From NCBI RefSeq assembly GCF_943192945.1, contig NZ_CALPCE010000003.1:124001-188000 (forward strand): 64,000 bases of DNA. The letters run 5' to 3'. The translations under genes and the position numbers were made by a program. Source of the stretch: Anaerocaecibacter muris. GTDB taxonomy: Bacteria; Bacillota; Clostridia; Christensenellales; Pumilibacteraceae. The notes under the pieces are model-generated. The model saw only the letters and a program-made list of their open reading frames with translations, made no database searches and was not told the DNA's origin. How positions within the stretch are numbered: position 1 is the stretch's first letter; the number at the start of each line of letters is the position of its first letter. This document shows positions 1 to 64,000 of this stretch, in pieces.

Positions 1-891
1 CACCCATACGTTACTACCCTCTTTCGGCACTTCGTAATAAAAATGTTCGCCGCCGTCCTCTTGCATGATAAGACACGAATCGCACGACCAAAACAAGCCG
101 AGTGTGCCTTGGGTCGTGCCCGCGAGCATGTCCGCTTTGCCCGAATCCACTTCGTACTTATACAGCAAACTTTTCTGCGCGATAAGCGCGTTTTGCGCGG
201 CTTTAACCGCGGGCATGTCTATCGTGGAAAAGTACGAAATAAGTTCGGCTTGATACTGTTCGTTATAGTCTTTAAACCCGTCGGACAGCGAGGACAGTGT
301 TTCGCGATTGTTGTAAATACGCGCAACCGAATATGCGTCGCGCACGCTGTCTTTCATGAGTATGTGTTTTTTGTATTTTTCCGACCACAATGCGCCCCAA
401 GACGTCATGTCCTCGGATCCCGCGTCTATGTGGTTTGTGTCGTACATAATGCCGAACGTGCCCCAAACATAGGGAACAAAGTATTCGAGCTGTTCGTCGA
501 ACGGCTTGACCATGTCGGCAAGCCCTTCGTACAAAAACCCTTCCGCTGTCATGTCGAAAACCGTTCTGTCCACTTTCTGCGCCAGCCCGCCTTTAATCAT
601 GCGTTCTGCCATGTAGTCGGACGGGCAAACAAGGTCGTAATCGTTTTTAAGCACTTCGATACGCATAATCATATCTTCGTTGGTTTCAAACGTGTCGTAT
701 TCGACGGTAATCGTCTTGCCCGTTTCGGCTTGATACCAGTCCTCGAAGTCGCCTATCAAGTCCTCGTCGATATAGTCGCCCCAGTTATAAATTTTAAGAA
801 TTTCGTCGCGGGGCGCGCAACCCATAAACGTAGCGGCGGCGGAAGTTGCCATAACGCAAGCGAGCGCCGCGGATATTATTTTCTTTTTCAT
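1..891 (-). CDS. potD: Spermidine/putrescine ABC transporter substrate-binding lipoprotein (PotD), 3' end outside window
   Basis: Extracellular solute-binding component that would deliver polyamines to the PotBC channel. Reading the minus strand from an ATG at 891 gives a Lys-rich start, a hydrophobic signal stretch and a lipobox (FMGC, cysteine near residue 26), so it is probably a membrane-anchored lipoprotein. The mature part begins with an ILKIYNWGDYI-type motif typical of PotD/PotF proteins. A GGAGG-like ribosome binding site lies just before the ATG. It is the last gene of the potABCD order seen here, 18 bases after potC. The frame stays open to base 1, so the C-terminal part lies outside the window. 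Which polyamine it prefers cannot be told from this fragment. Confidence 0.9.
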   Translation of the reverse strand, partial: MKKKIISAALACVMATSAAATFMGCAPRDEILKIYNWGDYIDEDLIGDFEDWYQAETGKTITVEYDTFETNEDMIMRIEVLKNDYDLVCPSDYMAERMIKGGLAQKVDRTVFDMTAEGFLYEGLADMVKPFDEQLEYFVPYVWGTFGIMYDTNHIDAGSEDMTSWGALWSEKYKKHILMKDSVRDAYSVARIYNNRETLSSLSDGFKDYNEQYQAELISYFSTIDMPAVKAAQNALIAQKSLLYKYEVDSGKADMLAGTTQGTLGLFWSCDSCLIMQEDGGEHFYYEVPKEGSNVWV

Positions 892-909
892 GGTAATTCC
901 TCCCAACCG

Positions 910-1713
910 CTAACCGCTTATCTTCGCGACTTTCTTTTTGTGCCGCACGCTTACGACGTTGAGCGCGATAAGCACCGCAAGCACCGCCACGAACAGCACG
1001 GACGACAGCGCGCGGAGCGTCGGGTCTGCGCCGCGCTTGGCGAGCGCGTTATAAAGATATACGGGGATTGTTTCGACGCTGCCGTTTACAAACTTGGACA
1101 CTATAAAGTCGTCGAGCGACAGCGCAAACGCCATTACAAACCCGCTTATCATACCGGGGATAAGTTGCGGCACGACAACGGTAAACATGGAACGCATGGG
1201 CGACGCGCCGAGATCGAGCCCCGCTTCGTAAAGATTGGGGTTGAGCTGCGACAGACGCGGCGTGACCGACAGAATGACATACGGCACGGTTATCATGGTG
1301 TGCGCGATAATCAAGGTCGTCCAGCCGTAAGGCAAGCGCATTGCCAAAAAGAACATCATAAACGTAACGCCCGTAACGATTTCCGCGTTTTCCATCGTAA
1401 TGTTTGCGACGAAGTTAGCGGCGTTCTTTTTCCACCTGCGCATGTGGTAAATGCCGACCGCGGCGGTCGTGCCGAGCACGGTTGCAAGCGCGGCGGACAC
1501 AAACGCGAGAATAAACGAGTTTTTAAACGCGTTGAGCACGCTTTCGTTGGTAAACAAGTCGGCGTACAGTTCAAGCGAAAATCCGCTCCACACGCCGAGC
1601 GCCTTTGCGCCCGTAAACGAGTAAATAATAAGTATGAGTATGGGCACATACATGACGGCGAGCATTACGCCGACAAACGCCCAAATAAGACCGGTGCGAA
1701 CGTTTTTACTCAC
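910..1713 (-). CDS. potC: Spermidine/putrescine ABC transporter permease PotC
   Basis: Inner-membrane permease, 267 aa, one half of the polyamine channel. About six hydrophobic helices are visible. The cytoplasmic EAA loop that docks onto the ATPase reads EAGLDLGASPMRS near residue 160. Length and order fit the PotC/PotI family. Its ATG overlaps the potB stop by 4 bases, so the two are probably translationally coupled. PotC is assigned over PotB by its position after potB and before potD. Confidence 0.92.
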   Translation of the reverse strand: MSKNVRTGLIWAFVGVMLAVMYVPILILIIYSFTGAKALGVWSGFSLELYADLFTNESVLNAFKNSFILAFVSAALATVLGTTAAVGIYHMRRWKKNAANFVANITMENAEIVTGVTFMMFFLAMRLPYGWTTLIIAHTMITVPYVILSVTPRLSQLNPNLYEAGLDLGASPMRSMFTVVVPQLIPGMISGFVMAFALSLDDFIVSKFVNGSVETIPVYLYNALAKRGADPTLRALSSVLFVAVLAVLIALNVVSVRHKKKVAKISG

Positions 1714-2600
1714 AGTACGCCTCCCACTTCGGCATGTTGCCCCTTGGAAATCTTATTGGCAAGCAAAACTGTCAGCGCGATAAGCACGAGCAGAATAAAC
1801 GAATATGCCGAGCCTATGTTCCAGCCGCCGCTGTTGGCAAACCACTGATTGATTATGTTACCGAACATATACGTCGAAGTGTCGCCCAAAACGTCGGATA
1901 TGGCAAACGTCGAAACGGTGGGCATAAACACCATAAGCACGCCCGAAACAATGCCGGGCAGCGACAGCGGCAACCGCACTTTTATAAGCGTGGTCAGCGG
2001 CGACGCGCCGAGGTCGTGCGACGCTTCTATTAAGGACTTATCCATGCCCGACAGCACTGAATACAACGGCAACAGCATAAACGGGAAAAAGTCGTAAACC
2101 ATGCCTATCGTCACGGACACCCACGCGTTGGTTATTTCCAGCATGTACAAAACAATCTTGACCGCATAGGTGCGGAGCAACGAATTTATCCACATGGGCA
2201 GGACGAACAGCATAACAAGTATAAACTTCTTATTCAGCGCGGACGAACTCAACGCCAACGCGAGCGGATACGCCAACAAAAAGCAAAACACGGTCGTCAG
2301 CATGGCGACGAGAAAAGACTTGCCCATAACCGCCATAATGTTGGGTCTGCGGAAAAAGTGCGCAAAGTTTTCGCCCGTTATTCCGCCCGTCGCGCCGTCG
2401 GTAAACGCATAGTAAAGCATGATAAACAGCGGAACGATAACAAACACAATGGACAGCGCGAGATACGGCATGGCAAAAGCGGAACGCTTAATGCCGCGGA
2501 TTTTAATCTTTTTCGACTTTTCTGACTTTGCGCCGGTCGGCGGTATTTCGGGCGCGGCTTGCGGCTCGACGGCAGCAACGTTATTGCGCATTTTCGTCAC
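1710..2600 (-). CDS. potB: Spermidine/putrescine ABC transporter permease PotB
   Basis: Second permease subunit, 296 aa. A polar N-terminal tail of about 40 residues precedes about six membrane helices. The ATPase-docking EAA loop reads EASHDLGASPLTT. The start overlaps the 3' end of potA by about 20 bases and its stop overlaps potC by 4, so potA-potB-potC should be made from one transcript. The charged N-terminal tail is longer than in the enterobacterial protein; a start inside it (for example at the Met of AMPYLALS) cannot be excluded. Confidence 0.9.
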   Translation of the reverse strand: MTKMRNNVAAVEPQAAPEIPPTGAKSEKSKKIKIRGIKRSAFAMPYLALSIVFVIVPLFIMLYYAFTDGATGGITGENFAHFFRRPNIMAVMGKSFLVAMLTTVFCFLLAYPLALALSSSALNKKFILVMLFVLPMWINSLLRTYAVKIVLYMLEITNAWVSVTIGMVYDFFPFMLLPLYSVLSGMDKSLIEASHDLGASPLTTLIKVRLPLSLPGIVSGVLMVFMPTVSTFAISDVLGDTSTYMFGNIINQWFANSGGWNIGSAYSFILLVLIALTVLLANKISKGQHAEVGGVL

Positions 2601-4086
2601 CCTCCTCTGCTTCGGCGGACGCGGACGTCGGCTCGGTTTCTTGCTCTTTCTCCTTGCGCGTAACGGTAAGGTCGCGCGGGTCTATCTTAATGCCGACGCG
2701 GTCGCCTATATCCCACTCGTCAACGGTGTCAATCAAAAAATCGTTATCGTCGTCGGTATACACCTGCACTTGATAATAACTGCCCTTGTACAGGGTCTGC
2801 GTCACGTTCGCGCCGATAACGCCGTCCGCTTCGTCGTCGGTAAGATCAATCTTGTCGAACGGCACGGACACGCGCACTTCGTCGCCGCGTTCAAACGCTT
2901 CGCCGCCCGCAAACTCGAACTCGCCGCCGCAGAACTTAACGGTATTTTCGGCAGTGATTTCGCCGTCGTATTCGTTTACCGTCTTCAACTTTTTCATGAT
3001 GTGTATGCCGTCGGGCTCTATGGACAGCCACACCGTTTCGCCCACCGCGCGTTCCACGGTGTTCTGCACGGTAAACTGATAGCCCGCCGCCATGATTTCC
3101 ATTTCGTAATAAGTGCCCTTGAACACGGTGGAAACGACTTCGCCTTTGAGCGCGCCTTTTTTCGGATCGACCGCAATGTCCTCCGGACGCACGACAAGGT
3201 CAACGCGTTCGTCTTTGCCGAAGCCCTTGTCGGAGCACTTGAATTGCGTGTCGCAAAACTCGACCAAAAAATCCTTTTTCATTACGCCCGAAAGTATGTT
3301 GCTCTCGCCGATAAAGTCGGCGACAAACGCGTTGGCAGGCTCGTCGTAAATCTTTTTGGGCGTGCCGTACTGCTGAACCGCGCCGTCGGTCATGACGACC
3401 ACTTTGTCGGACATGGTAAGGGCTTCCTCTTGATCGTGCGTGACGTAAATAAAAGTAATGCCTATATCCTTGTGCATTGCCGCAAGTTCCAACTGCATTT
3501 CCTTGCGCATTTTAAGATCGAGCGCGCCGAGCGGCTCGTCCAACAGCAAAACTTTGGGTTCGCAAACAATGGCGCGCGCAATGGCGACGCGCTGTTGCTG
3601 ACCGCCCGACAAGCCCGTAATGCCGCGATAGCCGTATGCTTCGAGGTTGACCAGCTTTAAAACGCGCTCGACCTTTTCGGCAATTTCGTCCTTGGTGAAC
3701 TTGCGGTAAACGGGTCTGTTCTTTTTGTCGAACTCGCCCGTCGGCACGCGTTTGAGTTTAAGCCCGAACGCAATGTTTTTAAACACGTTGAGGTGCGGGA
3801 ACAACGCGTACTTTTGGAACACGGTGTTAATGGGGCGCAGGTGCGGCGGCACAGTGGTGACGTCCTGCTTTTCCAGCAGAATAGTGCCCGATGTGGGCAA
3901 CTCGAATCCCGCAATCATGCGCAACAGCGTCGTTTTGCCACAGCCCGACGGACCGAGCAACGTGACGAACTCGCCGCGGCGCACCGCAAGATTGACGTTG
4001 TCCACGGCGGTAATGCCGTCAAACACCTTGGTAACGTTTTTGATTTCGATAATATTATCGAACTTCTCTCTCGTTGTCGTTGCCAT
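2581..4086 (-). CDS. potA: Spermidine/putrescine ABC transporter ATP-binding protein PotA, with two TOBE-like domains
   Basis: ATPase that powers polyamine import, 501 aa, much longer than the usual 350-380. The nucleotide-binding domain has Walker A GPSGCGKT (45-52), the signature LSGGQ (159-163), Walker B VLLLDE (179-184) and the H-loop histidine in YVTHDQEEA. A charged insertion (about 115-135) follows the Q-loop region. After a first TOBE domain (about 295-360) there is a linker and a second TOBE-like unit (about 425-478); both contain a KG(T/S)YY motif (FKGTYY and YKGSYY). The tail is acidic. AGGAGG-type ribosome binding site before the ATG. It lies downstream of the XRE-cupin gene and probably shares its transcript. 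Confidence 0.93.
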   Translation of the reverse strand: MATTTREKFDNIIEIKNVTKVFDGITAVDNVNLAVRRGEFVTLLGPSGCGKTTLLRMIAGFELPTSGTILLEKQDVTTVPPHLRPINTVFQKYALFPHLNVFKNIAFGLKLKRVPTGEFDKKNRPVYRKFTKDEIAEKVERVLKLVNLEAYGYRGITGLSGGQQQRVAIARAIVCEPKVLLLDEPLGALDLKMRKEMQLELAAMHKDIGITFIYVTHDQEEALTMSDKVVVMTDGAVQQYGTPKKIYDEPANAFVADFIGESNILSGVMKKDFLVEFCDTQFKCSDKGFGKDERVDLVVRPEDIAVDPKKGALKGEVVSTVFKGTYYEMEIMAAGYQFTVQNTVERAVGETVWLSIEPDGIHIMKKLKTVNEYDGEITAENTVKFCGGEFEFAGGEAFERGDEVRVSVPFDKIDLTDDEADGVIGANVTQTLYKGSYYQVQVYTDDDNDFLIDTVDEWDIGDRVGIKIDPRDLTVTRKEKEQETEPTSASAEAEEGDENAQ

Positions 4087-4173
4087 ATTATTCCTCCGAA
4101 AAAGATTAAAACAAATCCGTGCGCCGTCGCGACCGACCGAACAGCCGTTGCCGCGCGTCCCGCAAAAACTTTG

Positions 4174-4207
4174 TAGCTACCGCGCATATATGTGCGCGAG
4201 GTAGCCG
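4174..4207 (-). terminator. Hairpin between the regulator gene and potA (weak terminator or attenuator)
   Basis: The arms GCTAC (4176-4180) with GTAGC (4201-4205), and CGCGCA (4181-4186) with TGCGCG (4193-4198), form a stem of about 11 pairs with a small bulge. On the minus strand a short run of five T follows about 8 bases later. It sits after the regulator stop and about 90 bases before potA. It could trim transcription into the transporter genes; termination is unproven. Confidence 0.35.
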
Positions 4208-4214
4208 CTACTTG

Positions 4215-4769
4215 CTAAAACGTCGGCGGGCAGGACACCCAAAGCACCTTGCTCACTCCGTCCGCCTCGTTCTCTATGTAGTGCCGCTTGTCGGACGAAA
4301 AATAAAAACTGTCGCCCGCGCAGGCAACCTCCGACCGATCGCCCACGACTACCCTAATCTTGCCCTGCAACACGTACCCGAACTCCTCGCCCTCGTGCGG
4401 AATATCCGCGTCGGTCGCCGCGCCCGCTTCCAGCTCCGTAATAATCGGCTCCATGGCGTTCTTTTGCGCCGTCGGAACAATCCACTTGACCGTCACTTCA
4501 TCCGTCTGTTTCTCGAAGTAATCTTCGGGCGTGAACACAAGTTGCGCCTTGTCGTCGAACCCCGAAAAAAATTCGGACAGGCTCGACCCCAACAGCGTAA
4601 GTATGTCTATAAGCGTCGCTATCGACGGCGACGTAACGTCGTTTTCCAACTGACTGATAAAGCCCTTGGACAGCTCCGCGCGGTCGGCAAGCTCCTCTTG
4701 CGTAAGCCCGTTTTTAAGCCGCAAATCGCGCAACTTCGACCCTATCGATATTTCGTTGTTCTCTTGCAT
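4215..4769 (-). CDS. XRE-family regulator with C-terminal cupin domain (probable polyamine-operon regulator)
   Basis: 184 aa DNA-binding regulator. Residues 8-65 form a helix-turn-helix of the XRE/Cro type (LRLKNGLTQEELADRAELSKGF, interrupted by the turn at LADR). Residues 110-178 form a small cupin with the motif PHEGEEFGYVLQGKI, which in this family can bind a small ligand. The same architecture occurs in PuuR-like repressors of polyamine genes. It is the first gene of the unit that continues into potA-B-C-D, so polyamine control is a reasonable inference. Ribosome binding site AAAGGA 8 bases before the ATG. Its own leader carries two palindromes, which suggests autoregulation. Confidence 0.85.
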   Translation of the reverse strand: MQENNEISIGSKLRDLRLKNGLTQEELADRAELSKGFISQLENDVTSPSIATLIDILTLLGSSLSEFFSGFDDKAQLVFTPEDYFEKQTDEVTVKWIVPTAQKNAMEPIITELEAGAATDADIPHEGEEFGYVLQGKIRVVVGDRSEVACAGDSFYFSSDKRHYIENEADGVSKVLWVSCPPTF

Positions 4770-4805
4770 TACCGCCGTCCTTTCCGATCGTAAGTTTGTT
4801 TTATT

Positions 4806-4832
4806 TAAACTTTAAGTTTACTTTTAGTAAAC
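4806..4832. promoter_or_regulatory. Two overlapping palindromes, probable operator of the XRE-cupin regulator
   Basis: TAAACTTTAAGTTTA (4806-4820) is a perfect 15-base palindrome. GTTTACTTTTAGTAAAC (4816-4832) is a perfect 7-3-7 palindrome. They share five bases and lie between the promoter at 4845-4873 and the regulator start. The placement fits a repressor that blocks transcription of its own gene and the pot genes. Confidence 0.6.
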
Positions 4833-4844
4833 CAAACGAAAAAT

Positions 4845-4873
4845 ATTATAGGGTATTGCGCGATATATGTCAA
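4845..4873 (-). promoter_or_regulatory. Sigma-A type promoter of the regulator-pot unit
   Basis: TTGACA (4868-4873), 17-base spacer, TATAAT (4845-4850), all on the minus strand: a full consensus match. The expected start near 4838 gives a leader of about 70 bases that contains the operator palindromes. Confidence 0.8.
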
Positions 4874-4926
4874 TTATTTTACAGTATATTTTTTAATATT
4901 TTTTAGAAAATTTTTTACTTGCAAGC

Positions 4927-4953
4927 AAAAAAATGCCTGCGAAGCTCGCAAGC
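4927..4953 (-). terminator. Terminator of the LRR protein gene
   Basis: The arms GCCTGCGA (4935-4942) and TCGCAAGC (4946-4953) form an 8-pair stem with one G-U pair. On the minus strand a run of seven T follows (4927-4933). The hairpin is itself enclosed by a 12-base inverted repeat (4911-4922 with 4952-4963). Confidence 0.7.
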
Positions 4954-5006
4954 AAGTAAAAAAATTACCATGACGTTAAATCGCCCAAAACACGGCGACG
5001 GCGCGC

Positions 5007-6200
5007 TTATTTATAATCGTTTATATCGCCGTCGGTGCAATGCAGTACGAACGAACTGTTACACGCCGAAGCGTATTCGCTTTGTATGGCGTACCAATCG
5101 ACAACCGTGCCGTTATAATACACGTCGGACAGCCACTCGCACTCGTCAAAAACGCCGAAGCCCAGCTCTTTGAGCGTGGACGGAAGTTTGACCGATTGCA
5201 GGTGCGGACAGTCCGAGAACGCAAAGTCGAACACCGCCTCGACGCCCTCCGACAGCACCGCCGTTTCAAGGTTTTCGCACCACGAAAACGCGCCGTCGCC
5301 TATGTATCTGATTGCGGACGGAACGACGATTGCGACAAGCCCGACGCAATCGTTAAACGCGCGGTCCTCTATTATTTGCACGCTGCCGTCGTTGGGTATT
5401 ACGCTGACGGCGCACCCCGCGACAAGTTCTTTTGCCGCTGTGCGGATAATGCAATCGCCGTCGCTGTGAAAAACGGCGTTATCTTTATCGACGCGCAACC
5501 GCTCGACCGCACTGCCGCTCAATATGCCGTATCCAATATCCGAAACGTTTTTGGGCACGGTAAAAGATTTTAACGCCTTGCAGTTTTCAAACGCATACGC
5601 TTCTATCTCGGTAAGGCTGTCGGGCAAAACGACTTCTTCCAGTCCCTCGCAAGAACTGAACGCGTATTCGCAAATCACGTCTATACCCTCGCCGATTATT
5701 ACTTTTTTAAGGTTGCCGCAGTCTTTAAACTTTTCTTCGGGGATTTCGCAGTTGCCTATGACGGTCACATGCTCGACGGAAGTAAACCACCTGCCGTCGA
5801 ACGCGGCGACAGGCAACTTTACGCGCCGAATATTGTAACAGCCCGAAAATACGAACTTGCCTATTTTTGCGTCGGGGTTTTCTATCGTGACGTCGCGCAG
5901 ATACACGCACTTATCGAACGCGCGATCGCCTATTTCGGTGACGGACGACGGAATAACGATAACTTCAAGATTACTTCCCTCAAAGGCCTTCGGCTCGATA
6001 GTCGTAACCGTGTCGGGAATAACAAGCGTTTTGAGCCGCGGACATTTTTTAAACGCTCCGACTCCTATCGAGGTTATATATCGCCCGTCCGCGTACTTGG
6101 GCAACTCCACTGTTTCCGCGGTTGACGAAACTACTTTTTTAAGCGTGCAAAAGCGATCGTCCTTGCCGCGTTTGCATTTAATAACGGGTATGTCTGACAT
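5007..6200 (-). CDS. BspA-like leucine-rich-repeat protein without signal peptide
   Basis: 397 aa made almost wholly of BspA/TpLRR-type repeats (LRR_5), with units such as IGVGAFKKCPRLKTLVIPDTV, ending in a CTDGDINDYK tail. About 13 repeats are visible, each with the pattern I-x-x-x-A-F-x-x-C-x-x-L. No signal peptide, membrane segment or cell-wall anchor is present, so it may be cytoplasmic or exported by an unusual route. Repeats of this kind mediate protein binding; the partner is unknown. GGTGG ribosome binding site 3 bases before the ATG. It lies 51 bases after the flavodoxin-like gene and is probably co-transcribed. A second, secreted LRR protein lies at 43739-45466. Confidence 0.85.
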   Translation of the reverse strand: MSDIPVIKCKRGKDDRFCTLKKVVSSTAETVELPKYADGRYITSIGVGAFKKCPRLKTLVIPDTVTTIEPKAFEGSNLEVIVIPSSVTEIGDRAFDKCVYLRDVTIENPDAKIGKFVFSGCYNIRRVKLPVAAFDGRWFTSVEHVTVIGNCEIPEEKFKDCGNLKKVIIGEGIDVICEYAFSSCEGLEEVVLPDSLTEIEAYAFENCKALKSFTVPKNVSDIGYGILSGSAVERLRVDKDNAVFHSDGDCIIRTAAKELVAGCAVSVIPNDGSVQIIEDRAFNDCVGLVAIVVPSAIRYIGDGAFSWCENLETAVLSEGVEAVFDFAFSDCPHLQSVKLPSTLKELGFGVFDECEWLSDVYYNGTVVDWYAIQSEYASACNSSFVLHCTDGDINDYK

Positions 6201-6251
6201 AATCCACCAACAACTGCGTGGCGCCTATTTTTATAATACTGCGCCGCGCGA

Positions 6252-6917
6252 CTATTTGCCTTTCAGTTTCTTTTTAAGCGCGCGCTTTTTGTTTTCGGGC
6301 GCGGACGCGGCTTTTTCCATTTCCTCGAAGAACTGTTTTTCCTCCTCGGGATCGGTTATTTCGGGCGGCGAGTACAGTTCGGGATCGACCGTCTTGTCGT
6401 CGAGGTAGTCTATAAGCGGCTGAATATTCGCCTGCTTGACTTCGTCCACGGGCGTGTTCATTGCGTTAAGGAAATACGTGCCGTCCTCGTCGATTACGCT
6501 CGCCGATTTGAGCTGACGCACGATCATGGAAATAGACATCTTTTCGGTGCGCGACAATTCGTCGAGGTCGAACCCGCCCTGCACGTAAAACGCGGGCACA
6601 AACTTTTCATAAGCGACGCTGACAGCGACCGATTTGACGCGCTCGGCGCGCTCTTTGCGGAACGGAAACAAGCCCACGCCGCACAGTATGAATTTTTTGT
6701 AAATAACGTCGAGGTAGTCGGCAATCTTTTTGTACCCGCCGAGCGTGCCGCCGCGAACGGAACCGATATACAAAATTTTATCGTACCCGCCGAGCATGTC
6801 GCCGCGGAGCTTGTCCGCCGGCACCGCGTCGCAACCGAGCGCATTGCCCAAAATATCCACGTAACGCTTTACATAGCCGTGCGCCGAATTGAACACAATC
6901 AAAAGTTTGCCTTTCAT
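6252..6917 (-). CDS. Flavodoxin-like protein
   Basis: 221 aa. The N-terminal 150 residues resemble flavodoxin-fold proteins of the HemG/Flavodoxin_5 type: a beta strand (LLIVFNS) followed by a phosphate-binding-like loop (SAHGYVKRY), then YDKILYIGSVRGGTLGGY. The C-terminal 70 residues are acidic, then end in a Lys-rich tail (KKRALKKKLKGK), which is unusual for the family. It probably binds FMN and carries electrons, but the partner is unknown. It has its own promoter (6950-6978) and a GAGAGG ribosome binding site. The neighbouring rubrerythrin gene suggests a role in oxidative-stress defence; that link is inference. Confidence 0.7.
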   Translation of the reverse strand: MKGKLLIVFNSAHGYVKRYVDILGNALGCDAVPADKLRGDMLGGYDKILYIGSVRGGTLGGYKKIADYLDVIYKKFILCGVGLFPFRKERAERVKSVAVSVAYEKFVPAFYVQGGFDLDELSRTEKMSISMIVRQLKSASVIDEDGTYFLNAMNTPVDEVKQANIQPLIDYLDDKTVDPELYSPPEITDPEEEKQFFEEMEKAASAPENKKRALKKKLKGK

Positions 6918-6949
6918 GAAAAAACCTCTCGATTTAGGTTGATGATATT

Positions 6950-6978
6950 ATTGTATCATATTTGCGCAAGCATTTCAA
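6950..6978 (-). promoter_or_regulatory. Promoter of the flavodoxin-like gene
   Basis: TTGAAA (6973-6978), 17-base spacer, TACAAT (6950-6955) on the minus strand, about 25 bases before the ribosome binding site. Confidence 0.7.
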
Positions 6979-6995
6979 GCGTTTTGGCAAACATG

Positions 6996-7020
6996 AAAAA
7001 CGGAGCCGCAAACAGCTCCG
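6996..7020 (-). terminator. Terminator of the rubrerythrin gene
   Basis: CGGAGC (7001-7006) pairs with GCTCCG (7015-7020). On the minus strand the stem is followed by five T. It lies about 65 bases after the rubrerythrin stop. Confidence 0.75.
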
Positions 7021-7086
7021 CATTTCCTATATTATCGCGCCGCAAACGCTATCCGTCAAGCGGCGATATTGACCGATAATAAACCG

Positions 7087-7626
7087 TTAATAGTTTTCGG
7101 CGTTCATGGCAAAGAACGCGCGCGGGTGCGCGCACACGGGACAAACTTCGGGCGCGCTGTCCGCGACAAGAATATGTCCGCAGTTGAGGCACACCCACAC
7201 GACCTTGACGGGCTTGTTAAACACCTCGTTCTTTTCAATGTTGGCGGCGAGCTTGACGTACCGCTCCTCGTGCGTTTTTTCGATAGCCGCGACCTTGCGA
7301 AACAACTCCGCTATGGACGTAAAGCCCTCTTTGTCCGCGTCCTCGGCAAAAGTCTTGTACATGTCCGTCCACTCAAAGTGTTCGCCGTCGGCGGCGTCTT
7401 TCAGGTTGGTGAGAGTATCGCCTATGCCGTTGTGCAACAACTTGAACCATATTTTGGCGTGTTCTTTTTCGTTGGACGCGGTTTCGGCGAATATGCTCGC
7501 TATCTGTTCGTACCCGTCCTTTTTCGCCTTGGTCGCATAATAATCGTACTTATTTCGCGCCATGCTCTCGCCCGAAAAAGCGGTCATCAAATTTTCTTCG
7601 GTCTTGGTACCCTTTAAATTTTTCAT
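7087..7626 (-). CDS. rbr: Rubrerythrin
   Basis: 179 aa non-haem di-iron peroxidase that reduces hydrogen peroxide in the cytoplasm of anaerobes. The N-terminal 135 residues are a ferritin-like four-helix bundle with the iron-ligand motifs E20-x-x-A-x-x-K-Y and [10 protein letters not shown], and a second pair in [13 protein letters not shown]. The C-terminal rubredoxin-like domain has C-x-x-CGH and CPVCAHP, the four cysteines that hold the electron-transfer iron. Length and domain order are normal for the family. Strong AAGGAG ribosome binding site. Upstream lies a short tandem array of a dispersed repeat (7749-7905). Confidence 0.95.
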
Positions 7627-7748
7627 GATATGAAAACTCCTTTATTACGTGCGTACAGTATAGCACGCGCGCGCGCCCGCTTACGCGCATATCTTGACGG
7701 TTTACCGCGAATCGTGCGGAATAAAATGCAGGACGATTGCGCGTACAG

Positions 7749-7905
7749 CTTTTACTCCTTGCGGCGGTTCGCCTGGATTCCTCGGCAAGCTTGGAATGAT
7801 GGGTGATAATGGCTTTACTTTTCTGCGGCGGTTCGCCTTGATTCCTCGGCAAGCTCGGAATGATGGGGATATGGGCTTTACTTTTCTGCGGCGGTTCGCC
7901 GCTCA
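7749..7905. repeat. Tandem array of a dispersed intergenic repeat, two full copies and one partial
   Basis: The core GCGGCGGTTCGCC starts at 7761, 7825 and 7888 (spacing 64 and 63). The first two copies continue through GATTCCTCGGCAAGC and GGAATGATGGGG; the third is cut off after the core. Single or tandem copies recur at 11833-11880 and 35700-35850, always in the same orientation. Reverse translation gives the HSKLAEESRRTAA-like peptide known from spurious ORFs in repeats of many bacteria. This 359-base gap otherwise holds only the glcK terminator. Confidence 0.85.
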
Positions 7906-7936
7906 ATCGGTAGGCTTGACTTTACTTTTCACTTAA

Positions 7937-7968
7937 AAAGGCTTGCGCGTATTCCGCACAAGCCTTTA
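7937..7968 (-). terminator. Terminator of the glucokinase gene
   Basis: AAAGGCTTG and CAAGCCTTT form a 9-pair stem around a GCG/CGC-containing loop. On the minus strand a run of five T follows. It lies 18 bases after the gene. Confidence 0.8.
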
Positions 7969-7985
7969 ATGCTTTATCAAAATTT

Positions 7986-8939
7986 TTAATTGACTTGAAC
8001 CATCGAGTAGATAAGTCCCGCCGCGCCGATAATACCCGCGTCGTTGCCGAGCTGGGCGACAAGAATATCGAACCGCGGCGTGTCGGCAAAGCCGTAATTT
8101 CTGTCCTTGCAATAGTCTTTAAGTTTGTAGATAAGGTAATCGCCTTGCGCGCAAACCCCGCCGCCCAAAATTATTGCTTGCGGACGGAAAATGTTTGCAA
8201 AGTTGAGCATGCCTTCGCCGAGGTACTTGACAAAATAATCGACAACCGCGTTAGCCGAACGGTCGCCCGCCTTACTGCACTCGAACGCCGTGCGCCCGTC
8301 CACGTCGTCGAGCGTGGGCGAAAACTTCCACATAGCCGAATTTTTATCTGCAAGCATTGCTTTTTTGGTTTCGCGTATGAGCGCGCTCGCACTGCAATAT
8401 GCTTCCATACAGCCGTTACGCCCGCACGAACAAGGTTCGCCGTCCACTACAAGCACCATGTGCCCCAGTTCCGCGCCCTTGCTCTCGTTGCCCTCGTACA
8501 GCTTTCCGCCGAGCACTATGCCGCCGCCGACGCCCGTGCCGATCGTCAAGAACACGGTGTCCGTGTACATGCGACCGACGCCGAACATTGTTTCGCCGAG
8601 CGCGGCGACGTTGGCGTCGTTGCTGACCTTAATGGGTTTGTTTATCATGCGCGCAAGCTCTTCCGCAAGCGCGACTTTATGCCAGTTCAGATTGAACGCG
8701 CGATCGACAACACCCGTCGAGGAATTTATTGCACCCGGGCAACCGATACCTATACCTACAAAGTCGCGATCGTTGGGGTCGGCAAGCGACAGCACCAAAC
8801 GCCCTATGTCGTTGATTATCTTGTGTTCGCCCGCCGCAACGTCGGTAACTACTTTGCCCTTTTTGACGATTTTGCCGTCCTTATCGACGACGCCCGCTTT
8901 TATGGACATACCGCCTATATCAATGCCGATACAATACAT
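7986..8939 (-). CDS. glcK: ROK-family glucokinase
   Basis: 317 aa sugar kinase that would phosphorylate glucose at C6 with ATP, feeding glycolysis. The N-terminal ATP loop is DIGGMSIKAGVV (7-18). The ROK signature spans GTGVGGGIVLGGKLYEG (135-151). The zinc-binding motif is CSCGRNGC followed by MEAYCS. Catalytic Asp is in the N-D-A-N-V-A-A-LGE motif. Length is normal. A GAGGG ribosome binding site precedes the ATG. The acidic membrane protein gene ends 12 bases upstream, so the two may share a transcript. Other hexoses or N-acylated sugars are possible substrates in this family. Confidence 0.9.
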   Translation of the reverse strand: MYCIGIDIGGMSIKAGVVDKDGKIVKKGKVVTDVAAGEHKIINDIGRLVLSLADPNDRDFVGIGIGCPGAINSSTGVVDRAFNLNWHKVALAEELARMINKPIKVSNDANVAALGETMFGVGRMYTDTVFLTIGTGVGGGIVLGGKLYEGNESKGAELGHMVLVVDGEPCSCGRNGCMEAYCSASALIRETKKAMLADKNSAMWKFSPTLDDVDGRTAFECSKAGDRSANAVVDYFVKYLGEGMLNFANIFRPQAIILGGGVCAQGDYLIYKLKDYCKDRNYGFADTPRFDILVAQLGNDAGIIGAAGLIYSMVQVN

Positions 8940-8951
8940 ACAATCCCTCGA

Positions 8952-10580
8952 TTATTCGATTATTATAGTGTTTATAGATGATTTGAGTTTGTCTTTATCC
9001 GACTGCTTGCGGTCTTTAAGATACTCGCCGAACATGTTGACCGCATTGCGCCTGTCGAGTATGACATAACGCCGCGTAACGGGCAACTTCTTTTCCGCGG
9101 GTATTTCCGCTTTGGTCTTTTTGGACTTTGCCGCGCCTTTGCCGGCGTTCTTCGCCGCGCCGCGTTTTGCGCCGCCCGACGTCTGCGCCGCGCGCTTTCC
9201 GCCGCTTTGTTTGCTCGCCGCAACGGACTCAACGTCGGCGCGCTTTGCGCTCTCCGTCGTCCGCACAGCCGTCTTTTGCTCGACCGACACGGTCGTTACC
9301 GTCGTCGTTTCGCTCTCCGCCTTGTCCTTAACCACAGTCCGCATTTGCGGAATATATATGTCGCGGTTGGGCTCGATATTCTCGTCGTCCGCGCCCTCGT
9401 CCGCCTGCGCGGCGTCAACCGCGTCCGTATACTCGCCCTCGTTGCCCTGCGCGTACCACGCTTCGTCGTCGTCCGACTGCTCGTCTATATCCTCGACCTG
9501 TTCGGTCTGCTCTGCGTCCGCGTATTCGGTAACTTCGTCGTCCTCGACTTCGGACTGCCGCTCGCCGTCGCTTTCGGCGGGTTCTCCGTCCTCGGCAAAA
9601 AACTCGTCGATAAACGCATCCAAGTCCTCCGTGTCCTCGCCTTCGACGGTATCCGTCGCACTGTCCGTTTCGATTGCTTCGTCGGTTTGGTCGGCTTGAT
9701 ATTCGTCAACGTATTCGGACTGTTCGTCGTAAACCTCGTCGTCCGTTTCGACGCTTTCGGAGTATTCGCTATATTCGGTAGTTTCTGTTGTTTCGGTGTT
9801 TTCGACGCTTTCGGTAACATCGGCTTGCGCATCCTCGGCAGTAGTATCGCCGCCGTCCGTAAAGTCGTCGTCGAAGCTGTCAAACCCGTCGTCGGCATTG
9901 TCGTTGTTAAGACCGACAAACTCGGTAGAGTGTTGGGGCTGTTGCTCGCGCCAATCGGGTTTAGACTCGGATTGGGTTTGCTCCGCGGGCGATTGTTCTA
10001 CGTTGCGCGACACGCTTTCCGTCGTTTCGCGGTTTTTACCGCTTGCCGCGGCGTTGGTCTTTTTAACGGCGGACTCGCCTATACGCCTAATCTTTTCGAG
10101 TTCGAGATCGCGTTTTATCTGTTCGGGCGACTTGTCCTTGTTATTGGCTTTGGCTTTTGCGGGTTTGTCCGCTTTTTTATTGGCGACAAGGCAATCGACA
10201 ATAAGCGCGACAAGACTGCAAATCAACAGCAATGCGGCGAGTTGCGACCCGACCGTCGTTGCAAGCGCGACAAAAAGATCGGCTAACGGCAGTTCCGTAG
10301 GCTTTGCTCCCATGACGAACACGGGCACGATCGCGCCGTCCGCGCCGACCGTAAACGAAATGCGGAAATCGCCTTTTAGCATTGTCAGTACGGAACAGGC
10401 AAACATGCCCGCCGCCGCAATAAGCACGATTGACGCGACAATGCGCAAAATTACGTCGAACGCATTGCACTTACGTTTGCCCTTGACCGCGACGACAATC
10501 GTCGAAACGATAAAAAACATTATAAGCGCGAGCGCCGTCGCAACGAATACGATGTTAAAAAGTTTAGACCAATCCAACAT
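8952..10580 (-). CDS. Membrane protein with long acidic low-complexity domain, function unknown
   Basis: 542 aa, not recognised. Three hydrophobic helices (about 8-32, 44-68 and 103-131) form a membrane anchor. A Lys/Ala-rich cytoplasmic linker follows (132-180), then about 200 residues dominated by Glu, Asp, Thr and Ser (215-420), an Ala/Lys/Gly-rich basic stretch (460-500), and a short ordered end, RYVILDRRNAVNMFGEYLKD. The acidic and basic halves look intrinsically disordered. A consensus promoter ends 6 bases before the ATG and no Shine-Dalgarno is seen, so the mRNA is probably leaderless. The gene leads into glcK. Confidence 0.8.
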   Translation of the reverse strand: MLDWSKLFNIVFVATALALIMFFIVSTIVVAVKGKRKCNAFDVILRIVASIVLIAAAGMFACSVLTMLKGDFRISFTVGADGAIVPVFVMGAKPTELPLADLFVALATTVGSQLAALLLICSLVALIVDCLVANKKADKPAKAKANNKDKSPEQIKRDLELEKIRRIGESAVKKTNAAASGKNRETTESVSRNVEQSPAEQTQSESKPDWREQQPQHSTEFVGLNNDNADDGFDSFDDDFTDGGDTTAEDAQADVTESVENTETTETTEYSEYSESVETDDEVYDEQSEYVDEYQADQTDEAIETDSATDTVEGEDTEDLDAFIDEFFAEDGEPAESDGERQSEVEDDEVTEYADAEQTEQVEDIDEQSDDDEAWYAQGNEGEYTDAVDAAQADEGADDENIEPNRDIYIPQMRTVVKDKAESETTTVTTVSVEQKTAVRTTESAKRADVESVAASKQSGGKRAAQTSGGAKRGAAKNAGKGAAKSKKTKAEIPAEKKLPVTRRYVILDRRNAVNMFGEYLKDRKQSDKDKLKSSINTIIIE

Positions 10581-10586
10581 AATTTA

Positions 10587-10615
10587 ATTATACAACCCGC
10601 GTTGTATTTTGTCAA
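10587..10615 (-). promoter_or_regulatory. Leaderless promoter of the acidic membrane protein gene
   Basis: TTGACA (10610-10615), 17-base spacer, TATAAT (10587-10592), then exactly 6 bases to the ATG at 10580. The predicted transcription start is the A of the start codon. Confidence 0.8.
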
Positions 10616-10687
10616 TATTTTGATAATCTTTGCACAAAAAAATCGCGGTATTTTTGGTTATACGCCGTAAAACGGCGTTAATTTGCG

Positions 10688-11626
10688 CTAAAACATTCGT
10701 TTTCGGATCATTATAATTATCACGGGTATCAGAATTGCGGCGATTATGCCGAGCACGATCCAAAACCCGTACCGGTTATCTGCGAACGGAACAAGCACGT
10801 TCATGCCCCAAATCCCGCTTATCAGCGTGGGGATCGTGAGCAAAATGGTTATTGCCGTCAACAGCTTCATGACTATGTTTTGGTTGTTGGAAATAACCGA
10901 GGCGAACGCGTCCATAGTGCCCGACAAAACTTCGCGATGTATGGACGCCATTTCTATCGCCTGTTTGTTCTCGATAATTACGTCGTCCAACAGGTCGTTG
11001 TCGTCCTCGTAATGCTTGATTGTGGACAGCGTGCGAATACGGTCGATAACTATTTGATTGGCGTTTAGCGACGTGGAAAAATAAACAAGCGCTTTATCGA
11101 GGTCGAGCAGTTTTATAAGCTCGGTGTTTTTGAGCGCGCGGTGCAACGACTGCTGTATGCGGCTCGCCGTTCGGTCTATCAGTTTTAGATAGGACAAAAA
11201 CTTGGTTGCGTTGCAGTACAGTATTTGATAAATGAACCGCGTGCGCTTGTTCACGTCGAAGTTGCGAATAGTTTTTGTGACGAAGTCGCCGAGCACCGAC
11301 GTTTCGCGCAGACACACGGTGACAAAATAGTCTTTGTTAAAGACCATTGCAAGAGGAAGCGTCGAATACACGTACGCGTCCTTTTCTTCGTTTATGACAG
11401 GTATATCTACAAGCACGAGCGTAACGTCGTCGTCCACGTCGATACGCGCGCGCTCCTCTTCGTCGAGTGCGGCTTTGAGCATATCCTCCGGTATTCTCGT
11501 CGCGGCGCTTACAAGCTCCACTTCGAGGTCGGACGGATTTTCGAGGTTTATCCAAGTTCCGGGCGCAATGTTTTCGCGCTCGGCAAGCTCGCGCTTGCCG
11601 CTTTCCATAGCATAGATTTTCAACAT
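10688..11626 (-). CDS. CorA-family divalent cation transporter
   Basis: 312 aa from the ATG at 11626. A large charged N-terminal cytoplasmic domain is followed by two C-terminal membrane helices (about 255-275 and 288-305). The selectivity-loop motif GMN occurs in SGIWGMNVLVPF between them, as in CorA magnesium/cobalt channels. The tail RKRMF is basic, as usual. The frame is open to a TTG at 11641, but neither start has a clear ribosome binding site; the ATG at 11626 or 11608 is more likely. A strong ribosome binding site with an in-frame ATG lies 87 bases further upstream but is followed by a TAG stop (see the small ORF at 11681-11713). Confidence 0.88.
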   Translation of the reverse strand: MLKIYAMESGKRELAERENIAPGTWINLENPSDLEVELVSAATRIPEDMLKAALDEEERARIDVDDDVTLVLVDIPVINEEKDAYVYSTLPLAMVFNKDYFVTVCLRETSVLGDFVTKTIRNFDVNKRTRFIYQILYCNATKFLSYLKLIDRTASRIQQSLHRALKNTELIKLLDLDKALVYFSTSLNANQIVIDRIRTLSTIKHYEDDNDLLDDVIIENKQAIEMASIHREVLSGTMDAFASVISNNQNIVMKLLTAITILLTIPTLISGIWGMNVLVPFADNRYGFWIVLGIIAAILIPVIIIMIRKRMF

Positions 11627-11680
11627 AGCGTGTTTTAACAACGGGCGTATTCGCGCGCCGCAAAACTGCCGTGCGCGAAC

Positions 11681-11713
11681 CTAACTATTACAACTACTGT
11701 CGGAACTGTCCAT
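11681..11713 (-). CDS. Possible 10-residue upstream peptide of the CorA gene
   Basis: An excellent GGAGGAG site 5-6 bases before an ATG starts the peptide MDSSDSSCNS, then TAG. It lies just after the promoter at 11732-11760 and in the same frame as corA, 55 bases before the corA ATG. It may be a regulatory leader peptide, or the true corA start interrupted by an amber codon. Only the signals are seen; translation is not shown. Confidence 0.45.
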   Translation of the reverse strand: MDSSDSSCNS

Positions 11714-11731
11714 TGCTCTCCTCCACTCATA

Positions 11732-11760
11732 ATTCTACCATAAACCGAAAAACTTTGCAA
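11732..11760 (-). promoter_or_regulatory. Promoter of the CorA transcription unit
   Basis: TTGCAA (11755-11760), 17-base spacer, TAGAAT (11732-11737) on the minus strand. The expected start near 11725 places the strong GGAGGAG site at the very 5' end of the mRNA. Confidence 0.65.
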
Positions 11761-11832
11761 GCGTTTAAAAGATGTTGTGTAATTATGAGGGTGTTGCGAA
11801 TTGATGTGGGAGTTGGTTACTGCCGCACTGCC

Positions 11833-11880
11833 CTGCGGCGGTTCGCCCGGATTCCTCGACAAGCTCGGAATGATGGTGGT
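11833..11880. repeat. Single copy of the dispersed intergenic repeat
   Basis: Core GCGGCGGTTCGCC followed by a GATTCCTCGACAAGC variant and GGAATGATGG, the same element and orientation as at 7749-7905. The rest of this 401-base gap holds the CorA leader, this repeat and the rplL terminator. Confidence 0.8.
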
Positions 11881-11961
11881 GTGGGCTGTGCCGTTCGGTA
11901 TGGGGGTATGTGGGTTGTGCTATTCTGTACGGTGTATAATTGTCGCGGCGCTTTGCTGCAC

Positions 11962-11993
11962 AAAAAAACTCCGCGAGTGCGGAGCTTTTTTTG
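11962..11993 (-). terminator. Terminator of the ribosomal protein operon after rplL
   Basis: The arms CTCCGC and GCGGAG around a short loop are flanked by seven A on one side and seven T on the other, so it should work in both directions. It lies about 35 bases after rplL and closes the operon before any rpoB gene. Confidence 0.85.
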
Positions 11994-12027
11994 TTTAAGA
12001 TTATCGATTTTATTGCAAAATGCAAGT

Positions 12028-12402
12028 TTATTTGAGTTCGACGGTTGCGCCGACTTCTTTGAACTTGTTTGCCATTTCCTCGGCTTCCGCTTTGGAAACG
12101 TTTTCTTTAACGGTCGAAGGCGCGCCGTCAACGAGCGCTTTCGCTTCGGATAGTCCGAGCGACGTGATTTCACGCACAACCTTGATGACGGGGATTTTGT
12201 TCGGTCCGACTTCTTTGAGCACTACCGTGAACTCGGTCTGCTCTTCCGCTGCGGGAGCAGCCGCGCCGCCTGCCGCGGGAGCCGCAACAGCCATAGCCGC
12301 CGCCGATACGCCGAACTTTTCTTCGATTTTCTTAACGAGGTCGTTGAGTTCGAGAACGGTCATTTTCTCGATTTCTTCAATCATCTTGTCCAAATCTGCC
12401 AT
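12028..12402 (-). CDS. rplL: 50S ribosomal protein L7/L12
   Basis: 124 aa stalk protein of the large ribosomal subunit, which recruits translation factors. The N-terminal dimerisation part (1-30), an Ala/Pro/Gly hinge (about 38-52) and the C-terminal factor-binding domain (55-124, with [20 protein letters not shown]) match the family at full length. Strong AAGGAG ribosome binding site. It is the last gene of the operon; a terminator follows instead of the usual rpoB. Confidence 0.98.
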
Positions 12403-12551
12403 GATTTTTATCTCCTTAATAGTGGGCTTTTTGCCCGTAATTTATTTGGCGATTACGTCGCCGCTCGGCGGTTATACCGCGATGTTTTTTGTTTTCGGGT
12501 TGCAATCGGTCGCTCGCGCCTTTATTCGTGCGACGTTCGACCGCGTTGCGG

Positions 12552-13043
12552 TTACGCCTTTTGCTTTGCAACTTCGCTGACTGCAATAGCCAAAGACCGC
12601 ATGGGGCTGGTGAGCAAGCCCAAGAGCTGTGCCAAAAGCACGGGCTTTTCGGGTATGTTCGCAAGCGATTTGATACCGTTTTCGTCGAACTTTTTGCCCT
12701 CGACGACGCCGCCTTTGATTGTCATGGGCGTTTTGCCTGCGTACTCGTTGAGTATGCGGCAAGGCGCGACGGGGTCGGATTCGGGTCCGAACGCCGCGGC
12801 GGTAGGTCCGACAAAGTGATCGTCGAAGCCCGCGTTGCCCGTTTGCTCAAACGCGCGGGAAAGCGCGCTGTTCTTTATTACTCGGTATTCGACGCCCGCT
12901 TCGCGCAACGCTTTACGCATTGCGGTATCCTGCTCGACGTTTATTCCGCGGTAATCGACAAGCACCACCGACGACGAGTTGTTGATTTTTTCGACGACCT
13001 CGGCGACATACTGTTTGCGCTGTTCGATATTGTGTAACGACAT
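12552..13043 (-). CDS. rplJ: 50S ribosomal protein L10
   Basis: 163 aa base of the ribosomal stalk, which binds 23S rRNA and holds the L7/L12 dimers through its C-terminal helix. Start chosen at MSLHNIEQRK because an AAGGAGG site lies just before it. The open frame runs upstream to 13205, but that part has a composition unlike L10 and covers the leader region. The motif VVEKINNSSSVVLVDYRGI is typical. The 149-base gap to rplL is longer than usual and holds no gene. Confidence 0.96.
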   Translation of the reverse strand: MSLHNIEQRKQYVAEVVEKINNSSSVVLVDYRGINVEQDTAMRKALREAGVEYRVIKNSALSRAFEQTGNAGFDDHFVGPTAAAFGPESDPVAPCRILNEYAGKTPMTIKGGVVEGKKFDENGIKSLANIPEKPVLLAQLLGLLTSPMRSLAIAVSEVAKQKA

Positions 13044-13058
13044 GGTTTTTACCTCCTT

Positions 13059-13382
13059 AAAGACTGGGTCTTGCCCTTGCGGGCGGGGTGCGGATCTGTC
13101 CGCATTTCTTTGCGAGGCGCACCACGCAAAGTTATTGACTGTTTTTTTGTTGCTTTTTCGCCCATTTAAAAGCGGCGCTCCGTCGAAGCGCCGCAAAAAC
13201 CTCACGTTAAAACATGTAACGTTTGATGTTTTTTTCGCCTCGACAAGTCAACCTTTTTAGGCTGTTTAAGTTTCCGCTTGTGTCTTGGGCAAGCCCGTTT
13301 TACAGGACTTGTTTGCGGTAGTAACATAACCGCTATTCGATTGATTGTTGTTGCACGTTCCGCGTTTTTGCGCGAATGTTTA
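13059..13382 (-). promoter_or_regulatory. Probable L10 leader region with an attenuator-like hairpin
   Basis: The 339 bases between rplA and rplJ contain no gene. On the minus strand GCGGCGCT (13172-13179 on the plus strand) pairs with AGCGCCGC (13187-13194) and is followed by TTTTAAA, an attenuator-like hairpin. In Firmicutes this position usually holds the L10(L12)4-binding leader that controls rplJL. The kink-turn of that leader was not verified by eye. Confidence 0.55.
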
Positions 13383-14069
13383 TTACGCTCTGACGTTTAC
13401 TTTGAGCCCGGGACCCATAGCGGGGGTTACGTACACGCTTTTGAGGTACGTGCCCTTTGCCGCCGCGGGTTTCGCCTTGATAATGGCATCCATGAGCGTG
13501 TCGAAGTTCTCTTTGAGTTTGTCCGCGCCGAAGCTCTTTTTGCCGATAATGCAGTGCACTATGGACGTTTTGTCCACGCGGTATTCGACTTTACCCGCTT
13601 TGGTATCGGCAATCGCTTTTGCGATGTCCTGCGTGATAGTGCCGGACTTGGGACTGGGCATCAAGCCGCGAGGTCCGAGGATACGCGCGACCCTACCGAG
13701 CTGACCCATCATGTCGGGCGACGTGATAACTACGTCGAAGTCGAGGTAGTTTTCGTTCTGGATTTTGGCGATGATTTCTTCCGCGCCGACTATGTCCGCG
13801 CCCGCTTTTTGCGCGATGTCCGCTTTGTCGCCTTTGGCGATTACGAGCACGCGCACGCTTTTACCCGTGCCGTTGGGGAGTACGACCGTGCCGCGGACCT
13901 GTTGGTCGGCTTGGCGGGGATCGACGCCCAATTTGACGTGCGCTTCGATTGTTTCGTCGAATTTAGCGGTTGCGATTTCGGGGATTTTGGCAAACGCCTC
14001 TTGAGGGTCGTAAACCTTGCCGCGCTCTATCGTTGCGGCGGCGGCTGTATATCTTTTTCCGTGTTTCAT
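13383..14069 (-). CDS. rplA: 50S ribosomal protein L1
   Basis: 228 aa L1 stalk protein that binds 23S rRNA and helps release tRNA from the E site; in many bacteria it also represses its own operon. The sequence shows the family core [17 protein letters not shown] and the signature [15 protein letters not shown]. Full length. It follows rplK with no spacing beyond one base, so it is coupled to it. Confidence 0.98.
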
Positions 14070-14070
14070 A

Positions 14071-14496
14071 TCAGTCCTCCACCGTTACGCCCATAGAGCG
14101 AGCCGTGCCCATGACCATGGACATAGCCGTTTCGAGCGAACCCGCGTTGAGATCGACCATTTTGAGTTTGGCGATTTCCTCGACCTGCGCTTTGGTGATT
14201 TTGGCTACCTTGTCGCGGTTGGGCTTTGCCGAAGCGGATTCGATGCCTGCCGCCTTTTTGATAAGCACTGCGGCGGGCGGGCTTTTGAGTACGAACGTGA
14301 ACGAACGGTCGGAGTAGATACTCAATACCGCGGGGATAACAAGACCCTCTTTGTCGCGCGTGCGCTCGTTGAACTCTTTTACGAAGCCTGCGATGTTGAT
14401 GCCGTGCGGACCCAAGCTCGAACCGACGGGCGGTCCCGGGGTCGCTTTACCGGCGGGAAGTTGCAGTTTGACGACTGCTTGTAACTTTTTTGCCAT
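14071..14496 (-). CDS. rplK: 50S ribosomal protein L11
   Basis: 141 aa protein of the GTPase-associated centre. The N-terminal motif [20 protein letters not shown] and the C-terminal RNA-binding domain ending [12 protein letters not shown] are clear. Normal length. AAGGAG site 7 bases before the ATG. nusG lies 126 bases upstream; the gap contains only a small GGGGC/GCCCC hairpin. Confidence 0.98.
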
Positions 14497-14622
14497 TTTG
14501 CGTTCTCCTTGTAAAAATTTATTACAATCGCGGTGCTGACGGGGCTATTGCCGCCCCTCCCGAATTGACTATGTGATGTAAGTTTTGCCGACCCGACGCA
14601 TTCTTACTACGAAGTTATGCGA

Positions 14623-15159
14623 TTAGTAGTCGATCTTTTCGATTTGGTACGTATCCAACTCCGCCGGCGTGAGCCGTCCGAAGATGTTTATATCTACCGA
14701 GCACTTGCCCGTTGTAGCGTTGATGCTCTTGATCTCGCCCGTCATGTCGGTGAGCGGTCCGTTTACGACGCGTATCGTGTCGCCGACGGCGAAGTCGGTT
14801 TTGACGGTGACTTTTTCGAGCTGCATGCGGCGGATTTCTTCGTCCGTGAGCGGGGTGGGTTTACCCTGCGGTCCGACAAAGCCCGTTACGCCGCGCGTGC
14901 CCGTTATAAGGTGCCACATGTCGCGCGTATATATCATTTTGACAAGCACGTATGAAGGGAACATGCGTCTGTGCACTATCTTGCGCTTGCCGTTTTTTTC
15001 CTCGACTATATCTTCCATGGGGATACGAATATCTATCAGTCTGTCCTCGATATTGTTCTTTTGGAACGCCGTTTCGAGGTTGACTTTTACAAGATTTTCG
15101 TAACCGGAATAGGTATGAAGAATAAACCACTGTGCTTCGGGAAGTTCTTGCTCTGTCAT
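14623..15159 (-). CDS. nusG: Transcription termination/antitermination protein NusG
   Basis: 178 aa factor that binds RNA polymerase and couples it to ribosomes or Rho. The NGN domain starts at QWFILHTYSGYENLVK (11-26) and contains PSYVLVKM and GVTGFVG. The KOW domain covers FAVGDTIRVVNGPLTDM near residue 128. Length is usual for Firmicutes. The start overlaps the secE stop by 4 bases, and a GGAGGAGG site lies inside secE. Confidence 0.98.
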   Translation of the reverse strand: MTEQELPEAQWFILHTYSGYENLVKVNLETAFQKNNIEDRLIDIRIPMEDIVEEKNGKRKIVHRRMFPSYVLVKMIYTRDMWHLITGTRGVTGFVGPQGKPTPLTDEEIRRMQLEKVTVKTDFAVGDTIRVVNGPLTDMTGEIKSINATTGKCSVDINIFGRLTPAELDTYQIEKIDY

Positions 15160-15458
15160 AACAGCAACCCTCCTCCGCCGCGTACAAGCGCGGCAACAGC
15201 CGCCGCCGCACTGCCGTCCGACAAACGCTTAACCAAGAATTCGCGGTAAAACAGTCCGAACAGTCCGTCGAAAGCCATCATTACAAGCAGGAAAATTATC
15301 GTGACCAACAGCACGACGCCCGTTTGTTTAAGCACCTTGGAAAACGACGGCCAAGTTACTTTTTTAAGTTCGGAGAAAAAGTCCTTGAACCAACGGCGTA
15401 TACGCCCCGGCTCCTTCTTTTTTTTCTCTTTTTTCTCCTTGACTTTATCGTCGGCCAT
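15156..15458 (-). CDS. secE: Preprotein translocase subunit SecE
   Basis: 100 aa membrane subunit of the SecYEG channel. A Lys-rich N-terminus precedes the conserved helix FFSELKKVTWPS and one membrane helix (about 46-70). The C-terminus is longer than in B. subtilis and ends in an Ala/Gly/Leu-rich stretch that overlaps nusG. The ATG shares one base with the rpmG stop (TAATG). Confidence 0.95.
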   Translation of the reverse strand: MADDKVKEKKEKKKKEPGRIRRWFKDFFSELKKVTWPSFSKVLKQTGVVLLVTIIFLLVMMAFDGLFGLFYREFLVKRLSDGSAAAAVAALVRGGGGLLL

Positions 15459-15616
15459 TATTTGGTTTCCTTATGGACGGTACGTTTTTTGCAAAATCTG
15501 CAATATTTGTTGAGCTCGATCCTGTCGGGATCGTTCTTTTTGTTTTTTGTGGTGTCGTAATTACGCTGTTTGCACTCCGTACATTCGAGCGTGATTCTTA
15601 CGTTCTTGGGTTCCAT
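15458..15616 (-). CDS. rpmG: 50S ribosomal protein L33, zinc-binding form
   Basis: 52 aa from the ATG at 15616. Two Cys pairs (CTEC and CRFC) make it the zinc-binding C+ form. The sequence [16 protein letters not shown] is typical. GGAGGA ribosome binding site 5 bases upstream decides the start; the open frame extends 13 residues further but without a site. It is the first gene of the operon that continues into secE-nusG-rplKAJL. Confidence 0.97.
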
Positions 15617-15643
15617 ACCTGTCCTCCGAAAATACGCTAAATA

Positions 15644-15666
15644 AAACACCGCCAAAAACGGTGTTT
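15644..15666 (-). promoter_or_regulatory. 5' hairpin of the rpmG operon leader
   Basis: AAACACCG (15644-15651) pairs with CGGTGTTT (15659-15666), then TATTT on the minus strand. The predicted transcription start (about 15665) lies at the foot of this stem, so it caps the mRNA. It may also end transcripts from the ABC exporter genes upstream. Confidence 0.55.
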
Positions 15667-15671
15667 ACATA

Positions 15672-15700
15672 AGATTATCATAATATTTAAGCGTTGTCAA
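15672..15700 (-). promoter_or_regulatory. Promoter of the rpmG-secE-nusG-rpl operon
   Basis: TTGACA (15695-15700), 17-base spacer, TAATCT (15672-15677) on the minus strand, about 50 bases before rpmG. Confidence 0.65.
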
Positions 15701-15742
15701 GCGTTTTGGACAAGTTGCAAACTATTTTTTGCGTGCGCCGCC

Positions 15743-17581
15743 CTACACCGCGCCCGAATTTTGCACTTGTTCCTCTTGGAACTGGCGCATGTACAAATTG
15801 TAATACGTGCCGCGCTTTTTTATCAGCTCGGCGTGCGACCCGCGCTCGACTATTTTTCCGCCGTCCACGACAAGTATTATATCCGCCGATCGTATTGTCG
15901 ACAGTCTGTGCGCTATCACAAAACTCGTGCGGTTTTCCATTAGCTTTTCTATCGCGCTCTGTATCAGCTTTTCGGTGATTGTGTCGATTGACGACGTGGC
16001 TTCGTCGAGCACGAATATAGCGGGGTTGACGAGTATTGCACGCGCGAACGACAGCAGTTGCTTTTCGCCCGTGGACAGAGTGTTGCCGCCCTCGCCCACT
16101 TCCGAATCGTAACCTTTATCGAGCCGCTCGATTATCGCCGCGGCGTTTACGCTTTTGACCGCCGCGTCGATCTCCGCGTCCGTCGCGTCCTCCTTGCCGT
16201 ATGTCAAGTTGTAACGTACCGTGCCCGAAAACAGATGCGGCGACTGCAACACGTATCCGATATTGCCGTGCAACCACCCGATCGAACGCTCGCGCACGTC
16301 CTTGCCGTCGATTAGTATGCTGCCGCTCGTCGGCTCGAAAAACCTGCACACAAGGTTGACTATCGTCGATTTTCCCGCGCCCGTTTCGCCGACGATTGCG
16401 ACCGTAGTGCCCTGCGGAACGTTAAGGTCAAAATGTTCGAGCACGTATTCGTCGCCGTCGGGGTATTTGAACGTCACGTCGCGGAACTCTACGTCGCCGC
16501 GTATAGGCTCCCAGTTTTCGCGCTTGGGGTTGAAACAGTCGCCGTACTTTTCGATTACTTCGGGCGCGTCCTTTACGTCGCTTTCGCTTTCCATAAGCGT
16601 CGAAAAACGTTCGAGGTTGACCCGCACCGTAACAAGGTCTGACAGCGCGCTTACAAACCACAGCACCGGCTCCATCAGTCCTTGCGCATAAGTCATGAAC
16701 ACAGACAGCACGCCGATTTTGATGACGCCCTCTTGCGTGATGACGCCGCCGTACCACAGCACCAACGCGAGCGCGGCGGACGACGCGAACGATATTATAG
16801 AAAACAGCAGGGCGCGGTGGTGTCCGAGCCGCGTCGCTTTGCGCTTCATCGAGTCGGTACGCGCACGGAAGTCGCCGTCCAGTTTGCGCTCGACGGCGAG
16901 CGTTTTGGACGTCGCCGCGCCCGTTATTCCCTCGTTGAACGCGCCCGTGATTTCGGAGTTTATTTCGCGCACTTTGCGGTTTTCCTTGGTGAGAGTGCGA
17001 TTGAAATACACCGAGAACAGCGCGACTATCGGCACGATCGCCAACACGCACACGGCGAGCAACGGTTGCAAGATAAACATGACGACCGCCGAACCGATTA
17101 CATACATTATGTTCCACACGCTTTGGTTGACGTCCCACGCTATTATGGACGCGACCGACGACGTGTCGCTCATGACGCGGGCTTGAAGTTTGCCCACGCT
17201 GTGTTGATTGAAGTACGACACGGACTGCGTTTGCAAGTGGTTGAACGCGTCGCGGCGCATGTCGCGCAGTATAAACATTTCCAGTCTGCAACAAGCGTAG
17301 CTGCCGAAATAGTCCACAACCGCGCACAAGAGTATTACCGACGCATACAACAGCGCGAACGTAATCAAGCCGTCTACCGTCTTGTTTGCTATAAAGTTAT
17401 CTATGGCGTACTGCTGGAATAACGGCGTGATTGTGTTGAGCACGCTCGCCACCACCGAGCCAAAAATGAGTACGGCAAAAAGTACGCGATACGTCTTTAT
17501 ATAAGGTTTGAGTTTGTCCAGCCCGAAAAATTTGAGCCGCTTTTCGGCGGGCGCGCTTTGCGCTTTGGGTTTATTTTTCAT
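15743..17581 (-). CDS. ABC exporter, transmembrane plus ATPase half (catalytic subunit of a heterodimer)
   Basis: 612 aa half-transporter. Six membrane helices (about 30-310) precede the ATPase domain: Walker A GETGAGKS (398-405), a degenerate signature LSTGE (502-506) and an intact Walker B with LDE (525-527). It overlaps the preceding exporter gene by 11 bases. The two differ in complementary ways, as in BmrCD/LmrCD-type heterodimeric exporters, where only one of the two ATP sites is fully active. Substrate unknown; drugs or lipids are typical of the family. Confidence 0.9.
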   Translation of the reverse strand: MKNKPKAQSAPAEKRLKFFGLDKLKPYIKTYRVLFAVLIFGSVVASVLNTITPLFQQYAIDNFIANKTVDGLITFALLYASVILLCAVVDYFGSYACCRLEMFILRDMRRDAFNHLQTQSVSYFNQHSVGKLQARVMSDTSSVASIIAWDVNQSVWNIMYVIGSAVVMFILQPLLAVCVLAIVPIVALFSVYFNRTLTKENRKVREINSEITGAFNEGITGAATSKTLAVERKLDGDFRARTDSMKRKATRLGHHRALLFSIISFASSAALALVLWYGGVITQEGVIKIGVLSVFMTYAQGLMEPVLWFVSALSDLVTVRVNLERFSTLMESESDVKDAPEVIEKYGDCFNPKRENWEPIRGDVEFRDVTFKYPDGDEYVLEHFDLNVPQGTTVAIVGETGAGKSTIVNLVCRFFEPTSGSILIDGKDVRERSIGWLHGNIGYVLQSPHLFSGTVRYNLTYGKEDATDAEIDAAVKSVNAAAIIERLDKGYDSEVGEGGNTLSTGEKQLLSFARAILVNPAIFVLDEATSSIDTITEKLIQSAIEKLMENRTSFVIAHRLSTIRSADIILVVDGGKIVERGSHAELIKKRGTYYNLYMRQFQEEQVQNSGAV

Positions 17582-19409
17582 CGCCGTCCGCCTCCTTTTC
17601 TATTTCGTCGGGCAATGCCGTTTGCAGGTCGTAAATGCGTTTATAAATGCCGCCCGCCGCGATAAGCTGTGCGTGCGTGCCGCGCTCCGCTATTTTTCCG
17701 CCGTCCATGACTATTATGCTGTCTGCGCGCATGACCGTGGAAATTCGGTGCGATATGATTACCGTCGTCGCCGCGCCGTTTAGCTCCGCGAGGTTGGCGC
17801 GTATTTTCGCGTCCGTTTCGCTGTCCACCGCCGACAGCGAGTCGTCGAAGATTATGTAAGGCGTTTCGCGCGCGATCGTCCGCGCAATCGCAACGCGCTG
17901 ACGCTGTCCGCCCGACAGCGTTACTCCGCGCTCGCCGACGACCGTTTCGTACCCGTTGGCGAACCCCGCGATATTGTCGTCGAGGCAGGCTATCTTTGCG
18001 CAACGCCGCACTTCCGCATCGTCCGCGCCGTCCTTTGCCATGGCGATATTCTCCGAGATAGTGCGCGAATATATGTAGCCCTCTTGCAACACGTACCCGA
18101 TATTGCCGCGAAGCGTGGGCGGCGGAATTTGTTTAACGTCGCGCCCGCCTATCGTAACCGTGCCCGAATCCGCTTTATACAGCCCGTCGATAAGGCACGC
18201 GATCGTCGATTTGCCGCTGCCCGTCGCGCCGATTATGCCGAACGTACTGCCCTGCGGCACGGTAAAGCTGACGTTTGCAAGCACGGGCTTGCCGCTTTCG
18301 TAAGCAAAGCTAACGTCGTCGAAAACAATATCGCCCGACAGCGGTTCGCCGCTCGCAGTATACTCCTCCTCCCGCGCGTTCATGACCTCGGCGATACGAC
18401 CGAGCGACACGCCGACTTTGCTCAAATTGGATATTATTCGACCGAGCTGGCGCACGGGTCCGAGCATCATCGTGTTGTACGAAACGAACGCGACAAGGTC
18501 GCCCGCCGACATGCCGCCGCGCACGCAAAACAGCGTGCCGATAACCACTATAAACAGCAGTTGCAACGCCGCGATAAAGTCGCTCGTCGTCCAGAACAGA
18601 GCCATAAACCGTTCCAGCCGAACCCACAGCCCCGTATAGTAATCGTTCTGTTTGGCGAACTTGTCGCGCTCCTTGCGCTCCGTGCCGAACGCACGCACCA
18701 CGCGCGCGCCCGTCAAGTTTTCCTGCGCATACGTCCACAACACGCCCTCGTTCTCGTCGCAACGCTTGAACGACGCGCGCGCACGCACGTGGAAAAACAG
18801 CGAGTAGCCGATTAGCGCGGGGATAAACGCCGAGGCTATCGCCGCGAGCCGCACGTCGATAGTGAACATGAACACGAGCGACAGCGCGAGCAAAAACACC
18901 ACGCGCACAAGCGTGAAAAACTGGTTGGTTATAAAGTTGGATATTACGTCCGCGTCCGACGTGCAACGCTGAATAATGTCGCCCGTGTTGTTTTCGGTCT
19001 GCCATGACAGAGGCAGACGCTGTATGTGCGAAAACAGCGTGTTGCGCATGCGGCGCATCAGTATTTCATTGGCGCGGGTGTTGAAATATGCGGAGCAGTA
19101 TTTAAACACGGTTGCAATGAGCGCAATGCCGATTATGACGATTGCGACTATCCAAATTCGGTCTTTGAGCGCGGCTATTCCGCCGAACAGCTCCACTATG
19201 CCCGAATAGCTTGCGGGCGGCGGCGCGTCGCCTATTACGCTGTCTATCGTGAACCCTATGATTTTGGGTATGACAACGCTTAAAAACGTCATTATCATGC
19301 CGCACGCCACGGCGAACAGAAACAAAGCGACGCTGCCTTTAAGAAAATATCTTAAAAGCCCGCGCTTTGTATACTGTTTATTTGTTTCTTTTAATCCTGT
19401 ATTTTCCAT
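17571..19409 (-). CDS. ABC exporter, transmembrane plus ATPase half (degenerate-site subunit)
   Basis: 612 aa partner of the following gene. Six membrane helices (about 20-310), Walker A GATGSGKS (394-401), a normal signature LSGGQ (498-502), but Walker B reads IIFDDS with Asp 523 in place of the catalytic Glu. This Asp together with the LSTGE of the partner gives one degenerate ATP site. No Shine-Dalgarno is seen; a TATTAT box lies 6 bases before the ATG with a weak -35, so it may be leaderless. Confidence 0.9.
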   Translation of the reverse strand: MENTGLKETNKQYTKRGLLRYFLKGSVALFLFAVACGMIMTFLSVVIPKIIGFTIDSVIGDAPPPASYSGIVELFGGIAALKDRIWIVAIVIIGIALIATVFKYCSAYFNTRANEILMRRMRNTLFSHIQRLPLSWQTENNTGDIIQRCTSDADVISNFITNQFFTLVRVVFLLALSLVFMFTIDVRLAAIASAFIPALIGYSLFFHVRARASFKRCDENEGVLWTYAQENLTGARVVRAFGTERKERDKFAKQNDYYTGLWVRLERFMALFWTTSDFIAALQLLFIVVIGTLFCVRGGMSAGDLVAFVSYNTMMLGPVRQLGRIISNLSKVGVSLGRIAEVMNAREEEYTASGEPLSGDIVFDDVSFAYESGKPVLANVSFTVPQGSTFGIIGATGSGKSTIACLIDGLYKADSGTVTIGGRDVKQIPPPTLRGNIGYVLQEGYIYSRTISENIAMAKDGADDAEVRRCAKIACLDDNIAGFANGYETVVGERGVTLSGGQRQRVAIARTIARETPYIIFDDSLSAVDSETDAKIRANLAELNGAATTVIISHRISTVMRADSIIVMDGGKIAERGTHAQLIAAGGIYKRIYDLQTALPDEIEKEADGDEK

Positions 19410-19548
19410 AATGCAATAATACCGTTATGCGTTAGCACAAATGAATATAAAAATAGCTTACGGCGACAAACCGCAAGCTATTTCTTAAAGCTATGGTTAT
19501 ATCGCGTTTTCGGCGCAATAACCCCGCCGTCCGCGCGACAAAATAGGA

Positions 19549-21168
19549 TTATTCTTCGCCTTCTTCTTTGTTTTCGTCTTCGAGCTGTTCTTTTGTGGGA
19601 ATATCGCTCTTTGCGCGCGTGCCCACAAACTGCGGCTCCATGCCCTCGGGTCCGTCTACCTTATAGAAATAAGTATAGCCGTTAGCCCATTTATCGACTT
19701 CGGCGAAATACGTGAAATATCCCGCCGCGTAATCGCAACTTATTCCTGCCGATACGGTGCTATCCGCGAGCTTTTGCGCTTCGCCGTACCCGTCCATGTG
19801 CGGATACAACGGAACGCGATAAAAGTCGCTCTCCGATCCCGAAAAGTACAGATAGTTTTCCTGTATGAACAGCGGCGTGCCTGCGGTCTTGCACAGCGTT
19901 TCGACATTGCCGTCCGTCGCATACACGTTTATCGCCGAACTCGTCGCGCCTATAAAGTACACAGTGTTGGACAGCGCGTCGGGACGGAACGGGAACGTTG
20001 CCGTTATAGTGCTTGTTATTTCGGTCGGGAAATATGCGTCGTCCGATTCGGAAGAACCGTACTTTCCGCCTATCTGCTTATTGCGGACGGCGGGGTCGAG
20101 CGCGTCTTGCTCTTTTTTGTAGCCCGCCGAATACTCCATGAGCATGTTATGAAGATTGTCGTAAGCGATTACGTCGTTGCCGACTTTGTTCTTTGTGCGA
20201 TAAAACACAACGCCGTCGCGCACCGCTTCTATCTTTTCCTCGCGCCCGTTCATGGACACTACAAAGTTTTCCGATCCGTCGGGGCGCATTGCCTCGATAA
20301 CCGTGCCCGCGCGCTGTTGGTCGCTGTCCTTGACGTTGCGCACGAAATAAATAAAGTCCTCGGGCGTGTTGGCGCTTATGCCGTTATAGTACGTGTCGCG
20401 GACGGGCAAATATACGCTTGTCGCGTTCACTTTGAACGTGACGGGATCTGCCGCCTCGCCCTTGCCGTGATTGACTTTGACCGATACGATATTAGTTCCC
20501 TCGTTGACTACAAGATACACCGCATTGTTGTACTTATAAAACGCATATGCCGACGACTTGGTGTCCACGTTCTCGGACGTGGTGTATATTTTGGTCGGCT
20601 CGCCGCCGTTGAGCGGCATCATGAAAAAGTCTGTGCGTCCCGTCTGCACCGTGCCCGTCGAGCTTTTTTCGTTGTTGGGCGTTGCAAAAAATACGGCGTT
20701 GTCGTAGATGAATATGCCGCCGCGCGAATAGCTTTCAGTGCCTATCGTTTTGGGCGCGATCTTGGTAGAGTTGACAATGTTTATAGGATTGTCGTAATAA
20801 TCTTTGCCTTCCTCGTACTTAAACTCCAAGCCCTTGTCGTCTATTTTGGCGCGGAACTTGGTAAGCCCGTCTCCGTCAACGTATTTTTCGCCGTTGAGTT
20901 CGGCGCGATAAAGCGCGCCTTTGACCACTTCGTCCCAAACGTTGGAATTACCGTCGGTATCGTCGTAGCCGCGCGTGCCGTTTATAAAATAAACGTAATT
21001 GCCGTATGCGACCGCCGACCCGCCCTGGCTCGTAACGATATACGACGTGTCCTGCGCGGGGAAGGAAATTTCCGTGTAGTGGTCGCCCGAACAGCCGGAA
21101 AGTACCGCGGGACTGACTGCGAGTACCGAGGCAAGCGCTATTGAAATGGCGACTGTGCGTTTTTTCAT
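19549..21168 (-). CDS. Secreted lipoprotein of unknown function, possible beta-propeller
   Basis: 539 aa. Signal peptide with lipobox LSGC (Cys 26), so it should sit on the outer face of the membrane. The rest has repeated Y-x-Y-F-x-(N/S) strands (YVYFINGTRG, AVFFATPNNE, FIYFVRNV, TVYFIGATSS, YLYFSGSESDFYRV, YFTYFAEV), reminiscent of DUF5050-like propeller proteins of Clostridia. The C-terminal end is Glu/Lys-rich. GGAG ribosome binding site before the ATG. No enzymatic motif was recognised. Confidence 0.75.
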   Translation of the reverse strand: MKKRTVAISIALASVLAVSPAVLSGCSGDHYTEISFPAQDTSYIVTSQGGSAVAYGNYVYFINGTRGYDDTDGNSNVWDEVVKGALYRAELNGEKYVDGDGLTKFRAKIDDKGLEFKYEEGKDYYDNPINIVNSTKIAPKTIGTESYSRGGIFIYDNAVFFATPNNEKSSTGTVQTGRTDFFMMPLNGGEPTKIYTTSENVDTKSSAYAFYKYNNAVYLVVNEGTNIVSVKVNHGKGEAADPVTFKVNATSVYLPVRDTYYNGISANTPEDFIYFVRNVKDSDQQRAGTVIEAMRPDGSENFVVSMNGREEKIEAVRDGVVFYRTKNKVGNDVIAYDNLHNMLMEYSAGYKKEQDALDPAVRNKQIGGKYGSSESDDAYFPTEITSTITATFPFRPDALSNTVYFIGATSSAINVYATDGNVETLCKTAGTPLFIQENYLYFSGSESDFYRVPLYPHMDGYGEAQKLADSTVSAGISCDYAAGYFTYFAEVDKWANGYTYFYKVDGPEGMEPQFVGTRAKSDIPTKEQLEDENKEEGEE

Positions 21169-21261
21169 ATCTGCTCCAATAAAGATTATAACCGAAATTT
21201 AACCGTGTAACCTGATTTTGCGAATTTTTGCCGATTGCCGTGCCGTCGGCTGTTCGCCTTA

Positions 21262-23511
21262 TCAGTTTTTGATTTTGAACGAAATCTTCGACGACAGCAA
21301 CCCGTCGCCCGTGACCTTTAACACAACCTTGTTTTCCGCGGGATCCGGTCTTACGACCGCAAGCGCGTGCCCGCCGTATGCGGGACACATGTCGAACTCG
21401 CTTTTGCGCATCATGGGGTCGGCGTTGATAAACGCTACAAGCTCCCCGCCCGTGACCGTCGCCGTGAGCGTGCGCATTGCATACGGCACAAGCTCCCCGT
21501 CGCGATCGCACACGTCCACCGTGGCAAAGCCCAGATCGCCGCGCGAAACGGACAGATTCTTTTGATACGCTTCCAGCCTTATCGACTTGGGCGAGTTGGC
21601 TGTTTTAAGTTGAGTGCGCGCGCACTCCGTGCCCTTGAAATATGCGACCGCTTCCAGCGTGCCGGGGTAGTAATCGACTTGGAACGTCGCTATGTGCCGA
21701 TTGACCTTGCCCGCGAGCTTTCGACCGATAAGCCTACCGTCGAGATACAGCGCTACCACGTCGCCCGACGTGTACACCTTAACCGTTATTTTTTGACCGA
21801 GGTAACGCGGCCAATTCCACATATTGACGTGCTCGCCGTCGTCGGGATCGACACATGTTATATAAGCTATGTTGCGTTCGCCCAAAAGTATGCGCTTATA
21901 CACTGCTTGCGGCTTTTCGCAACCGATAGCGTCGATGTCGCCCAGCGTGGTATAAATTTCGTTGAGCTTGCCGCCGCCGAGGTAGTCTATACCGCACTCG
22001 TTGAAGTCGCCTATTACCCTGCCGTTTTTCTCGGTGGCGTCCAGACTTTCAAACGCGCGCTCGCTGCTTGTCCGCGCGCCGACCACAAGCCTGTCGCGCT
22101 TGGCTTTTTCGCTCTCGTACAGCGGATATAAATAGTTGAACCCGCAGACGTCCACCGCCTCGAACGCGCCCGCCGTAAGGTTGTCGAACAGGTTTTTTTC
22201 GCGCCCCGCGTTGATTAGCGCGGACTCCGAATCGTAATGCGCGCGCTTGACGCCCGCCGCTTCCAGTTCTTTCAGCGTGGGAACAAACTCGCGCGCCGAC
22301 ACCGTTACTGGACGGGTGTCGTCCGTATCGCGTATGATTTCCGCGACGCTCGCAATAAGCGCGTGTCCGTCGTTGCGACCGTAACACTCCGGCACGTCGT
22401 CCGCAACGCCGTACATGGTGACGGACGGGTGGTTGCGCAGAGTGAGTAGTTTTTCGCTTATATATAAGTGCGGTTGCATGCCCGCAAACGGGGTCTTGCC
22501 CGCGACAAGCCTGTCCAACAGATCGACAAACGCGTACATACCCACGTCGTCGCACGCGTCGAGCGCGGCTTCGGTAGGACAATCGACAAAGTGCACTGCG
22601 TTATACCCGATTGCTTTTAACGCTTCCAGCCGTCTTACTTCGTTGCAGTACACGGACGCGCCGCCGAGCGCGGCGTCCGCATGCGACAAGTACGCGCCCC
22701 AAAGCAACACGTTGCGGTTGTTTACGTACAGTCCGCGCGTGGGGTTGAGCGACCGCGACGCTATGCCGAAACGCGCGCGCTCCTCGCGCTCCGTTCCGTC
22801 CTGCGCAATCAGTTTTGCCGTCATGGAATACATGTACGGATCGGACGGCGACCACTCGTAAGGATTGTTTATGCGCACGCGCATGGACAAAGGCTTGATT
22901 TGCCCCGCGCGAAGAATTATCTTGCGCTGTTTTTTGCCCGCGCGCTTGCCGCGCGCGTTGTGCACGGTACAGTCCACCGTAAACTTTTCGGGCTTGTCCA
23001 AATAATTGCAGACGGTAAGCTCGACGTCCGCGTAAGTCCTGTCGCCGACGACCGCCGTCTTTATAAACAGCGACCTGTATTCTATATCCGCAAGACTATC
23101 CGATATAATAAGTTTGACTCTGCCCGCAATACCCAGCCCGACATACTTGTCGTACATAGCGGGCGAATTAAACAGCTCGACGCGCACGGTATTGTTTACG
23201 CCCGAGAGCATATCGCCTATATAAAAAGTAACGGGACCGTAATCCGCTATCTCTCCGATTTTTTCGTCGTTTACAAACACGTCGCCCATACCGCACACGC
23301 CCGAAAATTCGAGCGCGGCGTTTCCGCTTTTAACCTGCGGCAAGGCACGCGAAAACACAGCGCGCGCAGACGGTATATACCCGTTTAGCTGACCGAACGC
23401 GCATGCGTAATCTCTGGAAAGTCCGACTGCCGCGTCGTGCGGCAGATCGCAATCGTACCGCGCGTCGCCCACGACAATATTCCAGTTCGCGTTTAAATCG
23501 ACACTTTTCAT
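21262..23511 (-). CDS. Glycoside hydrolase family 2-like protein, apparently without catalytic glutamates
   Basis: 749 aa from the ATG at 23511. Domain order follows GH2 beta-galactosidases: sugar-binding jelly roll (1-140), Ig-like domain (145-255), TIM barrel (260-515) and C-terminal Ig-like domains (530-749). The acid/base motif GNE of the family is replaced by ADD (370-372) in RNHPSVTMYGVADDVPE, and the nucleophile motif GSET by GART (478-481). The later landmark VIGDFNECGIDYLGGG is intact. It may bind sugars without cutting them. No signal peptide. The start is supported by a promoter whose -10 ends 6 bases upstream; the longer frame to 23634 covers that promoter. Confidence 0.8.
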   Translation of the reverse strand: MKSVDLNANWNIVVGDARYDCDLPHDAAVGLSRDYACAFGQLNGYIPSARAVFSRALPQVKSGNAALEFSGVCGMGDVFVNDEKIGEIADYGPVTFYIGDMLSGVNNTVRVELFNSPAMYDKYVGLGIAGRVKLIISDSLADIEYRSLFIKTAVVGDRTYADVELTVCNYLDKPEKFTVDCTVHNARGKRAGKKQRKIILRAGQIKPLSMRVRINNPYEWSPSDPYMYSMTAKLIAQDGTEREERARFGIASRSLNPTRGLYVNNRNVLLWGAYLSHADAALGGASVYCNEVRRLEALKAIGYNAVHFVDCPTEAALDACDDVGMYAFVDLLDRLVAGKTPFAGMQPHLYISEKLLTLRNHPSVTMYGVADDVPECYGRNDGHALIASVAEIIRDTDDTRPVTVSAREFVPTLKELEAAGVKRAHYDSESALINAGREKNLFDNLTAGAFEAVDVCGFNYLYPLYESEKAKRDRLVVGARTSSERAFESLDATEKNGRVIGDFNECGIDYLGGGKLNEIYTTLGDIDAIGCEKPQAVYKRILLGERNIAYITCVDPDDGEHVNMWNWPRYLGQKITVKVYTSGDVVALYLDGRLIGRKLAGKVNRHIATFQVDYYPGTLEAVAYFKGTECARTQLKTANSPKSIRLEAYQKNLSVSRGDLGFATVDVCDRDGELVPYAMRTLTATVTGGELVAFINADPMMRKSEFDMCPAYGGHALAVVRPDPAENKVVLKVTGDGLLSSKISFKIKN

Positions 23512-23517
23512 ATTGTC

Positions 23518-23546
23518 ATTATAACAATATGCCGCACAAATAGCAA
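23518..23546 (-). promoter_or_regulatory. Leaderless promoter of the GH2-like gene
   Basis: TTGCTA (23541-23546), 17-base spacer, TATAAT (23518-23523), then 6 bases to the ATG at 23511. No Shine-Dalgarno sequence is present. Confidence 0.75.
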
Positions 23547-23750
23547 GTGAATTAACGCGTTTTTTGCATTTACCTCCCGAAAACATTGAAAAAACGCACG
23601 TTTTTGCGAGTAATTTTATCGCGTTGTTTTTCACGGTCAGTTATGATATACGGTATAAAACCGACCGTTTTTGCGCGCCCGACGGCTCGCCCGCGCGGGC
23701 AAACCGTTCTATCGCCGCTAAACCGCATATCGTTGCGTTTAATATAAAAA

Positions 23751-23786
23751 ATCCCGTTCTCGATTGCTTTCGAGAACGGGATTTTG
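23751..23786 (-). terminator. Terminator of pckA
   Basis: AATCCCGTTCTCG and CGAGAACGGGATT form a stem of about 13 pairs with a short loop. A/T runs on both sides make it bidirectional. It lies about 20 bases after pckA. Confidence 0.9.
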
Positions 23787-23806
23787 TTATTGCCGGTACG
23801 AAACTG

Positions 23807-25384
23807 TTACGCTTTGGGACCTGCGTTGACGATATTTGCGTCGAGGTTGTACTTTTTGATGTTTTCCGCAAAGTCGTGCGCGAGTTTTTTCGCAAGACGG
23901 TCGTATTCCGCTTTGTCCTTCCAAACGTTTTTGGGATTGAGGATATTGCTTTCCACGTTGGGGCAGGTCTTGGGGATTGCAAGCCCGAAGAACGGCTCGA
24001 CCTCGTACTCGACGTTAGCAAGCGTGCCGTCGAGCGCGGCGGTGACGATTGCGCGGGTCGCGGGCAAGCTCATACGTTTGCCTACGCCGTAAGCACCGCC
24101 CGTCCAGCCCGTGTTAATAAGGTAAACGGACGATCCGTGTTTTTCTATTTTTTCGCCCAACAGTTTGGCGTACACCGACGACGGCAACGGCATGAACGGC
24201 GCGCCGAAGCACGTGGAGAACGTGCTGACGGGGTCGGTTATGCCGCGTTCCGTGCCAGCCACCTTGCTCGTGTAGCCCGACACGAAGTAGAACATTGCCT
24301 GTTCCTTGGTGAGCTTTGCCACGGGAGGAAGCACGCCGAACGCGTCCGCAGTAAGGAATATAACCGTTTTGGGGTGTTTGCCGACCGACGGAACGACCTT
24401 GTTGGGGATAAAGTCGATCGGGTACGATACGCGCGTGTTTTCGGTAAGACTGCGATCGGTATAATCGGGCTTGCGCGTTTCGTTATCGATTACGACGTTT
24501 TCCACAAGCGCGCCGAACTTAATCGCGCCGTAAATTTCGGGTTCGTGTTCTTTGCTCAAATCGATGCACTTGGCATAGCAGCCGCCCTCGATATTGAATA
24601 TACCGTCGTCCGACCAGCCGTGCTCGTCGTCGCCGATAAGTCCGCGCTTGGGGTCGGCGGACAGAGTGGTTTTGCCCGTACCCGAAAGTCCGAAGAACAA
24701 GGCGGTGTCGCCGCTGTTGTCGAGCGCCATATTAGCCGAGCAGTGCATGCCCAAAACGCCCTTTTGCGGCAACAGGTAGTTCATAAGGCTGAACACCGAT
24801 TTTTTCATTTCGCCCGCGTACTTCGATCCGACTACGAGTATAAGTTTGCGGTTGAGGCAAAGCAGTATCGCCGCTTCGCTGTTAGTGCCGCATTCTTTGG
24901 GGTCGAGTTTAAGCCCGGGAACGGCGATGAGCGTGTAGTCCTCTTTAAAGTCTTTAAGCTCTTTTTCCGTCGGACGGATGAGCATGTTGTTCATGAACAG
25001 GTTTTCGGACGCGTATTCGTTGATTACGCGCACAGAAACGCGGTACTTGGGATCCGCGCCCGCAAAGCCGTCGAACAAATACACGTTTTTGCCCGAAAGA
25101 TATTCGCCTACCTTTTTATAGATAAGCTCGAATTTGTCGAGCGGGAACTTTTTGTTTTCCGTTCCCCAGCCTATCTGTTCGGATACGCCCGCTTCGTCAA
25201 CGATAAATCTGTCCTTGGGCGAACGACCTGTGTACGCGCCCGTTTCGACGAGCAACGCGCCCGTGTCCGTGAGTCGCGACGGTTCGGTCTTTAACGCTTC
25301 CTCGGTGAGCCACGCGGGGCAACGGTTGCGTTCGACCTTTTGGGGTTTGACGATTCCGTACTTTTCGATTCCGTAAGTTTGCAT
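23807..25384 (-). CDS. pckA: Phosphoenolpyruvate carboxykinase (ATP)
   Basis: 525 aa enzyme that interconverts oxaloacetate plus ATP and phosphoenolpyruvate plus CO2. In anaerobes it often runs toward oxaloacetate and makes ATP during fermentation to succinate. Visible motifs are the P-loop GLSGTGKTTLSADP, the metal-binding GLIGDDEHGWSD, and RSPKDRFIVDE near residue 55. Length is normal for the ATP-dependent family. Strong AAAGGAG site 5 bases before the ATG. Confidence 0.97.
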   Translation of the reverse strand: MQTYGIEKYGIVKPQKVERNRCPAWLTEEALKTEPSRLTDTGALLVETGAYTGRSPKDRFIVDEAGVSEQIGWGTENKKFPLDKFELIYKKVGEYLSGKNVYLFDGFAGADPKYRVSVRVINEYASENLFMNNMLIRPTEKELKDFKEDYTLIAVPGLKLDPKECGTNSEAAILLCLNRKLILVVGSKYAGEMKKSVFSLMNYLLPQKGVLGMHCSANMALDNSGDTALFFGLSGTGKTTLSADPKRGLIGDDEHGWSDDGIFNIEGGCYAKCIDLSKEHEPEIYGAIKFGALVENVVIDNETRKPDYTDRSLTENTRVSYPIDFIPNKVVPSVGKHPKTVIFLTADAFGVLPPVAKLTKEQAMFYFVSGYTSKVAGTERGITDPVSTFSTCFGAPFMPLPSSVYAKLLGEKIEKHGSSVYLINTGWTGGAYGVGKRMSLPATRAIVTAALDGTLANVEYEVEPFFGLAIPKTCPNVESNILNPKNVWKDKAEYDRLAKKLAHDFAENIKKYNLDANIVNAGPKA

Positions 25385-25470
25385 ATTTACTCCTTTGGGC
25401 TTTTGCCCTATTGGTTTATTAGCTTTATTGTAAAGTTGATTTTTGCCGCGGCGGTTACCGCTATCGCGCG

Positions 25471-26280
25471 TTACGCTCTACCCAGCTTTTTGCCGAGTTC
25501 GAACAAATTTGCCGCGCCCAACTGTTCGGCGCGCGCCGTTGCGGGAAATCCCATGCCGTCGAGCGCGTCCGTAACGTCCTGCTTATTTATGCCCGCCGCA
25601 GTGAGGTTGTTCACCAACGTTTTGCGTTTTTGCGCAAAGCAAAGTTTGATAAACGCGTCCAGTTTGTCGGTTAGCGGTTCGCCGCCGTTGCGGTCTAACC
25701 GTATGAGCGTGCTGTCCACCTCGGGCATGGGCGTGAAATCCCACGACTTGACGTCGCGTATTTTGGTCGGGTTTGCCACCGCTTGAACGCACGCCGACAG
25801 CGCGCCGAAGTCGCCGCCGTCCGTCGCGCAAATCCTGTCCGCGACCTCTTTTTGCACAAGACACGTCACGGAACCGCACAGTTCGGATTTCAGAAAAGTA
25901 AATATAAGCGGCGTAGTTATATAGTACGGAAGATTGGCTATTACTATGTACGGCTCGCCTATGAGCATATCCACCGTTTCGACGCCCAGCTCCAAAACGT
26001 TGTTGCTGAACAGCTGCACGTTGTCCAGACCGTCAAGCGTTTCGTCGAGTATGGGGAAAAGCGTTTCGTCTATTTCAAACGCGCACAGTCGCCGCGAGCG
26101 CTTTGCGATAGCCCGCGACAGCGTGCCCGCGCCCGCGCCGATTTCCACGACGCACGCGCCGTCGGCGCCGCCCGCCTCGGCTATTTCGTCCAGAATTTGC
26201 TCGTCGAAGATGAAATTCTGACCCAAAGATTTCTTGTATTTGAACTTGTGCTTACCGAGCACTCCCTCGAAATCCGCCAT
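25471..26280 (-). CDS. rsmA: 16S rRNA (adenine1518/1519-N6)-dimethyltransferase RsmA (KsgA)
   Basis: 269 aa enzyme that dimethylates two adjacent adenines near the 3' end of 16S rRNA late in 30S assembly. The N-terminal motif KKSLGQNFIFDE, the SAM loop VEIGAGAGTLS (42-52) and the catalytic NLPYYITTPL are present. Length is normal. No Shine-Dalgarno; a promoter with a perfect TATAAT lies 6 bases before the ATG, so the mRNA should be leaderless. Confidence 0.95.
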   Translation of the reverse strand: MADFEGVLGKHKFKYKKSLGQNFIFDEQILDEIAEAGGADGACVVEIGAGAGTLSRAIAKRSRRLCAFEIDETLFPILDETLDGLDNVQLFSNNVLELGVETVDMLIGEPYIVIANLPYYITTPLIFTFLKSELCGSVTCLVQKEVADRICATDGGDFGALSACVQAVANPTKIRDVKSWDFTPMPEVDSTLIRLDRNGGEPLTDKLDAFIKLCFAQKRKTLVNNLTAAGINKQDVTDALDGMGFPATARAEQLGAANLFELGKKLGRA

Positions 26281-26286
26281 GATAGC

Positions 26287-26315
26287 ATTATAACATAACG
26301 CAACCGAAAAGGCAA
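26287..26315 (-). promoter_or_regulatory. Leaderless promoter of rsmA
   Basis: TTGCCT (26310-26315), 17-base spacer, TATAAT (26287-26292), 6 bases to the ATG at 26280. Confidence 0.7.
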
Positions 26316-26388
26316 CAGATTATCGATAAATTAACCGCAAATAAAGCGCGCGTTTGCAACCGCTCGACGCGGCGAAAAACAGGGAGGC

Positions 26389-26417
26389 TTGACAACTGGC
26401 GGGCGGAGTGTTAAAAT
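26389..26417 (+). promoter_or_regulatory. Promoter of the PHP phosphatase gene
   Basis: TTGACA (26389-26394), 17-base spacer, TAAAAT (26412-26417). The leader to the ATG is about 58 bases. The open frame of the next gene happens to extend back into this -35 box, which shows that the longer start is wrong. Confidence 0.8.
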
Positions 26418-26481
26418 ATTTACGTATAAACTACCGCGCCCGCGCGATTGCGATCGGCGCGGCAAAAGGAGAAACCGCGAC

Positions 26482-27258
26482 ATGACCGAACTGTTGCCAT
26501 ACTCCGCGGACTTGCGCGGAATTGACTGTCACGTACACAGCAGGTTTTCGCCCGACGCGAAAAATGCGGGCGCGGACGCTCCCGCGCGGATTGCGCAAGC
26601 GGTGCGCGACAAGGGGTTGCGCGGGTTTATAGTTACCGACCATATCGACGTCGGGCACTGGCGCGAGTTTGACCCCATTGACTTTGACGAATACTTTAAG
26701 ACGTGGAATCGCGTGCGCGCCGACAATCCCGACCTTACTATATATATAGGACTGGAAGTCGGGTTTGAAATGCGCACTGCCGAACAGTCAGCCGAACTGA
26801 TTAAAGATTTGCCGCTCGAATACGTTATAAACAGCGCGCATTACTGGGCGCAGGGCGTGCGCGACATATTCTCGCGCGGGCGGCTCGATGCGTACTCCGT
26901 CTACCTCGATGCGGTGCTTGCGTCGCTGGACGCGCCCTATCCGTTTACCACTATCGGGCATATAGGCTTTCCCGAACGTTACGCGCCTTACGACAAGTCC
27001 GAACGCGCCATGGCTTACGAACTATTTAAGCCCAAGCTCGATAAGATTATAAAGACAGCCGTATCGCGCAATATTCGAATAGAGGAAAACACAAATGCGG
27101 GCGGAGAAATGCGCCTGCCCCGCGCCGACTTTTTGCAAGCGTACAAAGCCGCGGGCGGCGCGCGTCCCGTTATCGGGTCGGACGCGCACGTTTCGTCGAG
27201 CATAGGTCAATACTTCGACAAAGCCGAAAAGTTTTTAACCGACATATTCGGCGAATAG
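26482..27258 (+). CDS. PHP-family phosphoesterase, histidinol-phosphatase-like
   Basis: 258 aa, one of few plus-strand genes. The metal-binding motifs of the PHP family are visible: HVHSRFSPDA near the N-terminus, TDHID, and GSDAH near the C-terminus. Similar proteins include HisK histidinol-phosphate phosphatases. No other histidine gene is nearby, so the substrate is uncertain. AAGGAG site 11 bases before the ATG decides the start. Confidence 0.8.
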   Translation: MTELLPYSADLRGIDCHVHSRFSPDAKNAGADAPARIAQAVRDKGLRGFIVTDHIDVGHWREFDPIDFDEYFKTWNRVRADNPDLTIYIGLEVGFEMRTAEQSAELIKDLPLEYVINSAHYWAQGVRDIFSRGRLDAYSVYLDAVLASLDAPYPFTTIGHIGFPERYAPYDKSERAMAYELFKPKLDKIIKTAVSRNIRIEENTNAGGEMRLPRADFLQAYKAAGGARPVIGSDAHVSSSIGQYFDKAEKFLTDIFGE

Positions 27259-27298
27259 TGTTACACACTGTTTTTACGCCATTTATTTCTGCCGAACG

Positions 27299-27338
27299 AA
27301 AACGAACGGGTTTAACTATTAAGCCGTTCGTTTTTCTT
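27299..27338. terminator. Bidirectional terminator between the PHP gene and the membrane protein gene
   Basis: AAAACGAACGG (27299-27309) pairs with CCGTTCGTTTT (27324-27334), followed by more T. It can serve both converging genes. Confidence 0.85.
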
Positions 27339-27371
27339 TTTATTTATTATATAGAGAGCGTTCGGCGACGA

Positions 27372-28130
27372 TTATTGTTGTTTACCGTCGTTGTTATCCG
27401 CTTTGTCGTTTTCGGCGTTTTGTTTGTTTTCGTCGCGGTCGCCGTCCGCCGTATGTACGTCGGGCGCGGGGCTGTGCGCGCCGTTTATTTCGTAACCGAA
27501 TATGTCGTAGTCGGCTTGTCCGCCGTCGCCGTTCTCGACCGACTGCGCGGGCGACGCGGAGCTGTCCGATCGCGGTTTAATTCGCGTGACGGGCGCGGGG
27601 ATTTTCTTTAATATCACTATCGACATTGTGGAGAATATAAAGTCGAGCGGCATAAGTATAAGCGTAGCTACCACCGCGAGGACGGGATAACCGCCCAGCA
27701 TGTTTGCCCATTCCGCTATGTTCATGCCGTCGATGCCTACGGACAGCACGTTGACCGTTACGGCGTACACTATGCCGAACGTCGCGTTGAAAAACACGAC
27801 CGCTGTGACGGCGCGGATTATCGCGCTTTTTACTTTGAAATAATTAAACCTGTGGATAAAGTGCGCGAGTATGCCGTAAGGCGCGAACATCAAGACGAAC
27901 GCGAGCCATTTGACGGACAGTCCCGTCATTAAAAACATTAGACCGACGGACGCCGCCGCGCACAGCGCGCCGTAATATATACTGCCGCGCTTGCATGCCA
28001 AAAATATGCAAAATGCCGCTAAAAACAACGGCATAAAGCTCAAAGGCAGGTACGCTGTAAACACGCACATTATTACCGCGAGCGCGGTGCATACCGCCGC
28101 CGTGGTAAGTTTTTTTGTCGATGCGTTCAT
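27372..28130 (-). CDS. Multi-pass membrane protein, resembling ECF-type substrate-binding subunits
   Basis: 252 aa from the ATG at 28130. Five to six hydrophobic helices cover residues 6-195. The start (TKKLTTAAVCTALAVIMCV) resembles ECF transporter S components, which begin with a similar helix. The C-terminal 55 residues are polar, rich in Asp, Asn and Gly. Its ATG overlaps the stop of the J-domain-like gene (TGATG), so translation is probably coupled. The frame is open a further 19 residues upstream, inside that gene. Substrate unknown. Confidence 0.65.
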   Translation of the reverse strand: MNASTKKLTTAAVCTALAVIMCVFTAYLPLSFMPLFLAAFCIFLACKRGSIYYGALCAAASVGLMFLMTGLSVKWLAFVLMFAPYGILAHFIHRFNYFKVKSAIIRAVTAVVFFNATFGIVYAVTVNVLSVGIDGMNIAEWANMLGGYPVLAVVATLILMPLDFIFSTMSIVILKKIPAPVTRIKPRSDSSASPAQSVENGDGGQADYDIFGYEINGAHSPAPDVHTADGDRDENKQNAENDKADNNDGKQQ

Positions 28131-28762
28131 CAGCAACAACGCATGGCGTTGCACAGACAGTCGGTCAAGCAGTACGCGCAACAGCACGACGACAGACAGT
28201 TGGCCATATCCTGCGGCTGTTGTTGCGGATATTGCCCGCCCTGATCGTTATAGGGTTGCTGATTGTAGTTGCCGTTGTTGTTGGGCACTGCTTGCTGTTG
28301 CGGTTGCGCGCCCGTCATGGACAGGTTAAGTTTTTCGAGCGACGAACGGTATTTCGTATTGGTCGGGTCGTCGCGCAACGCCATTTCGAGTTGCGTTTTT
28401 GCCTCGGTCAACCATTCGCGCTTGTAGAACACAATCGCTTGCATATAGTGCCACTCGCCCTTGCGGTCCTGCACGGAGTCGAGTATGTCCTGCGCCTCGT
28501 TGTATTTGCCCTGACGGATAAGCTCGTCTACGCGGCTGTAATCGCCGCCGAACGACGTCTGCTTGTTTTCCCGTTCCAGATTGGAACTGATGACAACCCA
28601 CGCTTCTTCAAGCTCTTGAAGTTTGCGCGCGCCCTCGTTGCCCTCCTCGCCCGACTTGAACCGCTGTTCGCCGTAAAGGTCGTGGAGTTCCTGATATTTT
28701 GCTTTTAACGTTTCGGGGTCGGCGGTTTTGTCCAGACCGAGAATCGCATACGGATCTTTCAT
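28130..28762 (-). CDS. J-domain-like protein lacking HPD, with TPR-like middle and cysteine-rich tail
   Basis: 210 aa. The first 62 residues follow a J-domain (DPYAILGLDKTADPETLKAKYQELHDLY), but the HPD loop needed to stimulate Hsp70 is replaced by YGEQRF. Residues 75-145 look like two TPR helices. A Gln/Asn/Pro-rich linker follows, and the last 25 residues hold nine cysteines (for example CCCAYCLTDC), which may be palmitoyl-like, metal-binding or membrane-associated. Similar Cys-tailed J proteins occur in Clostridia beside DUF5685 genes, as here. AAGGAG ribosome binding site. Confidence 0.75.
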   Translation of the reverse strand: MKDPYAILGLDKTADPETLKAKYQELHDLYGEQRFKSGEEGNEGARKLQELEEAWVVISSNLERENKQTSFGGDYSRVDELIRQGKYNEAQDILDSVQDRKGEWHYMQAIVFYKREWLTEAKTQLEMALRDDPTNTKYRSSLEKLNLSMTGAQPQQQAVPNNNGNYNQQPYNDQGGQYPQQQPQDMANCLSSCCCAYCLTDCLCNAMRCC

Positions 28763-28787
28763 TTATAGCACTCCTTATAGAGTTATA

Positions 28788-29657
28788 TTATATGCGCGGA
28801 TTTTTTAACTTTTTTGTCGATTTGAGCAATTCTTCGGCTTTGCCGCGCATGCCGTTGAAAACTATGTTCCTTAATAGGCTGTAACTTTGAGTAAGTTTTA
28901 ATCCGCCGAAACAGCCTTCCGCCCTGCCGCAAATACTGCCGAAACAAAATTCGAGTTCCGCGCGGTGCTCGTCGATAAACGATTTGCGGTTTTTAAATTC
29001 GCCGAACGTCGCCAAAAACGGATTGTACCGCTTGTGCTTAAAATCCTCGGTTATATCGTCGAGCGCGTCGGCAAGGTATACGAACTTGCCTACATTATAG
29101 CACAAACCTTTTAGATTGTCATCTGTTTGCACGCCCAAAATCAATTCGGGCAGGTCGCGCATGAGGCTCGCAAACGCGTCCGCCGCGCGATCCACGCCCG
29201 CGACGCGCTTTTGCTCTATGTCGCGTTGCGCCGCGCAGTACTTTTCTATCGCCGTCCACGCTTGCGGGCAGATCTTTTTTGCCGCCGCCAACGGTTTTTT
29301 AAGCGCGCGCCGCACGGCTCTGTACTTTATGCCGTCGCCGTCCGCAACGCCGTCGTCCGCCTTTTGATAACACAGCATGATATTGACTGCGGATAGGCGT
29401 TCGAGCAGAGGATTGCTCTGCAATATCGCTTTCTTTTTGGGATTGAGCACGCAACCGTGTTCCTCTATCACAACGTCCGCTTGCGCATAGTCGTGCATGA
29501 GCGCGGACAAAAACGCAAAGTCGTAATTTGTGGTAAACCGCGGAAACTGTCCGTACAGCCTGCCCGTTTCACAGCACATGCCGCAATAAAACGATCGGTA
29601 TAGCACAAAGTCGCTCGCGCGGAGCGTGCTTTTTTGCGGAACTATATATCCGTACAT
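28788..29657 (-). CDS. DUF5685 family protein
   Basis: 289 aa, largely helical, cysteine-containing. The N-terminus MYGYIVPQKSTLRASDF followed by YRSFYCGMC matches the DUF5685 pattern of Clostridia (a Y-x-x-YYCGLCxxLG-like motif). Further conserved features are DYxFLxAL-like helices and a DALDDITEDF motif that resembles helical prenyltransferase-like folds. Function unknown. Its ATG shares a base with the trpS stop, and the J-domain-like gene follows 25 bases later, so the three should be co-expressed. Confidence 0.75.
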   Translation of the reverse strand: MYGYIVPQKSTLRASDFVLYRSFYCGMCCETGRLYGQFPRFTTNYDFAFLSALMHDYAQADVVIEEHGCVLNPKKKAILQSNPLLERLSAVNIMLCYQKADDGVADGDGIKYRAVRRALKKPLAAAKKICPQAWTAIEKYCAAQRDIEQKRVAGVDRAADAFASLMRDLPELILGVQTDDNLKGLCYNVGKFVYLADALDDITEDFKHKRYNPFLATFGEFKNRKSFIDEHRAELEFCFGSICGRAEGCFGGLKLTQSYSLLRNIVFNGMRGKAEELLKSTKKLKNPRI

Positions 29658-30682
29658 TACAACCGCACAAACCCTATCTTTTTATAGACCTTTTCCAAAG
29701 TCCGCCGCGCAAGCCGCGCCGCGACGTCCGCGCCGTCTTTCATAATACCGAGCAAAGCCCCGTCGTCGGCGCGCAGCCGCTCGTACTTTTCGCGTATGGG
29801 GCGCAGTCGCTCCACCGCCGCTTCGCCCACGCGCGCTTTAAACGTCGCATAGTCGGCGTTCTCGAACTCGCGCTCCGCGCTTTGAACCGTGCCGCCCGTG
29901 AGCGACGCGTAAATGGTGAGCAGGTTGGTTATGCCGAGTTTGTCCTTGCTAGCTTTGACCTTTGTGTCGCAGTCGGTGACGGCGCGCTTGAACTTGCGCA
30001 TTATGTCTTCCGGCTTGTCGAGTATAAACACCGTGCCGTCGCCCGCGCCCTCGCTCTTGCCCATTTTTGCCGTCGGGTCGGACAGCGAATATATGCGCGC
30101 GCCGAAGGTCGGAACTTTGCCGACCGGTACGGTGAACGTGGGGCTGTACTTGTTGTTAAACCGCAACGCGATATTTCTGCACAGCTCGACGTGTTGCATT
30201 TGGTCGTCGCCGACGGGCACAATGTCCGCTTGATACAGCAGTATGTCCGCCGCCATCAGCACGGGATAGTCGAACAGCCCGACGTTTACGTTTTCGGGCG
30301 CTTTCTTGCTTTTGTCCTTGAACTGCGTCATGCGGCTCGCTTCGCCGAACATGGTGTAGTTGTTTAACAGCCAGCTCAACTCCGCGTGCGCGGGCACGTG
30401 CGACTGCATAAAAAGTATGTTCTTTTGCGGATCGATCCCTATCGCTATCAATAGCGCGAACAATCGCTTGCTGTTTTCCCGCAGGTCTTTGGGCTCGATA
30501 GCCACGGTTATGGCGTGCAAGTCCGCGACCGAAAAAAGACAGTCGTACTCGTCGGACATGCCGCCCCAATACTGCATTGCGCCCAGATAATTGCCGAGCG
30601 TAGGATTGCCCGTGGGCTTGATTGCTGAAAACACGCGCTTGCGTTTTTCCGTATTCTGTTGTGTAACGTCGTTATTTTCCAT
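29657..30682 (-). CDS. trpS: Tryptophanyl-tRNA synthetase
   Basis: 341 aa class I synthetase that charges tRNA-Trp. The HIGH-equivalent motif is TGNPTLGNYLGAM and the KMSKS-equivalent is KMGKSEG. DLHAIT and PVGDDQMQHVEL are also typical. Length is normal. It starts 7 bases after the thrC stop, with no clear Shine-Dalgarno, so it probably depends on upstream translation. Confidence 0.96.
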   Translation of the reverse strand: MENNDVTQQNTEKRKRVFSAIKPTGNPTLGNYLGAMQYWGGMSDEYDCLFSVADLHAITVAIEPKDLRENSKRLFALLIAIGIDPQKNILFMQSHVPAHAELSWLLNNYTMFGEASRMTQFKDKSKKAPENVNVGLFDYPVLMAADILLYQADIVPVGDDQMQHVELCRNIALRFNNKYSPTFTVPVGKVPTFGARIYSLSDPTAKMGKSEGAGDGTVFILDKPEDIMRKFKRAVTDCDTKVKASKDKLGITNLLTIYASLTGGTVQSAEREFENADYATFKARVGEAAVERLRPIREKYERLRADDGALLGIMKDGADVAARLARRTLEKVYKKIGFVRL

Positions 30683-30689
30683 ATCTATT

Positions 30690-32144
30690 TTATTTACCGT
30701 AACCGCGCAATATATAGTCGGAAATTCGGTCGGGCGCGACTACGTCGTCGAACCTTACGGGCAGGTCGAACACGTCCGCAAGCGACTGCGGCACGTCCAT
30801 AGCCGTCATGTCCTCCAACTCGCGCAATGTGTCGGCGGTCGCCTCGCCCTGCGCGGGTTCGCCGAGCGCGCGCAACACAGCGGGCGCAAACTTGTACGGA
30901 TTAGCCGTAGATACAACCACCGTCGGACGCACAAGCTCGCGGCGCATTGCCACCGCGTAAGCCGCCGCCGTGTGCGTGTCTATTAAATACCCGTACTCGT
31001 CGAACATGTCGGCGATGGCTTGCTCCGTATCGTCGTCGTCGGCGTAATCGCAAGCAAACGTTTCGCGTATCGCGTCTATTTCGTCCTCGGACACGGAGAA
31101 CCGCCCCGTCGCTTTAAGCTCTGCGTAACGCTCCGCCGTTTTGGTCGCGTCCCTGCCGCTCGTTTCGTATATAAGACGTTCGAGGTTGCTCGAAATAAGT
31201 ATGTCCATGGACGGACTTTCGGTCTTGTAAAACTCGCGGTTTACGTCGTACTCGCCCGTCTTGATAAAGTCGGTCAAAACGTTGTTGCGGTTGGACGCGC
31301 ACACAAGTTTGTTTATGGGCAAGCCCATTTTAAGCGCGTACCACCCCGCCAAAATATTGCCGAAGTTGCCCGTCGGCACTATAAAGTCTATCTTGTCGCC
31401 CGCCTTGATTTCGCCCGCGTCCACCAAGTCGCAATAGGTCGAATAGTAGTAGGCTATTTGCGGCACAAGCCTGCCTATATTGATTGAGTTAGCCGACGAC
31501 ATTGTTATATTATTCTCGCCGAGCGCGGTCTTTAAACGGTCGTCGCGGAACGCGGTTTTTACCGCAGTTTGCGCGTCGTCGAAGTTGCCCGTTATGCCGA
31601 CCGCGCGCACGTTGTCGCCCGCCTGCGTTTGCATTGCGAGTTTTTGCACGCGGCTTACGCCGTCGGTCGGATAGAACACGCACACCTCCGTGCCGTCCAC
31701 GTCCTTAAACCCTTCGAGCGCGGCTTTGCCCGTGTCGCCGCTCGTCGCGACAAGCACAAGCGTTTTGCTTGCTACCGATTTTTCCGCTTTTGCTCGAACG
31801 AGAAGTCGAGGCAGAACGGACAACGCCATATCCTTAAAAGCGTGCGTCTTGCCGTGCCAAAGCTCCAACACGAACAGTCTGTCGTCCAGCTTGACGACGG
31901 GCGCGGGTTCGTCCGTATCGAACGTGCCGTAAGCGTCTTGCGCAACGCCCGACACGTCAAAGTCGAAAAACGCGCGCAACACCTTGTCGGCGCGCTTTAT
32001 GTAGTCCAGCCCCAAAAATTCGGTATAGTCGAGCTTGGGCAAAGCGACGGGCACGTACAGCCCGCCGTCGGCGGAAATTCCGTCAATAACGGCGGACGCG
32101 CCGTCCGTTTCCACCGACCCGTCGCGGGTCGAAGTGTATTTCAT
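30690..32144 (-). CDS. thrC: Threonine synthase
   Basis: 484 aa PLP enzyme that converts O-phosphohomoserine to threonine. The PLP lysine is K104 in HGKTHAFKDMALS. The phosphate-binding loop appears as ATSGDTGKAALEG, and VPTGNFGNILAGWYA is also characteristic. Length matches the longer (group with extended N-terminus) form. It starts 2 bases after the small P-loop gene; both may be coupled. Confidence 0.95.
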   Translation of the reverse strand: MKYTSTRDGSVETDGASAVIDGISADGGLYVPVALPKLDYTEFLGLDYIKRADKVLRAFFDFDVSGVAQDAYGTFDTDEPAPVVKLDDRLFVLELWHGKTHAFKDMALSVLPRLLVRAKAEKSVASKTLVLVATSGDTGKAALEGFKDVDGTEVCVFYPTDGVSRVQKLAMQTQAGDNVRAVGITGNFDDAQTAVKTAFRDDRLKTALGENNITMSSANSINIGRLVPQIAYYYSTYCDLVDAGEIKAGDKIDFIVPTGNFGNILAGWYALKMGLPINKLVCASNRNNVLTDFIKTGEYDVNREFYKTESPSMDILISSNLERLIYETSGRDATKTAERYAELKATGRFSVSEDEIDAIRETFACDYADDDDTEQAIADMFDEYGYLIDTHTAAAYAVAMRRELVRPTVVVSTANPYKFAPAVLRALGEPAQGEATADTLRELEDMTAMDVPQSLADVFDLPVRFDDVVAPDRISDYILRGYGK

Positions 32145-32145
32145 A

Positions 32146-32547
32146 TCAGTTGTTTTCCGCGTAGGGTTTTAAGAACGCGGGCAGGCTCGCCGCGGACACG
32201 GTCGCCACGAAATCGACGTTTTCCGCCACCGCCGCGACGGCGTCGAACACGGGTTTTAGGTCTTCGGCGGACAAGCCCAAAAGTCTGCACATGCCGTCGA
32301 TAAACACTTTTTGAATATCGAAGTTGGTCGCGAGCATGCCTTTTAAAAAGCCTATGAATTCGGCTTCGCTTTTAACGCCGAACTCGCCGAGGTTGATAAA
32401 GCGCACGTCGGGATTTACGCCCAACGAATCCGCATTGTCGGTAATAAAGATTACTTGACCGGACGCGTTTTTTGCCGCGAGGTTAGCCGCGTCGATGACG
32501 CGTTTGGTCTTGCCACTGCCTTTTGCTCCATAAATAACGGAAATCAT
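32146..32547 (-). CDS. Small P-loop protein, function unknown
   Basis: 133 aa from the ATG at 32547, chosen for its AAGGAGA site. A Walker A motif GAKGSGKTKR lies at residues 7-16 right after the first strand (MISVIY), and a Walker B-like QKVFIDGM near residue 93. The protein is far shorter than most kinases. A related family of short ATP-binding proteins occurs in Clostridia, but no role is known to me. It sits between an aminotransferase and threonine synthase. Confidence 0.75.
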   Translation of the reverse strand: MISVIYGAKGSGKTKRVIDAANLAAKNASGQVIFITDNADSLGVNPDVRFINLGEFGVKSEAEFIGFLKGMLATNFDIQKVFIDGMCRLLGLSAEDLKPVFDAVAAVAENVDFVATVSAASLPAFLKPYAENN

Positions 32548-32645
32548 AATGGTTTCTCCTTGTGAGTTATTTTGTAATGTAGCTTGATATATGTTGCCGA
32601 AAATCCATTTCGTGCGCGCGGCTGTTCGCCGCGTAAACACCGCAA

Positions 32646-33845
32646 TCAGTCTATGAGTTGGGCGAGGAAGCTCGCAATGGCGTCCAGTCCGCGCTCTATG
32701 TCTTTTTCGGACGCGGCGTAGGACAGACGGATATAGTCGGGCGCGCCGAAGCCCTCGCACGGTATAACCGCGACCTGCACTTGCTCCAAAAGCAACGACG
32801 CAAAGTCGTAAGCCGATCGTATGCGCTGACCTTCTATGCTCTTGCCCTCGAACTCCTTGACCGAAGCCATTACGTAAAACGCGCCCTTGGGCTCGATGTA
32901 CTTAATGCCCAAACGCTGTAACCGCAACATCATGAGCGCGCGCCGCGCGTCGAACGTTGCGCGCATGTCCTCCAAAAACGCGTCGCCGTGATACTTATCG
33001 GACAGCGCGACCGTGGACGCATACTGCGCAATGGTGTTGGCGTTGGACGTGCTGTGGCTTTGCATGCTCGACATTGCCGAGGCGATATGCTCGTCCGCCG
33101 CCGCGTACCCGACGCGCCAACCCGTCATGGAATACGTTTTGGACAGACCGTTGATGACGATAGTGCGTTCTTTCAATATATCCGAATACGCCGCTATGGA
33201 GTGGTGACGGCGTTCGTAAGTAAGTTTTTCGTAAATTTCGTCGGACACGACAAAAATTTCGTGCTTTTCGATAACCGCCGCCAACGCGTTAAGCTCGCTG
33301 CGCGTATAGACCGCGCCCGTCGGGTTGTTGGGGTTGTTGAGTATAAACGCCTTGGTCTTGTCGGTTATGGCTTTTTCCAGTTCGTCGGGCGTGAGTTTGA
33401 AACTGTTTTCGGGCTTGGTCTGCACGAACACGGGCACGCCGCCTGCCATTTTGACAAGCTCGGGATAGCTCAACCAGTACGGCGACGGTACAATAACTTC
33501 GTCGCCCGGTTCGAGTATCGCCATAAACGCGTTGAACAGCGAGTGCTTTGCGCCGTTGGACACGACGATATTGGACTTGTCGTAATCGAGCGCATTATCG
33601 TTTTTCAGCTTGGCGCAAATCGCGTTGCGAAGCTCGACCGTGCCCGCCGCGGGCGTGTACTTGGTCAGCCCCATTTCGAGCGCTTTATGCCCCGCCTCTA
33701 TTATGTAGTCGGGAGTGTTAAAGTCGGGCTCGCCCGCCGCAAACGACACGACGCGCATGCCGTCCGCTTTCATTTTTTTCGCGCGCGCCGTTATTTCGAG
33801 AGTGAGCGACGGCGAAATCTGTTTTGCTCTTTTTGCTATTTCCAC
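32646..33845 (-). CDS. aspC: Pyridoxal-phosphate aminotransferase, aspartate aminotransferase type
   Basis: 399 aa from a GTG at 33845. Fold-type I enzyme moving the amino group between aspartate or an aromatic acid and 2-oxoglutarate. PLP lysine in INGLSKTYSMTGWRVGY; substrate-binding FAAGEPDFNTP, NNPNNPTGAVY and a final arginine in IRLSYA. The start is set by a CAGGAGA site and by the promoter (33870-33898): its expected start near 33863 lies after the ATG at 33878, so that longer start cannot be used. Confidence 0.92.
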   Translation of the reverse strand: MEIAKRAKQISPSLTLEITARAKKMKADGMRVVSFAAGEPDFNTPDYIIEAGHKALEMGLTKYTPAAGTVELRNAICAKLKNDNALDYDKSNIVVSNGAKHSLFNAFMAILEPGDEVIVPSPYWLSYPELVKMAGGVPVFVQTKPENSFKLTPDELEKAITDKTKAFILNNPNNPTGAVYTRSELNALAAVIEKHEIFVVSDEIYEKLTYERRHHSIAAYSDILKERTIVINGLSKTYSMTGWRVGYAAADEHIASAMSSMQSHSTSNANTIAQYASTVALSDKYHGDAFLEDMRATFDARRALMMLRLQRLGIKYIEPKGAFYVMASVKEFEGKSIEGQRIRSAYDFASLLLEQVQVAVIPCEGFGAPDYIRLSYAASEKDIERGLDAIASFLAQLID

Positions 33846-33869
33846 GATGATATTCTCCTGTACGGATAT

Positions 33870-33898
33870 ATTATACACCGCCCCTTTGAAAAAATCAA
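33870..33898 (-). promoter_or_regulatory. Promoter of the aminotransferase gene
   Basis: TTGATT (33893-33898), 17-base spacer, TATAAT (33870-33875) on the minus strand. It gives an mRNA leader of about 18 bases carrying the CAGGAGA site. Confidence 0.75.
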
Positions 33899-33907
33899 GC
33901 CCTTGCG

Positions 33908-35014
33908 CTAATTGCCTGCAAACCGCGCAAACTTTTCGATAGACGCTTTATCGACGGACGGCTTGACCGTTTCGAGCGCGGACTGCACGTCCAACATGTT
34001 CAGCCCGCTCACCTCGCCCGTTCCGAGCGATCGGAACAGAGGCGCGTCGGTCGCACGGTCGATAAGCTCGGCAATGTCCGCGCCCGAAAATCCGTCCGTG
34101 CGCTCGGCTATATAATCGAAGTCTATATCGCCGTCGGTCTTGGTGTCCGCGAGTTTTTTGACAAGCATTGCTTTTCGCGCCGCCCTGTCGGGCAAGGGTA
34201 TATAAATCTTTTGACTGAACCGCCCCGATCGCATAGCCGCCTCGTCCACCGCCCACGGGTTGTTGGTCGCGCCCAGCACGGTAAGCCCCGCGCCGCCGCC
34301 CGAAAACCCGTCGATCTGCTGTAACAGCTCGTTGACGCGTCTGTCGTTGTGCACGTCCTGTCCGCGCTTGAAAAACAGCGAATCCAGCTCGTCGAAAAAT
34401 ATGACCGCGCGATCGTTCTTGCGCGCGGCGTCAAACAGCGCGGCGATATTTCGCTCGGACTCGCCCACCCATTTGGACACGACGTCCGAACACTTGACGG
34501 CATAGAACGCCGCTTTCGCTTCGTGCGCGGCGGCGCGTGCGAGCATGGTTTTTCCCGTCCCCGGCGGACCGTACAGCAACACTCCGCCGCCCGACTTTTT
34601 GCCGAGCGCGGCGTACACGTCGCCGTGTTCCATGGGATATATTATCTTGACGCGCAACGCGTTTTTCGCGTCGTCCAGTCCTATAACGTCGTCGAACGTC
34701 GTATCGGGAATTTCGGACGTGCAAAACTTATCGCCGCAAACGTCGTCATCGACGCTTTGCCCGCCGCCGCGCCGTTGCGGCTTGACGGGATCGGATTGCG
34801 GCAAGCCGTCGGCAATGGCGATTATGCGCTTGGCTCTGTCCACGCGCGCGGCTTTGAGCTTGTCGCCGGACATTTTGGCAAGCTCGGTCATAAGCTCCGC
34901 CGCCTGATAAAAATCGCGCTTCGCCTTGTTGTATCGCCCCGCGTTGCGCGCGGCGACGGCGGCTTTATACACCGTGTCGAACGTGCGTAAAAGATTGTCC
35001 TCTGCGGTCATCAT
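33908..35014 (-). CDS. Vps4-like AAA ATPase with MIT-like N-terminal domain
   Basis: 368 aa. Residues 7-70 look like a three-helix MIT domain (KAAVAARNAGRYNKAKRDFY, then AAELMTELAK), the module by which Vps4 grips ESCRT-III tails. The ATPase domain has Walker A GPPGTGKT (139-146), pore loop KWV in SKWVGESE (170-177), Walker B FFDE (186-189) and the Vps4-like IYIPLPD near 260. In eukaryotes and archaea Vps4 pulls ESCRT-III polymers apart. The start overlaps by 4 bases the stop of the Snf7-like gene just upstream. FtsH- and katanin-type AAA proteins are alternatives, but FtsH has a protease domain and this does not. Confidence 0.85.
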   Translation of the reverse strand: MMTAEDNLLRTFDTVYKAAVAARNAGRYNKAKRDFYQAAELMTELAKMSGDKLKAARVDRAKRIIAIADGLPQSDPVKPQRRGGGQSVDDDVCGDKFCTSEIPDTTFDDVIGLDDAKNALRVKIIYPMEHGDVYAALGKKSGGGVLLYGPPGTGKTMLARAAAHEAKAAFYAVKCSDVVSKWVGESERNIAALFDAARKNDRAVIFFDELDSLFFKRGQDVHNDRRVNELLQQIDGFSGGGAGLTVLGATNNPWAVDEAAMRSGRFSQKIYIPLPDRAARKAMLVKKLADTKTDGDIDFDYIAERTDGFSGADIAELIDRATDAPLFRSLGTGEVSGLNMLDVQSALETVKPSVDKASIEKFARFAGN

Positions 35015-35619
35015 TGTTCTAATTCCGCCCGCTCGCCTGTTTTTTCGGGCGCGCCCGCAACGTCCGCGTCGAATTCGTTTTCGGAATCGTACTGCTCTTG
35101 CATTTCAAACATGGCAAGAAGTTCGTCGTCCGACTTGTTGACCGCATAGATAGGGCTTGCGTCCGCGTCCGCCGCCTGTTCGTAAGCCTCGAACATTTCG
35201 TCCGCGCCGACGAGTGCGTTTTCCGCGGCGGTACGGTTTTGCACCGAGTTCTGCAAAAACTGCGCGAGCGCCTTTTGGTCGCACAACAGCTTGTTGAGCG
35301 GCAGTTTGGTCGTGTTCTCGATAAACCGATTATCGTCCACCGCGGCTTTAAGCCGTTCGAGAAGTTTGACGTTGTATAAAAGGAACGCCGCGCGCTTGGT
35401 GTCGCGCTTGATTTCCTCTTGCAAGGTGTTTACCTTTTTTGCACACAACAGCTTGACGTCGCGGTTTTTCTCTTTGCGTCCGCGCTCCAACAACCGCTCG
35501 ACCTCCTCGGACTTTTGCAGTATGCCGTTTTCCAAATCCTCTTGCTGTTTGGTCTGATCGATTATCGCATTGACAACGTCCTCGCGTTTCAGCTTTTTAA
35601 ACTTGTTGCGTCCGAACAT
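35011..35619 (-). CDS. Snf7/ESCRT-III-like helical protein
   Basis: 202 aa, not assigned by a strong motif. Order of features copies ESCRT-III subunits: a basic N-terminus with a hydrophobic start (MFGRNKFKKLKRE), a long helical hairpin rich in Lys and Glu (12-92, containing LLERGRKEKNRDVKLLCAKK), shorter helices (95-150), then an acidic tail with DDELLAMFEMQ (164-174), similar in place and charge to the Snf7 helix 5 and MIT-interacting motifs. Isoelectric asymmetry (basic front, acidic back) is also typical. AAAGGAG site. PspA/Vipp1 proteins, the known bacterial relatives, lack such an acidic tail. Homology must be tested by structure prediction. Confidence 0.6.
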   Translation of the reverse strand: MFGRNKFKKLKREDVVNAIIDQTKQQEDLENGILQKSEEVERLLERGRKEKNRDVKLLCAKKVNTLQEEIKRDTKRAAFLLYNVKLLERLKAAVDDNRFIENTTKLPLNKLLCDQKALAQFLQNSVQNRTAAENALVGADEMFEAYEQAADADASPIYAVNKSDDELLAMFEMQEQYDSENEFDADVAGAPEKTGERAELEQ

Positions 35620-35699
35620 TACATGTTCTCCTTTACGATTTTTGGGGGTGGTTTTTGTCGCGCCGCCTTTTATGGGCGAGAGTTATGCTTGTCCGCTTT

Positions 35700-35850
35700 G
35701 CGGCGGTTCGCCTTGATTGCTCGGCAAACTCGGAATGATGGGGGTATTAGTAATTGCCGCGCTACCCTGCGGCGGTTCGCCTTGATTCCTCGGCAAGTTC
35801 GGAATGATGGGGGTATCGGTAATTGCCGTTTCACCCTGCGGCGGGTCGCT
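35700..35850. repeat. Tandem array of the dispersed intergenic repeat
   Basis: The core GCGGCGGTTCG starts at 35700 and 35769, with a variant GCGGCGGGTCG at 35838: an exact 69-base period. The last copy is truncated. The same element occurs at 7749-7905 and 11833-11880. The array separates the Snf7-like/Vps4-like pair from the genes upstream. Confidence 0.85.
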
Positions 35851-35861
35851 TTATTGTTTTA

Positions 35862-36188
35862 CTAATTGTACGATTCGCGTTCCGCTAACGCGAGTTCGAG
35901 GTTTTTTACTGTTTCCTCGGCTTGCAAAAGTCCGCGATCGCCGCCCTTGCACAGTGCGATTTTGAGATCGCCCGCAAGCGCGTTTATTTTTTTATCGACT
36001 TGAATCGCGCCGACCGTCACGGTGGGCACGGTGTAGCGCGCGCGATCGTAAACTTTGGCGATACGGTCTTTAATATCGCCTTCGGCAATTTCGGCGCACA
36101 CGCGCAGTAATCGCGCGTTGTCCTCCGTAAGTTCGCGGTTCTCTTTTAATATTTCCTTTTTATCGGGTGAAGAAAAACAAAATCCCAT
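35862..36188 (-). CDS. Small helical protein of unknown function
   Basis: 108 aa, starting MGFCFSS and then mostly helical, with many charged residues (KEILKENRELTEDNARLL) and a hydrophobic middle (YTVPTVTVGAIQVD). No known motif. CGGAGG site before the ATG. It lies 25 bases after the SPFH gene and before the repeat array, so it is probably part of the same transcript. A distant similarity to XpaC-like helical proteins is possible but weak. Confidence 0.6.
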   Translation of the reverse strand: MGFCFSSPDKKEILKENRELTEDNARLLRVCAEIAEGDIKDRIAKVYDRARYTVPTVTVGAIQVDKKINALAGDLKIALCKGGDRGLLQAEETVKNLELALAERESYN

Positions 36189-36213
36189 GACTGCCTCCGT
36201 TATTCGGTGAGTT

Positions 36214-37053
36214 CTATTTTACGATTTTCGCGCCGCACTGCGAACAGAACTTGGCGTCCGCGTCGAGTTTTGCGCCGCACTTGCCGCAAACAGCGGGCGC
36301 AAGCGACGCGCCGCACTCCGAACAAAACTTGCACGCCGCGCCCATTACCGCGCCGCAGGACGGACAGGCTTTACCCGTCTTGCCCAGCTCGTCGCGCTTG
36401 CGCTCGATAGCCATAATATCCGCGTCCGAAATTATCGCGCCCGCGACCGTGAACGAACAAAGTTCCAGCCCGTATTCGGCTGTAAAAATTTCGCCGAGCT
36501 TGACTTTGAGTTTGTCGGATATAACCTGCTTCTTTTCCGAAAACTCGGTGTAGCTTATGCGCTCGGCGCGCATGACCTCGGTCACAATCGGCTCGACGAC
36601 GTTGACAAGTCGCGTCAACAACCGCTTTTTTAGCTTATCCACGCTGTATTCGCTGTCCGCGCCCACCAGCTCCAAATAGAACTGCTTTGGCGTTTTTACG
36701 CGAAATTCAAGCTCGCCGTTTATGCCGATAGACACGGGCACGCCCGTAATGGGGTCGCGCGCGCGTATGGGCGAAGCCGTGCCCCACAGCATGGGCAGTT
36801 TGGCGGACTTGGATATAAACACAAACTCGACCGACGCGACGTCGCTGTCCTTTTTAAGACGGAACAATCCGTTCTCGGTGTCGAAAATATCGTGCCTGCC
36901 CGCAGACAACGCCTCGGACACCACGCCGTCTTTTATGAGCAAAACGGTATGCGTTTCGGGCACAATCACTTGCGCCGACGCGTGCAGTTCGTCCGCGCTC
37001 TCGCGGCAAAACAGCTCCGTATTGCTTCCCGTAAATTTGACTAATTCCGCCAT
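36214..37053 (-). CDS. SPFH-domain protein with C-terminal zinc ribbons (YdjI-like)
   Basis: 279 aa. Residues 20-205 form an SPFH/band-7-like domain (KDGVVSEALSAGRHDIF, then INGELEFRVKTPKQFY), as in B. subtilis YdjI, which helps place the ESCRT-III relative PspA on the membrane. The last 55 residues hold two zinc ribbons (CPSC...CSEC and CGKC...CSQC). No membrane helix. It starts 2 bases after the TIR gene stop, so they are coupled. The neighbourhood suggests that it may position the Snf7-like protein. Confidence 0.85.
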   Translation of the reverse strand: MAELVKFTGSNTELFCRESADELHASAQVIVPETHTVLLIKDGVVSEALSAGRHDIFDTENGLFRLKKDSDVASVEFVFISKSAKLPMLWGTASPIRARDPITGVPVSIGINGELEFRVKTPKQFYLELVGADSEYSVDKLKKRLLTRLVNVVEPIVTEVMRAERISYTEFSEKKQVISDKLKVKLGEIFTAEYGLELCSFTVAGAIISDADIMAIERKRDELGKTGKACPSCGAVMGAACKFCSECGASLAPAVCGKCGAKLDADAKFCSQCGAKIVK

Positions 37054-37055
37054 GA

Positions 37056-39497
37056 TTATCTCCTATTGATATTTTTGAATCTGTTTAGATTTATGCCTTC
37101 CAAAATTATCGCTATTATAGTAAACACCTGCGTCGTTACGCCGAGCGCGTGCTCCGCATGCACCTGCGGGAAAAACATCACGCCGCTGACTAACAGTATC
37201 GTCAATATGCCCGCCGTAAGATTGACGGCGGTGAGCGTCTGTATTTTCGCGTTTTTGTACGACAGGTTAATTCCGTCGTTGGCAATGCGGACTATGCTCG
37301 CCGTCAAAAGCATTGCGCAAATTACTTGCCCGCTGTCGTCGTAATCTATCAGCATGAAAAGCGCGGACGCGAAAAATATATACGACAACGCCGCGGTCAC
37401 GACGCACGCGACCGTCCGCGCGTAACCCATTGTCTTTTTTATTAACGCCTGTTGCGTGCGCATGACCTCGGCACGCTTATCCGCAGAAATCTTTTTTTGA
37501 CGGTTGGATTCGAGCAAATCGACAAGCATGTCGTAATCGCGCTTTTGCGCGTCGGTCGCAAGCGACTGCGCCAGCATAAAATATTCGTTCGTGGAAATAT
37601 CGACGGTCGAAGCGCGCAACTGACTTTCGGTCATGTTTAAGCCCGCGAGCATCTTTCGGAAATACAACAACGATGAATAGTAATTATACACGTCAACGGG
37701 CAATATGTTTTTGTTGTCCACAAGATAGTCGCACAGCTTGCCGTCGTTCGATCGGTTCTTAATGCGCTCGCGCAAAAACATCTCCGCGTTTTTGGCAACG
37801 GTGTCGCGCGCCTTGCGGTATTCCGCGACCTGCGCAGGCGACGCATACTTTAACGCCTTTTGGTATTCCGTTTCGCGCGTCACGTCCTCGACGCAAACAA
37901 GCCAGTTTTGCCCGTACTTCGCCCACAGTTTGAGCCAATAATATCTGCTCGCAATGTCGGGAAACTTGCGGTAGATAATTCCGTCGTCCGCGGCGAATAC
38001 TCCGTCGCACCGCGCAAGCACGGCGGACATTGCCGCATAGTTTTCCGCTTTAAACAGTTTATCGGCTTCGTCGAGATCGGCTGTAACCGTTTTTACGGCG
38101 CGCGTGCGTAATGTTTCGCCCGCGACGGTTATGCGCCGCTCAAACGTCGGGTCGTTGTGCGCGTACCGCTCGGCGGTCTTGTAGTATCTGTGCGAAGAAA
38201 AGTCAATGCCGCTGTTCAAAAGCGCGGCGTCGTCGGGCATGCGGTAATCGCACAGCATCAACAGCCACCACGCTACGGCGCACTCGGGATCGCAGTCCAA
38301 AGCCTCGTCGATAATGGCGCTCGCCTTGTCGTAGTTTTGCGCAAGTATTTCTATTTCCGCGCGCTTTAACCTCGACCGCACGGCGTAAGCGGGCGCGGCG
38401 GTCGCCGCTATTTCGCCCGAAACAATACGTTCCAAACGGTCGAGCCGCTCTTGTTCCCTAACCCTGCGCTCCTCGGCTATAAGCCGTTCTTTCTCGCGCG
38501 CGGACAAACGCTTTTCTTCGAGCTCGGCTTTCTCGCGCTCGTCGCGGGCGAGTATGCCGCGAACGTCCACGACAAGCTGTTCGAGATGCGAATACGGGTC
38601 GTCTTGCGCGTCCAGCCACTGTACGGACGACAACGCTTTTTCAAACGCGCCGTCGTAAGGCGTGTCGTCTATGCGAAAACTGTAAAGCGCTTTGCCTTCG
38701 AGCACCGCCGCTTTGAGTTCCTTTTCGCAGTCCTCGGAATATATGGATTTAAAGCTGGAAACAAGCAGAAAAAGTCGGCTGTTTTCCACGCCTTTCAAAA
38801 TATCGCGTTCGTAATTTTGCGACCCCGCAAGGATATTGCGCGGCGCAATCCAACACCGCAACCCCCGCTCTTCCAGCCGCGTGCAAATGGCGTCGGCTAT
38901 GTCCTGATCGGGCTCGGCGGTGCGATGGCATATAAACACATCGCGATCCGTGACCCTGGCGTAACGAAGTTTTTGTATGTACGACTTGATGTTGCGATCG
39001 AGTATCGCGTCGAATCCGCGACAGGTCGAGGGGTACGCTCGCGCAATAAACTGTTTCGTTATGTCGAGGTACTTGGGTTCGACAGCCGCGACAAGCGCGG
39101 TCGTCACCTCTTTAAGCTCGTCGGTTGTTACGCCCGAGAAACTCGCATTGCGCAAAAAATCATTGAACGCAACGTCGTTGTCCGAATACCTGTCGGCAAG
39201 CGCGACGTAAAACATCGCGCAAAAATCGTCGGGCAGAACGGACAATATCTTTTGCGCGAACAGCTTTACGCCGCCGTAATCGCGCGCCTTGTTGCTGTCC
39301 TGCTGTAAGCGCAACTGCTTCGCCAAATACTCCCGCCATGCACGAACGTCCTGCGTGCGATCGAGAGTAACTTTGGAGAACGCAACGGCGCGCGGTACGT
39401 TGAACGTGCTTCCGCACGCCTCGCACTTGCAAAACTCGCCCGAACCGTCGGGTATGACAGCGGAACTTCCGCAGTTTGTACACCTAACCTGCTCCAT
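37056..39497 (-). CDS. Zinc-ribbon, TIR, TPR and membrane protein
   Basis: 813 aa. Domains in order: zinc ribbon (CTNC at 6-9, CEAC at 25-28); helical region; TIR domain (184-310) with DVFICHR, CWIAPRNILAG and CEKEL, where E260 falls at the catalytic glutamate of NAD-cleaving TIR domains; coiled coil (315-350); TPR-like repeats (370-480); helical region; and four membrane helices near the C-terminus (705-800). Many bacterial TIR proteins cleave NAD in phage defence. Here the TIR is fixed to the membrane and linked to SPFH and Snf7-like genes. No clear Shine-Dalgarno; the promoter gives a leader of only about 6 bases. Confidence 0.85.
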   Translation of the reverse strand: MEQVRCTNCGSSAVIPDGSGEFCKCEACGSTFNVPRAVAFSKVTLDRTQDVRAWREYLAKQLRLQQDSNKARDYGGVKLFAQKILSVLPDDFCAMFYVALADRYSDNDVAFNDFLRNASFSGVTTDELKEVTTALVAAVEPKYLDITKQFIARAYPSTCRGFDAILDRNIKSYIQKLRYARVTDRDVFICHRTAEPDQDIADAICTRLEERGLRCWIAPRNILAGSQNYERDILKGVENSRLFLLVSSFKSIYSEDCEKELKAAVLEGKALYSFRIDDTPYDGAFEKALSSVQWLDAQDDPYSHLEQLVVDVRGILARDEREKAELEEKRLSAREKERLIAEERRVREQERLDRLERIVSGEIAATAAPAYAVRSRLKRAEIEILAQNYDKASAIIDEALDCDPECAVAWWLLMLCDYRMPDDAALLNSGIDFSSHRYYKTAERYAHNDPTFERRITVAGETLRTRAVKTVTADLDEADKLFKAENYAAMSAVLARCDGVFAADDGIIYRKFPDIASRYYWLKLWAKYGQNWLVCVEDVTRETEYQKALKYASPAQVAEYRKARDTVAKNAEMFLRERIKNRSNDGKLCDYLVDNKNILPVDVYNYYSSLLYFRKMLAGLNMTESQLRASTVDISTNEYFMLAQSLATDAQKRDYDMLVDLLESNRQKKISADKRAEVMRTQQALIKKTMGYARTVACVVTAALSYIFFASALFMLIDYDDSGQVICAMLLTASIVRIANDGINLSYKNAKIQTLTAVNLTAGILTILLVSGVMFFPQVHAEHALGVTTQVFTIIAIILEGINLNRFKNINRR

Positions 39498-39509
39498 CTC
39501 TACTATATC

Positions 39510-39538
39510 ATTATATCACCGTCGGGATTAGTAAACAA
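39510..39538 (-). promoter_or_regulatory. Promoter of the TIR-SPFH transcription unit
   Basis: TTGTTT (39533-39538), 17-base spacer, TATAAT (39510-39515) on the minus strand. The -10 ends 12 bases before the ATG, so the leader should be only about 6 bases. Confidence 0.65.
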
Positions 39539-39668
39539 TGTTATAAGCATTAAAATTTGATTAGAATTGATGTTGCACGTTTGGATCTTAACAACCTTTA
39601 CGCTTCGAGAGATATTTCTTTGCTTGCTTTGCATATCAGCGGATTTAATTTAATCGACGGAAAACAAA

Positions 39669-39702
39669 ATCGGCGTTCTCGCGCGCGGAGAATGCCGATT
39701 AT
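39669..39702 (-). terminator. Terminator of nadE
   Basis: AATCGGCGTTCTC and GAGAATGCCGATT form a stem of about 12 pairs with one mismatch around a GC-rich loop. TTTTGTTTT follows on the minus strand. The rest of this 228-base gap is AT-rich without a credible gene. Confidence 0.85.
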
Positions 39703-39725
39703 TGCGTATCATTATATATTTTATT

Positions 39726-41570
39726 TTATATATTACATTTTACGTCCGCGTCGCTCGGCATGCGCCAATCCGACCGCGGCGAGAACGAAACCGATCCTAT
39801 TTTAACGCCGTCGGGAAGGCACGACCGTTTGAACTGCGCGGCGAAAAAGCGTTTATAAAACACGTCCATAGTTTTTTCGCGTTGCGATTTATCGACCTCG
39901 GGAAAAGCAAGTCCCAACAGGTACGAAATTTTTTCGCGCGTAAACCCGAACCGACAATAATAATAGATAATAAAATCGTGCAAGTCGTACTTGCCCAAAA
40001 TATCTTCCGTTTTTTGCGCTATCTTGCCGTTTTCGGGCGGCAACAGCTCGGGCGAAATTTCGGTGTCGAGAATATCATGCAACGCCGCTTGCGCTTGTCC
40101 GCCCAGTCTTTCCGCTTCGTATCTTATAAGATATTTAACAAGTGTTTTGGGCACGCCTGCGTTCACGCCGTATGACGACATGTGATCGCCGTTGTACGTC
40201 GCCCAGCCGAGCGCAAGTTCGCTCAAATCTCCCGTTCCGACAACCAGTCCGCCCTCGGCGTTCGCTATATCGAACAACGTCATTGTGCGGGTGCGCGCCT
40301 GCGCGTTTTCATACGTGACGTCCTTGTCGGTGTGCTTAATATCTTTTAAATGGCTGTCTACCGTATTTTTGACGTCCACCGTAATCAGCTTAACGCCCAT
40401 AGCGGCGCACAGCTTTTCCGCATTGCTTTTTGTTTTTGCCGTCGTGCCGAAACACGGCATTGTCACTGCCGTGACCTTGTTCTTTCCGACCGCGCGCACG
40501 CTTACCGCGAGCGCAAGCGCGGAATCCAGCCCGCCCGAAACGCCTATAACCGCGGTTTTTGCGCCCGTCGCCGCAAAACGCGTCGCAAGCCCGCGCGCCT
40601 GCATTGTTAATATCAGCTCTGCGCGCTTGCCGTCGTCGCCGACGGGAACAAACGGGTACTTTTCCGGTATGCGGTGCGGCTGTTGCGCCGCGCCGTCGCC
40701 CAGCGAGAACGCAACGGTGGAAAACGTCTTTGCGCTCGGCTTGACGCCCGCTTTGCGCCTGTCCGCATCCACACGCTCCACGTCGATTTCGGTGACGGCA
40801 AGCCCGTTCGCAAACGGTTCGCTTTCGGCTATGACCGCGCCGTTTTCGGCTATTATGTTGTGTCCGGAATACACCGCGTCCGTGGACGATTCGCCACGAC
40901 CCGCGTCTGAATAAACGTAAGCGCAACGCTGTCTGCCCGACGCGCCCGCCACAAGCAATTTACGGTATTCGGCTTTGCCCACCACCTCGTCGCTCGCCGA
41001 CAGGTTGACGACGACCGTCGCACCCGCGCGGCACGCCTCGACGCTCGGCGGCATGTCCGACCACATATCCTCGCAAATTTCGCAAGCTATAACAAGCGAC
41101 CGATGACCGACGCATTTAAACAGTATATTGCCCATAGGCGCGTTTAACGCTTCGCACGTCGCAACGCCGTCGAACGCGGGCGCGAAGTATCGCGGTTCGT
41201 AAAACTCGCCGTAATCGGGAAGTTCGGTCTTGGGCACAACCCCTATCACCGCGCCGCCCGAAACAGCGACCGCGCAGTTGTAAAGCCGCCCCTCATGCTC
41301 GACGGGCGCGCCGATAAACGCTATTGCGTTTTGCGGGGTCGCCGCCGCAACGGTCTTGACGGCTTGGATCGCGCCGTCCAACAGACTGCGCGAAAAAAAC
41401 AAGTCGGCGGCGGTGTAGCCCGTAACGCACAGCTCGGGAAACACTATAATTTCCGCGCCCTGTTTGACAAGCTCGGCTATGCGCGCCGAAATTTCCCGCG
41501 CGTTGTTTTGTGGATTGCCCACCTTGATTGTCGGCGTAACAGCCGCCGCTCTGACCATGCCGTATTTCAT
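39726..41570 (-). CDS. nadE: Glutamine-dependent NAD+ synthetase
   Basis: 614 aa enzyme for the last step of NAD synthesis, amidating nicotinate adenine dinucleotide. The N-terminal nitrilase-type glutaminase domain (1-270) has the triad E46, K114 and C166 (in CEICEDMW). The C-terminal ATP-pyrophosphatase domain has GVSGGLDSALAL near residue 345. Length matches the two-domain form. GGGAGG site before the ATG. It lies next to the TIR gene, whose domain type consumes NAD; this may be chance because a terminator separates them. Confidence 0.95.
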   Translation of the reverse strand: MKYGMVRAAAVTPTIKVGNPQNNAREISARIAELVKQGAEIIVFPELCVTGYTAADLFFSRSLLDGAIQAVKTVAAATPQNAIAFIGAPVEHEGRLYNCAVAVSGGAVIGVVPKTELPDYGEFYEPRYFAPAFDGVATCEALNAPMGNILFKCVGHRSLVIACEICEDMWSDMPPSVEACRAGATVVVNLSASDEVVGKAEYRKLLVAGASGRQRCAYVYSDAGRGESSTDAVYSGHNIIAENGAVIAESEPFANGLAVTEIDVERVDADRRKAGVKPSAKTFSTVAFSLGDGAAQQPHRIPEKYPFVPVGDDGKRAELILTMQARGLATRFAATGAKTAVIGVSGGLDSALALAVSVRAVGKNKVTAVTMPCFGTTAKTKSNAEKLCAAMGVKLITVDVKNTVDSHLKDIKHTDKDVTYENAQARTRTMTLFDIANAEGGLVVGTGDLSELALGWATYNGDHMSSYGVNAGVPKTLVKYLIRYEAERLGGQAQAALHDILDTEISPELLPPENGKIAQKTEDILGKYDLHDFIIYYYCRFGFTREKISYLLGLAFPEVDKSQREKTMDVFYKRFFAAQFKRSCLPDGVKIGSVSFSPRSDWRMPSDADVKCNI

Positions 41571-41708
41571 AATCGCTTCCTCCCGACAGGGATTGAATAA
41601 GAGTTAAACTCGAATATCGCCCGCAAAAAAAGTAAATCGCAGCCCGAACCGAAAATCGATTAACCGCACACCGAGGTTATATCTCCCCATGCTCGTGCCT
41701 AACGACCG

Positions 41709-43589
41709 CTACAGCGCTCGCGATTTGGGCACAACGCCGTCGCGCCCGAAAAGCGCCGCGGCGCGCGCGAGATCTTCCTCATAAAGATCGTCTTCCGTGC
41801 GTTCTATGCGCACGCGTTTTTTTATGCCCAAGCCGTCGAGTATACCGTTGATAACGTCGGTGACGACCGCTTCGCCCATCTGCAAAAACACGTCGTCGGG
41901 CGTGACAAACCCGATAGCGTCGTCGCGTTCCTTAACCGCAACGCCGTGCGACAAAAGCCGCCGCACTCTGTCCGCCGCAGGGGTCTTGGCGCGGCGCAGT
42001 TCTATTGCTATCTTGCCCAAAAGTTCCAAACCGCTCTCGGCAGTTGCGCTTAAATGCTTGAATTCGCCCTCGTCCGCCTGCGTGACAGTAATGCGCGACA
42101 CGTCCGCAGTTGCAGGCGCGCCGCGGCGCGGTTGCGATCGTTCGGCGGCAGGTTCAACGTCAAACCCGCCGCGCGGCATACCGACAGGCTCCGGCGGGGG
42201 CGCGTAATCGTCGGGCGGCGGAGGCGGATCAAAATATACGTCCGCGGGCGGTTCTACGACATCGCGCGGGGGTTGTTTGACCGCGGTCGGTTTTGCGGCG
42301 CGCGCGGGAACGTGCTGTTCCATTGGCGGCGGAGTGTATTTTACTGTCGATCTTTCGCTCGGCTTGGGCGGCGCAACAGCCGCGGCGGCAGACTGCGCGG
42401 AATAATCGACCGAATTTATTTTATTTTTTTTTTGATCCGCGGGAATTGCCGCAGAGCCGTTTTCGAGAGCGGCGACGCGCCGCAGTAAGTCGTTTTCGCG
42501 TTGCGCGCCGCAAACGAGTTTGACCAGCGCGGTTTCCAAAAATACTCTGGGATTGACCGAGTATTTAAGCCCGTTCTCGGCGGCGCCCAGTTCTTCGAGC
42601 ATGCGTGCTATGTCCTGCATGGCGTACATGTCGGCGGCGGCGACTATGGAATCGAGCGAAACGCGGTCGGCGTTTATCAGTCCGCCGTTTATCGCCTTGT
42701 CGCGCCCGACGGACTTTGCGACAAGCACGTTGCGCGTGTAGTCTATAAGCTGTCGGCACACCGCGGAAGCGGACTTGCCGTTTTTTGAAAACCCGTCGAT
42801 TACGGACAGCACGCCCGCAAGGTCGAGCGCCGCAACGCGCGCGAACAAATCGGCGATAGCGGCGGAATCCCCCGCGCCCGTGAGCGACAGCACGACGTCG
42901 GTCGTAATTTCGTCGGCGGCGGAAGCGAGAGTGTCGGCGACGGACAGCGCGTCGCGCACACTGCCCTCGCCCAGTCGCGCAATTTCCTCGACAGCGTCGG
43001 CGGTGTATTTTATACCCTCGGCGTCGTAAATGCGCGCTATGTGCTTGGCGAGAACGTCGGTCGGCACAAGCCGAAAATCGAACCGTATGCACCGCGACAG
43101 TATGGTCTGCGGCAGTTTTTGCGGCTCGGTGGTTGCGAGAATAAATATAACGTGATCGGGCGGTTCCTCTATGGTTTTTAACAGCGCGTTGAACGCGCCG
43201 CCCGTAAGCATGTGAACTTCGTCGATTATATAAACTTTATACTTGCACGCGACGGGCATGTACTTGACCTTTTCCCGAATATCGCGCGCGTCGTCCACAC
43301 CGTTATTGGACGCGGCGTCCATTTCGATAATATCCACGTTGTCGGCGGCAAGGGTTTTGCACACCTCGCACTCGCCGCAAGGACTGCCGTTTACGGGGTG
43401 CAAGCAATTGACCGCCCGTGCGAAAATTCTCGCGCACGAAGTCTTGCCCACGCCGCGACTGCCCGTAAACAAATACGCGTGCCCGATACGCCCCCGCTTT
43501 ATCTGATTGGTAAGGGTGGTTATTATCGGGTCCTGTCCGATCACGTCCTCGAACTTTTGCGACCGATATTTTCTGTACAGTGTAGCCAT
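41709..43589 (-). CDS. dnaX: DNA polymerase III subunit gamma/tau
   Basis: 626 aa clamp-loader ATPase. Walker A GSRGVGKT (43-50), a four-Cys zinc module (C62, C71, C74, C77), Walker B IIDEVHML (121-128) and the SRC motif (165-167). Domain III ends near 360. A Pro-rich linker (405-480) leads to the tau-specific C-terminus. A run of ten A at codons 386-389 could give a short gamma form by slippage. The start MATLYRKYRS is supported by a perfect promoter 6 bases upstream; no Shine-Dalgarno is present. The 15-residue longer frame overlaps that promoter. Confidence 0.96.
   Translation of the reverse strand: MATLYRKYRSQKFEDVIGQDPIITTLTNQIKRGRIGHAYLFTGSRGVGKTSCARIFARAVNCLHPVNGSPCGECEVCKTLAADNVDIIEMDAASNNGVDDARDIREKVKYMPVACKYKVYIIDEVHMLTGGAFNALLKTIEEPPDHVIFILATTEPQKLPQTILSRCIRFDFRLVPTDVLAKHIARIYDAEGIKYTADAVEEIARLGEGSVRDALSVADTLASAADEITTDVVLSLTGAGDSAAIADLFARVAALDLAGVLSVIDGFSKNGKSASAVCRQLIDYTRNVLVAKSVGRDKAINGGLINADRVSLDSIVAAADMYAMQDIARMLEELGAAENGLKYSVNPRVFLETALVKLVCGAQRENDLLRRVAALENGSAAIPADQKKNKINSVDYSAQSAAAAVAPPKPSERSTVKYTPPPMEQHVPARAAKPTAVKQPPRDVVEPPADVYFDPPPPPDDYAPPPEPVGMPRGGFDVEPAAERSQPRRGAPATADVSRITVTQADEGEFKHLSATAESGLELLGKIAIELRRAKTPAADRVRRLLSHGVAVKERDDAIGFVTPDDVFLQMGEAVVTDVINGILDGLGIKKRVRIERTEDDLYEEDLARAAALFGRDGVVPKSRAL
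42424..42433 (-). other. Ten-A slippage tract inside dnaX
   Basis: On the coding strand CAA-AAA-AAA-AAT contains ten A in a row. One extra A gives CAA AAA AAA AAA TAA; one A fewer gives CAA AAA AAA ATA AAA TAA. Either way translation stops at residue 389-390, just after the clamp-loader domains. A nine-A tract in Thermus thermophilus dnaX works this way by transcriptional slippage. Confidence 0.55.
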
Positions 43590-43595
43590 GGAATT

Positions 43596-43624
43596 ATTAT
43601 AATACGCCCGCAAAAATTTGTCAA
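43596..43624 (-). promoter_or_regulatory. Leaderless consensus promoter of dnaX
   Basis: TTGACA (43619-43624), 17-base spacer, TATAAT (43596-43601), then 6 bases to the ATG at 43589. Both hexamers are exact consensus. Confidence 0.85.
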
Positions 43625-43671
43625 GCCGCCGCACGCACTGCGCACGACGGCTTGACAGACAAAAGGTTTAT

Positions 43672-43702
43672 CCTAACCGCGCTATGCACGCGGGGGTTAG
43701 GC
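43672..43702. other. GC-rich hairpin between the LRR lipoprotein gene and dnaX
   Basis: CCTAACC and GGTTAGG with inner GCG/CGC pairs form a stem of about 10 pairs. No clear T-run follows on either strand, so it is only a weak terminator candidate for the lipoprotein gene. Confidence 0.45.
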
Positions 43703-43738
43703 TTTATCGAAAAATCATTTAATTTTTATAACAATCTA

Positions 43739-45466
43739 TCAAACGGGAATCCATACAATATTGACCCATGCTTTGACGCCTGCCCCGATTACGGCGTCAA
43801 ACTCTGCCTGAGTAGTCAAAACCTTGTCGCCGTTTTCCGTCGTAGTAACTCCGCCGAACTTGTAGCCTAATCTCACAGGTTCCCAATCGGGGTGGAAAAT
43901 AGCAGAGGAAATATATGCGGCTTTTAAATAAGCATAACCGTCGGCATACCCGACCTTTATATTATCGCCCATATAACAATTTATAGCTGTTTTTTTATTA
44001 CACACCGCATTTTCGGGAAGCGTTGCATTCACCACTGCCTTTGTTATATCTTCTACAGAAAAGGCGTGGTCGCCTACATACTCCACATTTTCGGGGATGT
44101 ATCTGGTTACCCAGTTATAACAAGAAAAAAACGCGCGATCACCGATGTGCGTAACGGTAGTAGGGATAATAAAATCTTTAATGCCGCTATATGCAAACGC
44201 ATAATCTCCGATTTTACGCACGCTTTGCGGAATAACAGACGACGGGAATCCGGCAACCAGCTCATCGCCTTTTTTATTGAGCAAACAATTATTTCGGCTC
44301 GAAAACACGGGATTGTCCTCGCTTACAGTCAATTCGGTAAGACTGTCGCAGTCGCTTAAAGCCCCAGTCTTGATAACCGTAACCGTACTCGGAATATACA
44401 ATGACTTTAATCTATGGCAGGAAACGAACGCATTGACTCCTATTGACGTTATGCCCTCTTCTATAATTACTTTTTCCACGAGTGACATCATAAAAGCGCT
44501 ATTGCCTATCTCGCGCAATCTGCTCGGCAATACAATTTCCTTTACTACGCTACCATGGAAAGCAGGTTCGTAAATTTCCGTAACATAATCGGGAATTACG
44601 CAATTTGCCAAGCCGTACATAAGTTTGTTGTCGCTCTTGCGTATTATACAGTTGTTGTCGACATTATAAACGGTATTTTCTTCGTCCACAGTGACCGAAA
44701 GTTCCGAACAATGCTGAAAAGCGGGTAATATACTCGTTACTTTTGCGGGAATATGCAATTCTTTTAACGATTTACAACCGAAAAATACATTCCCCTTTAT
44801 TGTAGTAACATAATCGGGAATATTTACGCTCTCCAATTTATAGCAATTTTGAAATAAAGAACCGCTTAACTCTTTAAGGTACTTCGGCAACACTACGCTT
44901 CGCAGATTAGTACAAGCCACAAACGCACCGTTTCCTATAATGTTTATACTGTCGGGTATAACAATGTCAGTAATTTCCGAACAGCCCGCAAACGCTTCTC
45001 TGGCTATTTCCACAACAGGACGATCATTTAAGGTATCCGGCAATTTTATATATCCTCGCGCACTATCGGGCTTGCATTTATACACGCAATATGCCGAGCC
45101 GTCGTCCGTTAGTTTAAACGCAATTTTAGGAGTACTAATATTAAGCGCCGTCGAATATTCGGAATCCGCATATTTTTTTCCGTCGCCCACCGCTTTCACC
45201 TGAAAATCGTATATATTACTGTCGTCTTGCGTAAACGGAATAATATTGATGCTCGCTTCCGCCGCCTCGAATTCTTTGCCGTTGACGCTTACGATAAACT
45301 TATCCGCTTCCAACATTTCGTTCCACGTAAGAATAGAACCGTTTAACGCAAGACCTTCGGGCGCGGGCAGTTTTTTGGGTCCGTCGTCTTTGCCGCATGC
45401 GAAACATACCAAAGACAATATGCACGCCGCGACCGCAAGTAACAAGCATTTGATTTTACGCGTCAT
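43739..45466 (-). CDS. BspA-like leucine-rich-repeat lipoprotein
   Basis: 575 aa. Signal peptide and lipobox (CFAC, Cys 24), then a fibronectin III-like domain (35-110), then about 14 BspA/TpLRR repeats (140-490) of the form I-x-x-x-A-F-x-x-C-x-x-L, and a C-terminal domain (500-575). Surface LRR proteins of this kind bind host or microbial ligands. Base composition is more AT-rich than the flanks. AGGAGG site before the ATG. It follows the secreted protein gene by 22 bases and may be co-transcribed. Confidence 0.88.
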   Translation of the reverse strand: MTRKIKCLLLAVAACILSLVCFACGKDDGPKKLPAPEGLALNGSILTWNEMLEADKFIVSVNGKEFEAAEASINIIPFTQDDSNIYDFQVKAVGDGKKYADSEYSTALNISTPKIAFKLTDDGSAYCVYKCKPDSARGYIKLPDTLNDRPVVEIAREAFAGCSEITDIVIPDSINIIGNGAFVACTNLRSVVLPKYLKELSGSLFQNCYKLESVNIPDYVTTIKGNVFFGCKSLKELHIPAKVTSILPAFQHCSELSVTVDEENTVYNVDNNCIIRKSDNKLMYGLANCVIPDYVTEIYEPAFHGSVVKEIVLPSRLREIGNSAFMMSLVEKVIIEEGITSIGVNAFVSCHRLKSLYIPSTVTVIKTGALSDCDSLTELTVSEDNPVFSSRNNCLLNKKGDELVAGFPSSVIPQSVRKIGDYAFAYSGIKDFIIPTTVTHIGDRAFFSCYNWVTRYIPENVEYVGDHAFSVEDITKAVVNATLPENAVCNKKTAINCYMGDNIKVGYADGYAYLKAAYISSAIFHPDWEPVRLGYKFGGVTTTENGDKVLTTQAEFDAVIGAGVKAWVNIVWIPV

Positions 45467-45488
45467 AAAGACCTCCTACGCAAAGATG

Positions 45489-46946
45489 TTAAAACACGCC
45501 GTATAAATTATTGAACATTTCTATATCGTCCTCAAAACAATTTCGGAAAATATAATCTTGATCGTCCCCCGCAAAATCGATCAACCACCCGTCGCCTTCA
45601 ACAAAAGGTTTTGACGTAATTTCACAACGCCCCTCCCAATTATTGTGATTGCTCAAAAATTCTCTGTTAAATAAAAAGTCATAGATTATGGGATACAAAT
45701 ATTGCGCCATACGGTATTTGTCCAACCCCGCGGTGTACGCCGCCGAACATGATTCGCTCGTTAAACTTTCGTTTTCTATAAATACGTATTTATCGATTAC
45801 TATCGCGTATCTGTCTTCCGTAAATGTCAAAACTTCCATCAATTCTTCGCTAATGCCCTGTCGCGTCGTACCTATAAAATATACTTTATTTTCGTTAAAA
45901 TAATCTTCCAAATCCCTTACGTTATAATCGTTTGGATCAAGGACATATTTATTCCAATTACAAATATCAAAAAATTCATAGCCTTGGATATGACATAAAA
46001 TACGAATGTTGCATATATTGAGTACATTTATATTAAATTTGTATTCATCGTATATGCAATACATTCCCTTTACCAATCGGATAAACGGTATCAACGTACT
46101 GTCAACAAATCCGTATCGATTAAGTAACCATGTGCCATTGTGATATTCCCTTTCGGCATTTACTGTATATCTTTCTCCGTCGTGAGCAAACTGCGATAAA
46201 TCGCTATCGAGAATAATAACAGAATTATCTACGCCGTAATCTTTAAAATGACTGAATACAGTGTTCATAAAATAAGAATAAATATCGGTATTTACATGAA
46301 TATCCACATAGTCCAAAAAGCTGTTATGACCGTAAGATTCATACAGATGCTCGTCGGTACCGCAGACAAACATTATTTTGCAACCGTTATTGTGTAATAC
46401 TTTGAAAATTTGTTCCAGATAATCAGTTACGACATAACCGATATTGTCGGGAACTTGTATAGGAAACAGTTTGCGCGTTTCAAAAATTACAAGCGAATTA
46501 TATAAAGAGCTATAATCGTGCGCTCCGCCCCACAGCTCGTAATCGTAAAAATCATACATGGAACTGCCGAACCGCGCGGGGACGTAATCGTCGTCCGATT
46601 GTGTTCCTTTCGATTCCAAATCGTACCAATAAAATCCGTTGAAAACGGTGTGCATTTGAGAATAAATATCCACCATCTCCCGCATAAAAAGATTTACGTA
46701 CAGTTCGCTTTCTGCGTTATCCGTAAAATAATAAATACTTTCATAGCATTGTTCTTCTTCGTATTGATTGCACACATGATCGTAAAAGTCGTTCGGCAGG
46801 TCTACCTGCCAACCCTCTTGCTCGCCGTCGTCCCACTCGTCCGCACGCACGCCGCGCGGCATGGTGACTAAAAGTCCGATAAGCAAAGCTATAACCGTTG
46901 CCGCCACCGCCGCTATGCGAAGTTTGATATTTGTCTTAACGTACAC
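45489..46946 (-). CDS. Secreted protein of unknown function
   Basis: 485 aa from a GTG with a GGAGG site 6 bases upstream. A signal peptide or N-terminal anchor (about 8-30) ends near GVRA, followed by an acidic mature protein rich in Tyr, Asp and Asn. Parts resemble alpha/beta enzymes (CKIMFVCGTDEHLYESYGHN, DNSVIILDSDLSQFAHDGER), but no family was recognised. It leads a two-gene unit with the LRR lipoprotein, so both may act at the cell surface. Confidence 0.75.
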   Translation of the reverse strand: MYVKTNIKLRIAAVAATVIALLIGLLVTMPRGVRADEWDDGEQEGWQVDLPNDFYDHVCNQYEEEQCYESIYYFTDNAESELYVNLFMREMVDIYSQMHTVFNGFYWYDLESKGTQSDDDYVPARFGSSMYDFYDYELWGGAHDYSSLYNSLVIFETRKLFPIQVPDNIGYVVTDYLEQIFKVLHNNGCKIMFVCGTDEHLYESYGHNSFLDYVDIHVNTDIYSYFMNTVFSHFKDYGVDNSVIILDSDLSQFAHDGERYTVNAEREYHNGTWLLNRYGFVDSTLIPFIRLVKGMYCIYDEYKFNINVLNICNIRILCHIQGYEFFDICNWNKYVLDPNDYNVRDLEDYFNENKVYFIGTTRQGISEELMEVLTFTEDRYAIVIDKYVFIENESLTSESCSAAYTAGLDKYRMAQYLYPIIYDFLFNREFLSNHNNWEGRCEITSKPFVEGDGWLIDFAGDDQDYIFRNCFEDDIEMFNNLYGVF

Positions 46947-46969
46947 CGTTACCTCCGTTGCAAAAATTT

Positions 46970-47000
46970 ACGGCGGCGCAAAAACCATTGCGACGCCGTT
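46970..47000 (-). promoter_or_regulatory. Leader hairpin of the secreted-protein gene
   Basis: ACGGCGGCGCAA and TTGCGACGCCGT form 11 pairs with one mismatch, then AAATTTTTG on the minus strand, then the ribosome binding site. It lies between the promoter and the gene and could attenuate transcription. Confidence 0.5.
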
Positions 47001-47026
47001 GTCTTTTTACACTATATATTTTCACA

Positions 47027-47055
47027 ATATTATCATATCGCGACAAATATGTCAA
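47027..47055 (-). promoter_or_regulatory. Promoter of the secreted-protein/LRR-lipoprotein unit
   Basis: TTGACA (47050-47055), 17-base spacer, TAATAT (47027-47032) on the minus strand. The leader of about 75 bases contains the hairpin at 46970-47000. Confidence 0.65.
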
Positions 47056-47175
47056 CAAAATTAGATATGTTTTTATTGTTTATTTTTGTATATTTTTGTA
47101 ACTGTGGTTAAAAACGACATAAACCCTGCCGTTTCGTATATTTTATGACGTTAAACTCGCCGATGTGACTTGTTT

Positions 47176-48234
47176 TTAAAACCCGCAGGCGGTTATTGCG
47201 ACGCCCAAACTTGCCGAAAGGACGAACATGACGGCTATTATCATGAGCGTGTTTTTGACGGGACGGTTTTGCTTGACAAGCACCGCATAGCCTATCCCCG
47301 CGCCCACGCACAGCCCAGCGACCGCGCCGCCCAAATTGAGTCCGCCCACTACGTACAGTTCGGTTAGGATTACCGACGCCGCGCAGTTGGGGATTAGCCC
47401 CACCGCCGCCGCAAGCACCGGTTGCAAGTACCCCGTCGCGCCGATAAACTCCGCCAGCCTGCGCTCGCCCACATAATACACCGTTATCCCGAACGCGATA
47501 TTCACAATCAGTATATACAATATCACCGTCGCCGTGTGTGTCAACGGGTGCTTTAAATATCTGTTCCACACAAACTTCGCTTTTTGCGATCTCGTCGCGT
47601 GCTCGTCGGGTTCTGCGTACTCCTCGCCGCACAAATCGTGCCTGTGACAACCGTGTATATGCACTCGACCTTCGCTGTGCTCGTGCTTATGTCCGTGCGC
47701 ATGCTCTTGTTCTTGCGCGTCGTCGTTTCCGTGCGCGTGTTCGGCTTCGCGCTCTTGTGCATGCTCGTGAGTTTCGATTTTCGTCGTTGTATACTGCGTG
47801 CAGGTTTGAGCGTTCTCGTGCTTGCTACGCGAATTTTTAGCCGCTAATTTTTCGACGGCGAACGCCGCATACCCGACAATGAGCGCAAAGCACACTTTTA
47901 TAATGAGCACGGGCAAGAGTTTTGTAACGCCCGCGTAACTGGACAGCATTATCGGCAACGCTTCGTCGGACGTTGCTATATACACTGCGAGGAGCGTGCC
48001 GAGCGCGATTTTGCGCTTGGCGTACAGTTCGGTCGCGACGACCGAAAAACCGCACTGCGGCACGACGCCCACGCCCGTGCCGATTAACGGCGCAAGCCCG
48101 CCTTTTAAAATTCCGCGCGCGTTCAAGCCGTCCGATTTGTATTCCAACAGCTCTATCAGAAAGTTCATTATCAGCAGGAACGGCAGGACTTTGAGCGTGT
48201 CCAAAAACGCGTCCAAAAAGACTTCGCCCATCAC
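47176..48234 (-). CDS. Putative heavy-metal exporter, DUF2899/ArsP_2-type, with His-rich loop
   Basis: 352 aa membrane protein with two halves of about four helices each, related by an internal repeat: GVGVVPQCGFSVVATELYA (near 55) and GLIPNCAASVILTELYV (near 290). Between them is a cytoplasmic or external loop (150-225) packed with His, Glu and Asp (HEHAQEREAEHAHG, HAHGHKHEHSEG), likely to bind metal. The family is thought to export metals or metalloids such as manganese or arsenicals. Its start overlaps the DUF815 stop by 4 bases. Confidence 0.75.
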   Translation of the reverse strand: MMGEVFLDAFLDTLKVLPFLLIMNFLIELLEYKSDGLNARGILKGGLAPLIGTGVGVVPQCGFSVVATELYAKRKIALGTLLAVYIATSDEALPIMLSSYAGVTKLLPVLIIKVCFALIVGYAAFAVEKLAAKNSRSKHENAQTCTQYTTTKIETHEHAQEREAEHAHGNDDAQEQEHAHGHKHEHSEGRVHIHGCHRHDLCGEEYAEPDEHATRSQKAKFVWNRYLKHPLTHTATVILYILIVNIAFGITVYYVGERRLAEFIGATGYLQPVLAAAVGLIPNCAASVILTELYVVGGLNLGGAVAGLCVGAGIGYAVLVKQNRPVKNTLMIIAVMFVLSASLGVAITACGF

Positions 48235-49391
48235 TCGCCCCGCTTTTCGGCATAAGTCGATTCTATAAGGTCGGCAATCTGCTTTGCGGCGCGCGGCGTT
48301 CTTCCGCCTTTTTTAATGGCGGACAGCTCGGCGATTGCGGCGTATTCGTCGCGCCATTTTATGCCGCGCGCGCGGAGTATTTGTTTTAAGATATTGACAA
48401 ACCCCTCTCTGTCGGGATTGACGAACGTGACCACCAGTCCGAACCTGTCGAACAGCGCGAGCTCGGCTTGAACCTCGTCGCCGCGCCGTCGGTATTCGGT
48501 CTTGTCCGTTTCCTTAAAAAGATGTCTGCGGTTGGACGTGCAATATAGCAAGGTATTTACCGCGGGTGCGTCCAGCGACCCTTCGAGCGCGGTTTTCAGT
48601 TCGTCCGCCGCGCCGTCGTTTTCGTCGAACGCGAGGTCGTCTATAAACAGAATAAACTTTTGTTTAAGCCCGTTCAGCTCGGCGCGCAACGCGGGGAGCT
48701 TGTCTATATCGCCGTGACCGAGTTCTATTACTTTCAGCCTGTCGCGGTACTCGTTGGCGATAGCGCGCACCGTCGTTGACTTGCCCGTGCCGCGGTCGCC
48801 GTACAACAGCGTATGGAACGCGGGCAAGCCGGCTATAAAGTTTTCCGTGTTCTTGACGATTTCCGCCTTTTCCTCGGCGTAATCCTTTACGTCGGACAGT
48901 CGCACGTTTTCACATTCCGCCGCGACAAGCGCGCCGTCGCGCAACACGAACGCGTTGCCCGCCGCTATCCTGCCGCAACCGTTTACGGCATAGAACGACA
49001 GCAGTTTTTCGTACCCGACCGAAAACCCGCCGAACCCGAATTTGGGAAAGCAATCGCGCGATTCGTCCGTTATAAAATCGTCGGGCTTTATGAGCGACAT
49101 TTGCTTAAACGTCAACAGTTCGGACTTGACCTGCGCTTTGAGCCTGTCCGACACGCGCTCGCCGCGTGCCGCCGCACGACTGAATACGTTGTCGTCCGAC
49201 ATTACGATTGACTTTATCCACTCGCCCGTGCAGTCGCACCCGCGTTCCGCCGCCGCGCGAAAAACGCACGCCGCCAACTCCACGCGTCGCGCTACGTCAG
49301 TGCACACGATGAGTTCGGCAAGCGGCGCAAGCTCCGCCGCGGTCTTGTGAAAAACCGCGATTGATTTATAACGCAGGTACAAACTGTTCAT
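48231..49391 (-). CDS. DUF815 family ATPase
   Basis: 386 aa. The C-terminal half is an AAA-like domain with Walker A GDRGTGKST and Walker B ILFIDDLAF, as in the DUF815 family; the N-terminal half (1-165) is helical and variable. Function unknown. A promoter with an 18-base spacer ends 6 bases before the ATG and there is no Shine-Dalgarno, so it is probably leaderless. The metal exporter gene overlaps its stop by 4 bases. Confidence 0.85.
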   Translation of the reverse strand: MNSLYLRYKSIAVFHKTAAELAPLAELIVCTDVARRVELAACVFRAAAERGCDCTGEWIKSIVMSDDNVFSRAAARGERVSDRLKAQVKSELLTFKQMSLIKPDDFITDESRDCFPKFGFGGFSVGYEKLLSFYAVNGCGRIAAGNAFVLRDGALVAAECENVRLSDVKDYAEEKAEIVKNTENFIAGLPAFHTLLYGDRGTGKSTTVRAIANEYRDRLKVIELGHGDIDKLPALRAELNGLKQKFILFIDDLAFDENDGAADELKTALEGSLDAPAVNTLLYCTSNRRHLFKETDKTEYRRRGDEVQAELALFDRFGLVVTFVNPDREGFVNILKQILRARGIKWRDEYAAIAELSAIKKGGRTPRAAKQIADLIESTYAEKRGE

Positions 49392-49397
49392 ACTTAA

Positions 49398-49427
49398 AGT
49401 ATAACACCGTTAGTCGCGGCTTGTCAA
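49398..49427 (-). promoter_or_regulatory. Leaderless promoter of the DUF815 gene
   Basis: TTGACA (49422-49427), 18-base spacer, TATACT (49398-49403), 6 bases to the ATG at 49391. Confidence 0.75.
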
Positions 49428-49473
49428 CGACAATCGTTAATTCGGCGGCGGCTTCGATATTATTCGCGCTTAT

Positions 49474-49502
49474 TTGACAAATACGGACGAATAAGCTAAA
49501 AT
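49474..49502 (+). promoter_or_regulatory. Leaderless promoter of the AlkZ-related gene
   Basis: TTGACA (49474-49479), 17-base spacer, TAAAAT (49497-49502), 6 bases to the ATG at 49509. It is divergent from the promoter at 49398-49427. Confidence 0.8.
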
Positions 49503-49508
49503 GTGAAT

Positions 49509-50114
49509 ATGGATAAAATACACACGGCAGAAGATTTAATAGCGGCGGTGAACGAATACGGCGTGCTCCCGTTCTGGACGGACGAGGGGTTTTCCGCGTG
49601 GCAGATGAGCGGCGTAAACTTCAACGCGTTTTGGACGCTTCGGGAACAGGCGATTAACACCAACGAATTCGTTTACGGCAAGTTTGTCAACAAAAAGGCG
49701 ACGTTCGTATCGAAAGAGGTTTTTCCCTATCTTGCCGCGCTTCGCCGCGACGGGTACGACTTCGATTCGCTGACCGACGAGGGCAAAGCCCCGCGCCGCG
49801 AAGTGGAAATAATGAACGCGGTCGGCGACAAGCCCACGCCGTCGTATACGCTCGGCAAATCCCTGCAAATGAAAGGGTTTGACGGCGCGGTCACTTCCCT
49901 GCAAAACAAAACGTATTTGTGCCTCAACTTTAAAAAGAGCGCGATGGGCACGGCGTTGCTGTGCAGACCGGAGGACGTGTTCGGTTACGACTACGTCCGC
50001 GGCAAGTATTCGCTTACGCCCCGAGAAAACGCGGTCGAGCTGTTGCGGCTTGCAAAAGGCTTGCACGAATTCGACGAAAAGACGCTCGACAAAATTCTGT
50101 CGCCCGCAATATAA
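49509..50114 (+). CDS. AlkZ-related protein
   Basis: 201 aa from the ATG at 49509; a GTG two codons earlier is in frame, but the promoter places the mRNA start at the ATG. The middle shows a pattern seen in AlkZ-related proteins (KKATFVSKEVFPYLAALRRDGY), a family of unknown function distantly tied to the DNA glycosylase AlkZ. No catalytic QxQ motif of true AlkZ was seen. It is alone on the plus strand, divergent from the DUF815 gene. Confidence 0.6.
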   Translation: MDKIHTAEDLIAAVNEYGVLPFWTDEGFSAWQMSGVNFNAFWTLREQAINTNEFVYGKFVNKKATFVSKEVFPYLAALRRDGYDFDSLTDEGKAPRREVEIMNAVGDKPTPSYTLGKSLQMKGFDGAVTSLQNKTYLCLNFKKSAMGTALLCRPEDVFGYDYVRGKYSLTPRENAVELLRLAKGLHEFDEKTLDKILSPAI

Positions 50115-50171
50115 TTGCGTCGCCGCGCGCCCGTGCGTTTTACTGCGCCCCCGCTCTTATTCGATACAAAT

Positions 50172-50203
50172 AACGGCTTGCTTATGCGAGCCGTTTTGTT
50201 TTT
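50172..50203. terminator. Bidirectional terminator
   Basis: AACGGCTTGC and GCGAGCCGTT form a 10-pair stem with one G-U or mismatch and a TTAT loop, then TTTGTTTTT. It lies between two converging genes. Confidence 0.8.
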
Positions 50204-50209
50204 GGTTTA

Positions 50210-51367
50210 TCACAGGTTTTTGATATATTCCGTCCAGAACCGCAGGTCGAGAATACAGTCGCAAACGCCGATTACGGAAAAGAAAAACAGCGCGACGGGG
50301 AACATCGCGGCGGCAACAGCGATCGCGCCCAACACGATATAAGCCGCGACGCGCGCTTTGCCCCTAAACAGCGTGGCGAAATACGTCGCGACAGTGATAA
50401 ACGAAAACGCCGACGGCATGGTTACGAACAGATGCGTGCACGTTGCGGCAAGCGCGGAATAGCCGCCTACAAACTGCAATACCAAACCCGTTATCATTGC
50501 GGGAAGAACGCACGTCCAAAGATAGGCGCGCGGCATTTTCATTTGCGCGACGGGCGTGCGCATTACCCTTACCCCGCCGAGCGCGCGCGTGCTTGCGCGC
50601 AGGCTGTTTTCGGTGACGCATGCGTCGCGGCAACTCGACGTTTTTCGGTTGACTGCCAACGAAAAAAAGAAGCCCGCGGCGGCGACGATCGCTCCGTAAT
50701 GGATACAGTAATACCACACGTATTCGCCCATTTCGTCGCTTGCCCAGTCGGCGAAAAATCCGATAGTCGCTTCCTTATAGCCTTTGTCCGACGGCTTTAA
50801 CTTTGTTTCGCCGACGTTGAGCTTTACGCCGTTGTCGTAGTAATCGCGAGCGAAAAAGTCTATTACAAAGTCGTCGCTTTCGGCGGTGACATAGCTTGCC
50901 GCAATGTCGGCTATCGGCTTGCCCTCGGCTATCCTTACAACGGCGACGCCCGACATTGCCCCGACTATCGAAAACAGCGCGGCGACCGCGGCGGCGGCGA
51001 GATAGGACGCGCACTGCGCCGACAGGCACAGCCCGACAAGCGCGAACAACAGCGTGACAGAATATATTACCGTCAAAATATCGTAATTAAAAGTAAGCGC
51101 GACCGCGGCGTAACCCGCGACGCAGGCGGCGGGAAAATACGCGCCGAACCGACGGAAAAGCAAGTACAGCAATACTATAATTGCCGGCATAACGGGCAAA
51201 GCCGCCGTCGGCATTGCGCCCGCCATGATAAACAGGAACGGCAGTATTACATACGACAGCAGTTCGCACACACCGACGGGGCGTTGCGGCACACGCAAAA
51301 GCGCGGCGGATTTTTGTGCGTCGCGGGGCTGTATACGTTTGCAAATCGATCGCGTTCCCATATTCAT
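50210..51367 (-). CDS. Polytopic membrane protein, possibly YybS/DUF2232-like
   Basis: 385 aa with about eight hydrophobic helices in two blocks (35-165 and 230-375) and a soluble segment between (170-225). The alternating Leu/Ala/Phe helices near the N-terminus (LPVMPAIIVLLYLLFRRFGAYFPAA) recall DUF2232 proteins, which are often found near ribosomal protein genes, but the match is weak. A TATAAT box lies 8 bases before the first ATG, so its leader should be only 1-2 bases, or the second ATG (residue 3) is used. Confidence 0.65.
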   Translation of the reverse strand: MNMGTRSICKRIQPRDAQKSAALLRVPQRPVGVCELLSYVILPFLFIMAGAMPTAALPVMPAIIVLLYLLFRRFGAYFPAACVAGYAAVALTFNYDILTVIYSVTLLFALVGLCLSAQCASYLAAAAVAALFSIVGAMSGVAVVRIAEGKPIADIAASYVTAESDDFVIDFFARDYYDNGVKLNVGETKLKPSDKGYKEATIGFFADWASDEMGEYVWYYCIHYGAIVAAAGFFFSLAVNRKTSSCRDACVTENSLRASTRALGGVRVMRTPVAQMKMPRAYLWTCVLPAMITGLVLQFVGGYSALAATCTHLFVTMPSAFSFITVATYFATLFRGKARVAAYIVLGAIAVAAAMFPVALFFFSVIGVCDCILDLRFWTEYIKNL

Positions 51368-51375
51368 TACCGTAT

Positions 51376-51404
51376 ATTATAGCTTAAAACTCGTATTAAA
51401 TCAA
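51376..51404 (-). promoter_or_regulatory. Promoter of the polytopic membrane protein gene
   Basis: TTGATT (51399-51404), 17-base spacer, TATAAT (51376-51381), 8 bases to the ATG at 51367. The predicted leader is almost absent. Confidence 0.7.
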
Positions 51405-51484
51405 CATAATCGCACGGCGGCGCGGTATAATCTTTTAAGGTTTGGCAATACTATTGTTACAAACGACTTTTAGAGGAGCAAACC

Positions 51485-51790
51485 ATGTACGATCTTAAAT
51501 GCGGACAGAAAAACTGCAAATACAACCACGGCTACTGCTGCTGTGCCAAAGACATAGCCGTTTCGAGCGGCACGTGTTGCACGACCTATCAAAAATCGGA
51601 CAACCCGAACAAAAACATCAACACCGAGAGCGCGGCGGAATTTGCCAAGCCCGACTATTCGGTTGACACGTCGGTCAGTTGCAACGCGCCCTGCCTTTTT
51701 AACCACTCCGCCAAGTGCATAGCCAACGGCATAACCGTTTCCACCGCCGACGACGGCACTGCGGAATGTTTGACGTTCATCAAGAAATAA
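51485..51790 (+). CDS. DUF1540 family protein, two Cys-rich modules
   Basis: 101 aa with 11 cysteines. Two similar modules are visible: CGQKNCKYNHGYCCCAKDIAVSSG...C and CNAPCLFNHSAKCIANGITVST...C (first written with spacing omitted). This pattern matches DUF1540, a small Cys-rich family in Clostridia and Bacilli that probably binds metal. GAGGAG site 8 bases before the ATG. A TATAAT box at 51426-51431 with a poor -35 may be its promoter. Function unknown. Confidence 0.8.
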   Translation: MYDLKCGQKNCKYNHGYCCCAKDIAVSSGTCCTTYQKSDNPNKNINTESAAEFAKPDYSVDTSVSCNAPCLFNHSAKCIANGITVSTADDGTAECLTFIKK

Positions 51791-51827
51791 ACGTCTTGAT
51801 TTTATAGTCAACTTAAATCGAACAAAA

Positions 51828-51867
51828 CAAAACCGACGCGCGACTGTTGTTTGCGGGTCGGTTTTTT
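51828..51867. terminator. Bidirectional terminator after the DUF1540 gene
   Basis: AAACCGAC (51830-51837) pairs with GTCGGTTT (51857-51864); T and A runs on both sides. It lies between converging genes. Confidence 0.8.
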
Positions 51868-51887
51868 ATTGTTTTTATTCGATTATA

Positions 51888-52832
51888 TTACATTGCGCCG
51901 TCTATATTCTTTTTCATAAGTTCGGCGAGCTGTAAATATTTTTTGATTACCGCCGAGTCCGTATGCTGTGCGTACTCGCGCAAGTCGCGGATAAGGTCGG
52001 GCAGAGCCGCGCCGTCCTTATCGCGCACGACGCGCTCGGTGCGCGACGCGGCGTTCCAGTTCATAAGCCCCGCGCTGTCGGGGTAGCATGCGAGCATAGC
52101 CGTCGAGTAGTCGCAAACAAAATCGACGTCGCCGTTTTTCATGCGCTTTTCAAACACGTCGAATATGTATTCGCGCCGTAAATCCATAAACGGCTTATAC
52201 CATTTGAGCAATTTATCCGCACCGTCCAGTTCCGCCTCGTCGCCGATAAGCGCGGATCCGCGCACCTCGACGGCTTGTTCGTACACCTTTTTGTCGTGCA
52301 GAATATCGAACAGCTTTTCGTCAAACTCCTCGTCAACAGGCTCGTTCGTAGCGTCGAGATAAAAATAATACGTAAACCACAGCGGGCGAAGTTCTTTAAA
52401 CAGGTTGCACACGCAATATACTGCGGCGTACAGCGACAGCCCGTCGATAGGCGGTCTGTCCTGCGGCGGAATTACGCCCGACAGCACAAGTTTTTCAAAC
52501 AGCGGCGAACCGTAGTCGTACTTGATAAAGTCCGAGCCGCGCCGCGTATACCACCGCCCGCCGCTCGGCAAAACGTCCGCCGACGCCGCAGTGCGCTTGA
52601 ACTCCGCATTGTCCGCCGAATAGTCGGGGTGGCGTTGCGGCTCTATCAAAAAACAACAGCCGTACTCGAACAGAGTGTTGCTCGGCTCGGCGACATAGTC
52701 CGGGCAAACCGCGCACGCAAAACAGTACAGGTTGTACAACAGCGCGCGCTTTTGCGAATACGCGAGGTCGCTGTCGCCTATCGCCTCGAACGTCGGGTCA
52801 AACAGTTCCCTAACGGTGTCTTTAATATCCAT
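51888..52832 (-). CDS. Cytoplasmic protein of unknown function
   Basis: 314 aa, no signal peptide or membrane helix. Rich in aromatic residues and acids, mostly helical by appearance, ending AELMKKNIDGAM. No known motif. GGAGCGG site before the ATG. It starts 15 bases after asnS, so it is probably co-transcribed with it. Confidence 0.7.
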   Translation of the reverse strand: MDIKDTVRELFDPTFEAIGDSDLAYSQKRALLYNLYCFACAVCPDYVAEPSNTLFEYGCCFLIEPQRHPDYSADNAEFKRTAASADVLPSGGRWYTRRGSDFIKYDYGSPLFEKLVLSGVIPPQDRPPIDGLSLYAAVYCVCNLFKELRPLWFTYYFYLDATNEPVDEEFDEKLFDILHDKKVYEQAVEVRGSALIGDEAELDGADKLLKWYKPFMDLRREYIFDVFEKRMKNGDVDFVCDYSTAMLACYPDSAGLMNWNAASRTERVVRDKDGAALPDLIRDLREYAQHTDSAVIKKYLQLAELMKKNIDGAM

Positions 52833-52847
52833 ATCCGCTCCGTGCCG

Positions 52848-54224
52848 TTACTTTAAGTCGTCCTTGGTGCGCGGGTATTCTATTACGTCGCGAATGTTAG
52901 CCATGCCCGTAACGTACATGAGCATGCGCTCCAAGCCCAGCCCGAATCCGCTGTGCGGTACGCTTCCGAACTTGCGCAAATCCAAATAGTCGGCGTAATC
53001 GGACAGTTTCATGCCGCGGTCGGTTATTTCCTTTAACAGCTTGTCGTAGTCGGCTTCGCGCTCCGAACATCCTATAATTTCGCCCACCCCCGGCACAAGC
53101 AAATCGGTCGCGGCGACAGTCTTGCCGTCGGGGTTCTGCTTCATGTAGAACGATTTTATTTTGCGCGGGTAGTTGACGACGAACACCGGTTTTTTAAAGT
53201 ATTCGTCGGTCAGATAGCGTTCGTGCTCGGTCTGCAAGTCCAGTCCCCACTCGACGGGATAAACGAACTGCTTGCCCGATTTTTTAAGAACTTCGATTGC
53301 GTCGGCGTAATCTATGCGCGCAAAGTCGCTGTCAACGACGTGGCGGAGTTTTGCTAAAAGCCCGTTCTCAAACCGTTCGTCGAAGAACGCAAGCTCGGGT
53401 GCGCAATGCTCCAAAAGATGCGCGATTATGCTTTTTATCATGTCGGTCGCTATGCCGATAATGTCGTCGATATCGGCAAACGCGACCTCGGGTTCGACCT
53501 GCCAAAACTCGGCGGCGTGCCGCGGCGTGTTGCTGTTTTCGGCGCGGAAAGTCGGACCGAAAGTGTAGATTTTGCCGAGCGCGGTCGCCATGACTTCGCC
53601 CTCGAGCTGACCGGAAACCGTAAGCCCCGCCGACCTACCGAAAAAGTCTTTTTTGTTGTATTCTTCCTCGCTCTTTATCGACGGGTCGTAACCGACGGTC
53701 GTAACTTTAAACACTTCGCCCGCGCCTTCGCAGTCGCTGCCGGTGATTATGGGCGAGTGCACGTAGTAATAGCCGTTTTTGTGAAAAAACTCGTGTATGG
53801 CATACGACAGCTCGGAACGCACGCGGAACACTGCGTTAAACGTGTTGGTACGCACGCGCAAGTGCGGGATAGTGCGCAAAAATTCCATTGTATGCCGCTT
53901 TTTTTGGAGCGGATACGACACGTCGCTTCCGCCCAAAAGCTCCGCGCTTTCGGCAAGAATTTCCACGCTTTCGTCCTTCATGCCCTTTTCGACCGTGCCG
54001 ACGACGCGCAACGCGCTTCCGAGCGCGAGCATGGGCGCAAGCGTTTTGTCGTCGAACTTCGCTTTGTCGAAAACGATTTGCATGTGATTAAGTTCGCTGC
54101 CGTCGTTAAGCTCGGCGAACGCGACGTTCTTGCTGTCGCGAGAAGTGCGCACCCAGCCGCACACCGCAACCTTTTTGCCGATATGTTCGCCCGAGCGAAG
54201 TTTATGCAATTCGATATGTTCCAT
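52848..54224 (-). CDS. asnS: Asparaginyl-tRNA synthetase
   Basis: 458 aa class II synthetase. N-terminal OB-fold anticodon-binding domain (15-100, KVAVCGWVRTSRDSKN), then the catalytic core with motif 2-like TFGPTFRAENSNT and the final motif 3 GFGLGLERMLMYVTG. AsnRS is chosen over AspRS by the length, the absence of the bacterial AspRS insertion and the NFYM-like context (SFYMKQNPDGK). AGAGGT site; promoter TTGACT-17-TATAAT upstream. Confidence 0.95.
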   Translation of the reverse strand: MEHIELHKLRSGEHIGKKVAVCGWVRTSRDSKNVAFAELNDGSELNHMQIVFDKAKFDDKTLAPMLALGSALRVVGTVEKGMKDESVEILAESAELLGGSDVSYPLQKKRHTMEFLRTIPHLRVRTNTFNAVFRVRSELSYAIHEFFHKNGYYYVHSPIITGSDCEGAGEVFKVTTVGYDPSIKSEEEYNKKDFFGRSAGLTVSGQLEGEVMATALGKIYTFGPTFRAENSNTPRHAAEFWQVEPEVAFADIDDIIGIATDMIKSIIAHLLEHCAPELAFFDERFENGLLAKLRHVVDSDFARIDYADAIEVLKKSGKQFVYPVEWGLDLQTEHERYLTDEYFKKPVFVVNYPRKIKSFYMKQNPDGKTVAATDLLVPGVGEIIGCSEREADYDKLLKEITDRGMKLSDYADYLDLRKFGSVPHSGFGLGLERMLMYVTGMANIRDVIEYPRTKDDLK

Positions 54225-54257
54225 AATCGCAACCTCTTACGTTTACGTGTTTTAACA

Positions 54258-54286
54258 ATTATAATCTAACGGGGCGCGTTAGTCAA
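54258..54286 (-). promoter_or_regulatory. Promoter of asnS
   Basis: TTGACT (54281-54286), 17-base spacer, TATAAT (54258-54263) on the minus strand. Confidence 0.8.
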
Positions 54287-54355
54287 CTGTATGACCGCAA
54301 GTTTTTGCCAACTGTGCGTCCGCGCGCCATGTCCGGTTTTCTGGCAAACGCAAAA

Positions 54356-54373
54356 GGCTTGCAAAAGCAAGCC
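54356..54373 (-). terminator. Terminator of the rhamnose operon
   Basis: GGCTTGC and GCAAGCC around AAAA; on the minus strand TTTTG follows. It lies 37 bases after rhaD. Confidence 0.75.
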
Positions 54374-54409
54374 CTTAACCTTATTTATAACATTATTCTT
54401 TATTATATA

Positions 54410-55291
54410 TCAGTTTAAAAAATCTTTTCTGTACTTGACGCCAAACAGCTCCGCGAGCTTTACCATATCCTCGTCCTTAATGGTGTTTATGCGCGGGCGG
54501 TTGCAAGTGAGCATGTAGATTTGCGCGGCTTTTTCCACCGTTTCGATAAGCCCGAACGTTTCGTCCATGGTTTTGCCCGCGCCGTACACGCCGTGCATTG
54601 CCCACACGACAATGCGGAAGTCGCGCATTTTGTCGGCTGTCGCAACGCCTATTTCGTCGGTGCCGCAAAGCATCCACGGCAGTATTCCCACGCCGTCGGG
54701 GAATACAACTATGCACTCCGTGCACATCTCCCAAAGCGTGTGCGTCAACTTTTTTTCGTCAAGTTCGTGCACATAGTTCATGGCGAGCGTATGGGTCGGG
54801 TGGCAGTGCATGACGACGCGGTTTTCGGGGTCTTGCGCAAGCCGCGCCATGTGGCACATCATGTGCGAGGGAAACTCGGACGTCGTTCTGCCTCCGTCGG
54901 CAAAGCCCCACAAAAGCTCCACGCCCTTTTTATCCTGCGCGACGCGCACGATGCCGAGGTTGTTTTCGGGGTCGTCCTTGACGTTTTTAAAATATTTGCC
55001 TGTGCCCGTGACAATGAAAATTTTTCCGACAAGCGGCGTTACGTCGAACGCCGCGGCGTTCACGCCCATCAGCGGAATAGTGCGGATAACCTTGTTTAAG
55101 TCCAGATATTCGGCAACTTCCTTTTCGTCGAGCATATAACTTATATTGCCGCCGTTGCGCTCGTCCCAGCCCAAACGATACATGTTGGCGCAGGTGTCGC
55201 ACATTTCTCTTACGAACGGCGCGGCCGTTATGTCCTTGCAAGCGCGCTTGATTTCCCTGCCCGCCTTTTTAATTTCATCCATGAAACCCAT
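54410..55291 (-). CDS. rhaD: Rhamnulose-1-phosphate aldolase
   Basis: 293 aa class II aldolase that splits L-rhamnulose-1-phosphate into dihydroxyacetone phosphate and L-lactaldehyde. The family features GGNISYM (substrate loop), the zinc ligands in HCHPTH and a further His in WAMHGVYGAG are visible. The length is a little more than the E. coli enzyme. AAAGGAG site 10 bases before the ATG. Last gene of the rhaB-rhaA-rhaD order, directly after rhaA. Confidence 0.95.
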   Translation of the reverse strand: MGFMDEIKKAGREIKRACKDITAAPFVREMCDTCANMYRLGWDERNGGNISYMLDEKEVAEYLDLNKVIRTIPLMGVNAAAFDVTPLVGKIFIVTGTGKYFKNVKDDPENNLGIVRVAQDKKGVELLWGFADGGRTTSEFPSHMMCHMARLAQDPENRVVMHCHPTHTLAMNYVHELDEKKLTHTLWEMCTECIVVFPDGVGILPWMLCGTDEIGVATADKMRDFRIVVWAMHGVYGAGKTMDETFGLIETVEKAAQIYMLTCNRPRINTIKDEDMVKLAELFGVKYRKDFLN

Positions 55292-55292
55292 A

Positions 55293-56528
55293 TTATTTAC
55301 GCTCCTTTAAAACGTCGTTTTCGTATTTTCTTATTTCGGGCAAGTACGCTTCGCAAAGCCCCTCGCGTTTTAAGTATTCCTGCCATACCGCGCCGAACGG
55401 CAGGGTTTTGTATTCTTCCTGCGCGACCATGAGCGCGGTGAAGTCGCCCTCGTCCTGCAATTTTTTGAGCGGCGCGTCGTTTACGAGCAGTGCGTACAGC
55501 AATGCTTTTTGCACGGCGCGTTGACCCGTGACCCACGCCGACAGCCTGTTGATACTCGCGTCGAAATAGTCAAGCCCTATCTTGACTTTGTCGATTGCGT
55601 CGTTGCGCACAATCTCCTTGGCGATTTCTTTAAGTTCGTCCTCGAACAGCACGACGTGGTCGCTGTCCCAGCGCACGCCGCGCGTTACGTGAAGCGCGAC
55701 CGTGTCGTAAAACGCCAACAGCGACGGGATTTTGTCGCTTACGTATTCGAGCGGGTGATAATGCCCGTTGTCCAAAAGACAGCAAATCCCGTTGTTTGCC
55801 GCATAGTTCTGATAAAATTCGTTGCTACCGACAGTATAGCTTTCAACGCCTATGCCGAAAACTTTGCTCTCCACCGCGACGGCGACTTTATTTCTGTCGT
55901 AACCGCACGACAGAATTTCGTCGAGCGATTTTTTAAGCCGCAGGCGCGGCGACAGCCTGTCGGCGGGCACGTCCTTAAACCCGTCCGGAATCCAAATATT
56001 CATAAGCGCGCGCGTGCCGAACTCGGTCGCAAAGTATTCGGAAATCTTAATGCACGCCTTGCAATGTTCTACCCAAAACTTGCGTATTTTTTCGTCGGGC
56101 GACGACAGCGTCAATCCGTCTTTGACGTTTTCGTGCGAAAACAGGGTCGGGTTAAAATCGATTCCGTCCAAGCCGAGCTTTTTGGCAAACTCCACCCACG
56201 GCGCGAAATGCTTGGGCGCGTAGGCGTTTCTATCGACTTTGTCGCCGCCGAGTATGGCATAGCTCGCGTGCAGGTTGAGCCGCTTTTTCCCCGGCATGAG
56301 CGAGAACGCTTTTTCTATATCGCGTTTAAGCTCCTCGAAGTTGCGCGCGCGACCCGGATAATTGCCCGTCGTCTGTATGCCGCCGCTCAAACTTCCGCCG
56401 CCGTCCAGTCCGATAACGTCGTCGCCTTGCCAGCAATGCACGCTTACGGGGATTTGACGCAAAGTGTTTAACGCCTTTTCGACGTCCACGCCGTAAAGCG
56501 CGTACTGTTTTTTTGCCTGTTCGTACAT
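55293..56528 (-). CDS. rhaA: L-rhamnose isomerase
   Basis: 411 aa from the ATG at 56528, set by an AAGGAG site. It converts L-rhamnose to L-rhamnulose with a Mn/Zn pair in a TIM barrel. Visible motifs are VSVHCWQGDDV, LNLHASYAILGG, DFNPTLFSH, and DNGHYHPLEYVSDKIPSLL, all typical of RhaA. The longer frame to 56564 contains the ribosome binding site itself and is rejected. It precedes rhaD with one base between them. Confidence 0.96.
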   Translation of the reverse strand: MYEQAKKQYALYGVDVEKALNTLRQIPVSVHCWQGDDVIGLDGGGSLSGGIQTTGNYPGRARNFEELKRDIEKAFSLMPGKKRLNLHASYAILGGDKVDRNAYAPKHFAPWVEFAKKLGLDGIDFNPTLFSHENVKDGLTLSSPDEKIRKFWVEHCKACIKISEYFATEFGTRALMNIWIPDGFKDVPADRLSPRLRLKKSLDEILSCGYDRNKVAVAVESKVFGIGVESYTVGSNEFYQNYAANNGICCLLDNGHYHPLEYVSDKIPSLLAFYDTVALHVTRGVRWDSDHVVLFEDELKEIAKEIVRNDAIDKVKIGLDYFDASINRLSAWVTGQRAVQKALLYALLVNDAPLKKLQDEGDFTALMVAQEEYKTLPFGAVWQEYLKREGLCEAYLPEIRKYENDVLKERK

Positions 56529-56585
56529 AAATATAAAATTCTCCTTTTCGGATATTGTTTGCACGGTTGCGCGCCGCGGCGATCG

Positions 56586-57884
56586 CTAATCGCGTTGCGC
56601 CTGAATTTTAAGATTGCCTATCGCCGTCGCTTCTATGGGCAACGCCGTGACCGTCACGCCGCACACGTCGTTGACAAGCGAATTGAGATACTTGTTTTTT
56701 GCGCCGCCGCCCACTATATACAGACGGTCGTACTTTTTGCCCGTGTTGGCTTGAAGTTCGGTTATGGCGCAGGCGTAGCCGTGCGCGAGCGAAATATACG
56801 CAGCGTTGAAATAATCGGCAACCGATTGGGGCTTGTGTTTGAGCATGCCGTCGAACGCCGTTTTCATGCTTACGGGCGACAGGAACGCTTGGTCGTTTAT
56901 GTCCACGCTCTCTTTAAACGCACTCTTGCTCGCGCCGTCCGTTATTTCGTTCCACGGCGTGTCGGGGCACAGCTCGTCGCGCAGTCTGTTTACCACCCAC
57001 ATGCCCATGATATTCTTTTGATAGCGGATATAGCCCGCGCCGCCCTCGTTGCTGTAATTGGCTTTGCGGCTGTTTTCGTCCGTAACTGCGGCGGGAAGTT
57101 TCGCGCCGAGCAACGACCACGTTCCGCTCGATATGTAAAGTTGATCGCCGTCCATGGGTATGCCCTCGACCGCGCTTGCCGTGTCGTGACTCGCGCACAG
57201 CACCGCTTGCACGTCGCCGCCCACATACTCGCGTATTTCGGGTTTGAGCGAGCCGACGACCGTCCGCGGTTGCGACAGCGCGCAAAACAGATGATCGGGC
57301 AAGCCCAGTCGCCGTATTATGTCGCGGTCGTACTCGCCCGTCGCGCAGTTGACAAGCCCCGTCGTCGTGGCGTTGGTGTACTCGTGCGACTTGACGCCCG
57401 TCAGCTTATACGTAAGATATTCGGGTATCATCAAAAAGTCGGTCGCGTTGTCCAGCCTGCCGCTGTCCGCGTCGTCGCACAACTGATACACGGTGTTGAA
57501 CGGCTGAAACTGTATGCCCGTGCGCGAATAAAGCTCGGCAAACGGCACAAGCCCGTGCACCCGCTCGATTGCGTTTTGCGTGCGCCCGTCGCGGTAGGAA
57601 TGGCACGGCAATATTTCCTCGTCGTAATTTATAAGGACGTAATCGACGCCCCACGTGTCTATCGCAAAACTTTCGATTTTGGGGTACTTTTTAAGCGCGG
57701 CTTTGATTCCCTCGACCACGTTATCGAACAGCGATTTTATATCCCACGTCAGCTTGCCGTTTGCATTGCAAACGCCGTTGCCGAACCGATACACTTCGTC
57801 CGTAGTCATTTTCCCGCCGTCCGGCCAACCGACTATATGTCGCCCGCTCGACGCGCCTATATCAATGGCAAGATAATATTTCAT
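56586..57884 (-). CDS. rhaB: Rhamnulokinase
   Basis: 432 aa FGGY-family kinase that phosphorylates L-rhamnulose. N-terminal ATP-binding DIGASSGRHIVGW, the catalytic-domain motif FAIDTWGVDYV, C-terminal phosphate loop VGGGAKNKYLN. Start at MKYYLAID, with a GGAG site inside the longer open frame. It is the first gene of the rhaBAD unit and diverges from the DeoR regulator gene. Confidence 0.95.
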   Translation of the reverse strand: MKYYLAIDIGASSGRHIVGWPDGGKMTTDEVYRFGNGVCNANGKLTWDIKSLFDNVVEGIKAALKKYPKIESFAIDTWGVDYVLINYDEEILPCHSYRDGRTQNAIERVHGLVPFAELYSRTGIQFQPFNTVYQLCDDADSGRLDNATDFLMIPEYLTYKLTGVKSHEYTNATTTGLVNCATGEYDRDIIRRLGLPDHLFCALSQPRTVVGSLKPEIREYVGGDVQAVLCASHDTASAVEGIPMDGDQLYISSGTWSLLGAKLPAAVTDENSRKANYSNEGGAGYIRYQKNIMGMWVVNRLRDELCPDTPWNEITDGASKSAFKESVDINDQAFLSPVSMKTAFDGMLKHKPQSVADYFNAAYISLAHGYACAITELQANTGKKYDRLYIVGGGAKNKYLNSLVNDVCGVTVTALPIEATAIGNLKIQAQRD

Positions 57885-57990
57885 ATCCCAACGCTCCGCA
57901 TATCGCCGCACCGCGAGGCAAAAACCTGTGCCGCCGCGCGACTTTTGTCTGCTTAAAGTATATCACAATATCGGCAGGTCTGCACGTTTT

Positions 57991-58006
57991 TGAGCAAATA
58001 TGCTCA
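57991..58006. promoter_or_regulatory. Palindrome in the rhaB-deoR intergenic region, possible operator
   Basis: TGAGCA-AATA-TGCTCA is a perfect palindrome between the divergent rhaB and deoR genes, 5 bases before the deoR -35 box. A candidate binding site for the DeoR protein. Confidence 0.5.
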
Positions 58007-58011
58007 TTATA

Positions 58012-58040
58012 TTGACAATCGCGTAAAAATATCGTATAAT
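58012..58040 (+). promoter_or_regulatory. Promoter of the DeoR regulator gene
   Basis: TTGACA (58012-58017), 17-base spacer, TATAAT (58035-58040), a full consensus match. Confidence 0.85.
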
Positions 58041-58072
58041 TCGATCACAAACGCGCAAAAGAGGAACAACGA

Positions 58073-58816
58073 TTGGACAACGAACGGCAAAATGTGATCT
58101 TGCGGATCATGAAATCCGAAAAGAACGTGACGGTACACGATCTTGCAAGCCGTCTGTATGTGTGCGAAGCGACCATCAGGCGCGACCTTACCGCAATGCA
58201 ACGCATGGGCGTTGTGCGGCGCAGTCACGGCGGCGCGCTTATAGCGGAAGCGGCGGACGAAATTTCCATGTTTGTGCGCATGAACGTCAACGCAAAAGAA
58301 AAAGAGGCTGTCGCAGCAAATGCGTTGCCGCATATTCCCGATTTTAAATCGCTGTTTATAGACAGCTCGTCCACCGCGCTCGCGCTCGCGCAACGGCTGG
58401 ACCTTGCGGGCAAAACGGTTGTGACCAACAACTTGCAAACCGCGCTGTCGCTGTCGCGCATGGAGGACATAAACCTTATAATATTGGGTGGAAACATAAC
58501 ACTGTCGAGCGTGTCGATAACGGGCAGTTGGACGGCGCGACAGCTTCAATCTTTTTCGTTCGATCTTATGCTTGCCTCGTGCGCGTCCATACGCAAAAGA
58601 ACGGCGTTTGAAAAAACGCTCGACCAACGCGAAATAAAACAGGTCGCTTACGAAAATTCCGCCGTGCGCGTCTTGCTCGCGGACAGCACCAAAATAAACG
58701 CGCGCGCGGGCATTTACATTTTCGGCAATCTGTCCGAATTCGACTTAATCGTGTGCGACAAAATCCCGCCCGAACACGCCGAGGACTTTGAGGGTTTGCC
58801 CGTCGTCGCAAGCTGA
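58073..58816 (+). CDS. DeoR-family transcriptional regulator (probable rhamnose regulator)
   Basis: 247 aa from a TTG with an AGAGGA site 6 bases upstream. N-terminal winged helix (5-57, VHDLASRLYVCEATIRRDL, the DeoR signature), C-terminal sugar-phosphate sensor domain (75-235, LFIDSSSTALALAQRL). Position divergent from rhaBAD strongly suggests that it senses a rhamnose-derived metabolite and controls those genes. The sensor lacks no obvious part. Confidence 0.9.
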   Translation: MDNERQNVILRIMKSEKNVTVHDLASRLYVCEATIRRDLTAMQRMGVVRRSHGGALIAEAADEISMFVRMNVNAKEKEAVAANALPHIPDFKSLFIDSSSTALALAQRLDLAGKTVVTNNLQTALSLSRMEDINLIILGGNITLSSVSITGSWTARQLQSFSFDLMLASCASIRKRTAFEKTLDQREIKQVAYENSAVRVLLADSTKINARAGIYIFGNLSEFDLIVCDKIPPEHAEDFEGLPVVAS

Positions 58817-58845
58817 TTGTTTTCCGCCGCGCCGCCGATAAGAAC

Positions 58846-58876
58846 CTAAAACGAACCCCATAGTTTTAGTTTTTTT
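58846..58876 (+). terminator. Terminator of the DeoR gene
   Basis: CTAAAAC (58846-58852) and GTTTTAG (58863-58869) form a 7-pair stem, then seven T. Confidence 0.75.
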
Positions 58877-58879
58877 CTT

Positions 58880-59103
58880 TTGCCGATTTAGTTGGCAATC
58901 GCGCCGTTATAAGCCGTAGAAACGCCCTTGTAGGCGCGTACTCGGTTTTGTCGGTATTTCTTCAACGGCGGTTATGCCGCGAAAGCCGCTTGACATGAGA
59001 AAGGGGCGTGTTAGGCTATTAACGCCAAGGCAACCCAAAACCCGATAGATTCTCAATCGGTCGGGTTGCGCGTTTCGCCCTTACTTGCCTATACACACGC
59101 CCC
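58880..59103. ncRNA. Structured intergenic RNA candidate
   Basis: A 465-base gap without a gene holds two foldable parts. Domain 1: CGCCGTT (58902-58908) with AACGGCG (58964-58970), enclosing CGCC/GGCG. Domain 2: GGGGCGTGT (59003-59011) with ACACGCCCC (59095-59103); TAGGC with GCCTA; AACGC with GCGTT; GCAACCC with GGGTTGC; CCCGAT with ATCGG. The nested ladder of pairs is far beyond chance for spacer DNA. Strand and family are not known to me; it resembles no RNA class I can name with confidence. Confidence 0.5.
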
Positions 59104-59191
59104 AACTTTACTGCTCTCTATTGTTATTTGCTTGTCTAACGTTCCAATGCGATTTTCAAGTTCGCGTAGGCGCCAAAATGATTTTTTACAG

Positions 59192-59220
59192 TTGCAAATA
59201 ATAAACAAATACGATATAAT
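59192..59220 (+). promoter_or_regulatory. Promoter of the GNAT acetyltransferase gene
   Basis: TTGCAA (59192-59197), 17-base spacer, TATAAT (59215-59220). The leader of about 55 bases contains the hairpin at 59246-59266. Confidence 0.75.
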
Positions 59221-59245
59221 TACTATACGATAAACGGTAATTTGC

Positions 59246-59266
59246 CGCACGGGAGCAAGCCGTGCG
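59246..59266 (+). promoter_or_regulatory. Leader hairpin next to the GNAT ribosome binding site
   Basis: CGCACGG (59246-59252) and CCGTGCG (59260-59266) form a 7-pair stem followed by TTTT, 5 bases before the GGAG site. It could end or slow transcription or shield the site. Confidence 0.5.
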
Positions 59267-59281
59267 TTTTCGGAGATGAAA

Positions 59282-59809
59282 ATGTATCACGAGATAAGAA
59301 CGGAAAGACTGCTGTTGCGCCCACTGAATATCACCGATTTAGACTCCGTGCATGAATACGCGTCTGACGCCGAGAATACCCGATTTATGATGAGGATGCC
59401 GAAGCGAACGTTGGAGGAAACAGCAGAATTTTTGATCGGCGTCACCGAGGAATGGGAAAAAGACGACCCCGCTTTTTACGAATTTGCCGTTATATTGAAC
59501 GGCTCGCTGATCGGCGCGGTTTCGGTATATTTGAATGATGAGAGAAATGTCGGAGAGTTAGGTTGGATATTGAACAAAAAATTTCATAAAATGGGTTATG
59601 CGTCGGAAGCCGCTATTGCAATAAAAGATTTTGCTTTGAATACCCTACATCTCAAAAAATTGGTTGCGCAATGCGATTACAGAAATGCGCCATCAGCTCG
59701 CCTTATGGAAAAAATAGGGCTTAAACTTGAAAGCGATGACGGTGTTAGAACTTATATAAAAAGAAACGAGACCGCAAGAGAATTGACATATAGTTTTACG
59801 GCTGATTAA
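59282..59809 (+). CDS. GNAT-family N-acetyltransferase (RimJ/RimL-like)
   Basis: 175 aa from the second ATG (59282), because the GGAG site abuts the first ATG (59276) but lies 6 bases from the second. The start RTERLLLRPLNITDLDSVHEYASD and the acetyl-CoA region NKKFHKMGYASEAAIA are typical of Acetyltransf_3 (RimJ/L-like) proteins, which acetylate N-termini or small molecules. Composition is clearly more AT-rich than the flanks, which suggests recent transfer. Confidence 0.88.
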   Translation: MYHEIRTERLLLRPLNITDLDSVHEYASDAENTRFMMRMPKRTLEETAEFLIGVTEEWEKDDPAFYEFAVILNGSLIGAVSVYLNDERNVGELGWILNKKFHKMGYASEAAIAIKDFALNTLHLKKLVAQCDYRNAPSARLMEKIGLKLESDDGVRTYIKRNETARELTYSFTAD

Positions 59810-59920
59810 AATTCGTTTTGGGTTACTGTTGCTCCGCCGATTTTGTTGAGCGCGCTCGGCGTAACGATCATTGCATTTAACCGCGATTTATCGAGCCGCG
59901 TACAATTTTTACGCAAGCGA

Positions 59921-59946
59921 AAACCCGACTTTACGTCGGGTTTTTA
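59921..59946. terminator. Bidirectional terminator between GNAT and tex genes
   Basis: AAACCCGAC (59921-59929) pairs with GTCGGGTTT (59935-59943), then more T. It serves both converging genes. Confidence 0.85.
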
Positions 59947-59970
59947 CATTCTTGCGATATTGATTATGCG

Positions 59971-62505
59971 TTATTTTTTGTTGAACATTTTCGCAAGGGC
60001 GGCTAACTTTTCGTCCATGCTCATGTTCTCGGTGGACGGCGCGCGTTCGTCCGTTCTGTCGCGATAGCCGCTTTGCCGCTCCCTGTCGCCGAACGGTCTG
60101 CGTTCGCCGCTTGCGCCGTTCCTGCCGAAGTCGCGTTTTTCGCCGTCGCGCGGGCGGAAGTCGCGGCGCGCATTGTCGTCGCGGCGAGGCGCGCCGCCCT
60201 CGGCTTTGCGCTTTTCGCGCTCGGCTTGGCGTTGCAACCACTCCTCGTGTTTTTTGTCGCGCTCGGCTTTTATCTTTTGCCATTCCGCTTTTTTGTCGGC
60301 GCGCTCTTGCTTTTGCTTTTCGTACTCGGCTTTGCGCGCGTCGCGCGTCGCGGGGTCGAGCATGGTGAGCGCAATCCTGTGTTTTTGGTTATCGACCGAC
60401 AGCACCCACACGTTTACTTTGTCGCCCACTTTGAGCACGTCCGACGGGTGCTTGATAAAGCTGTCCGAAATTTCGGAAATGTGCAACAGTCCGTCCTGAT
60501 GCACCGATATGTCCACGAACGCGCCGAAGTCGGTCACGTTGCGCACAACGCCCTGTATCTGCATGCCCTCTTTAAGGTCGTTCATGTCCATGAGGTCGGA
60601 ACGCAACACGGGCGGAGGCAGTTGGTCGCGCACGTCGCGCCCAGGCTTGATAAGCTCGGTAACTATGTCGTTAAGCGTCGGCACGCCCACGCCGATTTCG
60701 TCGGCAACGGTTTGCTCGCCCGCGTCCTTGACCTTTTGCGGCAGGTCGCCGAGTTTACACTCGCGCACGTCGGCTTCCGAATAGCCGAACTTTTTGATAA
60801 GTTTTTGCGCCGCGTCATAAGATTCGGGGTGAACGGCGGTGTTGTCCAAAACGTTGTCGCCGTCGGTAATTCTCAAAAATCCCGCGCACTGCTCGAACGC
60901 CTTTGCGCCGAGCTTGGGCACGCTCAACAATTCCTTGCGCGAGGCGAACCGCTTATTGGAACGGTACTCGACAATGTTCTTTGCCGTGCCTGAATTAAGT
61001 CCCGAAACGTAAGCGAGAAGCGAATACGACGCAGTGTTCAAGTCCACGCCCACGCTGTTGACGCAGTCTTCCACCGCCGCGGTAAGCGACGACACAAGAC
61101 GCTTTTGCGGCATGTCGTGTTGATACTGCCCCACGCCGAGCGATCGCACGTCCACTTTTATAAGCTCCGCCAACGGGTCGAGCAGGCGGCGCGCAATGGA
61201 GATTGCACTGCGGATTGTGAGGTCGAGTTCGGGAAACTCCTCCGCGCCCAGCTTACTGCCGCTGTACACCGACGCGCCCGATTCGGAAACCACCGCGTAA
61301 GACACGGGGCGATCGAGTTCTTTAATGAGCTCGGCGACAAAGATTTCCGATTCTTTGGAAGCGGTGCCGTTACCTATGGAAATGCAATCTACGTTGTGCT
61401 TGGCAATAAGCGCTCTAAGCACTTCTTTGGCTTGCTCGATTTTCTTTTGCGGCGGCGTGGGATAAATAACCGCGCTGTCGAGGAACTTGCCAGACGCGTC
61501 GATAACCGCTATCTTGCAACCCGTGCGGTACGCAGGGTCAAGACCGAGTATTACTTTGCCTTTGAGCGGCGGCTGTAACAACAACGGTTTTAAGTTGCGC
61601 TCGAACGTTTTGATAGCCTGTTCGGACGCGCGGTCAAACAGTTCCGTCCGCACTTCGCGTTCGATACTCGGCTGAATAAGCCGTTTATAGCTGTCCTCTA
61701 TCGTTCTGTCGATAAGCGCGTCGAACGCCGAGCTTTTCTTTTTTGCCGCGGAAATAAGTTCGAGCGCCTTGACTTCGTCAACATTGACGTTGACTTTAAG
61801 ACACTCTTCCTTTTCGCCGCGAGTAACCGCGAGAACGCGGTGACTGGGCACGGTCGCAACCGCCTCGTCGAATTTGAAATACGTTTCGTATACTTTTTTC
61901 TTTTCGTCGTCCGTGCAGGACTCGTCGAGCGCGGCGACAAGCCGACCGACCGACATAGCCTGTTCGCGCAATGCCTTGCGGATAGCCGCGTCGTCCGAAA
62001 TACGCTCGGCTATTATGTCGCACGCGCCGTCGATAGCGGTCTTGGCGTCGGGCACTTCCTTGTCCGCGTCGATATACGGCGCGCACAGTTCCGCCTCGTC
62101 GTAAGAAGCAAGCTCTTGCGCCTCGATAATATCGGCAAGCGGTTCCAGTCCGCGCGCAACGGCAACCGACGCGCGCGTCTTTTTCTTCTGCTTGTACGGG
62201 CGATAAATGTCCTCCGCCTCGGTAAGCGTTTTTGCCGCGTCGAGCGCGGCGGCAAGCTCGTCCGTCCACTTGCCCTGCGCCTCAATAGAGGCTTGAATTT
62301 CCTCTTTGCGCTTTACAAGTCCTTTTAGATACTCGTAACGCTCGGACAGTTCGCGTATGACCTGATCGTCGGTCGCGCCGTGCATCTCCTTGCGGTAACG
62401 CGCGATAAACGGAACGGTGTCGCCCTGATCGAGCAAATCCACAATGTTGGAGCAATGCTCCTCTTTGAGCGAAAATTCTTCGGCAAGTTGTTTCTTAATA
62501 TCCAT
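59971..62505 (-). CDS. tex: Tex-family transcription/RNA-binding protein
   Basis: 844 aa from the ATG at 62505. N-terminal helical region, YqgF-like nuclease fold (about 320-445, LGLDPAYRTGCKIAVIDASG), HhH motifs (480-560), and an S1 RNA-binding domain (640-710, GMQIQGVVRNVTDFGAFVDI). The last 130 residues are an extra tail of Lys/Arg/Glu, then Arg/Gly/Asp repeats, absent in short Tex proteins. The GAGGA site is 4 bases before the ATG. A promoter lies so close that a GTG at 62538 could also be used without a leader. Tex acts with RNA polymerase; its exact role is still debated. Confidence 0.93.
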   Translation of the reverse strand: MDIKKQLAEEFSLKEEHCSNIVDLLDQGDTVPFIARYRKEMHGATDDQVIRELSERYEYLKGLVKRKEEIQASIEAQGKWTDELAAALDAAKTLTEAEDIYRPYKQKKKTRASVAVARGLEPLADIIEAQELASYDEAELCAPYIDADKEVPDAKTAIDGACDIIAERISDDAAIRKALREQAMSVGRLVAALDESCTDDEKKKVYETYFKFDEAVATVPSHRVLAVTRGEKEECLKVNVNVDEVKALELISAAKKKSSAFDALIDRTIEDSYKRLIQPSIEREVRTELFDRASEQAIKTFERNLKPLLLQPPLKGKVILGLDPAYRTGCKIAVIDASGKFLDSAVIYPTPPQKKIEQAKEVLRALIAKHNVDCISIGNGTASKESEIFVAELIKELDRPVSYAVVSESGASVYSGSKLGAEEFPELDLTIRSAISIARRLLDPLAELIKVDVRSLGVGQYQHDMPQKRLVSSLTAAVEDCVNSVGVDLNTASYSLLAYVSGLNSGTAKNIVEYRSNKRFASRKELLSVPKLGAKAFEQCAGFLRITDGDNVLDNTAVHPESYDAAQKLIKKFGYSEADVRECKLGDLPQKVKDAGEQTVADEIGVGVPTLNDIVTELIKPGRDVRDQLPPPVLRSDLMDMNDLKEGMQIQGVVRNVTDFGAFVDISVHQDGLLHISEISDSFIKHPSDVLKVGDKVNVWVLSVDNQKHRIALTMLDPATRDARKAEYEKQKQERADKKAEWQKIKAERDKKHEEWLQRQAEREKRKAEGGAPRRDDNARRDFRPRDGEKRDFGRNGASGERRPFGDRERQSGYRDRTDERAPSTENMSMDEKLAALAKMFNKK

Positions 62506-62543
62506 AAAATCCTCGTGTCGCGCAACTCTTTTGCGCACGTATT

Positions 62544-62572
62544 ATTTTACAATATATCCGCGCGAAAATCAA
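62544..62572 (-). promoter_or_regulatory. Promoter of tex
   Basis: TTGATT (62567-62572), 17-base spacer, TAAAAT (62544-62549) on the minus strand, 5 bases before a GTG (62538) in frame with tex. Confidence 0.7.
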
Positions 62573-62691
62573 ATATTTTACACCACAATTATAAGCCGAT
62601 TTTAGCGGCGGCTGTTCCGCATACCGCGTAAAATAATACAGCCCGCGTGCGTTGAGCATGTTAGCCGACGGCGGACAGCATGCGCCGCATA

Positions 62692-64000
62692 CTATCTTCC
62701 CGCGCCCGACCGCGTGCGCGCCACGGCGTCCGCCCAGCCGTCGAGCAGACGCTTGCGAACGTCCTCCGTCATGCTCGGTTCGAACACGACGTCGCCGTCG
62801 CGCGGACGGCGCAAATCGTTCATGTCGTACACGCCCGTCGTCAAGCCCGCAAGGTACGCCGCGCCGAGCGCAGTCGATTCGACAACTGCGGGGCGGACAA
62901 TGCGACAGCCCGTAATGTCCGCGGTAAACCGCATGAGAAAATCGTTAGCCGACGCGCCGCCGTCCACGGCTATCTGCTCGACGCGCATGCCGCAATCTTT
63001 TTCCATGGCGACAAGCACGTCGTTCACTTGATAAGCAATGCTTTCGAGCGCGGCTCGGACAAAATGGAAACGCGACGCGCCGCGGGTTATGCCCGTGACC
63101 GTACCGCGCGCATAAGCGTCCCAGTACGGCGCGCCCAGCCCGACGAACGCGGGCACTATGTACATGCCGAGCGTGTCGCTCACCTTTTCGGCGTACTCCT
63201 CCGTTTCCGCCGCGGTGCGCACCAAACGAAGCTCGTCGCGCAACCACTGCACGACTGCGCCGCCCACAAACACGCTTCCTTCCAGAGCATACTGCGGTCT
63301 GTCCGTCACGCCCGCCGCAAGCGTCGTAATAAGCCCGTGCTTGCTTGCAACGGCATTGTCGCCCGTATTAGTAAGCATAAAACAGCCCGTGCCGAACGTG
63401 TTTTTCGACGTGCCGCAATCGAAGCAACGCTGACCGAACAGCGCGGCTTGCTGATCGCCCGCAACGCCGGCAATGGGCACGCTCGCGCCGAACACGCCCG
63501 CGTCCGTGTACCCGAACATCCCGCCCGACGGCAGGACGCGCGGAAGCATGCTCTTGGGTATGCCGAACAGTTTAAGCAGTTCGTCGTCCCAGTCGAGCGC
63601 GTGGATATTAAACAGCATGGTGCGCGACGCGTTGGTGTAGTCGGTCGCAAAAATCTTGCCCGCCGACAGTTTCCACATTAAATAAGTATCGACGGTGCCG
63701 AACAGAAGATCGCCGCGCTCCGCGCGCGCCCGCGCGTTATCTACGTTGTCGAGAATCCACGCGAGCTTGGTTGCCGAAAAATACGGATCGACGGGCAAGC
63801 CCGTTTTGCGGTAAACAATGTCCGCCGCGCCCGCCGCTTTGAGTTCGTCGCAACGTTTTGCCGTGCGGCGGCACTGCCACACGATCGCGTTGCAAACGGG
63901 CGCGCCCGTGGTCTTATCCCACACGATCGTCGTTTCGCGCTGATTTGTTATGCCTATGGCGGCTATGTCGCCGCGGTTTAACCCCAGCCGCGCGATCGCC
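62692..64000 (-). CDS. glpK: Glycerol kinase, 5' end outside window
   Basis: FGGY-family kinase that makes glycerol-3-phosphate. The visible 436 codons include [40 protein letters not shown], and the ATP-domain motif [13 protein letters not shown], all characteristic of GlpK. The frame is open to base 64000, so the N-terminal 70 or so residues lie outside. The 153-base gap to tex shows no clear terminator. Confidence 0.95.

Follow-up and report, generated by a model that had tools for sequence, protein, structure and literature searches.

A candidate ESCRT-III/Vps4-like gene cassette in Anaerocaecibacter muris and related bacteria

The window analysed here, a 64,000-nucleotide part of contig 3 of the Anaerocaecibacter muris genome (1.97 Mb, 95.7% complete), probably contains one version of a bacterial cassette for ESCRT-III/Vps4-like membrane remodelling, which would be recruited through an SPFH protein and remodelled by an AAA ATPase with an MIT-like N-terminus (MIT-AAA). 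The usual gene order of the cassette is SPFH-zinc ribbon, p3, family 1, family 2 and MIT-AAA; family 1 denotes the window protein P0002 and its relatives, and family 2 a second helical protein of ~190 aa that is encoded between family 1 and the ATPase in more distant loci. In the available part of PMC10936438 systems of ESCRT-III with Vps4 are confined to archaea and eukaryotes, and in that of PMC7615534 bacteria are without a clear Vps4 homologue. The portions of PMC11237479 at hand report Vps4-like ATPases that were transferred to bacteria, with snf7 displaced there, as well as Snf7- and PspA-type genes of bacteria in the neighbourhood of other AAA+ ATPases; bacterial ESCRT-like pairs are therefore not a new idea. 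Newly described here is a cassette with MIM1-like tails, an MIT-like ATPase, an SPFH protein and family 1, which is absent from those portions of the PMC11237479 account; no description of the SPFH-family 1-family 2-MIT-AAA arrangement was found among the open-licence PMC articles searched. Bacteria may possess a machine for sculpting membranes that they were believed to lack, and the known range of this partnership would change if an ESCRT-III with MIM1-like tails accompanied an MIT-AAA gene in bacteria.

The window locus and its ATPase

The features of the locus and its flanks are as follows.

32646..33878, minus strand: aminotransferase (named by eye), the downstream housekeeping flank, present in 20/20 genomes of the genus
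33908..35014, minus strand: P0001, a 368 aa ATPase with an MIT-like domain and a Vps4/CDC48-type AAA domain (Pfam AAA E 5.6e-40, AAA_lid_3 3.1e-11; CdvC the best NCBIfam model)
34799..35014, minus strand: N-terminal three-helix MIT-like domain of P0001, residues 1-72 (AlphaFold2 helices with family-level Pfam MIT and PDB matches)
35011..35619, minus strand: P0002, a 202 aa helical protein of family 1 and candidate divergent ESCRT-III-like subunit (AlphaFold2 hairpin, linkage, weak profile link to family 2)
35095..35151, minus strand: conserved tail motif IY..N..DD.LLAMFE of P0002, residues 157-175 (alignment of 26 sequences)
35862..36188, minus strand: p3, a small helical protein of 108 aa (P0003) without a Pfam match, whose family profile is found near 23/26 family-1 genes
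36214..37053, minus strand: P0004, a 279 aa SPFH (Band_7_1) protein with C-terminal zinc ribbons (Pfam Band_7_1 E 1.7e-16, Zn_Ribbon_1 5.8e-12), found near 23/26 family-1 genes
37056..39497, minus strand: P0005, an 813 aa zinc ribbon, TIR, TPR-like and membrane protein and candidate effector (Pfam TIR_2 E 4.1e-17; PADLOC ThsB 9.1e-6; TPR and membrane parts assigned from a weak match and by eye)
39726..41570, minus strand: NAD synthetase (named by eye), the upstream housekeeping flank, which adjoins the aminotransferase directly, without the cassette, in six genomes of the genus

The original prediction placed a Vps4-like ATPase and a Snf7-like protein in two coupled reading frames, and both frames are present at 33908-35619 with a 4-base overlap, the ATGA at 35011-35014 joining the TGA stop of P0002 to the ATG of P0001. 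The p3, SPFH-zinc-ribbon and TIR genes lie upstream of P0002 in the same direction. No Rfam match was found at the locus, and promoter- and terminator-like sites are no more frequent than in shuffled sequence.

P0001 contains GPPGTGKT at residue 149, KWVGESE at residue 181, FFDELD at residue 206 and IYIPLPD at residue 270, the second and fourth being the two motifs on which the prediction had drawn. KWVGESE is a Vps4-type pore loop (yeast Vps4 has KWMGESE, PDB 5uie); as the D2 domain of p97 has MWFGESE, motifs of this type are not exclusive to Vps4. The best NCBIfam model, CdvC (E 3.8e-62, residues 16-364), scores 210 bits, far under its cut-off of 650, and the CDC48 model is close behind at 206 bits. 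The Vps4 C-terminal domain PF09336 also falls under its cut-off in P0001 (17.6 vs 21.3 bits); in an AAA tree of 20 rows, with one Vps4 only and long branches, the P0001 family is not joined to Vps4, the yeast protein instead grouping with other known AAA at 98/97. Some cassette ATPases reach ~700 aa and contain an extra SpoVK/CbxX-type AAA domain (P0010).

The AlphaFold2 model of P0001 is poor overall (mean pLDDT 55.5, from three sequences); its N-terminus, with a block pLDDT of 74-91, is predicted to form exactly three helices (4-24, 28-48 and 51-70). The sequence of P0001 alone gives no MIT match. Within its family, Pfam MIT matches the N-domain of 3/31 members at E up to 1, the best of these (E 1.1e-6, 29.1 bits) lying just below the cut-off of 30, and TPR_8 is matched more often (10/31, best 0.0019). 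A PDB profile search with the N-domain returned, in order, a designed protein (5.4e-5), the chitin synthase 1 entry 2mpk (5.6e-4), another protein, and 2w2u (0.063), which is titled 'hypothetical p60 katanin'; 2mpk and 2w2u are taken here to be MIT domains. Direct comparison of the N-domain family with the yeast Vps4 MIT domain gave 2%, which is not significant. The MIT-like N-terminus first proposed for the ATPase is supported at family level, through the Pfam and PDB matches and the modelled bundle. Since MIT similarity is seen at family level, the CdvC and Vps4 C-terminal models stay under their cut-offs and the tree does not join the family to Vps4, P0001 is described as Vps4-like in layout rather than as a Vps4 orthologue.

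The two helical protein families

P0002 has the basic front, helical hairpin and C-terminal-region tail DDELLAMFEMQ that had been read from its sequence; the AlphaFold2 model (mean pLDDT 69.2) features helices at 12-49 and 53-104, which form the hairpin, followed by 108-113, 115-151 and 164-187. Across the 26 aligned family-1 sequences I157, Y158, L168 and F171 of the tail motif are invariant, and many rows display a hydrophobic-basic N-terminus. The assignment of P0002 as a Snf7/ESCRT-III-like protein is not supported by sequence profiles: P0002 has no Pfam match, Snf7 is absent among the 25 of 51 Pfam families listed for the 26 members, and hhalign comparison of family 1 with known ESCRT-III gives 1.8%. 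In a fold search with the P0002 model bMERB domains match as well as or better than ESCRT-III. A solved-structure search with P0002 returned chance-level matches only (best E 1.3). Profiles of families 1 and 2 match at 0.8-6.8% alone and at 23-70% when three positional analogues are included, with 0/60 shuffles as high as the upper value; P0002 is considered a candidate divergent ESCRT-III-like subunit. Genes of ~345 aa at other loci may be fusions of p3 with family 1, as their position and one 47% match to p3 suggest, the similarity being otherwise weak.

Family 2 is ESCRT-III as judged by sequence comparison. When 39 members were aligned to seven known ESCRT-III proteins, hhalign gave 94.5% with a score of 55.1 over 148 columns (94.5-95.6% under four alignment settings); none of 150 column shuffles scored as high (maximum 15.1), the reversed template gave 0.17%, and two known classes of ESCRT-III compared with each other in the same set-up gave 82.6%. 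The family lies nearer to the CHMP1/2/3-type (88.4%) than to the Snf7/CHMP4-type (17.1%). Snf7 is the Pfam family matched by most members (17/39 at E up to 1, best 2.5e-8); among ten members rescanned, L083 (34.2 bits) and L085 (28.4 bits) pass the gathering score of 27.3 bits, one reaches 18.7 bits and seven are without a Snf7 match at E 0.01, and the full-length fusion L088 scores 24.5 bits. Used alone on 398 genomes of the phylum, the Snf7 model gave ten weak matches at E up to 1e-3, none above the cut-off and none in the source genome, where both family-2 copies are without a match to the Pfam model at E 1e-3; because two members outside the source genome exceed the cut-off, silence of this model is not taken as absence. 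A solved-structure search with the first family-2 profile stayed at chance level (best E 0.12).

The core [DE]xx[LIM]xx[LIVM][KR], taken here as the MIM1 consensus, occurs near the end of 20/39 family-2 tails, compared with a mean of 2.2 and a maximum of 7 in 500 shuffles. The two family-2 tails of the source genome fall outside this strict pattern yet look similar, and the strict core is found in 0/26 family-1 tails. Family 2 itself is absent from the window; two tandem copies lie on contig 11 of the same genome, with another MIT-like AAA gene after them, so that this genome has family 1 with MIT-AAA in the window and two copies of family 2 with MIT-AAA elsewhere. The idea of a linked ESCRT-III/Vps4-like system is kept in part: linkage is conserved, the MIT-like domain is seen at family level and ESCRT-III similarity resides in family 2, but P0002 is not the protein that shows it. 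The 'complete pair' proposed at 33908-35619 is not borne out there, but a complete set is present across two loci of the source genome and within single loci of its relatives.

Linkage, distribution and chromosomal sites

Conserved linkage of the two genes in relatives, as the original prediction expected, was found: a same-strand MIT-AAA gene lies within 6 kb of 25/26 family-1 genes, the exception being L026. Two later-fetched family-1 copies (L144, L145) have SPFH and p3 without family 2 or an ATPase beside them, which brings the overall figure to 25/28. The 26 family-1 genes are accompanied by SPFH in 23 cases, p3 in 23, family 2 in 19 and TIR in 13, and six genomes have family 1 directly next to the ATPase with no family 2 between. 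MIT-AAA is likewise found within 6 kb of 36/39 family-2 genes (exceptions L090, L091 and L093, the last near a contig end). These counts drop L016 and L027 as duplicates of L015 and L014 and leave L137-L145 outside; of the latter, L137-L139 contribute a further six family-2 genes accompanied by MIT-AAA, family 2 in L140 and L141 is accompanied by an AAA gene lacking an MIT-domain match at E 1e-4, and L142 and L143 are MIT-AAA genes without family 1 or family 2.

P0002 as query has matches in 13/74 genomes of the taxonomic family, source genome included, and family 1 occurs in 18/248 genomes of the order (E up to 1e-3); with MIT-AAA near 25/26 of the genes, the pairing is more than chance. The same 248 genomes contain family 2 in 27 (E up to 1e-3) and the MIT-like domain in 23 (E up to 1e-6); all 18 family-1-positive and all 23 MIT-positive genomes fall within the 27 (Fisher p against family 2 of 4e-21 for family 1 and 1e-28 for the MIT-like domain), a co-occurrence that is partly built in as the profiles were made from such loci. 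In the 398 phylum genomes family 2 was found in two, the source genome and one weak case (E 9e-4), and the system looks confined to the order within the genomes sampled. No family-1 relative was confirmed among 50 pattern matches in viral contigs, and no family-2 relative was found in plasmids or phages.

The chromosomal site of the window locus varies within the genus. Among 20 genomes the upstream neighbour of the aminotransferase is MIT-AAA in five (G000, G003, G008, G017, G019), a single ORF and, beyond it on that contig, the cassette in G018 (L017), and NAD synthetase, leaving the site empty, in six; the others have a DnaX-like ORF (four) or an SPFH-like ORF (three), both named by eye, or a contig end (one). 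A second locus in G000, G003, G008 and G019 holds der, plsY, two family-2 genes and MIT-AAA, with spoIVA beyond (Pfam identifies SpoIVA in three genomes and tblastn does so in G019; for plsY and der the evidence is Pfam in G000 and tblastn for the other three). The first family-2 protein of this locus is 214 aa in the source genome, is 429 aa in G003 with no Pfam match at E 1e-3, and is fused to an FtsK/SpoIIIE domain in G008 and G019 (4.9e-29, 2e-28); the same kind of fusion is seen in G049 (1.6e-45). In G019 a TIR-NB-ARC protein is encoded between the second-locus ATPase and spoIVA. The position of the FtsK fusion next to spoIVA makes a role in the scission of bacterial membranes conceivable. 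The fuller reading, in which some bacteria that bear spore genes own a true two-subunit ESCRT-III/Vps4-like machine, coupled through MIT and MIM1, with one copy in spore or septum formation, is at present improbable; if true, it would put ESCRT-type membrane scission at a bacterial septum.

Proposed working and comparison with known systems

In the proposed working the SPFH-zinc-ribbon protein would sit on or mark the membrane and recruit p3 and family 1, whose hydrophobic-basic N-terminus may touch the membrane and start a polymer. Family 2, encoded next door in relatives and as the contig 11 tandem pair in the source genome, would then join the polymer; the MIT-like domain is hypothesized to bind family 2 by its MIM1-like tails, with the IY..DDxLLAMFE tail of family 1 as a possible further target, and the ATPase would pull subunits out, leading to constriction, repair or disassembly. 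The neighbouring TIR genes and others resembling effectors hint at a connection with the response to membrane damage or phage. Such a cassette would offer a small system to study, in which transfer from archaea versus retention since a common ancestor becomes testable.

The starting role given to family 1 would fall away if this helical protein served the MIT-AAA as an adaptor or for substrate delivery and the polymer were built from family 2 only, which is rather unlikely. P0002 shows no Snf7 similarity, its family has no strict MIM1-like core, bMERB domains are equal or better in the fold search, and six genomes do without family 2 between family 1 and the ATPase; against these points, the predicted hairpin plus further helices is an arrangement seen in ESCRT-III, the profile link to family 2 with positional analogues exceeds every shuffle, and a hydrophobic-basic N-terminus recurs in many rows of the alignment. 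Another account, which is unlikely, treats the MIT-like domain as a TPR-type helical bundle and the ATPase as a CDC48-like unfoldase for an unrelated complex; the more frequent TPR_8 matches, the near-equal CDC48 and CdvC scores and the tree agree with it, whereas the best Pfam E of the N-domain belongs to MIT, the model has three helices only, and the partner family 2 is, by its sequence, ESCRT-III with MIM1-like tails.

That the module is chiefly one of immunity or suicide, the ESCRT-like part sensing or repairing phage-made membrane damage and the TIR protein killing, is a tentative possibility. It accords with the TIR gene near half of the family-1 genes (13/26), with BrxL, trypsin-like and RelA/SpoT-domain neighbours in single loci, with the TIR-NB-ARC protein beside the G019 second locus and with a fixed chromosomal site that is occupied in some genus genomes and empty in 6/20; however, PADLOC gave no match for P0002, P0003 or P0004, with three family-2 proteins it did no better than 0.0063, no relatives were found in viral contigs (family 1) or in plasmids and phages (family 2), and the second locus sits among der, plsY and spoIVA. 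Very improbable is an envelope stress operon of PspA/Vipp1 type whose AAA is a general unfoldase, which corresponds to the alternative in the original prediction. The SPFH-zinc-ribbon partner does resemble that of the B. subtilis pspA operon, and PspA is placed within the ESCRT-III superfamily in the available parts of PMC11237479 and PMC7615534. PspA identity of families 1 and 2 is nevertheless not supported: against an alignment of four PspA rows only, family 1 reaches 0.5% and family 2 1.6-3.7%, compared with 94.5% for family 2 to ESCRT-III; MIM1-like tails occur together with an MIT-like domain, and the source genome has no PspA at E 1e-10.

The ESCRT-III/Vps4-like reading of the cassette places it beside four sets of known systems. 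The bacterial Snf7/PspA neighbourhoods in the available portions of PMC11237479 share Snf7-clade proteins near AAA+ genes; they differ in that either a TM segment occurs together with ABC transporter and OmpA-type genes, or PspA is paired with an AAA that has an inactive first domain. In B. subtilis the membrane recruitment of PspA, an ESCRT-III homologue, requires YdjI (PMC8581546, in part), and the pspA-ydjGHI operon (PMC8581546, PMC11237479, both in part) shares with the cassette a Band-7/SPFH zinc-ribbon protein and a protein of the ESCRT-III superfamily, the SPFH partner thereby connecting the cassette to known membrane-stress biology; the operon has PspA instead of a Snf7-like protein, and those parts of the two accounts describe no MIT-AAA for it. 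Archaeal Meth_adaptin ESCRT loci hold an SPFH-coiled-coil-zinc-ribbon protein with Vps4 and ESCRT-III, a feature shared with the cassette; they are marked by Adaptin-like, GOLD and ProX proteins in the available part of PMC10936438, and no such Pfam match was found among the cassette proteins scanned. Compared with the archaeal CdvB/CdvC and the Asgard ESCRT-IIIA/B and Vps4 systems, the cassette differs in its bacterial host, in its TIR and other effector-like neighbours and in an AAA that is not joined to Vps4 in the small tree; it is like them in placing one or more ESCRT-III genes beside a gene of MIT-AAA type, and in having two different helical subunits with a MIM1-like tail on the CHMP1/2/3-type one.

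Second locus between der-plsY and spoIVA

Four members of the genus (G000, from which the window comes, G003, G008 and G019) carry, bounded by der-plsY and spoIVA, tandem ESCRT-III-like genes together with a gene for an AAA ATPase with an MIT-like N-domain (MIT-AAA); the loci are L030 (G000 contig 11), L137, L138 and L139. In G008 and G019 the first ESCRT-III-like gene of the tandem carries a fused FtsK/SpoIIIE domain; G019 also has a further gene between spoIVA and the second-locus ATPase:

L138:10390-13713, TIR - NB-ARC - APAF1-type protein, 1107 aa

Effector-like neighbours and RuvB-like proteins

Effector-like genes neighbour several modules. In L088 a RuvB-like AAA is joined to a domain of family 2, the second helical protein; three family-2 genes lie near the RuvB-like protein of L089.

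L020:3653-5089, BrxL-like gene (by Pfam)
L026:11242-12675, BrxL-like gene (by eye)
L091:5224-6456, RelA/SpoT-domain protein
L024:11702-12463, trypsin-like protease
L088:5966-7633, RuvB-like AAA fused with a family-2 domain
L089:4791-7325, RuvB-like protein, weak MIT-like N-domain match

Partial cassettes

Second copies in G281 and G130 carry SPFH, the small helical protein p3 and family 1 (relatives of P0002) without family 2 or the ATPase, and are adjoined by a zinc-ribbon-like protein (by eye); G032 and G033 hold solitary MIT-AAA genes, with unrelated neighbours and no adjoining family 1 or 2.

L144:5636-7523 and L145:6782-8724, SPFH - p3 - family 1 sets
L142:5894-6940 and L143:6006-7061, solitary MIT-AAA genes

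Repeat and base composition in the window

The 18-base repeat CGGCGGTTCGCCTTGATT occurs five times in the window against 0.01 expected (<=2 mismatches allowed), with two copies in the gap ahead of the P0002 gene:

window 35620-35861, gap

GC content falls to 0.433 at 44001-48000, compared to 0.50-0.58 elsewhere; the proteins encoded there include a leucine-rich-repeat-like lipoprotein and a large, uncharacterised one of secreted type, both named by eye.
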